Shown: in pieces, positions 1 through 31,464 of the stretch
Layout: every line of letters begins with the position of its first letter
Numbering within the stretch: the stretch's first letter is position 1
The notes under the pieces: generated by a model
Told to the model about the DNA's origin: nothing
Database searches by the model: none
Seen by the model: the letters and a program-made list of their open reading frames with translations, nothing else
IMG/VR virus record: IMGVR_UViG_3300044997_000599
Span: 1-31,464 of that record
Reading direction: 5' to 3' (one strand)
DNA: 31,464 bases
Source: a virus
Position numbers and translations under genes: made by a program

Positions 1-31
1 TATAACAACTAACTTAAGAAGATAATTTTTA

Positions 32-103
32 TGAGCCCACCTGGAATCGAACCAGGACTCAAGCCATTATGAGTGGCACGCTTTACCTTTAAGCTATAGG
101 CTC
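32..103 (-). tRNA. tRNA with CAT anticodon (Met, or Ile2 if lysidine-modified)
   Basis: The minus strand folds into a full cloverleaf: acceptor GAGCCTA pairing with TGGGCTC, D-stem GCTT/AAGC, anticodon loop CTCATAA, and T-arm CCTGG-TTCGATT-CCAGG, with discriminator A. The anticodon is CAT. The outermost anticodon-stem pair is a T-T mismatch. CCA is not encoded. Sequence alone does not separate elongator Met from an Ile tRNA whose C34 is changed to lysidine; the acceptor does not look like an initiator. The flanks extend the acceptor stem with a further AT-rich inverted repeat (see findings). Confidence 0.9.
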
Positions 104-190
104 ATAAAAATTATTTTTACTTTACAAATTATTATAAACTTTTAGGGCGGGCATATCTGTACTTTTTAAAAAATTATAAAAATAAAATAA

Positions 191-226
191 AAGAGCGCGC
201 TGCTTTAACCCTTAGCTACAAGCGCC
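191..226 (-). pseudogene. truncated 5' half of a tRNA gene
   Basis: On the minus strand the stretch reads like a tRNA from its acceptor strand (GCGCTTG), through U8-A9 and a D-arm (GCTAAGGGTTAAAGC), into a 5' anticodon stem (GCGCG) and loop start (CTCTT). It then breaks into AT-rich sequence. No matching 3' anticodon stem, T-arm (TTCGA-type loop) or acceptor strand follows in the next 85 bases before the CAT tRNA. I read it as a decayed or recombined tRNA half lying between the Arg and CAT tRNAs. Confidence 0.6.
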
Positions 227-233
227 TCGATGG

Positions 234-306
234 CCTGCCTGGAGGGATTCGAACCCCCGGCCAACGGCTTAGAAGGCCGTTGCTCTTCCGGCTGAGCTAC
301 AGGCAG
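234..306 (-). tRNA. tRNA-Arg (TCT)
   Basis: Cloverleaf on the minus strand: acceptor CTGCCTG pairs perfectly with CAGGCAG, D-stem GCTC/GAGC, anticodon stem ACGGC/GCCGT around loop CTTCTAA (anticodon TCT), and T-arm GGGGG-TTCGAAT-CCCTC. The discriminator is G and an encoded CCA follows at 233-231. It reads AGA, a codon that an AT-rich phage uses more often than many hosts do. Confidence 0.95.
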
Positions 307-349
307 ATTTATTATAATTATATACAAATATGATTAAAAAGGCAATATG

Positions 350-422
350 TAGGAGGTACCGGGGTCGAACCGATGACAACCTGCGTGTAAGGCAGGCGCT
401 CTACCAACTGAGCTAACCTCCT
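350..422 (-). tRNA. tRNA-Val (TAC)
   Basis: Cloverleaf on the minus strand: acceptor AGGAGGT/ACCTCCT, D-stem GCTC/GAGC, anticodon stem CCTGC/GCAGG with loop CTTACAC (anticodon TAC), T-arm ATCGG-TTCGACC-CCGGT, discriminator A. CCA is not encoded. It lies 4 bases after the CCA end of tRNA-Ser, so the two are probably cut from one transcript. Confidence 0.95.
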
Positions 423-426
423 AAAA

Positions 427-517
427 TGGCGGAAGGAGGGAGAGTCGAACTCCCAAGGCGCTACTAGCGCTCATCGCATTTCAAGTGCGGTTCAGTCACC
501 AATCTGATTGCCCTTCC
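427..517 (-). tRNA. tRNA-Ser (TGA), with encoded CCA
   Basis: A 91-base class II tRNA on the minus strand. Acceptor GGAAGGG pairs with TCCTTCC, the anticodon loop is CTTGAAA (anticodon TGA), and a long variable arm (stem GGCGCT/AGCGCC on the plus strand, about 457-470) precedes the T-arm. The discriminator is G and CCA is encoded at 429-427. The long variable arm is the Ser identity mark. Confidence 0.95.
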
Positions 518-522
518 AAAAC

Positions 523-597
523 TGGGGCCGGTTGTCAGATTCGAACTGACGACATATCGCTTACAATGCGATTGCACTACCACTGTGCTAAACCGGC
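523..597 (-). tRNA. tRNA-Thr (TGT), with encoded CCA
   Basis: Cloverleaf on the minus strand: acceptor GCCGGTT/AACCGGC, D-arm GCACAGTGGTAGTGC, anticodon stem ATCGC/GCGAT with loop ATTGTAA (anticodon TGT), and a T-arm with loop TTCGAAT. CCA is encoded at 525-523. The discriminator reads as C, which is unusual for Thr (commonly A or U). It is the first tRNA of the cluster in transcription order. Confidence 0.93.
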
Positions 598-659
598 TTA
601 AACTATACCACATTTAAATAAGCTAAAATGGGATAATAGAAGTACGAATATATGACCTC

Positions 660-1085
660 TTAAAAATTGTTCCCCCCGGGAGGATTCGAATTAATTTTTT
701 TTCCTATTTTGTATTTTGCAATTAACTCCCAATCATCCTTATCTTTATAGGGGAGTATTTTTATCTGTGATATAGGAGCGACCGGTTCTCGAGTTTTTCT
801 CGGATCTATTTGCTGAACTAGTCCCCACTCGGTAAGCAAATTAATGATAGCGTTTCTTCTTGCAACATCATCTTCGGTAAAGTTAGAAGGCTTACCATCT
901 AGCAAAAAGAGTTCTTTAAAGTGGACAATATAATATCTTCCCCGCTTATGCAGTATATGACAAGACTGAAAGAGTTTTTTCTCTTTACGCGATGCTATCC
1001 CTATTCGCATAAGAGTTTCCTTGATCTTCAAAAAGTCATCTTCACCAACTAGTCTTACCTCTATCAAATCTTCCCCCACGCTCAT
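660..1085 (-). CDS. regA: RegA translational repressor
   Basis: This is the T4 RegA family, an RNA-binding protein that represses translation of early phage mRNAs, including clamp and clamp-loader messages. The conserved core is clear: DDFLKIKETLMRIGIASRKEK, then FQSCHIL and YYIVHFKELF (about residues 16-60), and WELIAKYKIGK near the end. T4 RegA is 122 residues and stops right after the equivalent of KYTIGN. This protein has 141 and carries an extra tail, KKINSNPPGGNNF. The DNA for that tail resembles a tRNA T-loop and acceptor end (see findings). The start follows an AGAGG ribosome site 6 bases upstream and overlaps gene 62 by 44 bases. Its place after 45-44-62 matches T4. Confidence 0.95.
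   Translation of the reverse strand: MSVGEDLIEVRLVGEDDFLKIKETLMRIGIASRKEKKLFQSCHILHKRGRYYIVHFKELFLLDGKPSNFTEDDVARRNAIINLLTEWGLVQQIDPRKTREPVAPISQIKILPYKDKDDWELIAKYKIGKKINSNPPGGNNF
671..690 (-). other. tRNA 3'-end-like sequence inside the regA tail
   Basis: On the minus strand, TTCGAATCCTCC followed by a G-rich run resembles a tRNA T-loop, the 3' side of the T-stem and an acceptor strand. It is the only GC-rich patch in an AT-rich gene end and encodes SNPPGG. The 5' side of the T-stem does not pair, so it cannot be a functional tRNA. It may be a relic of recombination at a tRNA gene, or chance. Confidence 0.35.
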
Positions 1086-1467
1086 CTTTTACCTCTTCTA
1101 GAATCTCTTTTATTGTTTTGAGCTGTTCTTTAGATAGTACTGAAAGAGCTTGGTATGCTTTATCTATGCTATAGCCATAATAAAGACGAATCGCTTCTAC
1201 ATTCTCACTATCATCCCGTTTAGACCATTTAGCAAAACGCTTTCGAGGTCTAACGCTATTTAGCAGATAATAAAATTGTATTTTTTTGTCAAGGAAATGA
1301 TACTTGTTCATCTCATTGGCATACAGAAGCGTGTCAGGAAAATATGATAAAGATTTATTAACTAGAAATGGTACATACTCTTTTTCCATTACTTGGTCGT
1401 TTTCTGAACCCGTCATCAAGTCTTTTTTAGAGTATGTTATTGAGTTAACATAGTCAAAGGGGTTCAC
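1042..1467 (-). CDS. 62: Clamp loader small subunit (gp62)
   Basis: This is the gp62 subunit that, with four gp44 ATPase subunits, opens and loads the gp45 sliding clamp at primer-template junctions. The signature PFLVNKSLSYFPDTLLYANEMN (about residues 33-54) and the stretch LLNSVRPRKRFAKWSK match the middle of T4 gp62. At 141 residues it is shorter than T4's 187; the missing part is mainly N-terminal. It starts at GTG, overlapping the gene 44 stop as GTGA, so translation is coupled to 44 as in T4. It overlaps regA by 44 bases. Confidence 0.92.
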   Translation of the reverse strand: MNPFDYVNSITYSKKDLMTGSENDQVMEKEYVPFLVNKSLSYFPDTLLYANEMNKYHFLDKKIQFYYLLNSVRPRKRFAKWSKRDDSENVEAIRLYYGYSIDKAYQALSVLSKEQLKTIKEILEEVKDERGGRFDRGKTSW

Positions 1468-2408
1468 TTGAATTCAACCTCGATCATTACTTCGGTTAAG
1501 AAAGCAACCAGATTAATTTCTTTATCTGCAACGAAGGCCGAGTTGTATTGATACTTTGCAATGATAAGAACAAGTTGTGGAATAGAGCTTGGCTTAATGT
1601 GTTCTGATGCTGTATCATAGAGGGTTCTAAACAATATAGCATCTTCTATATCTGAATGCTCTCCCACCCACCTTCTTACATTTGTAAAGTTTTTATCTTT
1701 AAGAAATGCAATAAGATTAAGAAACTTAGACTCTTGAAAGTTAGATAAAATACCTGAATCAATTTTACCGGCTGCACTGTATCTTTGAAGTTCGTTGATA
1801 GTGCGCCGGAAGTCAGGAAAGTACTTTTCGACAAGGGCAGCTAGTGTTTTTGTATCAGTAATTACCCCCTCATCATTTAGAATCTTAAGAAGTCTTTTAT
1901 AGAACTGCGCAGCAAGAGAAGGTCTTTCCTCTTTAGGAATCTTAAACTCTACTACAGAACACCTTGATATAAGAGGATCGATAATGCGATTGCGAAAATT
2001 ACAAGTAAGTATAAACCCACAGTTCTTTGAGAACTCTTCCATAAAGTTCCGTAGAGCAGGTTGAGTACTTTGAGGATTAAGATAGTCCGCCTCGTCAAGT
2101 ATAACATACTTGCGAGTGCTAGTGAATGAAATAGACGAGGCAAATTGCGCAATTTCATTACGGAGCGTATCGATATTGCCATTCATACTCCCATTAATCA
2201 CGATGTAATCACACCCAATTTCTTCAAGTACAGCTTTAGCAATGGTGGTTTTACCTGTACCTGCTCTACCTGTAAGCAATAGGTTTGGTACCTCTTTTTG
2301 AGATACAAACTGCTTAAACATTAACTTCAACTCATTAGGTAGTATAGTGTCATCCACTACTCGTGGTCTGTATTTTTCAACCCACAAAAATTCTTCAGCG
2401 AATGGCAT
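1464..2408 (-). CDS. 44: Clamp loader large subunit, AAA+ ATPase (gp44)
   Basis: An AAA+ clamp-loader ATPase of the RFC/gp44 family; it uses ATP with gp62 to load gp45 onto DNA. Visible motifs are an N-terminal WVEKYRP box (residues 9-15), Walker A TGRAGTGKTT (46-55), Walker B with DEAD (105-108), sensor 1 near LTCNF, and the SRC arginine-finger motif (148-150). Length is 314 residues, against 319 in T4. The gene follows 45 by 8 bases and overlaps 62. Nothing is missing for function. Confidence 0.97.
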   Translation of the reverse strand: MPFAEEFLWVEKYRPRVVDDTILPNELKLMFKQFVSQKEVPNLLLTGRAGTGKTTIAKAVLEEIGCDYIVINGSMNGNIDTLRNEIAQFASSISFTSTRKYVILDEADYLNPQSTQPALRNFMEEFSKNCGFILTCNFRNRIIDPLISRCSVVEFKIPKEERPSLAAQFYKRLLKILNDEGVITDTKTLAALVEKYFPDFRRTINELQRYSAAGKIDSGILSNFQESKFLNLIAFLKDKNFTNVRRWVGEHSDIEDAILFRTLYDTASEHIKPSSIPQLVLIIAKYQYNSAFVADKEINLVAFLTEVMIEVEFK

Positions 2409-2416
2409 ATAGTATC

Positions 2417-3076
2417 TTATTGTTGAAACGTTGAACTTGCTTCGGTTGCAATCCAGTACGTAACATCAGGCGAGCCAAATTCAGCAATACCTTTTGATGA
2501 GATCTTTACATCGTAGTTACTATTCATTAACTTAAGATATTCTGGCCGGAATACCATTTTAAAGGTATGCGGCGTTTGCCCTATATTGATTCTATAAATG
2601 TCTGTGGTTGGGTTCTTAATGCTGGTTGCTTCTATATACATTTCACCGTCTTCACCAGTAACAGCAATATCGGGTAGCCCCATAATACCATGAGCTTTCA
2701 TTATACGACCAAAGTCATCTGAAGTCAACGTGAACATTACTTCAGCCTCTGGCATGTTGATACTCTTTGCCCCGGTTGCAGTAATCATTCTAGGATCAGC
2801 AAAGGTAAAGTTAACGCGTTGATTTGCTGATGTAATGATTAGATTGGTGTTAGCAAACTCAATATCCGGTTGGTCAAATAATGAAAGAACACCAAGCAAT
2901 CTTGGTAGGTCACTAATCGCAAATTGCCGAGGCAAAACCTCGGCAATTCTTGCACGTGCGAGAATAGTTTTATTTGCAGACACAACTGTTAGCTCACTTC
3001 CCTCTCTGAACAGCATAGCTGTGTTAATGAGAGAGAAGTTCTTTAGTATCTGAACTGTTTTTGTATCTAGTTTCAT
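2417..3076 (-). CDS. 45: DNA polymerase sliding clamp (gp45)
   Basis: This is the trimeric sliding clamp of the T4 replisome, which tethers polymerase gp43 and also serves as the mobile activator of late transcription with gp55. At 219 residues it is close to T4's 228. It begins MKLDTKTVQILKNFSLIN, typical of gp45, and the mostly beta pattern with RINIGQTPHTFKMVFRPEYLKLM near residue 165-190 fits the second clamp domain. It is followed at once by 44, 62 and regA, the T4 order. It overlaps the upstream glycosyltransferase gene by 4 bases (ATGA). Confidence 0.95.
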   Translation of the reverse strand: MKLDTKTVQILKNFSLINTAMLFREGSELTVVSANKTILARARIAEVLPRQFAISDLPRLLGVLSLFDQPDIEFANTNLIITSANQRVNFTFADPRMITATGAKSINMPEAEVMFTLTSDDFGRIMKAHGIMGLPDIAVTGEDGEMYIEATSIKNPTTDIYRINIGQTPHTFKMVFRPEYLKLMNSNYDVKISSKGIAEFGSPDVTYWIATEASSTFQQ

Positions 3077-4026
3077 TTCTGCTTCTTACCACCAAGCTTA
3101 GTAACGTCAGCAGTAGCAGAAGCTCCGATCTCTGCAAGATCAATCAAGCTACCACCAAAAATATACGAGCCAACGTGTTGAAGTTTCATCCAGGGGCAGA
3201 ACCAAACTCTTAGACCAATCTTCTCTGCATGATAGCAGAAGTTATAGTCTTCTGACAAGTACCGCTTTGATGCAGATTGTTCATTCTCTACTATCTTCTT
3301 TGCAGCCTCTTGAAGATCTTGCCTGCCTGCAGCAACATTTTCTAGAAGATCGTGAAGTGTTTGATAGCTAAACCCTCTGTCGATAATACAGTCGAAATAT
3401 GCATAAATTTCTCTGCTACCGTCAAAATGTTCTGTACGAACATGGTCCGGCTTATATGACAAGTATGGATAAGAATCTCTATACTTTTCGAATGCACGAC
3501 GCTGTACCATCATAAAGCCAGTACCAATTTCACGCACTTCTACTGGCTCGCCAAGAGGGATGCTTGAGGTATTGTCTTTAGGGTTAAAGACATAATCGCC
3601 AACATACTTTTCTAGGTTGTTGGGGTCTTCGTCTGCAACACCCTTATCTACTGCTTGCTTGATCTTTTCCCAAGAGATACACTTTTTGGGATAAGGACCG
3701 CCCATAATATCATAAGGGCTATCATCAGTCATGAGACCTAGTAGTGCAAGCACATCTTGAGGATTGAACCCAATGTCGCTATCGATAAACATAAGGTGTG
3801 TAGCATCTGAACGCATGAACTCATCCACGCAATAGTTTCGGGCGCGTGTAATAAGTGATTCATTAAAGAGGTAATACAGCTGCAGCGGGAGGCTATATTT
3901 TGCACACATAGCAGAAAGGTCTGCAACGCTTCGTGTATACATGCCCGCACACTGACCGCCATACATTGGGGTAGCGATGAACAGCTTCTTCTTTTGTAGT
4001 TCCTGGATAGGGATCTGAATTTGCAT
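3073..4026 (-). CDS. GT-A fold glycosyltransferase-like protein
   Basis: The N-terminal third (KKLFIATPMYGG, about residues 13-24) and the DSD motif at about 82-84 in HLMFIDSDIGF are typical of a GT-A fold, where an acidic DxD-type motif binds a metal and a nucleotide sugar. Further acidic and aromatic stretches follow, such as EDYNFCYHAEK near residue 260. A candidate ATG at 4026 with GGAG 8 bases upstream is better than the TTG one codon earlier. No signal peptide is seen, so it should act in the cytoplasm. The acceptor is unknown. Its position between a DNA-base-modification cassette and the clamp gene allows a role on modified DNA, but glycosylation of a virion protein or a host sugar is equally possible. 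Confidence 0.7.
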   Translation of the reverse strand: MQIQIPIQELQKKKLFIATPMYGGQCAGMYTRSVADLSAMCAKYSLPLQLYYLFNESLITRARNYCVDEFMRSDATHLMFIDSDIGFNPQDVLALLGLMTDDSPYDIMGGPYPKKCISWEKIKQAVDKGVADEDPNNLEKYVGDYVFNPKDNTSSIPLGEPVEVREIGTGFMMVQRRAFEKYRDSYPYLSYKPDHVRTEHFDGSREIYAYFDCIIDRGFSYQTLHDLLENVAAGRQDLQEAAKKIVENEQSASKRYLSEDYNFCYHAEKIGLRVWFCPWMKLQHVGSYIFGGSLIDLAEIGASATADVTKLGGKKQK

Positions 4027-4029
4027 CAA

Positions 4030-4527
4030 TTATTCTCCATATTTTTTATCATGTTCTTTACCGCTACCGTAATCCCCTTCGTAGAGGTGTAAAGTCTCTG
4101 CATCAAAACTTACATATTGCCCGATTCTCGTGCCTTTCTTAATCCTTGCAGGGCCACTCGTTACATGCATTACCCCTGCCATGACCCCTCTATAACCTGA
4201 GTCATATAGACCTGACGTTAAAAAAACACCATTTCTATTAAGTGTACTTCTCGTAATAATCCAGCCTGCCTCATTAGGCCCTACCGTAATTTGATTCTTC
4301 ATAATTACTTCGTAGGAACCAGGTTCCAAATAAAAGAAGCCATCATGATCTGGTTTTACTTCATCACTACAGCGGTGCACCTTACTGTGATTTGTAATTT
4401 CAAACACACTCGGTCTGATTTTGAATACCTTGCCTAGTCGCAAATCAACAGCGTTAGGCTGTACATCAGATTCAGTATCTACATGAGTAAGTGTGGTTTC
4501 TGAACCTCTACTAAAAACATGCTTCAT
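4030..4527 (-). CDS. dUTPase/dCTP deaminase family protein, probably dUTPase
   Basis: A trimeric dUTPase-fold protein of 165 residues. Motif 1 is NAVDLRLG (about 26-33); a motif 2-like RSTLNRNGV lies near 92-100; motif 3 is GLYDSGYRG with the catalytic Asp; motif 4 is RIGQYV. The short GDYGSGKE tail may be motif 5. The Glu that dCTP deaminases use, in the strand after motif 3 (LEL type), is absent here, which favours dUTP hydrolysis to dUMP over dCTP deamination. It abuts its neighbours on both sides. In a phage it keeps uracil out of DNA and supplies dUMP. Confidence 0.8.
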   Translation of the reverse strand: MKHVFSRGSETTLTHVDTESDVQPNAVDLRLGKVFKIRPSVFEITNHSKVHRCSDEVKPDHDGFFYLEPGSYEVIMKNQITVGPNEAGWIITRSTLNRNGVFLTSGLYDSGYRGVMAGVMHVTSGPARIKKGTRIGQYVSFDAETLHLYEGDYGSGKEHDKKYGE

Positions 4528-5208
4528 TTAATTTTCTCCAAGAAAATAATATGGGTTCTCCACGGTTGCAAAGGTATAGATTGGCGCATACGTTCCGTTT
4601 TGTAAGTCCAATTTGTATACTTTGTCAGGCTGAGTTGATGATGAGTTTGTAAACTTTGTAGACGAAATATTCATTTCGTCATCAATAAACATAGGTGATA
4701 TTTTATTTCTGAATAAGTGTAAATCCCCACTAGCATAGTACAAGCAACTAAACGAGCCGTTAAGTTTTGATAAACTATGCCACCCATCTGTTAACAGTTC
4801 GGATAGCATGAGATTCGTATCCCACTTTACATTACCGTGCCGCTCTTGTAGTACTCTACAATAATCTGCTTTAATAATACCGTTATGCCATAGAGCATGT
4901 TCATACACATAGTGTGTGTTGTCTTTGCTAACTGTAAATGAATGGCAAAGGTTTGCAAGCGCTGGATGGATTGAATTAATATCAGACGTCTCTGTTGTAG
5001 GCGCCTGTAAATGAAAGATACCGTATGTTCTATGCGGTATGTCAATAAGTGAGTAGTCAATCTTACCCAGCTGTCTCTTTACAACAGTAAGCCTGTTAAT
5101 ATAGTAATCATACAAAGAAAACGAAAACGAATGACTCCCTCTATAGGAATTCAATTTAATCAGCTCTATGAGTTTATCTTTGCTGAACGACCCGACAATA
5201 GCGCACAT
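4528..5208 (-). CDS. Stand-alone class II glutamine amidotransferase (Ntn hydrolase)
   Basis: The protein begins MCAIVG, so Cys2 becomes the N-terminal nucleophile once Met is removed, as in GlmS, PurF and AsnB. Other glutaminase marks are SYRGSH (21-26), LWHNGII (oxyanion Asn109-Gly110), Asp130 in WDTNLMLSELL, and GSFSCLYY (151-158). The Arg that usually holds the glutamine carboxylate (HTRWAT in GlmS) is replaced in HLQAPT. At 226 residues it is only the ammonia-releasing domain; no synthetase domain is attached. One gene upstream lies queC, a PP-loop ATPase. Fused Gat-QueC proteins are known to make the archaeosine base G+ from preQ0, so this may be a split version. Alternatively it supplies ammonia to QueC for nitrile formation. 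Confidence 0.8.
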   Translation of the reverse strand: MCAIVGSFSKDKLIELIKLNSYRGSHSFSFSLYDYYINRLTVVKRQLGKIDYSLIDIPHRTYGIFHLQAPTTETSDINSIHPALANLCHSFTVSKDNTHYVYEHALWHNGIIKADYCRVLQERHGNVKWDTNLMLSELLTDGWHSLSKLNGSFSCLYYASGDLHLFRNKISPMFIDDEMNISSTKFTNSSSTQPDKVYKLDLQNGTYAPIYTFATVENPYYFLGEN

Positions 5209-5681
5209 TATAAAAGTTTCCTTAGCTCATTAATTGTGTTTGCAGCATTTATATGCAGGATACCAATACCATAGGGGTTTCTAAAAGGTTCTATACATTC
5301 TATACTATCATCGATTAACATGCTAGTGGGTGTAGCAAATTGTGACTTACCGGCTTTACTAAATGTAAAGTGCCTAGGCAAGTTTCCTAAATTATGTTTT
5401 TCTAGCCATTCGATCTTTTGCGAAGTTACTTCTGTATATGTTTCAAGTATACTCGCACAAGAAAGAATACTGATTTTTTTATTAGTGCTAAAAATAAAAT
5501 CAAGAAGCTCTTGTGCATCAGGCATCATCTCTAGATATGCGAAACCTCTATAATTTAGAACAAAGGTATTCCAATTCTTTTTTTTCTTATCATCTCGGCA
5601 ATTAACACCAAAAATAGACCTATAACTCTTATCGAAATCTGCAATAACACCATCCATATCTAAGTAAATATTTTCAACCAC
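5208..5681 (-). CDS. HAD-superfamily 5'(3')-deoxyribonucleotidase-like phosphatase
   Basis: A 157-residue HAD hydrolase. Motif I is DMDGV (Asp8 and Asp10: nucleophile and acid), motif II lies at ISILSCAS, and the C-terminal metal site is IDDS (about 121-124). The closest known type is the 5'(3')-deoxyribonucleotidase group, common in T4-like phages, which removes phosphate from nucleoside monophosphates. It starts at GTG, overlaps queC by 8 bases, and its stop overlaps the amidotransferase start (TAATG). Between two 7-deazaguanine-related genes it may trim a modified nucleotide or balance nucleotide pools; its substrate cannot be read from sequence. Confidence 0.8.
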   Translation of the reverse strand: MVENIYLDMDGVIADFDKSYRSIFGVNCRDDKKKKNWNTFVLNYRGFAYLEMMPDAQELLDFIFSTNKKISILSCASILETYTEVTSQKIEWLEKHNLGNLPRHFTFSKAGKSQFATPTSMLIDDSIECIEPFRNPYGIGILHINAANTINELRKLL

Positions 5682-6429
5682 CGATAAGTTTCTCCCAAGG
5701 AATATTAATTGAATAACTAACTGGATCCTTTAGTCCAGCCTTAGTAAAATTGGCAATTCGTTCAGCACATGAAGGACACCTCCCGCAGCTATTGCCGGCA
5801 GTGTCAGGATTATAACACGTTAGAGTACTTTCTAAGTAATTAACCATTTTCAGCTCTTTACAGATTTCAATTTCTTGATACTTGCTAAGATGGCTGAACG
5901 GCGCAACTACTTTAATCTTATGTGTTCTATTTTGCTCAGCAATGCTGTTGACCCCATCAACAAACCGTTGCGTTGTATCCCAATAGCCATACTCATCGTG
6001 TACTTGAAGCCCGGTAAAAACATAGGATGAGTTGGTTGCTTCAGCACATGCCAAGGTAAGAGATAGCAGAATTAAATTTCGAAATGGAACATATGTTACC
6101 GGTTGAGGGTCGCCCAGTACATCTTTGATGCTGGGCATATCTACGTCAGAGCCTTTAATATTCGCTGACATAGGTTTAGCAATTTTTCCTAGAATATCAA
6201 GATCAAAAATCTTATGTTCGACCCCTAGGCTTGAAGTAAGGTTTCTAGCACATTTTAATTCCATCCACTGCTTTTGACCGTAATCGTAAGATACCGCATA
6301 TACCTTATCTGCACCATATTTTTCAATCAAAAGCATTAGCATAACGGATGAGTCTAACCCTCCTGATAGCACCGCAACTACATTTTGTTTGGTAGTTGGA
6401 AGACTACTGATTGCCTCACTTAGTTTCAT
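5674..6429 (-). CDS. queC: 7-cyano-7-deazaguanine (preQ0) synthase QueC
   Basis: QueC uses two ATP and ammonia to turn 7-carboxy-7-deazaguanine into preQ0. The PP-loop SGGLDSS lies at residues 22-28 and the zinc-binding cysteines at about 205, 215, 218 and 221 (CYNPD...SCGRCPSC). Length is 251 residues, against about 231 in E. coli. The start at 6429 (MKLSEA) has an AGAAGGA site at normal distance and is preferred to an in-frame start nine codons upstream. It overlaps the small MazG-like gene by 14 bases and the HAD gene by 8. With FolE, QueD and QueE in the same operon, the complete preQ0 pathway is present. Confidence 0.96.
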   Translation of the reverse strand: MKLSEAISSLPTTKQNVVAVLSGGLDSSVMLMLLIEKYGADKVYAVSYDYGQKQWMELKCARNLTSSLGVEHKIFDLDILGKIAKPMSANIKGSDVDMPSIKDVLGDPQPVTYVPFRNLILLSLTLACAEATNSSYVFTGLQVHDEYGYWDTTQRFVDGVNSIAEQNRTHKIKVVAPFSHLSKYQEIEICKELKMVNYLESTLTCYNPDTAGNSCGRCPSCAERIANFTKAGLKDPVSYSINIPWEKLIGG

Positions 6430-6637
6430 TTCTTTCCTTCTGTATTCTGTGAACATATACTACAGCATCCATCATTTCTTGTTTTAGATGCAACAACCAT
6501 TGGTCTAGGTTTAAATCCTCTCGCTCGGTAGAAGTACCGTACTTCTTGAAACCAACTAACGATCTTACTATAAATTCGTCGCATATTTCGTTAACGTTCT
6601 TGTCTGGTGAACTTATTGTCTCATCGTCTTCTTGCAA
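6416..6637 (-). CDS. Small MazG-like helical protein, function unproven
   Basis: A 73-residue protein with the pattern EICDEFIVRS-GFKKYGT-RxDL-DQWLLHLKQEMMDAVVY. It resembles short phage proteins related to the all-alpha MazG/dUTPase-type NTP pyrophosphohydrolases, in which KQEMMDA would correspond to the metal-binding ExxxD helix. It may be only half of such a fold. The reading frame has no ATG start; TTG at 6637, inside the end of queF, is the likely one, which suggests translational coupling. A housekeeping role on nucleotide pools is an inference. Confidence 0.55.
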   Translation of the reverse strand: MQEDDETISSPDKNVNEICDEFIVRSLVGFKKYGTSTEREDLNLDQWLLHLKQEMMDAVVYVHRIQKERNETK

Positions 6638-7542
6638 AAATTAAATGCTCGCGAGATAGGATGAGCATAGTTGTTTACTACATCATAACTTGAGCCTCTG
6701 ATAGGATTAATGTCGATGCCACCGCGGCGAGTATACAAGCATACTACTAGCAACTCTTCCGGGGTTAAAAGGTCATAAAGTCGCTTATAGATACATTCAC
6801 ATATCTCTTCGTGAAAGTGGTTTTCCTTACGCATACTAACAATATACTGCAGGAGCGACTCAGGTGTTACAGCTTTATACCCTTTGATATGGATATAGAC
6901 ATCGCCCCAATCCGGCTGGTTAGTTACTCTACAATTAGAACGTAGCGAATGTGAACACCAACGCTCGTAGTGGCCAATACTAGGAACAACCTCTAGGATA
7001 TTTGCGCTTTCATTATATCGATCAAACAACATCATTTCTACATTGCAGTAGCTTTCAAGTGAGATAAAATCGCCTATAATTGGTGCTATTTCATCAACGT
7101 GTCCAAATGCAATATTAGCAAACACGTTGCCGCCTACTGCATCACCTAAATCCTTTGCAATCCTGTCCTCAATTTTCCATAGATCGTCAACGGATTTAAT
7201 CAAACGTGCCATATTGAATGAGTTCAAATACAGCTTTACTGATTTTGACTCAACAATATTAGGTGTGTCGCTTGAATAAACAAACTTAAGCCACCCTGAA
7301 ATTGGAAACCCGTTCTTAAGTAAAGTTGAAAATTCATATGCATTCCATGCGTCATAACCTTCGAAGGGAAGATTACCCTCATTAAGGTCGTAAGCAGTTC
7401 GATTTAACTGGCGTGGAACTGAAACCAACAAAGAAGAATCTACATCGTCTGGTGTAACATACGGCTTGACTACAGTACCGTCACCGGCTTTACCTAAGTG
7501 AACCGATACTAGTTCATTAAGCGTCTTTTGATAATCGCTCAT
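6613..7542 (-). CDS. queF: NADPH-dependent preQ0 reductase QueF (bimodular)
   Basis: QueF reduces the nitrile of preQ0 to the aminomethyl group of preQ1 with two NADPH. This 309-residue protein is the long, bimodular form as in E. coli (282). The ESKSVKLYLNSFN signature begins at about residue 98; the catalytic Cys204 and Asp211 lie in SNCRVTNQPDWG; His244 and Glu245 lie in HFHEEIC; YTRRGGIDINP closes the second half. All key residues are kept. The ATG at 7542 matches the N-terminus of E. coli QueF and starts 8 bases after the kinase stop codon; an ATG six codons upstream lacks a ribosome site. QueF implies that the end product is a preQ1 derivative, not just preQ0. Confidence 0.96.
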   Translation of the reverse strand: MSDYQKTLNELVSVHLGKAGDGTVVKPYVTPDDVDSSLLVSVPRQLNRTAYDLNEGNLPFEGYDAWNAYEFSTLLKNGFPISGWLKFVYSSDTPNIVESKSVKLYLNSFNMARLIKSVDDLWKIEDRIAKDLGDAVGGNVFANIAFGHVDEIAPIIGDFISLESYCNVEMMLFDRYNESANILEVVPSIGHYERWCSHSLRSNCRVTNQPDWGDVYIHIKGYKAVTPESLLQYIVSMRKENHFHEEICECIYKRLYDLLTPEELLVVCLYTRRGGIDINPIRGSSYDVVNNYAHPISRAFNFCKKTMRQ

Positions 7543-7549
7543 AGGATTA

Positions 7550-8089
7550 CTACTCTTCATAATTAAAAATAATATTAACCACCTTTTCTACTCGTTCACG
7601 AACAGACCCGCTAATCTTAACTACGTTAACGTTTTCATCTACTATAACTGAATCAAAAAGATTTACGATTCTGTTTCTAAAGTGAACACCCACTGATCTA
7701 ACCCCGTCCTCTTCGAGCTCAAACTCTGGTGCAATATAAAACAGCACATCATACTTCTTTATTAGTTTGTTAAATACCTCTCTTGCATAGTTAAGAGTCT
7801 GACGTTTGATATTGCCTGTTTCGAGCAGATAGATTGAATAAACATAGCCATCCAATACAGTTCTATCTGTAAGCATTTTGCTGTTCATAAACCAGTTAAC
7901 AATATGTTGATTCATTATCAAAGTTTGAGTAATATCATTACCATCTTCGTTAATTGGCAGACCATAAGAAGCAACCGTCCTTGTTACTTCTGTACAAATA
8001 TTATATCTCTTAAACATATCTTCTGATCTCAACGCATTTAAAAGAGTAGTCTTACCTGTGCATTGCGCACCACTTATACCAATTCGCAT
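7550..8089 (-). CDS. P-loop nucleoside/nucleotide kinase-like ATPase
   Basis: A 179-residue P-loop NTPase with Walker A GAQCTGKTT (about residues 7-15), TEVTR near 33-37, and DRTVLDGYVYS (about 76-86), resembling the NadR kinase domain and the AAA_28 family of small-molecule kinases. The DRTxLDG box is where such kinases place the phosphate-acceptor base. It overlaps the formyltransferase gene by 16 bases and precedes queF by 7. Candidate substrates are a nucleoside or nucleotide of guanine or of a 7-deazaguanine; the family assignment is good and the substrate unknown. Confidence 0.75.
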   Translation of the reverse strand: MRIGISGAQCTGKTTLLNALRSEDMFKRYNICTEVTRTVASYGLPINEDGNDITQTLIMNQHIVNWFMNSKMLTDRTVLDGYVYSIYLLETGNIKRQTLNYAREVFNKLIKKYDVLFYIAPEFELEEDGVRSVGVHFRNRIVNLFDSVIVDENVNVVKISGSVRERVEKVVNIIFNYEE

Positions 8090-8622
8090 CCGAATTTTTC
8101 CTTAAAAAACAACAGCCATGAGTGTAGAGAAGTAAGCTTAAGAGTGTCATATACTTCTTCTTTAGTATTACACGAATTAAAAACGGCAAACTTTGTGATT
8201 ATTTCTCCGCTGTCAACTTCAGGCGCTACCTTATGTACTACACTACCTATATGCTTGTATAGAGCTAAATTCTTTGCAACTGCTTCTTGAGGATCTTTAC
8301 CCCTCAGCTCCGGATAATTTGTAATAAGGCCTGGATGCCCATTATATAACTCGAACTTTTTTACCACCGCTTGAGGAATGATTCTTAGATAACCATGGAG
8401 AGTAATAAAATAGTTACTGTCATCAAGCTGCATGAAATAATCCATCAGTTTATCATGCGAGTCTGCGATAATAGCGCATTCGTAAATATATGGATGCCAA
8501 GTTTCAGTGTCGGTATTATTAGTCAGAACTAAATCTGGCTTAAAACCAAGCCTTGTAGCAATAGCAGCAATCTCAGATCCTGTCTGAGAGAACATAGCAA
8601 TCCAGTATTTACGATTAACCAT
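8074..8622 (-). CDS. dpdN: Formyltransferase, candidate dPreQ1 formyltransferase (DpdN-like)
   Basis: This is the 10-formyltetrahydrofolate-dependent formyltransferase fold (PurN/Fmt type). The catalytic triad is visible as Asn94 and His96 in NGHPGLI and Asp137 in EVDSGEII. GSVVHKVAPEVDSG matches the conserved loop near the active site. Length is 182 residues, close to PurN and lacking the C-terminal domain of Met-tRNA formyltransferase. It lies between dpdA and queF, overlapping dpdA by 8 bases. Formylated preQ1 has been reported in phage DNA, with a formyltransferase named DpdN predicted for it, and this gene fits that role. GAR or sugar formylation are alternatives; the family is sure, the substrate inferred. 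Confidence 0.75.
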   Translation of the reverse strand: MVNRKYWIAMFSQTGSEIAAIATRLGFKPDLVLTNNTDTETWHPYIYECAIIADSHDKLMDYFMQLDDSNYFITLHGYLRIIPQAVVKKFELYNGHPGLITNYPELRGKDPQEAVAKNLALYKHIGSVVHKVAPEVDSGEIITKFAVFNSCNTKEEVYDTLKLTSLHSWLLFFKEKFGCELV

Positions 8623-9403
8623 TAACTATTGCTCTAAAACATTCAATATTATAAAAAATCTTACCGAGCTGATCTTCGTTTAAGTCGCTATTAACAAGGG
8701 TAAAGAGCTTTTCAGATGGTTTGTCTTCTAGACCCTTGGTACCATTATAGCGGATACCCTTCAAGCCAGTAACCACTGGGTTAGATGTATCAAGGGAATC
8801 AACCCATTTGTAGTCGCGGTACGATTCAAATTCTTGCGGGAGACCACATCCTAACAGATGATGAGGTTTATTTACATTAATTACTTGTGCAATGTTAAGC
8901 ATGTAATTAAGAAGAGCATCACGGCCGTACATATAGTGATGGTACTTAGTTGGAAGCTTACCATTAAGATCTTCGTCGATAAAAAATGAATAGTCAAACG
9001 AAATAGCAACCTTATCTACTAAAGGTTCAATCACTTGATAACACCAGACTATCTCTTCGATAGATTTACCTTGCACCACACCGATAGTTTTTCTTTCAGG
9101 GATATGCTGCCATGTCTTTATATTATTTACAGTTTTCTCAGCGTCTTCAAGAACATCAGGAATAATATAATAAGTAGGGCGAAGAAGAGTAATCCACTTA
9201 TAATATTCATCATTATTAAAGGCAGTCCCTAATTCAAAGACTGAATTGTCGAGAATAACTTCTCGACCTTTTTCCAGTGCACGCCTGAAGAAATTATAAT
9301 ACTTTTCGTTCTCTTCAAATAAGTGGACAAGAGCATAGTCGTAGTCAGTAACTTCCTGCACTTTATTTAAAATACTCAGAGGGGCTTCATGGGCTATTTT
9401 CAT
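8615..9403 (-). CDS. dpdA: DpdA-type DNA guanine transglycosylase (TGT fold)
   Basis: A 262-residue relative of tRNA-guanine transglycosylase. Marks of the TGT/DpdA fold, in order, are ILDNSVFELG with Asp52, IIPDVL (81-85), GVVQGKSIEE (from 108), HLLGCGLP (182-189) and SLDTSNP with Asp205. These match the TGT GxVQG and HLLGxG loops and two acidic catalytic positions. It lacks the usual zinc-binding C-terminal domain of tRNA TGTs and is smaller than Tgt (about 375), as expected for phage DpdA. It would exchange guanine in DNA for a 7-deazaguanine made by the neighbouring genes. It is the first gene after the only notable gap in the operon. Confidence 0.85.
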   Translation of the reverse strand: MKIAHEAPLSILNKVQEVTDYDYALVHLFEENEKYYNFFRRALEKGREVILDNSVFELGTAFNNDEYYKWITLLRPTYYIIPDVLEDAEKTVNNIKTWQHIPERKTIGVVQGKSIEEIVWCYQVIEPLVDKVAISFDYSFFIDEDLNGKLPTKYHHYMYGRDALLNYMLNIAQVINVNKPHHLLGCGLPQEFESYRDYKWVDSLDTSNPVVTGLKGIRYNGTKGLEDKPSEKLFTLVNSDLNEDQLGKIFYNIECFRAIVNG

Positions 9404-9427
9404 ACTTAATACACCTAATTCAATTTT

Positions 9428-9444
9428 ATTATAAAGTTTATAAT
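9428..9444 (-). promoter_or_regulatory. AT palindrome in the gap before dpdA, possible weak promoter
   Basis: The 56-base gap between folE and dpdA is the only one of its kind in the cassette apart from that before queE. It contains the perfect inverted repeat ATTATAAA-c-TTTATAAT. The minus strand offers a TATAAT -10 box here, but the -35 side (TTAAAT or TAAATT) is poor. It may be an internal promoter, a protein-binding site or nothing. Confidence 0.25.
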
Positions 9445-9459
9445 ACTATGAATTTAAGT

Positions 9460-10140
9460 TCAACGAGTTGTTAGTTCCTGAATCTGAATATTATCAAAGA
9501 ACTCTTTCTTTACATCAGCATTATTAAACTCGCCATACAATACTGTGGTTTGCGTAGTGCTGTCATGAGCATTTAAACCTCTATTTTGACAACACCCATG
9601 CTTTAACTTTAAGTATACTGCTACATTTTGACTTTCAGTTGCTTTTCGAATTTCCCGTGCAATATCGTTACAGAGTTCTTCTTGAAGAGTTCCTCTGCGC
9701 GCGCACCATTGAGCAATGCGAGTATACTTTGATAGTCCAATTACTTTATCTCCTGGGATAATACCGATATACCCAACACCCGTAACAGGCTGGTGATGAT
9801 GCGAACATATAGACTTAAGTTCACTTCTCACTACGAGCATACCATTATATGCACTTTCGCCCGTGTTAGGGAATGCAGCAGTGTCGGGTGCTGGATAATA
9901 TCTACCTGCCATTATCTCATGCACATACATTTTAGCTAGTCTTTTGGCTGTTCCTTTTGAGTTTGGATCGTTTTCTCTGTCAATAAGAAGAGCATCCAAG
10001 ACTGCTTCAAACGCCTCTGTAACCTCTTCAACAATAACTGTGCGATCTGCATCGTTGAGAATTGTGGAAATATTATCACCTGCCCAGTACCTCATTTTGT
10101 TATTAATAAGTATGTTACGCAAGACTTCCGTATATTTCAT
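9460..10140 (-). CDS. folE: GTP cyclohydrolase I FolE
   Basis: FolE opens GTP to dihydroneopterin triphosphate, the first step of both preQ0 and folate synthesis. The zinc and catalytic cluster CSHHH begins at about residue 112, followed by GYIGIIPGDKVIGLSKYTRI; the second zinc Cys is in KHGCCQNRG (about 183). Length with the ATG at 10140 is 226 residues, close to E. coli (222). That start lies one base after the queD stop; an ATG five codons upstream is also possible, and a TTG further up is unlikely. The phage thus starts the pathway from GTP itself and does not depend on host FolE. Confidence 0.95.
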   Translation of the reverse strand: MKYTEVLRNILINNKMRYWAGDNISTILNDADRTVIVEEVTEAFEAVLDALLIDRENDPNSKGTAKRLAKMYVHEIMAGRYYPAPDTAAFPNTGESAYNGMLVVRSELKSICSHHHQPVTGVGYIGIIPGDKVIGLSKYTRIAQWCARRGTLQEELCNDIAREIRKATESQNVAVYLKLKHGCCQNRGLNAHDSTTQTTVLYGEFNNADVKKEFFDNIQIQELTTR

Positions 10141-10141
10141 A

Positions 10142-10612
10142 TTATGTTCTTTCATAAATTGCTGAATTGCCAGCGTGTTCAAATACTTCCACTGACTTAA
10201 CGCGCACAGAGGGGTTCAACAATGTCCCCCTATCTCTCCATTCATCAAGAAGAAATGCAAGTTGGTTGTAAGCAAGCTCTGCAAATCTTTCACAGCCAAC
10301 AGACGGAACCACTCTTACGTCAGCGAGACCAAGTCTACCTAGATTGGCTAGAGATTCTAGTTCCGGATCATCCTCTGCAACAATAAGTGTGTGGTCAAAC
10401 ATATACTCTAGCCATTCTTTTAATTCTTTCAGGCCCCCGAAATCCATAACCCAATTACGCTCATCGAGGGCATCACATTCGAATACGGCTTTTACACCAA
10501 TAGAATAACCATGAAGAAGAGAGCAATGGCTATGGGTGCTTCTCCATTGTCTAAAGCAGCAGCTCAACCCTCTATCATTACCGTACGTTTTTGTACTATA
10601 AAACTTCCCCAT
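10142..10612 (-). CDS. queD: 6-carboxytetrahydropterin synthase QueD
   Basis: QueD converts dihydroneopterin triphosphate to 6-carboxytetrahydropterin. The catalytic Cys30 and zinc His34 lie in HSHCSLLHGYS, with another ligand His at 27 or 29; FDHT (72-75) and VGCERFAE supply the Asp-His and Glu of the active site. In E. coli QueD the third zinc ligand is the second His of LHGHS; here it is Tyr (LHGYS). I believe this variant recurs in a subfamily that shares the CFRQWR-type start, but I could not check. The ATG at 10612 overlaps the upstream stop as TGATG and has GGGAGG just before it, so I prefer it to upstream in-frame GTG and ATG codons. Confidence 0.93.
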   Translation of the reverse strand: MGKFYSTKTYGNDRGLSCCFRQWRSTHSHCSLLHGYSIGVKAVFECDALDERNWVMDFGGLKELKEWLEYMFDHTLIVAEDDPELESLANLGRLGLADVRVVPSVGCERFAELAYNQLAFLLDEWRDRGTLLNPSVRVKSVEVFEHAGNSAIYERT

Positions 10613-11046
10613 CATACCTCCCACCAGAACTCAAACCACTCAGATGTTCTTGATCGTTCAATCTCGAATGCATAGTATTCTGGTACAACTTCCTGTTCTT
10701 TATTCCAGATAAGAACTGCTACGTCCGTCTTACCATGAATATTCATAAATGAGCTAATAGTTTTACCTGAATCTAATATCTCATCTACAAGTAGAACTTT
10801 ATTACGAGGATTATCAAGAATATCCATAAGAGTAAGCGATGGCTTCTTTCTATCTGTAGCCCAGTTACTTGCTAGCATCGGCACATCAAGCTTATGACTT
10901 AGCACCGTGGCAGGGATTAGCCCGCCGCGAGTAAGTCCTATAATATAATTATATCTTACATTACGCTCTTTAATTTGATATAATATAATGTCGATAGCTT
11001 CTTTAAATCTATCAAACGTAATCGATGTTTTTTTTACGTTCCCCAT
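10612..11046 (-). CDS. Gpt-like purine phosphoribosyltransferase
   Basis: A type I phosphoribosyltransferase of 144 residues. The PRPP loop VLLVDEILDSGKT lies at 84-96 and the upstream YIIGLTRGGLIP (34-45) matches the flexible-loop region of xanthine-guanine phosphoribosyltransferase. The C-terminal WFEFWWE resembles the purine-contacting tryptophan segment of E. coli Gpt (152 residues). The ATG at 11046 with GGAG 7 bases before it is favoured over a TTG four codons upstream. It would join guanine, xanthine or hypoxanthine to PRPP. Since DpdA releases free guanine, a guanine-salvage role in this operon makes sense (inference). Confidence 0.85.
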   Translation of the reverse strand: MGNVKKTSITFDRFKEAIDIILYQIKERNVRYNYIIGLTRGGLIPATVLSHKLDVPMLASNWATDRKKPSLTLMDILDNPRNKVLLVDEILDSGKTISSFMNIHGKTDVAVLIWNKEQEVVPEYYAFEIERSRTSEWFEFWWEV

Positions 11047-11891
11047 GCATTTCTCCAAATATCAACTTGCAGACGCGGAGAGTATCTCCATCCTTTTTTC
11101 ATAGCATGCTCCGCTACTCTTTTGTTATTAAGGGTATAAACTTCATTTGTACCCCCGACTGGCATTAGATAAACTTCGCCACTAAAGCCCCCTTCTCTAA
11201 ATTCTTTTACTGCATGCTCCACGTCAGCAAAATCATCTTCTGTTGCAACTACAAACTTAAGATATGTATTTCCGATACTTTGATATTGATTTACAATATC
11301 AGGCTTAATAGCATCTTCCCATTTCTCCCCTGAACAAGGCAATTTGGATGAAACCGAGAAGGTTAGCCGGTCATAGTCTTTACCAAACCGAGTAAATTCT
11401 TCAAAAAGAAAACTTTCTAAATCTTCAGAAATAGGTTGTGTGCCGTTCGTTTCAAAGGTCAGATCAGCTAATTGATGCCAGAAATCTTTGTGTTTAAGAA
11501 GATCAGGGTAAGCACGTTGCCATCCAAGAAGTGGTTCGCCTCCTGTAATTACAAGATGCTCGGATTTCCATTTGTTTTCTGGAAGAAGTTCAAGAATCTT
11601 CTCAGCAATTTCATCAGTAGTTCGTATAGGACTAAGATGCTTAAAGCGAGGATCCCAACTAGCATAAGAGTCACATCCAGTATGAACAAGAGGAAGCTCT
11701 GCGTAGCTGTTGTACAGAGAAATTTGATTAGCGACATTGTCTCGCTCATTACTAAGTTGTCCTACGGGCATGCCAAAGCCAGCACATTGAAAATTACAAC
11801 CGAAAGTTCTTAAAAAAATAGAAGGAGCTCCGACATAGAGACCTTCCCCTTGCAAGCTATAAAATAGCTCGGATACTTTAATTTTTGACAT
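11034..11891 (-). CDS. queE: 7-carboxy-7-deazaguanine synthase QueE (radical SAM)
   Basis: QueE uses S-adenosylmethionine and a 4Fe-4S cluster to convert 6-carboxytetrahydropterin to 7-carboxy-7-deazaguanine. Residues 8-32 (LFYSLQGEG...FLRTFGC) are the family N-terminus. Cluster cysteines are Cys32 and Cys36, but the usual third Cys two residues later is missing; Cys73 in TGCDSYASW probably takes its place, after an insertion of about 34 residues. The SAM-binding ITGGEP motif is at about 115-120 and FETNGTQ follows. The start has AGGA about 6 bases before it. It precedes the phosphoribosyltransferase gene with overlap. Confidence 0.93.
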   Translation of the reverse strand: MSKIKVSELFYSLQGEGLYVGAPSIFLRTFGCNFQCAGFGMPVGQLSNERDNVANQISLYNSYAELPLVHTGCDSYASWDPRFKHLSPIRTTDEIAEKILELLPENKWKSEHLVITGGEPLLGWQRAYPDLLKHKDFWHQLADLTFETNGTQPISEDLESFLFEEFTRFGKDYDRLTFSVSSKLPCSGEKWEDAIKPDIVNQYQSIGNTYLKFVVATEDDFADVEHAVKEFREGGFSGEVYLMPVGGTNEVYTLNNKRVAEHAMKKGWRYSPRLQVDIWRNAWGT

Positions 11892-11939
11892 TTACATTCC
11901 TAGTTGTACGTGGAAGGGCACGATATAATACTTATCTCA

Positions 11940-12452
11940 TTAAACCTGCTTGGCACGCTTTATTTTACGTTCCAATACTTTTTTCTGATTTAAGCTTCTG
12001 GCCAGATGAATTGGATTAGCCCTCTTAGTATAGTCTACCCCATTTAAATGATCAAGCTCATGAAGAATACATCTTGCAGTCATTCCAATAAATTTCTCTG
12101 TATGATACTCACCAAACGCATCTTGAAATCTAACCTTAACTATTGATGGTCTTTTGATAGGCAGAAATAAATTCGGGTATGTAAGACAACCCTCTTCTAG
12201 TTTAATCTTATCAGTTGTAACATCCGCTATAACTGGATTAAAAAATGCTAAAGGATTTTCCGAATGAAGAACAAACACTCTGTACGGTAAGCCGCATTGA
12301 TTAGCAGAAAGTCCTATTCCCTTATAATGCAACATTGTTTCTATAAGATTATTAGCTAATTCTACTGGGTCGATAGGAGGGGCTTTAAAGTCAAATCTCT
12401 CTAATTTAGTAGAGAGAAGAGGATGAGAAGGCTTTACCAGTCCGTAACTCAT
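11940..12452 (-). CDS. def: Peptide deformylase
   Basis: Peptide deformylase removes the formyl group from N-terminal Met of new proteins. All three motifs are present: GIGLSANQ (45-52), EGCL with metal ligand Cys89, and HELDH (131-135) with two metal-binding His and the catalytic Glu. At 170 residues it is full length for bacterial Def. Phage-borne deformylases are known in marine myophages. It is the first gene after a strong promoter, 48 bases before queE. It probably serves phage protein maturation; a link to the formyltransferase downstream is only a thought. Confidence 0.95.
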   Translation of the reverse strand: MSYGLVKPSHPLLSTKLERFDFKAPPIDPVELANNLIETMLHYKGIGLSANQCGLPYRVFVLHSENPLAFFNPVIADVTTDKIKLEEGCLTYPNLFLPIKRPSIVKVRFQDAFGEYHTEKFIGMTARCILHELDHLNGVDYTKRANPIHLARSLNQKKVLERKIKRAKQV

Positions 12453-12485
12453 GCGGCTATCCTGCTAAAGAATGATAATTTATAT

Positions 12486-12514
12486 ATTATGATATATTTC
12501 ATAATAGGGGTCAA
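12486..12514 (-). promoter_or_regulatory. Sigma70-type promoter for the def-que-45 operon
   Basis: On the minus strand TTGACC (12514-12509) and CATAAT (12491-12486) are 17 bases apart, an almost ideal host-type promoter. Transcription would start near 12479, leaving a short leader with an AGGA site before def. The 163-base gap between 46 and def (12453-12615) holds this promoter; the rest shows only small AT-rich inverted repeats (such as GTTTC-N6-GAAAC) that are too weak to call as a terminator. Confidence 0.7.
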
Positions 12515-12615
12515 CTATATGATCTTAAACAAAGAAGTTTCTATAAAGAAACATTCGTCACTAATAAAGAATTAGCAACTTACAGATGCTACCTTGGAGA
12601 GACAATTTAAAGAAA

Positions 12616-14340
12616 TCAGTTTCCTCCGATTGCAATTCGTGAAAAGTTCTTATGCTTTTCAAATCTGATAATAGAATGAAATTTATCCATCAAAGTGTCT
12701 CCTTTATGACTGATAATAAAGATATTTGTATCAGCAGTTATACCCTGAATAATCTTTAGGAACTCATCAGTGCCTGAGTTATCTAAGCTGCTGTCAAACA
12801 CCTCATCCATGATAAGGAGATTAGTGCTAGCAGAGTTGCGAAGCTTTGCAATAGCTCTCCAGGCAAACAGTAGAGCCAAATCAATGCGCATTTTTTCGCC
12901 TTCGCTAAATGAATCATAACTAAATTCATCTCTAAACCTCGACTTTATACTTTCTTCAAAGTTTTCGTTAAGCTCAAAATTAACAAAGAAATCCATCGAC
13001 GCAAGATACTTGTTAATAAGCTTGTTCATTACGGGGACATACTGCTTAATAATCTTAGTTTTAATTCCTGAATCTTTTAAAAGCATACTTGCAACATCTA
13101 ATGTTCTTCTATGCTCTATAAGCTCTTCTTTAAGTGCGATAGCTCTCCTAAGATCGTCTTTTAGTTCCTTAATTTGCTCATTACTTGCATCAATATGCTT
13201 TGTATTGTTTTGAATATCGATAATTTCTGCCTCAAGTCCTTTGATAAACTGATTGCACACTGTAATGGTATTATTTTGCTCTATAACCTCAGACTGAAGC
13301 CTTCTTTGCAACTCTAGTGACTTCGTATATTCTTTAATCTTATCTGAAACTGTTTTTAGCTTTGTATCGAGTTTGCCAAGCCCTCTGCTAATCTCATTGA
13401 TACCTTTATCGTTTTCTTCTATTACATGCTCTTTAAAATTATGAGAGATGCTTTGCCTGCATGTAGGGCAGTTGTCATTTTCTTTATAGAAATTGTTATC
13501 TTTAATCATCTTAGCAGACCTATCAAACATCTTGCGATATAATTCTCGCAGCTTTTTATCCTGCTCTGCTAGTGAATCAAGAAGGCATGCTTCATCGTTT
13601 AGTCTTTGTATATGTGAGTTAAGTCCGGCGATCTTATCTTCAGCTTCCTTAATCTGAATCTCGTACTCGCTTATCTTTGCTCGTTTATTTTCAATTATTT
13701 TGTCATTGTTTTGCTCGAGCGAATCAACATGCTTTTTATGAAGCTCTATCTTTTCTGCAGTATTTTTAATATTGAAATCATTATCGATTATCTCATTTTT
13801 GTTAGTAGCAATCTTGTCTTTAAGAAGAATATTCATAGTTGAAAAGATTTGTATGTCTAGCAAATCATCGATCACTTCTCTTCTATGAGCAGCAGATAGC
13901 TGCATGAACGGTACAAATGATGCTGAACCAAGAATAACTATTTGTGAGAATGACTTAAAGTTAAGTTTGAGAATAATCTTCTCAAACATTTCTTGATATT
14001 CTTTTGATTCAGAGTTTTGATTAATAATGTTGCCGTTTTGGTAAATCTCAAACACAGCAGGCTTCATGCCTCGAATGACCTTGTAATCATTCTTACCGAC
14101 ACTAAACTCAATTTGAACTTCTAGACTCTTGCTATTAATAGAGTTAAGAAGTTGTGGTTTGTTAATTTTACGGAACGGCTTTCCATAAAGCCCGAAACTG
14201 AGCGCATCTAATATAGTTGACTTCCCGGAGCCGTTCTCACCAACAATAAGAGTAGAGCGATTTCTTACACAATCAATCTCAGTAAACGAATTGCCGGTAC
14301 TTAAAAAGTTCCGCCATCGAATCTTACGAAAAATAATCAA
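12616..14340 (-). CDS. 46: Recombination endonuclease subunit gp46 (Rad50/SbcC-like)
   Basis: An SMC-type ATPase that works with gp47 to resect double-strand breaks for recombination-dependent replication. Walker A is GENGSGKST (34-42); a long coiled coil (about 170-420) is split by the zinc hook CPTC at 291-294; the ABC signature SFSEGEKMRIDLALLF and Walker B LLIMDEVFDSSLD lie near the C-terminus. Length is 574 residues against T4's 560. The start is TTG, with AGAGG 5 bases before it; no ATG fits the conserved N-terminus. Confidence 0.96.
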   Translation of the reverse strand: MIIFRKIRWRNFLSTGNSFTEIDCVRNRSTLIVGENGSGKSTILDALSFGLYGKPFRKINKPQLLNSINSKSLEVQIEFSVGKNDYKVIRGMKPAVFEIYQNGNIINQNSESKEYQEMFEKIILKLNFKSFSQIVILGSASFVPFMQLSAAHRREVIDDLLDIQIFSTMNILLKDKIATNKNEIIDNDFNIKNTAEKIELHKKHVDSLEQNNDKIIENKRAKISEYEIQIKEAEDKIAGLNSHIQRLNDEACLLDSLAEQDKKLRELYRKMFDRSAKMIKDNNFYKENDNCPTCRQSISHNFKEHVIEENDKGINEISRGLGKLDTKLKTVSDKIKEYTKSLELQRRLQSEVIEQNNTITVCNQFIKGLEAEIIDIQNNTKHIDASNEQIKELKDDLRRAIALKEELIEHRRTLDVASMLLKDSGIKTKIIKQYVPVMNKLINKYLASMDFFVNFELNENFEESIKSRFRDEFSYDSFSEGEKMRIDLALLFAWRAIAKLRNSASTNLLIMDEVFDSSLDNSGTDEFLKIIQGITADTNIFIISHKGDTLMDKFHSIIRFEKHKNFSRIAIGGN

Positions 14341-14353
14341 TATAACCTCTAAT

Positions 14354-15427
14354 TCAGAGAGTTGTATATTCTAACGAGACGGCCTCATTATAAAGATTTC
14401 GAAGTAACCCTTCAAGCCTTTGCTTGTTTATTTCTTCGTTCATCTGCTCCACGTACTTGTTTAGTATAGTAAGAGTATCTTCTGCCTGATTAACTATATC
14501 ACTGTCATCTTCTAAGTAAAGATTAAGGTGATCATCCACTACCTGCATATCTAATACACCTGCCTTTTCAAGCTTCTCTATGAACATATCGAACCAAAGG
14601 GGCACCGTCTTATTTCTTACTACCACCTTTACATACGTATCAGCATAGGTTGTAAAGTCATCTACTATAACTTCAGACATATTCTTATTAAGATCATCGT
14701 AATATATCTTACGGAACATGCAATATGGATTATGGATAAATTCTAGTTCACGGGTGTCGGTATCGAATATATGAAACCCCTTTTGATCATTATAGTCAGG
14801 CCAGGCTATTTCGTATGGAGTGCCTAGATAATTAATATTGCCTCGTGTAGACTTATGGTGAAAGTGTCCTGAGCACACCAAATCAAACTTGTTAAAGATA
14901 CCAGCATCAAATCCGCCATCGTTAACTGTACCACGGTGCATCTCAAAACCGCTAATTTCTAAATGACCGAAAAGGATCTGTGCATTGGTTTGTTCAATGG
15001 TCTTCATACATTTGTTGTAATTGCCTGAACAAATCCATGGCATCACAAGAATAGTGGTGCCATCAAATGTCAGTTCAGCAGGCTCATCGTAGGTGTGTAT
15101 GTTCTTATATTCTTTAAGTAGAAGACCTAGAGCATTCACCTCATTTGTATTTTTGTAGAAAGTATCATGATTACCAGCAATAATATGTGTGTCTATTTTT
15201 TGCTCATTAAGTTTATTAAAGAAATACTCTCTACATGATTTGAGTGAGGCAAAATTAATAAATTTTCTACGGTCAAATACATCACCTAGGTGAATTACTG
15301 TCCTAATATTGTTTTTTTCTAGATACGGAAAGAATATGTCATTATAAAATTTAGCAAAGTAGTTTGAAAAATGCACACTATCGCCTCTTGCACCATAATG
15401 GGTGTCAGTAACTATCGCTATCTTCAA
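14354..15427 (-). CDS. 47: Recombination endonuclease subunit gp47 (Mre11/SbcD-like)
   Basis: The calcineurin-like nuclease partner of gp46. Metal-binding motifs are TDTH (7-10), HLGDVFDRR (46-54), AGNHDTF (84-90) and CSGHFHH near 190. With the start at TTG 15427, preceded by GAGGGGGG 5 bases away, the protein begins MKIAIVTDTH, as Mre11-like proteins do, and has 357 residues (T4 339). In-frame GTG and TTG codons further up would overlap that ribosome site. It overlaps the end of gene 55 by 23 bases and precedes 46 by 13. Confidence 0.95.
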   Translation of the reverse strand: MKIAIVTDTHYGARGDSVHFSNYFAKFYNDIFFPYLEKNNIRTVIHLGDVFDRRKFINFASLKSCREYFFNKLNEQKIDTHIIAGNHDTFYKNTNEVNALGLLLKEYKNIHTYDEPAELTFDGTTILVMPWICSGNYNKCMKTIEQTNAQILFGHLEISGFEMHRGTVNDGGFDAGIFNKFDLVCSGHFHHKSTRGNINYLGTPYEIAWPDYNDQKGFHIFDTDTRELEFIHNPYCMFRKIYYDDLNKNMSEVIVDDFTTYADTYVKVVVRNKTVPLWFDMFIEKLEKAGVLDMQVVDDHLNLYLEDDSDIVNQAEDTLTILNKYVEQMNEEINKQRLEGLLRNLYNEAVSLEYTTL

Positions 15428-15977
15428 GCACACCCCCCTCAATAAATTCCTCTAAACCTTTCTTGCGTTTGTTTTTCTTTTTTTCTAGATTAATTTCAAA
15501 ACTCTTAATAAACTCATTCATGTTGCTATTGTCAATATCGTTTTGCGGTGAAGAATAAAAGTCGTTATCATCAAAGTCATTATGTTCATTAAGCGTGTTG
15601 AATAAGGAGCTATTTTCTGTAAACTTATGTTTAATATAAAGCTGTTTCTTTTCTCTGAATATTCTTCGCAAAAACGCAAAGTAGATGATTTGTGTGAAAT
15701 ATGCAAACGGGCTGTTTGATTTATTTGGGTCAAAGTTATCAATGTAGCTTACACAATTTTCTACCCCGTCGCAAACCATCTCTTCCCTATAAGAATAGTT
15801 GCTAAAGTTAGGTTTGTATGATAGTCTCATTGCAATCATTAGTATGCAGTGACCAATATACGAGGGGATTTGTGGTTTTTGTTTATTGTTTTTTAAAGCG
15901 CCCTGAACTTGTTCTCTATAAGCTATCATAGCTTCATGAAGCTTTTTATTATCTACATAATGCGTTTTATCTTTCAT
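15405..15977 (-). CDS. 55: Late-transcription sigma factor gp55
   Basis: The T4 gp55 family: a small sigma-70-related protein that directs host RNA polymerase to late promoters, activated by gp45. The stretch from MIAMRLSYKPNFSNYSYREEMVCDG through NFDPNKSNSPFAYFTQIIYFAFLRRI (about 47-110) matches sigma region 2 in T4 gp55. It has 190 residues, against 185 in T4; the C-terminus is lysine-rich then acidic. The TATAAATA octamers found before late genes in this window are the sites it is expected to read. Confidence 0.93.
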   Translation of the reverse strand: MKDKTHYVDNKKLHEAMIAYREQVQGALKNNKQKPQIPSYIGHCILMIAMRLSYKPNFSNYSYREEMVCDGVENCVSYIDNFDPNKSNSPFAYFTQIIYFAFLRRIFREKKQLYIKHKFTENSSLFNTLNEHNDFDDNDFYSSPQNDIDNSNMNEFIKSFEINLEKKKNKRKKGLEEFIEGGVLEDSDSY

Positions 15978-16375
15978 TAATTCAGTAGCGGCTTCTTAAC
16001 CATTCTTTCTAAAAGTGCCTCTGCTACATCCTTATGAGCCGGGTCTTCTAGGTTGGCTATGCCTGCCTTCTCCATAAGTTCGTTGTCGATAAATTCATCA
16101 AAGTTTTCAGTAATATCCTTTAACATAGAATGATAATACTCTACCATCCCTCTCTTGGGGATGGCTGTTGACAATACATGCATAGGCATAAACTGAAATT
16201 CTTTTTGTGATGCCATAGGCATATATCTGTGAAGCGTAAGCACAGGAGCTAACGCCGGGTTTCTGATAAAGTAGTTGACCTGAAGGGGATTATTAACAGT
16301 CAGCACTTCACTGTTAACAAAGACCTCTCCAATAATTTCTGTGCCGTCGATAAGCTTTAAAACTAGTATGTTCAT
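15977..16375 (-). CDS. Conserved T4-like phage protein, Sm-like N-terminus, function unknown
   Basis: A 132-residue protein. The start MNILVLKLIDGTEIIGEVF and the following short beta strands (VLTVNNPLQVNYF) look like an Sm/LSm-type beta fold, while the C-terminal half (about 80-130) is helical and charged. It overlaps uvsW by 4 bases (ATGA) and shares one base with the gene 55 start, so it is translated between a helicase and a sigma factor. No catalytic motif is visible. A nucleic-acid-binding or transcription-linked role would fit the place and fold but is a guess. Confidence 0.65.
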   Translation of the reverse strand: MNILVLKLIDGTEIIGEVFVNSEVLTVNNPLQVNYFIRNPALAPVLTLHRYMPMASQKEFQFMPMHVLSTAIPKRGMVEYYHSMLKDITENFDEFIDNELMEKAGIANLEDPAHKDVAEALLERMVKKPLLN

Positions 16376-17847
16376 AAGAAATTAAGTCCTACATTGTAAG
16401 TTTTGTAATCGAACTTTTCTTCATTATAAATTTTGAGTCTTTCAGCAAAATGTAACAAGGTATAGTTTTTTCTTGACTTCCATGAGAGGTCGTCTGCAAT
16501 ATCATATAATACTGCAGACGATTTATTATTGCCCTTTCTTAACCCTCTACCTATTGACTGTAGATTTCTGATACGCGACTTAGAAGGGCTAGCAAATATG
16601 ACATTATGGAGATTCTTTATATTTACACCTGTCGAAAAAGTACCATATGATGCTACTATAATGGCATCTTCACAATTTTCAACTGCATGTCTTATGTCTT
16701 CTCTTATCTCACCCTCCACCTCACCGGAAACGAAAAAGACATTTTCGTTTTCTTTCAGCAAGTCATAAAGGACTTTGCCGTGCTTTTCCACATACTGGAA
16801 TAGTAATAAAGTATTACCCTTAAGAGACCTCGTAAGATTAATTAGAAACTTATTTCTAGGAGCACATGTTATTATATAGTCTATTTCATCTTGGTACGAA
16901 AGCCCTTTCATCTGCTGTCTTATTAGGTCAGGGTATGATAATATTATGGCTTTAATTTTAAGGTCTGCAAGATGTTTCTGTTCGATAAGCTCTGATGTTG
17001 TTGTTACTTTCTTTACAGGCCCAAACAACCCTTCTAATACGAGCCTGTGTGTTTGTGAACCATCTAATGTGCCTGTAAATCCAAATCTATGTGGGCAGGT
17101 AATCAGTTTATCCATAACACCAGTAAGACTTTTTGCTTTAAACAGGTGTGCTTCGTCCCCTACTACTACCTGAAACATATCAAACCACTCTTTGGGTATT
17201 TTATACACTGACTGCCAAGTAGTAATAACAAACGGGGATTTATTATCTTTTTCTTGTCCTGAGAAGATTTTACTTATGGGTATATCAGGGCTCATACCGT
17301 AATCGATAAAGTCTGATGCCATCTGATGAACAAGCGAGGTTGTAGGGACTATAATTAGAATTCTTTTACCTAGCTCGTTATAAAACCTTGAAAGAAGGTA
17401 TATAATGAACGACTTGCCTGATGCGGTTGGTGATAGTAAAAGAGCCCTTCCTGTTCTCACCGCATGAGCAAAGGCTTGAAGTTGATATTCTCTAGGCTCT
17501 ATTTTGGGATCCAGGCTATCCGAATATTCTTTCGCTTCTTGGAGACTAAATGGTGTTTCGGCAAACTGATTGCTATCTAAGTTTTCTACTACGTAGTTTC
17601 TTTCTCGCGCAAATAAGTCAATATGTAATTTTAAACCGCCATATATTCTTCTTGTAGCAGCATTAAAAAGTCTTATCTTTCCATCCCAGTTAATTACTTT
17701 ACCAAATTTTTTTGCCCTTGCTCTTTTTATGTAGTCTGCACCGGGAACTGTGAAAGTAAAATAGTCACTAAGTTCTTGCGCAGTAGATTGCTCGCAATGA
17801 ACTTTTATATAGACCTCGTTTATTTTTTCAATAAGTAATTTACTCAT
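16372..17847 (-). CDS. uvsW: DNA/RNA helicase UvsW
   Basis: A superfamily 2 helicase that unwinds branched DNA and R-loops and moves replication from origin- to recombination-dependent mode in T4. Motif I is SPTASGKS (139-146), motif II is VVGDEAHLF, motif III lies near FGFTGT, and motifs V and VI are STGVNIKNLHNVIFASPSKS and QSIGRGLRKG. The N-terminal 100 residues carry the UvsW-specific domain. Length is 491 residues, near T4's 503. It overlaps uvsY by 4 bases. Confidence 0.96.
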   Translation of the reverse strand: MSKLLIEKINEVYIKVHCEQSTAQELSDYFTFTVPGADYIKRARAKKFGKVINWDGKIRLFNAATRRIYGGLKLHIDLFARERNYVVENLDSNQFAETPFSLQEAKEYSDSLDPKIEPREYQLQAFAHAVRTGRALLLSPTASGKSFIIYLLSRFYNELGKRILIIVPTTSLVHQMASDFIDYGMSPDIPISKIFSGQEKDNKSPFVITTWQSVYKIPKEWFDMFQVVVGDEAHLFKAKSLTGVMDKLITCPHRFGFTGTLDGSQTHRLVLEGLFGPVKKVTTTSELIEQKHLADLKIKAIILSYPDLIRQQMKGLSYQDEIDYIITCAPRNKFLINLTRSLKGNTLLLFQYVEKHGKVLYDLLKENENVFFVSGEVEGEIREDIRHAVENCEDAIIVASYGTFSTGVNIKNLHNVIFASPSKSRIRNLQSIGRGLRKGNNKSSAVLYDIADDLSWKSRKNYTLLHFAERLKIYNEEKFDYKTYNVGLNFL

Positions 17848-18278
17848 GCACCCACTTTAAATTTTTCCCATTCTACAGCGGTTTTAATTTGATACCCCCT
17901 CGTATGAAGGCTCTTTATAATAGACTCTAAGAAGTCTACTTTCTCCTTTTGTATCTCTATCTTAAGCTGTAGATTGGAATAGTCGCTGTCGCTGTCTAGG
18001 TATATCGGAAGATCAGTTCTTAGTATTCGGAGCGGATTGGGCTCCCAGCCTTTTTCTTCAAGAGTGTCCTGGTCTATTGTACCAGTGTAGTATTCGAATT
18101 TAAGCCTGTATAGAGATTTAAGATCTGCTTCAAGCTTGCGAAGGGTCATGCGCTCAGCTGAAAATATCTTGAAATATTTCGAGTGTAGTTGAGGAATGCG
18201 CAAACTCTCTTCTCCAAGTTCAGTTCTATCTATACAGATATCTTTTTCCCACAACTGATGTATTTCATCTAATTTCAT
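17844..18278 (-). CDS. uvsY: Recombination mediator UvsY
   Basis: UvsY loads the UvsX recombinase onto single-stranded DNA covered by gp32. It has 144 residues (T4 137). The pattern MKLDEIHQLWEKDICIDRTEL, then a lysine/arginine-rich helix near LRKLEADLKSLYRLKFEYYTG, and the C-terminal KSLHTRGYQIKTA-EWEKF match T4 UvsY over the full length. It begins its own transcription unit: a promoter at 18306-18334 precedes it. An AGAGG site lies about 8 bases before the ATG. Confidence 0.9.
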   Translation of the reverse strand: MKLDEIHQLWEKDICIDRTELGEESLRIPQLHSKYFKIFSAERMTLRKLEADLKSLYRLKFEYYTGTIDQDTLEEKGWEPNPLRILRTDLPIYLDSDSDYSNLQLKIEIQKEKVDFLESIIKSLHTRGYQIKTAVEWEKFKVGA

Positions 18279-18305
18279 AGCAATAAACCTCTTAGGTATT
18301 GCTAA

Positions 18306-18334
18306 AGTATATAATACTCTTTGGGTTAAATCAA
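18306..18334 (-). promoter_or_regulatory. Sigma70-type promoter for uvsY-uvsW-55-47-46
   Basis: On the minus strand TTGATT (18334-18329) and TATACT (18311-18306) are exactly 17 bases apart, ending about 27 bases before the uvsY ATG. The -35 box overlaps the last codons of the upstream tail-tube-like gene. No clear T4 MotA box (TGCTTTA) is seen, so I read it as a host-sigma promoter for the recombination operon. Confidence 0.65.
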
Positions 18335-18850
18335 GTAATTGAGAGTGAAAGACTGGTACTTGAATGAAGCAGCCACTTCGATATAATTGATATCTGTTTC
18401 TGTTGTAGAGAACTTAAGCTCTGATAGGTCATATGGAAACAGATTTTTAAAGTTTACTTCTACGATAGGATGCTTTACGCTGTTTAGAATTGTAAGAGTT
18501 GCATCGGAGTAGATGCCATCACCAGAGCCAGGATTAGCATTAGCAATAGCTGCATGCTGCGTAAAATTATCAGGGAAACTGATTGCCATCATCCAGTCAA
18601 AAATTTCTTTATAGTTTCTTAGCTCTTCGTCTACCTTGAATGCTATTACTAAATCTTCAAACGTGTTTTTAACACCCGTATAAGGAATATTTACAAAGGG
18701 GGTACCAACTACAGCTGTACCGATACTTGTGCCGGGTATGTTTGCACTTTGAACAAAGTAATTTAGCCCCGGGGTTCGTTTAATATTAAACCTAAACCCA
18801 AGAGGTGAAAGAAAGTTGCTTTTAGTAGGGGTTGTAGTAATAGCGCTCAT
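18326..18850 (-). CDS. Tail-tube-like virion protein (gp19-type paralog)
   Basis: A 174-residue protein whose layout matches the T4-like tube fold: SPLGFRFNIKRTPGLNYFVQSANIPG at the N-terminus, a conserved EIFDWMM helix in the middle, and a C-terminal SELKFSTTETDINYIEVAASFKY hairpin like the one in gp19 (compare STIELAWDSTDTIEEFTVTFQYDYW in the gp19 of this window). It sits between 23 and uvsY, after the gene 23 terminator, and GATAAATA, one base off the late octamer, lies just before its start. It may be a baseplate/tube-terminating protein or a second tube subunit. Confidence 0.6.
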   Translation of the reverse strand: MSAITTTPTKSNFLSPLGFRFNIKRTPGLNYFVQSANIPGTSIGTAVVGTPFVNIPYTGVKNTFEDLVIAFKVDEELRNYKEIFDWMMAISFPDNFTQHAAIANANPGSGDGIYSDATLTILNSVKHPIVEVNFKNLFPYDLSELKFSTTETDINYIEVAASFKYQSFTLNYLI

Positions 18851-18865
18851 AATTTATTTATCCAT

Positions 18866-18899
18866 AAAAAAGCCCGCTGTATACAGCGGGCTTAAAAAA
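18866..18899 (-). terminator. Rho-independent terminator after gene 23
   Basis: A perfect inverted repeat AGCCCGCTG-TATA-CAGCGGGCT, with runs of A on the plus strand on both sides, gives a strong GC hairpin followed by TTTTTT on the minus strand. It lies 33 bases after the gene 23 stop and should limit read-through from the highly expressed capsid gene. It may also work in the opposite direction. Confidence 0.92.
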
Positions 18900-18931
18900 T
18901 ACGAAATACTTTTTTATTTTTATGGTTTGTC

Positions 18932-20290
18932 TCACATTAGGTTGTTAACTAGTGTGCGGCGATAGTACACGTTACTGTTTTCTGTAAGAGAACCAAGACC
19001 TGCTGTAGTGCCTTGTGCAAATGGGTTTGCAACCATTCCATAACGTGTCTTGAAGCCAATCTTAGGTTGGAATGTGTCTTGATCAACAGCGCGTACCATT
19101 TGGAGAGGAACGTATGGGCAGTAGAAAAGACCTGCGTCAAACGGTGATGCACCCTTGTAACCCATCATGAAAAAGTTACCGCCGGCATATGGATCGATGT
19201 AAACTCGAATACGCCCGTTTAGAACACCAGCGAATGTTGCACCTGTGTCATCAACTTGAAGGTTGTTGCTGTTAAGAGCAGGAGCGTAATCAAGTACACC
19301 AGCCATCTGAAGTGCTGAAGCAACGTCTGATGAGCAAAGTACTAGGTTGCCCTTACCCCTACGGGTATCTCTTGCAATCTTGTTAGCTTCTCTTTCTAGT
19401 TGGTACATCAGGCCCTTGAATTTTTCTACTGACCAGCGACCGTTTGAATCTGTATCAAGGTCGAAAATACCTGGTGTTGTTGTGCCTTCTTGTGAACCTT
19501 GCTTGCCTGTAACATAAAGTGTACGGATAACTTCACGGTTGATTTCAGCAAGAACTTCTGAAGAAAGAATGTTGCTTAGTTCTGTTTCAGCGTCAAGACC
19601 ATGGACAGCACGTAGATCTTGTGCAAGTTCCATTGTGTACTCAGCCTTAAGAGCACGTGACTTAGCAGTTACAGAAACTTTCTCAATTGAGAAAGCCATT
19701 TCTGGGAACACTAGTGAGCCGTTTGAACCTAGGTGCTCAGAAGTTGAAGTTGACATACCGGTACCATAGTTAACGTTTGCTGAAGCAGCAAGGTTAGTTG
19801 TATTGGTATGACCACCTAGTGAACCGAGGTTACCAGCGCTCTGACCAAGGGTATTGGTACCTGATGTGATGGTCGAGAATGCTGTGTTAACTTCGTTGTA
19901 GAAGTTTTCGGGGCCAGCTTGGTTACTGTAACGTGAACGCATAGCGAAGATAAGACCTGTTGGTCCAGTCATAGGCTGAACACCACAGATATCATAAGCA
20001 ATAAGGTTTGGCATTGCACGACGAACTAGGCTGATAAGAACTGGATCAAAAATATCGATAGCGCCGGTTGTGCCGTCTGATGACGAACCCTGCATTGCGT
20101 TAACTGCTTGGCCAGCTTCAAAAAGATTTTGACTACCACGGGCTACTTGATTAGCTTCTCGAAGAGCGCGCTCAGTGTTTTCTAGAATTGTAGCAGTTAC
20201 ATAGCGCCTGTGCAAATCACCAATCTTTGGAAGATCGGCGTGCTCGAGCACTGGCTGCCACTTTTGTTGAATTTCTTCATTGGTATACAT
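18932..20290 (-). CDS. 23: Major capsid protein (gp23)
   Basis: The T4-like major head protein of 452 residues (T4 521). It starts with an acidic, helical delta-type peptide, then has the well-known block AMQGSSSDGTTGAIDIFDPVLISLVRRAMPNLIAYDICGVQPMTGPTGLIFAMRSRY (about 65-120) and the C-terminal GYKGASPFDAGLFYCPYVPLQM region. The prohead protease gp21 cuts at LxE or IxE sites; LFE at 56-58 is the likely cut. A GGGAG site precedes the ATG, and an exact late promoter lies 39-46 bases upstream. It is the dominant gene 23-type marker in marine surveys. Confidence 0.97.
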   Translation of the reverse strand: MYTNEEIQQKWQPVLEHADLPKIGDLHRRYVTATILENTERALREANQVARGSQNLFEAGQAVNAMQGSSSDGTTGAIDIFDPVLISLVRRAMPNLIAYDICGVQPMTGPTGLIFAMRSRYSNQAGPENFYNEVNTAFSTITSGTNTLGQSAGNLGSLGGHTNTTNLAASANVNYGTGMSTSTSEHLGSNGSLVFPEMAFSIEKVSVTAKSRALKAEYTMELAQDLRAVHGLDAETELSNILSSEVLAEINREVIRTLYVTGKQGSQEGTTTPGIFDLDTDSNGRWSVEKFKGLMYQLEREANKIARDTRRGKGNLVLCSSDVASALQMAGVLDYAPALNSNNLQVDDTGATFAGVLNGRIRVYIDPYAGGNFFMMGYKGASPFDAGLFYCPYVPLQMVRAVDQDTFQPKIGFKTRYGMVANPFAQGTTAGLGSLTENSNVYYRRTLVNNLM

Positions 20291-20328
20291 CTTAGGTCTC
20301 CCTTTTTAAATAAGATATGGGCTAGTAT

Positions 20329-20336
20329 TATTTATA
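20329..20336 (-). promoter_or_regulatory. Late promoter for gene 23
   Basis: An exact T4 late octamer TATAAATA on the minus strand, 38 bases before the gene 23 ATG. Transcription should start about 7 bases further on, giving a leader with the GGGAG ribosome site. It is followed downstream by gene 23 alone and then the terminator at 18866-18899. Confidence 0.85.
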
Positions 20337-20340
20337 TTTT

Positions 20341-21306
20341 TTATTTCTTGATAGTGCGTGAAATTGCCTGAACGTAGTTAGCGACTGGACCGGAAAGCTT
20401 GACAGGTAGTGCTAATGATTCATCACCAGCATTATCTACTTCTTCTTGAATCATGTTAGACTTAACCATCTTTGAAGAGAAATAGGTTTCCTTAACAATC
20501 TCGAGTTTGCGCTTATAGTTATCAGCATCCACAAATACCACGCCCTCTGCCAGAGAAGCAAACTTATCGATCTGAGTGTCTGCAAGGTCTTCAGCTACAT
20601 CTGCAAAAACCAAGCTCTTTACACTTTCAGTAAGATGCTTGTTCAGTTCAATATTATCACTGATAGCCTCGTTAAGCTTTTCTTCAAGCTCTTCTACTCT
20701 ATCAGACAATTCTTCCACGACGTTAACTTTATCTTCTGGAATTTCAATGTAGTGCTCAGCAAAAAGGGATTTTAGGCCTTCAATAAATTCTTCTGTTACT
20801 TCTGATCGTAAGCTCGATTCAATAGCAACTCTATTTTCTTCCATCCACTCTTGAACAACATAATTCATATAGTCGTCAAGTTTAGTAGAAATATCCTTAA
20901 TAGCAATTGATAGAGATTCTTCAAGCTTATTTTGATATTCAGATTCTAATTCTTCTGTAATTAATGCGATCTTTGCTCCTACTGCTGCTTCAAAAATTGT
21001 AGTTGCTTTATTCTTGAACTCTTCTGAAAGATCTTCACCGTCGAATAAAACTTCCATATCTTCTTTCATTGAACCACCACCATGCGTTTCTACAGAAGCC
21101 CTATTCTTTGCAGACATATCACCTGTAGGCTTGGTGTTATTTTCACTATCGGTATCTTCTACATCGCCCTCTAGCTTCTGAGGTAATAGATCACCTTGCT
21201 TCTTTGAATTAGGAAGTGTTGCGGTTTTAGCAACAGGCTCAGGCACCTTACTTGCACCTGTTGCACCTCCACCCACATCCATAAGTTCGTTTAAATCTTG
21301 TGCCAT
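20341..21306 (-). CDS. 22: Prohead scaffolding core protein (gp22)
   Basis: The assembly core on which gp23 packs; it is later cut to peptides by gp21. The 321-residue protein (T4 269) is acidic, with a disordered N-terminal 80 residues, then long helices including DRVEELEEKLNEAI near 210-222, as expected of a coiled-coil scaffold. Several LxE sites (LEE, ITEE) fit processing by gp21. It lies between 21 and 23, as in T4. An exact late octamer lies 27 bases before its ATG. Confidence 0.88.
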   Translation of the reverse strand: MAQDLNELMDVGGGATGASKVPEPVAKTATLPNSKKQGDLLPQKLEGDVEDTDSENNTKPTGDMSAKNRASVETHGGGSMKEDMEVLFDGEDLSEEFKNKATTIFEAAVGAKIALITEELESEYQNKLEESLSIAIKDISTKLDDYMNYVVQEWMEENRVAIESSLRSEVTEEFIEGLKSLFAEHYIEIPEDKVNVVEELSDRVEELEEKLNEAISDNIELNKHLTESVKSLVFADVAEDLADTQIDKFASLAEGVVFVDADNYKRKLEIVKETYFSSKMVKSNMIQEEVDNAGDESLALPVKLSGPVANYVQAISRTIKK

Positions 21307-21333
21307 TTTAATGCTCCTTGAAATACGTAAGTT

Positions 21334-21341
21334 TATTTATA
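21334..21341 (-). promoter_or_regulatory. Late promoter for gene 22
   Basis: An exact TATAAATA on the minus strand, 27 bases before the ATG of gene 22, with AGGAGC-type ribosome site between. It lies in the 49-base gap after gene 21. Confidence 0.8.
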
Positions 21342-21355
21342 AAATCTAGAGTTTA

Positions 21356-22018
21356 TTACTTTTTTATTAACTTATTAAGAAATTGCTGAAACATGTGCAT
21401 TTTGCTTTTTTCTGTCTGGCGTGCTGACATACGCTTTATCTTGTATTGTAGATTTTCATTGTGTTGTATCATTTTAAAGCCACCCTCAGGGTTCATGACC
21501 CATTCAGCGCTTTCCATAATACCTCTTACAAATGCATCAGGAGCAGAAGGATCAGCAACAATATCAGCTGCTGAAGCGAGATAGAAATCATCTTGTACTT
21601 CTTGTATGCCATCTTTATTTACTTTAATTGAGCCTAGACCTCTAGATGATACACCTAACTGTGCGCCCTCAGATATAAGATTTTTTACTAAATTACCATA
21701 TGGTGTATCTAAAATCTTAGCTCTACCAATAAAGTTGTTACCTTCACGCTTGAGACTTTTTGTAATGTGTGAAGCGCGCTCAAGGTTAAGTGTTGGGCCG
21801 TTTGGATGTCCGAGCTCACCAAATGCTCTATTCTTATTAATATACTCATTAGTATATCTGTTAACTTCTCTTTCAAGAACATTAGCCTTGTAAATTCTAT
21901 TGTTTTTATTTTTTACTTCGGCTTGAAGAAAAGGGCCTTCAATATAAAACTCTTTTTTGCCGCTTTTTTCTTCGACTATGTAGTTTACTGATTCTGTTAA
22001 TTCTGCTATAAGTTTCAT
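21356..22018 (-). CDS. 21: Prohead core protease (gp21)
   Basis: The serine protease that matures the T4-like prohead. Catalytic His71 lies in FGELGHPNGP and the Ser in LGVSSRG (124-125); the acidic partner is probably an Asp in the DFYLASAADIVADPSAPDA region. Length is 220 residues (T4 212). The synteny 68-unknown-21-22-23 holds, except for the inserted 104-residue gene. It follows that gene by 11 bases. Confidence 0.95.
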   Translation of the reverse strand: MKLIAELTESVNYIVEEKSGKKEFYIEGPFLQAEVKNKNNRIYKANVLEREVNRYTNEYINKNRAFGELGHPNGPTLNLERASHITKSLKREGNNFIGRAKILDTPYGNLVKNLISEGAQLGVSSRGLGSIKVNKDGIQEVQDDFYLASAADIVADPSAPDAFVRGIMESAEWVMNPEGGFKMIQHNENLQYKIKRMSARQTEKSKMHMFQQFLNKLIKK

Positions 22019-22029
22019 TTTTTATCCGT

Positions 22030-22344
22030 TTAACGTGGTACTTTGTTTAGCTCCAGGATACAGAAGCCTGTGCCGTTAACTGTAATAACTACGTTAGCCG
22101 AACTATCGGATTGTAGTGATACGCCTTCACCAGCGAAATCAAATTCACCTGTGCCGTTTAGATAGAGAAGCGTATTTGAGCCTCTTGAAACCTGAACATT
22201 GTTACTGGAACCCCACATAACTAGATTAATATTTAATCCTGTGACTGTTTCATCAGATAATTGAAAGCTGCTTACATTCGAATTGACGTTAGCAGTAGTA
22301 TGAATAACTACCTTGCCATTTTTTTGATTAATTATTGTCGGCAT
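22030..22344 (-). CDS. Small beta-rich protein between 68 and 21, function unknown
   Basis: A 104-residue protein I do not recognise as a T4 protein. It is made of short, polar strands with many Asn, Ser, Thr and Val (such as VTGLNINLVMWGSS and NVVITVNGTGFCILEL), which suggests a compact beta sandwich or part of one. There is no signal peptide. It overlaps gene 68 by 17 bases, so it is co-translated with prohead genes. A capsid decoration or minor head protein is a reasonable guess by position; no motif proves it. Confidence 0.65.
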   Translation of the reverse strand: MPTIINQKNGKVVIHTTANVNSNVSSFQLSDETVTGLNINLVMWGSSNNVQVSRGSNTLLYLNGTGEFDFAGEGVSLQSDSSANVVITVNGTGFCILELNKVPR

Positions 22345-23053
22345 TTAATGATTCCGTAATAGTATAAACAAATTTTCTTAGTTCTTCTGTTTGACCTTCA
22401 TCTATCATATTAAGCATGACCGCTCGATTTTCCTCATCTAGATTAATGTAGAGTTGTAGTAGCGACACATCTACTTCCTCCTTCATACCCTTCTTTGACG
22501 AAAGAAATGCGGCAATGGCCATATTGTGTCTTTTTTCTTTTGATTTACCCTTGAACTGAGGGGCATCTGATTTTTCAAAATCTTTAATATACTTACCTGC
22601 ACCCATAGAAGGAGAAAGCTTTTCTTTTAATTCTGAATCTTCTTTCAGTGCTTTGATTTGTGCTTCAAATCCTGCAGCTATAGCTCTATCACCTTTGGCA
22701 ATAGCATCTGCTAGCTTTGTGTATAATTGATATCTTCTGTAATCCTCTTTATTTTTCCAGAAAGAAGCGGCTCTCTTAGCACCTTCGAGAGTGATTTCGT
22801 CAAGGGCTTCTACTTCTTCGTACACCTTAGCGTCTTCACCTGAACTGTAGCCATGGCGAGTAGATTTTCGGTCAACAGGCTTAACATTTGAGCCGTCATA
22901 TATATCATCTTTATTGCCAGCTCTATCTGCTGCTTTGTCAACTTTATGCTTAGAAACAAACTCTAACTCGTCATCTGTCATAGATGTGTCTTGGTCATTG
23001 TACCTGACGGGCTCAGTCTGCTTAGCAACAATGGCTCTTAAAGGTTTAGACAT
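22328..23053 (-). CDS. 68: Prohead core protein in gp68 position
   Basis: A 241-residue, highly charged protein at the place of T4 gene 68 (141 residues), between 67 and 21. It starts at ATG 23053 with GAGGA 6 bases before it; in-frame codons upstream inside gene 67 look unlikely. Residues 85-140 are rich in charged helices, and GAGKYIKDFEKSDAPQFKGK followed by KRHNMAIAAFLSSKKG (about 145-185) is a motif repeated in marine T4-like phages. The identity with gp68 is by position and composition, not clear sequence match. Confidence 0.65.
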   Translation of the reverse strand: MSKPLRAIVAKQTEPVRYNDQDTSMTDDELEFVSKHKVDKAADRAGNKDDIYDGSNVKPVDRKSTRHGYSSGEDAKVYEEVEALDEITLEGAKRAASFWKNKEDYRRYQLYTKLADAIAKGDRAIAAGFEAQIKALKEDSELKEKLSPSMGAGKYIKDFEKSDAPQFKGKSKEKRHNMAIAAFLSSKKGMKEEVDVSLLQLYINLDEENRAVMLNMIDEGQTEELRKFVYTITESLNADNN

Positions 23054-23267
23054 TTTCTTCCTCGTGTTCCTCGGCTTTAGTATCTTCTTGTTCTGCTGAT
23101 TCTTCTTCAGTATCATTATTAAACATACTAACTGCCACTTCTATTTTTTTATCTTCAATAGCAGCAGACACTTTTTGTAGCATAAGATCATTAAAAACAT
23201 CTTTAAATGTTTCTGGTTTATCTTCTAATACCCCTGCTATCATATCATCAATAGTATAATTATCCAT
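23046..23267 (-). CDS. 67: Prohead core protein in gp67 position
   Basis: A 73-residue acidic protein directly after the portal gene, where T4 has gene 67 (80 residues). Its N-terminal half (TIDDMIAGVLEDKPETFKDVF) is helical and the last 20 residues are almost all Glu, Asp or Ala, as in T4 gp67, a core protein that is cut by gp21. An AAGGA ribosome site precedes the ATG. It overlaps gene 68 by 8 bases. Confidence 0.75.
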   Translation of the reverse strand: MDNYTIDDMIAGVLEDKPETFKDVFNDLMLQKVSAAIEDKKIEVAVSMFNNDTEEESAEQEDTKAEEHEEENV

Positions 23268-23277
23268 TTTATTCCTT

Positions 23278-23285
23278 TATTTATA
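23278..23285 (-). promoter_or_regulatory. TATAAATA late octamer at the gene 20/67 junction (doubtful)
   Basis: An exact late octamer overlaps the stop codon of gene 20. It is only 10 bases before the gene 67 ATG, so a transcript from it would lose the AAGGA ribosome site. It could serve gene 68 and later genes, or be a by-product of a stop codon in AT-rich sequence. Confidence 0.4.
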
Positions 23286-24837
23286 CATTATTATCAGGCT
23301 GCAAATTTGAGCTGTTAGGCTCTTCAGGCTGCGGTTCAAGTGAAGTGTACTGAGGGTTATTTTTTTCTTGTTTAATTTGTGCATCAATAGTTTCCATTTG
23401 TTCTTCTGATTGGTGAAGAACATGTCTTCTTATCCAATTTTTAGAATAATAGACACCAGCATATGGAGCTAACAATGCAAGATTGTTTAATCTTTCAGTA
23501 AGGATTTCAGACTCTTTTAGTTCGGCGAAGTAGTTGTCTTTTGCAAAATCAAACTTGATCTTAGCTGAAAAAGTTTCCCAGTCTTCGGCAGTAGTTATAC
23601 TCTTAAGTAAAAGTTGCCTTTCAAGACATTTTAAAAATAATGAAGCAAACTTATTGCGAAGTCTATCAATAAACTTAGAGAACTTTACTTCATCTCTAGA
23701 TATTTCTGTTGATCTTCCTAGATTAAACGCTGTATCAGTTTTTAATCTAGAAACTGGAACGTTAAGGCTTTCATAAAGCTTTTGTTGAAAATACTCAACA
23801 TCGGCCATCTCACCTAAGTTTTGACCACCAGGCAAGGTATCAATCTCAGTCCCTCTATTACCTTCTCTCCTTGGAAGCCAGTAATCTTCTAACATTGTCA
23901 TAAATTTTCTATCGTCTCTTAATTCCCCTGTGGAGGCATCATATACTAATCTATTTTTATGCCTGATCATCATATCTTGAAGATATTGCTCGGCCTTCAT
24001 TTTAGGAAGATTGCCAACGTCAATATAAAATATTCTTCTTTCAGGCGCTCTGGAGACTCTATAGATGACTGTTGCATCTTCTAGAGTGCGGAGTTGGTTA
24101 AGAGGCTTGATAGCTTTGTGTAGATATGAAAGAACTAAAGTATTACTAACATCAAGTAAACCTGATGTTACATGAACAATGCTATCTTTAGATATTTTAA
24201 GGGCTGCTGTTGGGTTTGAACTGGCCACAGATATTTTATCATCATAGTTCTTTTCTGAATAGATGTAGTATTCAGCTTTAGTAGTATTAAGAGTAGCGGT
24301 AGTCTTTAGATCTTTCTTTTTAACAACTTCTTTGACTTTTCTAATTCTTCTTGGGTCAATGTATCTTAGTTCTTGAATACCTAATTTTGGATTGGTCACA
24401 TCAATAATAGCATGAAAGTATAATCTGCCATCGATATACCATCTTCTAAAAATATCAAAACACTGATTATTAAAATTAAGAATTTGTAAAATATTATCAA
24501 ATTCTTGAGCAATTGTCTTTTTTACTGAAGCTGAAAGACCAGTATCGTCGAGAATAATGCTTACTGGCGGTAAGTCTGAATTAACTACTATTGCTTCATT
24601 AACTACATCATTGATAGCACTATCAACTTCTGGATGCATTGACATCATTCTATATTTGTTGACTAATTCAGCTTCTGATTTAACTGTGCCTTCTAAGTCT
24701 ACATAGGTGCCATATGCACCACCAGCAGCCACAACTAAAGCGCCGTCATCCGATACTTGTGGTACGAATGACGGTTCCTTAGCTTGTTCTAAAGCTGGGT
24801 CAACAGCCTTTTTAATTTCAAAACCAAATAATATCAT
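23281..24837 (-). CDS. 20: Portal protein (gp20)
   Basis: The 12-subunit portal at the unique head vertex, through which DNA is pumped by gp17. At 518 residues it matches T4's 524. Characteristic blocks are MSMHPEVDSAINDVVNEAIV (about 65-85), ELRYIDPRRIRKVKEV (about 155-170), RAPERRIFYIDVGNLPK (about 260-276) and DTAFNLGRSTEISRDE (about 370-385). The C-terminus is rich in Glu, Pro and Asn. It is followed by 67 as in T4. Confidence 0.97.
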   Translation of the reverse strand: MILFGFEIKKAVDPALEQAKEPSFVPQVSDDGALVVAAGGAYGTYVDLEGTVKSEAELVNKYRMMSMHPEVDSAINDVVNEAIVVNSDLPPVSIILDDTGLSASVKKTIAQEFDNILQILNFNNQCFDIFRRWYIDGRLYFHAIIDVTNPKLGIQELRYIDPRRIRKVKEVVKKKDLKTTATLNTTKAEYYIYSEKNYDDKISVASSNPTAALKISKDSIVHVTSGLLDVSNTLVLSYLHKAIKPLNQLRTLEDATVIYRVSRAPERRIFYIDVGNLPKMKAEQYLQDMMIRHKNRLVYDASTGELRDDRKFMTMLEDYWLPRREGNRGTEIDTLPGGQNLGEMADVEYFQQKLYESLNVPVSRLKTDTAFNLGRSTEISRDEVKFSKFIDRLRNKFASLFLKCLERQLLLKSITTAEDWETFSAKIKFDFAKDNYFAELKESEILTERLNNLALLAPYAGVYYSKNWIRRHVLHQSEEQMETIDAQIKQEKNNPQYTSLEPQPEEPNSSNLQPDNNV

Positions 24838-24856
24838 AACTACCTCAAATTAGGAA

Positions 24857-25408
24857 TTAAATTCCGCCAGCATTACCTGTAATGCCGCCAGAAACTTCCC
24901 AGTAATCATATTGAAATGTTACGGTAAACTCTTCTATTGTGTCCGTTGAATCCCATGCTAGCTCAATAGTAGAAATGTCAGACGGGTAAATTCCATTAAA
25001 TGTATAAGTCCTAATAGGTACCCCAGTCTTTGAGAACTGTGTTACTTGAGCTTGTGCCTTATAGAGCGAAGGACTAGCGCTGCCAAACTTTCTTAGGTTG
25101 CCCTGAAGAGATTGTATTTGGTTTTGCCATTGTTCCATTGCATTGCGGATAAGGAAGTCTTCGTCGTTGATAACAGTAACAGTCCATGCATCAAATACTC
25201 TGTCGCCGGCAAGTCTAATCTTACGGCCGAAATAAGGTACTTCAATTGTACCTAAAAGTGATGATGGAATTTGTGCTGCTTTAACAAGAAAGGGCACCTT
25301 AATGTCAGCTACACCGTTGGCTGGGTTTTGAATAGTAACTTGAAATAGTGACTGTCTTGCACCACCAAACGTAAGCTGACTTCTGATTTCATTTACATTG
25401 AAAGCCAT
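24857..25408 (-). CDS. 19: Tail tube protein (gp19)
   Basis: The main tail tube subunit, which stacks in rings inside the sheath. It has 183 residues (T4 163). GGARQSLFQVTIQNPA at the N-terminus, PYFGRKIRLAGDRVFDAWTVTVINDEDF in the middle and SDISTIELAWDSTDTIEEFTVTFQYDYWE at the end are all standard gp19 blocks. It lies between 18 and 20 as in T4. A near-late octamer AATAAATA lies 20 bases before the ATG and overlaps the gene 18 stop; a GGAG site follows it. Confidence 0.95.
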   Translation of the reverse strand: MAFNVNEIRSQLTFGGARQSLFQVTIQNPANGVADIKVPFLVKAAQIPSSLLGTIEVPYFGRKIRLAGDRVFDAWTVTVINDEDFLIRNAMEQWQNQIQSLQGNLRKFGSASPSLYKAQAQVTQFSKTGVPIRTYTFNGIYPSDISTIELAWDSTDTIEEFTVTFQYDYWEVSGGITGNAGGI

Positions 25409-25433
25409 GTCTTTTCTCCTTTGTCTTTATTTA

Positions 25434-27548
25434 TTAGAACTGTCCAACGATTTCGGAGAATTCGACACCCGTTCTAACAGCCACAAAGTTTAATTGAATG
25501 AAGTTAATTGACTTAGCAGGCTTAATGTAGATGTCCCCAACAAACTCATATCTATCTACAACTTCTGGTGTGTTGTTTGTTTCGTCACAAACAACCTTAA
25601 AGTCGTAAATACCACGGCGACCTTGAACATCCCGTAGAAATGGTTCTACTAGATTCTTGAATTGAGAACGTGTAAATGGGTCGTTGAATTCGAATAGAGT
25701 AAACTTAGCAGCTGTTGCAATAGCCTTTTCTAGTACAATGAAAAGTCTACGTACGTTAATTTTATCGAATGCTGAAGGTTTATCGAGAAGAGTCTTATCA
25801 CCAAACAGCAGTGTACCTTGACCGGGGAATGTAACGACTGGGTTAACACCTGCTTTGTAAAGCTGGTCACGTTGTGCTTTACTTGGGTTAAAAGCTAGCT
25901 TGATTACATTCTTAATAATACCACGATTAAACCCAGCAGGTGAGAACCATGGGTCTCTTGTATCGTCAGTTCTTACACATAAACCAGCAACATCACCGTT
26001 AAGAGGAATGTATCGATATACGTCATTATACTTGTCGTATTGATACTTGTACCCTGAATCAAGAACAGAATATGATGTTGAGGTCAGTGCATTTCTGAAT
26101 TTAATAATGTCATTTTCTTCATCACTGACTGAATTAAGTACAACTGAGTCCTTGTTTGGCGAGATAAAAGCGACACAATCTTTTCTTGATTCACAGATGT
26201 TATTAATGATATAGTTTGCGAGAGTTGATTGGAAATTTGCACCAATAGCTTTACCTTGAAGCACAAGAGAAATATCTACATCTTCAGCTGATAAAAATAG
26301 ATCGTAACCGCTTGTAATGATATTGTCAGGAACTAAATCTTCTGCAAGACCATCAGTACCAGCAACAAATGAAAGGGAAAGCGGTGTATTGTTTGCTAGT
26401 GATGCAAGGTTTTGAGCAGAATTAGTGTAATTAATAACTCTGTTGTTGTTATAGTAAACATATCGCGAGTTTTGGTTAATTACATCTTTGATAAAGTTTG
26501 CTGCGCCGTCTGCTGTCTTAGCATCAGTAGCTCTTGAAAGGCCTTGGAAGACTTCTAGCACAGCACCAGGAACGCCGGTAAACATACCGTCCTGATCTTG
26601 AACAACTACATGAACTTCGTCTACAGCTGCAGAGTTGCCAAAATTAGCATTGTAGGTTGATGTTCCGGGTGCCTTGTCAACTGCAGTTGAGAACTCCCAG
26701 TATCTCTTAAGGTAGCCTGCACTGATTGAAGCAACATTAGCAACCCCTTCTCCATCGACACTGTTAAGCGTAAAGCTTGATGATGTGTTAACAGTAAACG
26801 AGGCTTGTGTTGAAGTATTTGATACTGAGCCGATAGAAGTTACCTTTACAAGTTGAGTACCAACTGTTGTATTGCCGAGCTCAACTAAATCGGAGACAGA
26901 AAGAAGTGATCTTAAAGCAGTGGCCCCAGCAACCGCATCAGCAATAGTGCCTGTGCCACTCTGACCTATTTTTACTGAAAAAGTGTTCGAACCGTTAATA
27001 GCAACTACTGAAGTAAGATCTCCATTTGAGCTAATTGAAGAGTTACTGACTAATGCGGTGTTAGAGAAGAAAGCGTTAGAAGTATCACAAACTGAAATCT
27101 TTAGTGAGTTGCCTAGCGCACCCGGGTATCTAGCAATATATCTTACGTTTGTTTCACTACCAGCAGTATTCATTACTGTTGAGTTATAAAGATCATCATC
27201 ATTCTTGATGACTAGGTTTGAGTTCGATGTGACCACACTTACGTTAGCAAAGGCAGATAATGCGCCGTTCACGCCTGTTGCATCCGTGGTATTAGCTGTT
27301 CTAACCACATAAAGCTTATTGCCGTAAGCTAAGAAGTTAGCAGCAGTAAAAAACGTTTCTGGGTTAAAATTTGTTGGTTTACCAAAACGAGTAGCAAGAT
27401 TTGACTCTGAGTCTACTAAAATTCTTTTTCCTACTGGGCCCCAACGAAACACGCCAGCTAGCGCGCCTTCTGTTGTTGAAACTGCTGGGACTACAGTAGT
27501 CAGGTCAATTTCAGTGACATTTACACCTGGACTAACTTGAAATGCCAT
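25434..27548 (-). CDS. 18: Tail sheath protein (gp18)
   Basis: The contractile sheath subunit, 704 residues (T4 659). The N-terminus FQVSPGVNVTEIDLTTVVPAVSTTEGALAG is typical. The middle (about 130-340) is a variable, Ser/Asn/Val-rich domain exposed on the tail surface. The C-terminal third (from AFNPSKAQRDQLYKAGVNPVVTFPGQGTLLFGDKT, through DKINVRRLFIVLEKAI to the end) is the conserved core that packs on the tube. The start is ATG 27548 with GGAGG before it; a TTG five codons upstream would overlap this ribosome site. Confidence 0.97.
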   Translation of the reverse strand: MAFQVSPGVNVTEIDLTTVVPAVSTTEGALAGVFRWGPVGKRILVDSESNLATRFGKPTNFNPETFFTAANFLAYGNKLYVVRTANTTDATGVNGALSAFANVSVVTSNSNLVIKNDDDLYNSTVMNTAGSETNVRYIARYPGALGNSLKISVCDTSNAFFSNTALVSNSSISSNGDLTSVVAINGSNTFSVKIGQSGTGTIADAVAGATALRSLLSVSDLVELGNTTVGTQLVKVTSIGSVSNTSTQASFTVNTSSSFTLNSVDGEGVANVASISAGYLKRYWEFSTAVDKAPGTSTYNANFGNSAAVDEVHVVVQDQDGMFTGVPGAVLEVFQGLSRATDAKTADGAANFIKDVINQNSRYVYYNNNRVINYTNSAQNLASLANNTPLSLSFVAGTDGLAEDLVPDNIITSGYDLFLSAEDVDISLVLQGKAIGANFQSTLANYIINNICESRKDCVAFISPNKDSVVLNSVSDEENDIIKFRNALTSTSYSVLDSGYKYQYDKYNDVYRYIPLNGDVAGLCVRTDDTRDPWFSPAGFNRGIIKNVIKLAFNPSKAQRDQLYKAGVNPVVTFPGQGTLLFGDKTLLDKPSAFDKINVRRLFIVLEKAIATAAKFTLFEFNDPFTRSQFKNLVEPFLRDVQGRRGIYDFKVVCDETNNTPEVVDRYEFVGDIYIKPAKSINFIQLNFVAVRTGVEFSEIVGQF

Positions 27549-27601
27549 TTTGTCCTCCTTCAAAGGGTTATTTATGACAAGGTACTTGACTAATCACTTT
27601 T

Positions 27602-27609
27602 TATTTATA
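27602..27609 (-). promoter_or_regulatory. Late promoter for gene 18
   Basis: An exact TATAAATA on the minus strand, 53 bases before the gene 18 ATG. A second, near-exact copy, CATAAATA, lies at about 27569-27576, closer to the ribosome site. Either could serve this highly expressed gene. Confidence 0.75.
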
Positions 27610-27623
27610 AAAAAACATACTTA

Positions 27624-29267
27624 TTAAGTTGACATCCACTTATCAAAAGAAATTCCCCTTTCTTCAAGATCCACTATATTGTATCTGCCAGACTCTTGTA
27701 CTTCCTCTGATCTTTTGTCATCTATAAACCCGAATGGACTTAATTCATCTTCTATACGTTGAATGCTATTTTCGTATAAATTCTTTCTAAAATTATTATT
27801 TGCATAATCTTTAAAGTACTGCTGGTCTGAAAGCCACGCAAATATTACACAACACATAACTAAATCATCATTTCCTTCTTCAGCATTAAACGACACACCG
27901 TCACTTACAAATCTATAAAGCTCTTGAATAGTATCAAAATCATATATGACTAATTTATCATTCTCTACTAGCGACTTTAAAATAGAACAGCCAATCTTTT
28001 TTGTGAGCTTGGTAGTTCTTACCCCAGCATGTGAGCTTCCAGAGAAGCCGGCTGATACAATAGCACCCTTGAGTGGAGATGAATAGCTAAAAATTAAATT
28101 ATCATACTCTAAGTCATGCTGTAGGATGTCTGCTACCTGTTGACCCACATCGTTAATCTCAACCAACACAACCGCACTATTATAGTACTTTGCTAGATTA
28201 TATACCATGGATGGATATACAAGGGGGTCTATTTCTTTGTTTCTATAAGTTGCAACATCAACATAAGGAAGTGATGATACGTCAAAAACTTTAAATGCTG
28301 AGTAGTCCCCTTCTCTTCCTCTGGCAGTATCAACAGCTATAGCATAAATTTTTTCTTTTTCAGGAAATTCATATATCTTTAGATGTTCATCTGATTTGAT
28401 AGGATTTTTATATACTAAAGTTCTTAATTTAGCGCCTGAAATAAGGGTAGATGACGAGCCTAAAAATTCGCATTCATACTCCTGCCTGAATTGTTCCTCG
28501 GAAGTATTGTTTATTGTTTGTTGTTTCCAGACTTCATCCCGTCCTGAAACTTCGCTCCAATGTACATCTACGCGTTTATAATCGTTTCTTTCGTTTTCAC
28601 TGTCAGACCAAATCTTATAAAAAAGATTTAGACCATTAGGGGTAGACGTTATTAGTAATTTAGTAGTATCGCCCGAGGATATTGTGGGGTAAACTGAAGC
28701 AAAGAACTGCTCTTGTATGCTATTAGGAACGAATGCAAACTCATCTAAGTATACAAAATTTTGAGATGTACCACGAATTGCAGATGATGCAGTAGAGCTT
28801 GCTTGTATCTTAGAACCATTCTCTAACTCCACATTACCCTTGTTCCATTCAACAATGCCCTGTTGCAACCATCTAGGCATATGCTCGTAGGCTAGCTGTA
28901 TTCTACTTAATATATTTCTGGCCTGTTTTTCTTTGTGTGCAAGTATGGCTACTGAGTAATTTTCATTAAATAGTACTCTGTGTAAAATAATTCCCACCAC
29001 TACTGTTGTTTTACCCACTTGCCTAGGCATCTTACAGATAACAAACCGCTCTTTATCAGACAGACTAATAATATTTTTTTGATATTCATATGGAATAAAC
29101 GGAACTAGACCTTTATCCACATTAATAATTTTCACGTAGTTTTCTACGAAGTAGATTGGATCTTTAGAGCACTTTATATACTCTTGGACGTTTTCTTTCG
29201 TCCATTCTATTTCTACGTAACTTCTTTTAAGATTTCTATTACCTAGGTAATTTTCAGTTGCTGTCAT
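27624..29267 (-). CDS. 17: Terminase large subunit (gp17)
   Basis: The DNA-packaging motor and headful nuclease. Walker A is MPRQVGKTT (80-88), Walker B with catalytic Glu is FVYLDEFAF (171-179), and the coupling motif is LITSTPNG (205-212). The RNase H-like nuclease uses Asp313 in IAVDTARG, a Glu in VLVEINDVGQ and the Asp pair in EGNDDLVM near 480. Length is 547 residues (T4 610), the shorter N- and C-terminal ends being usual in marine T4-like phages. It overlaps gene 16 by 14 bases. Confidence 0.97.
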   Translation of the reverse strand: MTATENYLGNRNLKRSYVEIEWTKENVQEYIKCSKDPIYFVENYVKIINVDKGLVPFIPYEYQKNIISLSDKERFVICKMPRQVGKTTVVVGIILHRVLFNENYSVAILAHKEKQARNILSRIQLAYEHMPRWLQQGIVEWNKGNVELENGSKIQASSTASSAIRGTSQNFVYLDEFAFVPNSIQEQFFASVYPTISSGDTTKLLITSTPNGLNLFYKIWSDSENERNDYKRVDVHWSEVSGRDEVWKQQTINNTSEEQFRQEYECEFLGSSSTLISGAKLRTLVYKNPIKSDEHLKIYEFPEKEKIYAIAVDTARGREGDYSAFKVFDVSSLPYVDVATYRNKEIDPLVYPSMVYNLAKYYNSAVVLVEINDVGQQVADILQHDLEYDNLIFSYSSPLKGAIVSAGFSGSSHAGVRTTKLTKKIGCSILKSLVENDKLVIYDFDTIQELYRFVSDGVSFNAEEGNDDLVMCCVIFAWLSDQQYFKDYANNNFRKNLYENSIQRIEDELSPFGFIDDKRSEEVQESGRYNIVDLEERGISFDKWMST

Positions 29268-29628
29268 TATTTTTTAATAGTTTTTGTAGTTCTGCCGTGC
29301 TTCCAACAAAAAGATTATTATTGATTGTCTTTGACTTGCTTTCACCCGTAAGCTCTTGTTTTCTTTTTGATAGCTCAAGTAAATCTTTATTTACTTCTGA
29401 CATCGTTTTTATGAGGTTAGCAGCTACCTCATAACTGCGAGGGTGCTGAGATTGCCCGGCAACATCTAATATGCCGTCTAGGGCTTCAGCTCCCTTCTCA
29501 ATAATGTTAAGTAAGTTGCCCCTTGCATATTCAAAATCGTCTTCATAATCAGAAGACTTTACTTCTAGGTCAACTGTTTTTTCCAGTGGAGGTAAGTTAA
29601 GAGTTTTGGCAATTGTATCAGGTTTCAT
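29254..29628 (-). CDS. 16: Terminase small subunit (gp16)
   Basis: The regulator that helps gp17 start packaging. This 124-residue protein (T4 164) is mostly helical, with a central part like that of T4 gp16 (DDFEYARGNLLNIIEKGAEALDG, about 30-52; YEVAANLIKTMSEVNKDLLEL, about 66-86). It overlaps gene 15 by 11 bases and gene 17 by 14. The position between 15 and 17 confirms it. Confidence 0.9.
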   Translation of the reverse strand: MKPDTIAKTLNLPPLEKTVDLEVKSSDYEDDFEYARGNLLNIIEKGAEALDGILDVAGQSQHPRSYEVAANLIKTMSEVNKDLLELSKRKQELTGESKSKTINNNLFVGSTAELQKLLKNNDSN

Positions 29629-30433
29629 CTATACTGGTCTTATTAATAATATAGCCCCAGTCGTCATTTGCTTTTATAGAGAATCTATCTATAGTAAGTT
29701 GTGCGTTGGTTGTGGGTGAACCATTAGCTAAGAGTCCAGGGGTAATTGTTATATTCTCTGCAACTGTATTTGCAGTTAGAGACTCGTAAAAATTAGTATT
29801 TGCAAGAGTAATAACAGAAAATTTCTTAACTGGTCCAAACAAGTAACCAAGCATCGTAAAATTTATAGTCCATGTTAACACTCTTCTTTCATCAAAGTTA
29901 GAGTCATATGTATCATTATGAGAAATATCTTTTATTAAAACCGGTATGTCTAATTTAATGTCAAGCTCTGGTATTATGTTAAGTGTTGCAGTCCATTCAG
30001 GTGTGAAAAAAGGTAATATTTGTTCTAGTATTCTTGTGCCATCTTCGGCATTTTTTACCATTATGTTTAAAGTAAAATCAATATCATATGGTACAGGATT
30101 ATATGCGTAGCTTAAGTAGTTGTCGTTAGCTGTGTTTATTTTTGAAATTTTGCTTTTTGTAATTGTTGCAAGTTTTCTAGACGCTGCATATTTTAGACCG
30201 GTCATTTCAAATGACATTATAGGTAAAATAACTGCCGCAGGTCTGTCTAAACCAGGGTCAGAATCTACTCTTGCAAGTGCTTTATCCCTTGGTGCATATG
30301 TAATGGGTATTCTCAAGCTTTGAACATTTTTTCCGCCACCATCTGTTCTATTAATGTAAAGGTCATTAAATAAAGTTCCAAAGTATGTTACATACTTTCG
30401 AAGTGTTTTGTGGTAAAACGTTTGCCCGAACAT
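29618..30433 (-). CDS. 15: Tail completion and sheath stabilizer protein (gp15)
   Basis: gp15 caps the tail tube and sheath and joins them to the neck. It has 271 residues (T4 272). The N-terminal block MFGQTFYHKTLRKYVTYFGTLFNDLYI and the LRIPITYAPRDKALARV stretch (about 40-56) are conserved in the family, as is the DERRVLTWTINFTMLGYLFGPV segment (about 180-202). Its start overlaps the gene 14 stop. Confidence 0.95.
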   Translation of the reverse strand: MFGQTFYHKTLRKYVTYFGTLFNDLYINRTDGGGKNVQSLRIPITYAPRDKALARVDSDPGLDRPAAVILPIMSFEMTGLKYAASRKLATITKSKISKINTANDNYLSYAYNPVPYDIDFTLNIMVKNAEDGTRILEQILPFFTPEWTATLNIIPELDIKLDIPVLIKDISHNDTYDSNFDERRVLTWTINFTMLGYLFGPVKKFSVITLANTNFYESLTANTVAENITITPGLLANGSPTTNAQLTIDRFSIKANDDWGYIINKTSIDET

Positions 30434-31167
30434 CAGATTTTACCCTCGCTAAAAGGATCTATCTCTGTAAAGTCAATGAACGATAATCCTTCTGTTTGAA
30501 TATCAGGGCTGTTATCAGCAACCTTTTCACCTATATTTGCGCCTTCAGTAACTAGATCAAACCCTGCTTCATCTAGAATTGCAAAGGAATACCCGTTAGC
30601 ATTTCTTTCGTACTTTAAAGTAAAGGCATTTACATCTAGCTGATAGCTATCATAAAGATTATCTATATCAGTTACACCTGTGCTGAATATTTCATTGCTA
30701 TATTCAAACAATTCGCATTGTATATCAAACGTTTGTAGTGCACCAAGTTGGTAGAAGATAGCTTCATGTTCAACAAATTTAATCTCAAATATTTTATTGT
30801 TAAGAGGGAAGAATATTAAATCTCCTTCTCTCGGTCTTATAAACCCTTCCAGATTCCCTATCTCATCATTGAAAGATCTTCTGGACATAGTAAACGTAAC
30901 CCTGTCTCTTATTTCAAGATTAAACTTAGACAGAAAATCTCCTTCACCTGCAAAACCTTCAACATTTTTAATATACATCTCTATCATATATGCATTATTA
31001 AACGAGCTTAAAGGGCTCTCCCCGTAGACAGGGTCATACGCATCTCTTTTTCTAGGAAGATAAAACAACTCATGCCCGTAGATCTTAATGGATTCAACTA
31101 TTAAGTTTTCAATTAAAAGCTGCTCTTGGCTATTTTTAAAATTATTAAAATAAAAATTCGTTGCCAT
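30433..31167 (-). CDS. 14: Neck protein (gp14)
   Basis: A head-completion protein at the neck, 244 residues (T4 256). FYFNNFKNSQEQLLIENLIVESIKIYGHELFYLPR (about 5-40) and DRVTFTMSRRSF with RPREGDLIFFPL (about 88-125) are family blocks. It lies between 13 and 15 as in T4. An AAAT-rich gap of zero bases separates it from gene 13: the stop and start are adjacent, so the two are translated together. Confidence 0.95.
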   Translation of the reverse strand: MATNFYFNNFKNSQEQLLIENLIVESIKIYGHELFYLPRKRDAYDPVYGESPLSSFNNAYMIEMYIKNVEGFAGEGDFLSKFNLEIRDRVTFTMSRRSFNDEIGNLEGFIRPREGDLIFFPLNNKIFEIKFVEHEAIFYQLGALQTFDIQCELFEYSNEIFSTGVTDIDNLYDSYQLDVNAFTLKYERNANGYSFAILDEAGFDLVTEGANIGEKVADNSPDIQTEGLSFIDFTEIDPFSEGKI

Positions 31168-31464
31168 TTAATTCATCATGTTCATTACTGGCAATGAGTA
31201 ACTACTAATCATTTCTGCTTCTAGCTTGTTAATTTCTGCCTTAGCATCATCAAGAATTTTTTCGCCATTAAATTTAACACCACCGGGGAGCTCCAGGCCG
31301 GTGAACTTAGTAAGGTTAGTACCCCACTGGTACTTTATTTTGGCTGTGCAGTATTCTTGCAACCAACGATCCCCCCACGCGTCTGTGTATATCTCTGGAT
31401 CTACTACCCTATAAGCTTCTACTAAAATAAATGTAGGATCATTATGAATTTTCCAGTCCATATC
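31168..31464 (-). CDS. 13: Neck protein gp13, C-terminal part (cut by window edge)
   Basis: The last 98 or so residues of gp13 (T4 309), open at the window edge. WLQEYCTAKIKYQWGTNLTKFTGLELPGGVKFNGEKI is the typical C-terminal block. It is the first gene seen of the 13-14-15-16-17 head-completion and packaging operon. The true start lies beyond 31464. Confidence 0.92.
   Translation of the reverse strand, partial: DMDWKIHNDPTFILVEAYRVVDPEIYTDAWGDRWLQEYCTAKIKYQWGTNLTKFTGLELPGGVKFNGEKILDDAKAEINKLEAEMISSYSLPVMNMMN

Follow-up and report, generated by a model that had tools for sequence, protein, structure and literature searches.

A viral formyltransferase gene linked to dpdA and queF as a candidate for the formylation of preQ1

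A formyltransferase (FT) encoded between the DNA-guanine transglycosylase DpdA and the nitrile reductase QueF of a viral genome is predicted, with a probability of about 85%, to formylate the aminomethyl group of preQ1, the phage DNA then carrying formyl-dPreQ1. The DNA analysed, hereafter the window, is a whole and complete IMG/VR virus record of 31,464 bases. Formyl-preQ1 had been proposed as the end product in an earlier note on this DNA, and the proposal is supported by the fold of FT and its catalytic triad, by the loss of the positions that contact GAR in PurN, by the occurrence of FT, in loci with enough flank, only together with DpdA and QueF, by the complete reductase motif of QueF and by the absence of FT from phages in which plain dPreQ1 has been measured. 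From this evidence we infer the substrate, the donor, the product and the order of formylation and insertion. Formyl-dPreQ1 and a predicted enzyme, DpdN, have reportedly been published. The present analysis adds how large the family is, which residues mark its active site, and that a GNAT acetyltransferase can take its place; an enzyme so far predicted and represented by one isolate now has hundreds of relatives in uncultured phages.

The operon and its formyltransferase

The genes concerned form a long run on the minus strand that begins, read 5′ to 3′, with peptide deformylase, QueE, a phosphoribosyltransferase, QueD, FolE and DpdA, and continues with FT, a kinase, QueF, a 73-aa ORF, QueC, a nucleotidase-like gene and a glutamine-amidotransferase-like gene (GAT) (Table 1). 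The remaining genes of the window are of the T4-like tailed phage type (portal, major head protein, tail sheath, terminase, clamp, clamp loader and an SbcCD-like nuclease). Inside the operon, the nucleotidase-like gene and the 73-aa ORF have PHROG matches of unknown function. The phosphoribosyltransferase, whose top NCBIfam match is a xanthine phosphoribosyltransferase (E 1.8e-12, under the cut-off), perhaps salvages the guanine that DpdA releases; Flavobacterium phage immuto also has a phosphoribosyltransferase gene. GAT resembles class II glutamine amidotransferases, has no Pfam match and probably supplies ammonia to QueC; it follows QueC in 49 of 73 loci and likewise in Vibrio T4-like phages, including 6E35.1a.

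Table 1. Operon genes of the window, and acetyltransferase genes found in the FT position of other viral contigs
Feature	Position	Strand	Remarks
GAT, glutamine-amidotransferase-like	4528-5208	-	phrog_12378; Cys2 + HNGII in sequence
5′-3′ deoxyribonucleotidase-like gene	5208-5681	-	in operon
QueC, preQ0 synthase	5674-6456	-	TIGR00364, 159.1 bits (cut-off 150.3)
73-aa ORF	6416-6637	-	in operon
QueF, preQ0-to-preQ1 nitrile reductase, two-domain type	6613-7560	-	315 aa; PF14819 + PF14489
P-loop nucleoside/nucleotide kinase (AAA_28)	7550-8089	-	179 aa; PF13521, E 2e-16
FT, formyltransferase (DpdN candidate)	8074-8622	-	182 aa; Asn94, His96, Asp137; Glu17, Ser165
dpdA stop / FT start overlap	8615-8622	-	8 bases, ATGGTTAA
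DpdA, DNA-guanine transglycosylase	8615-9403	-	262 aa; identity to immuto DpdA, TGT-like motifs
FolE, GTP cyclohydrolase I	9460-10182	-	PF01227, E 1.2e-37
QueD	10142-10624	-	PF01242, E 1.1e-16
Purine phosphoribosyltransferase	10612-11058	-	PF00156, E 3.9e-10
QueE, radical SAM 7-carboxy-7-deazaguanine synthase	11034-11891	-	TIGR03365, E 2.5e-14, under cut-off; Radical_SAM
Peptide deformylase	11940-12452	-	upstream of QueE
GNAT, contig L183	10804-11346		between DpdA and kinase
GNAT, contig L213	10801-11343		between DpdA and kinase
GNAT, contig L222	10801-11379		between DpdA and kinase
GNAT, contig L317	617-1159		between DpdA and kinase

Pfam and NCBIfam searches of the window DpdA returned no match. 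Along its entire length the protein shares 51% identity with the product annotated DpdA in immuto; it is about 39-40% identical to the DpdA of Campylobacter group II phages, and its motifs VVQG, HLLGCG and SLDTSNP are conserved with Campylobacter phage CP220. The CP220 protein, to which the window DpdA is about 40% identical, is one that we take to be a member of the DpdA3 subfamily described, reportedly, by Cui et al. 2023 and said to replace G completely. QueF carries ESKSVKLY at residues 104-111, in agreement with the NADPH motif E(S/L)K(S/A)hK(L/Y)(Y/F/W), and the catalytic residues Cys210 and Asp217, plus His250 and Glu251; among 113 relatives these four residues are invariant or nearly so and ESKSxKLY is kept by essentially all. 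Its TIGR03138 score, 224 bits, is under the cut-off of 293. The model of the kinase matches best the NadR ribosylnicotinamide-kinase domain (Z 18.9), with dCK/TMK next. Whether or not QueF is present, this gene remains beside DpdA, as in CP220; its role is hard to account for if the base is exchanged after replication.

The FT gene starts with ATG, has no internal stops and matches Formyl_trans_N (PF00551, E 4e-8, over the gathering score). Its start codon is interleaved with the stop codon of dpdA, and at its other end it shares 16 bases with the kinase gene. Asn94, His96 and Asp137 are unchanged in 117 of 117 full-length FT relatives; the catalytic residues of E. coli PurN are His108 and Asp144 (PMC3261824). 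The AlphaFold (AF2) model of FT (mean pLDDT 95.9) has PurN proteins as its closest solved folds, 3p9x with Foldseek (E 3.4e-11) and 3av3 with VIA-align (Z 19.8, rmsd 2.3 over 170 residues), and PurN structures also rank first for a profile built from 72 FT relatives. The earlier claims of an intact Asn-His-Asp formyltransferase, of its 8-base overlap with dpdA and of a queF two genes on, behind the kinase, were all borne out.

The likeness to PurN, and the annotation of the immuto homologue gp204 as PurN, would also fit an auxiliary GAR formyltransferase that raises purine synthesis, as the annotated purN-like genes of cyanophages might. FT does share the fold and the triad of PurN, but its score of 33.7 bits lies far below the PurN equivalog cut-off (TIGR00639, 150.1 bits) and two GAR-contact positions are altered. 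In GAR-bound structures of PurN, the phosphate is next to Asn13 and the ribose next to Glu173. In alignments of the FT family the PurN loop G-S-N is G-S-E, with Glu17 at the position of Asn13 in 72 of 72 sequences, and Ser165 is found at the position of Glu173 in 69 of 72. We infer that a site with glutamate where PurN has a phosphate ligand would accommodate a guanine-like base more readily than the phosphate of a nucleotide. Judged from its sequence, FT is not PurN, because of both the low score and the changed contact positions; it also lies beside DpdA and QueF in every locus with enough flank, and a role in purine synthesis is highly improbable. The fold is common, too, to sugar N-formyltransferases and methionyl-tRNA formyltransferase (FMT), so that the acceptor of FT might instead be, for example, a sugar, peptide or Met-tRNA, and its place in the operon a matter of chance. 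Such an acceptor is scarcely credible for a single compact domain of 182 residues from which the C-terminal tRNA-binding domain of the FMT type is absent, and for a family whose linkage to DpdA and QueF extends to members only 31-40% identical to the window FT.

Linkage to DpdA and QueF

The search of viral contigs with FT as the sole bait yielded 263 relatives. Among the best 80 of these 263 loci, DpdA was present in 71 of 71 and QueF in 69 of 69 with enough flank. Loci from the FT bait and from three DpdA baits were then pooled; duplicates were discarded and a minimum of 4 kb downstream of DpdA was required. Both FT and QueF were present in 112, FT without QueF in none, QueF without FT in 30, and neither in 10. 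FT is an optional step, because the 30 DpdA-QueF loci do without it. The association between FT and QueF in the raw pooled table has a Fisher p of 6e-7, a value that ignores kinship. Each of the two genes shows only 4-5 changes along the DpdA tree, and related loci are not independent because FT changes only about five times; a kinship-aware test of the association, with three usable independent pairs, was not significant (median p 0.5), the sign test being without power. In view of the few independent changes, the Fisher p was set aside as statistical proof. The link between FT and QueF is thus strong by linkage, yet few independent events stand behind it.

The genes also stay together in contigs where their order has been rearranged (QueF-FT-kinase-DpdA in L056, DpdA-kinase-QueF-FT in L057 and FT-kinase-DpdA-QueF in L069). 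The use of QueF as bait gave 63 loci with FT, 3 with GNAT, 5 with neither and 9 too short to judge; DpdA was missing from the stretch fetched in 16 of the 63. Peptide deformylase was present in 25 of 67 FT-positive loci and in 0 of 24 FT-negative loci with enough flank, a skew that lineage may explain.

Among 50,697 isolate phage records, full-length FT was found in immuto phages only. A scan of 84,980 genomes for a cellular source of FT returned only three contigs, every one in metagenome assemblies, and DpdA was also present on two of them. The third, from a Microcoleus metagenome assembly (L312), has FT alone in 20 kb, with DpdA and QueF not recognised, and is the sole long-flank case of an FT relative without these two genes.

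Predicted product and a possible exchange of the acyl cap

In the proposed pathway, GTP would be converted to preQ0 via FolE, QueD, QueE and QueC (with the glutamine amidotransferase), and QueF would reduce preQ0 to preQ1, the side chain of which is a primary aminomethyl group. FT would move a formyl group onto this amine from 10-formyl-tetrahydrofolate, the donor expected from the family, and DpdA would swap guanine in DNA for the 7-deazaguanine base, to give 2′-deoxy-7-(formylamino)methyl-7-deazaguanine (formyl-dPreQ1). A transfer of the PurN type would be chemically natural, because preQ1 and the glycyl end of GAR both present H2N-CH2-. The formyl cap would take away the positive charge that preQ1 brings to the DNA, with possible consequences for packing and nuclease evasion.

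The final product would be the same if FT acted on preQ1 already in DNA, with DpdA inserting the base and FT formylating it later. This order has a substantial chance, though one short of even. The direct coupling of dpdA to FT through the overlap counts for it, as does the name dPreQ1 formyltransferase, reportedly given to DpdN by Cui et al. 2023, which implies a DNA substrate. Two observations point the other way, neither of them decisive: FT is one compact domain with no nucleic-acid-binding part in its AF2 model, and where the genes are separated it goes with QueF and not with DpdA, as in L218, L229 and L233, in which FT-kinase-QueF lies about 6-7 kb away from DpdA. Because of the missing domain, and because FT, kinase and QueF stay together where DpdA has moved, the free base is slightly favoured as acceptor. 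Charge was dropped as a guide to the acceptor, since DpdA, which must act on DNA, itself has a median pI of 5.2, lower than that of FT (6.2).

The GAT gene near QueC raises a different end product, dG+ (archaeosine) or plain dPreQ1, with GAT and QueC, or a QueF of QueF-L-like type, as the final step and FT dispensable; archaeal Gat-QueC and QueF-L produce G+ (PMC6884629). The window QueF, however, has the reductase motif, and FT is intact with invariant catalytic positions. In Vibrio phage 6E351A, 15% of dG is a nucleoside whose mass of 295 Da fits dPreQ1 (PMC12028318), and the record 6E35.1a, taken as the same phage, has the same QueF-QueC-GAT arrangement; FT was not found in this record. It follows from this comparison that a QueF of such kind yields preQ1, that GAT is not a sign of archaeosine and that another gene is needed for formylation. 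An end product that leaves FT without a part is accordingly unlikely. DpdA, DpdA2 and dPreQ1 have been described previously, and plain dPreQ1 was measured in the DNA of phages Dp-1 and HVTV-1 (PMC6884629). FT was sought in both and was absent, with immuto as the positive control in the same search, which further supports formyl-dPreQ1 as the product in the window phage.

In four viral contigs (L183, L213, L222 and L317) a GNAT acetyltransferase is found instead of FT, in the order DpdA-GNAT-kinase-QueF. The GNAT gene starts at the dpdA stop, as FT does, and PF00583 was over the gathering score in both of two genes tested. A scan for relatives returned exactly these four contigs, each with DpdA, kinase and QueF and none with FT, so that GNAT and FT never occur together; no relative was found in isolate phages. 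Gene position and family by themselves suggest N-acetyl-dPreQ1, so far unreported, in the DNA of these viruses. If real, the variant would mean that phages have more than one acyl cap to choose from for the same base amine, a new diversity of DNA modification. The place after dpdA can tentatively be viewed, at somewhat less than even odds, as an exchangeable acyl-capping slot, in which FT, present in most of these phages, would give formyl-preQ1 and GNAT would give N-acetyl-dPreQ1, while about 40 other loci may make plain dPreQ1; phages would then differ in how the same amine is capped, perhaps evading form-specific nucleases. In the roughly 40 loci with neither FT nor GNAT, no conserved candidate for a tailoring enzyme was found within 8 kb, and the neighbours widely common to them lie on the opposite strand and look like virion genes.

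Comparison with known systems

The DpdA of the Campylobacter group II phage CP220 is about 40% identical to that of the window and adjoins the same kinase; in contrast, QueF and FT were not found in a search of the whole CP220 genome, and the DNA of Campylobacter phages of this group is reported to be highly modified with dADG (PMC6884629). Vibrio 6E35.1a shares a QueF about 43% identical to the window QueF, followed by QueC and GAT, and differs in having another, longer transglycosylase, annotated TGT-like, and plain dPreQ1 DNA without FT (PMC12028318). The closest arrangement is that of phage immuto (vB_FspM_immuto_2-6A, NC_055915), which has DpdA, FT, kinase and QueF in the same run as the window; its gp204 is about 40% identical to the window FT, and a small additional ORF separates it from DpdA.

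Immuto presumably comes from a group among the co-authors of Cui et al. 2023 (NAR 51:9214), the study that reportedly found formyl-dPreQ1 (fdPreQ1) in phage DNA and predicted DpdN as a dPreQ1 formyltransferase. Within the literature searched, no use of fdPreQ1 or DpdN as names for an enzyme of the FT type was found. Like DpdN, the window FT has the Formyl_trans_N fold with an Asn-His-Asp triad, is encoded with DpdA and a preQ1 pathway that includes QueF, and has formyl-dPreQ1 as its predicted product; it is a candidate DpdN. The signature of its family, with Glu17 invariant, Ser165 near-invariant and strict linkage to QueF, makes the substrate directly testable.
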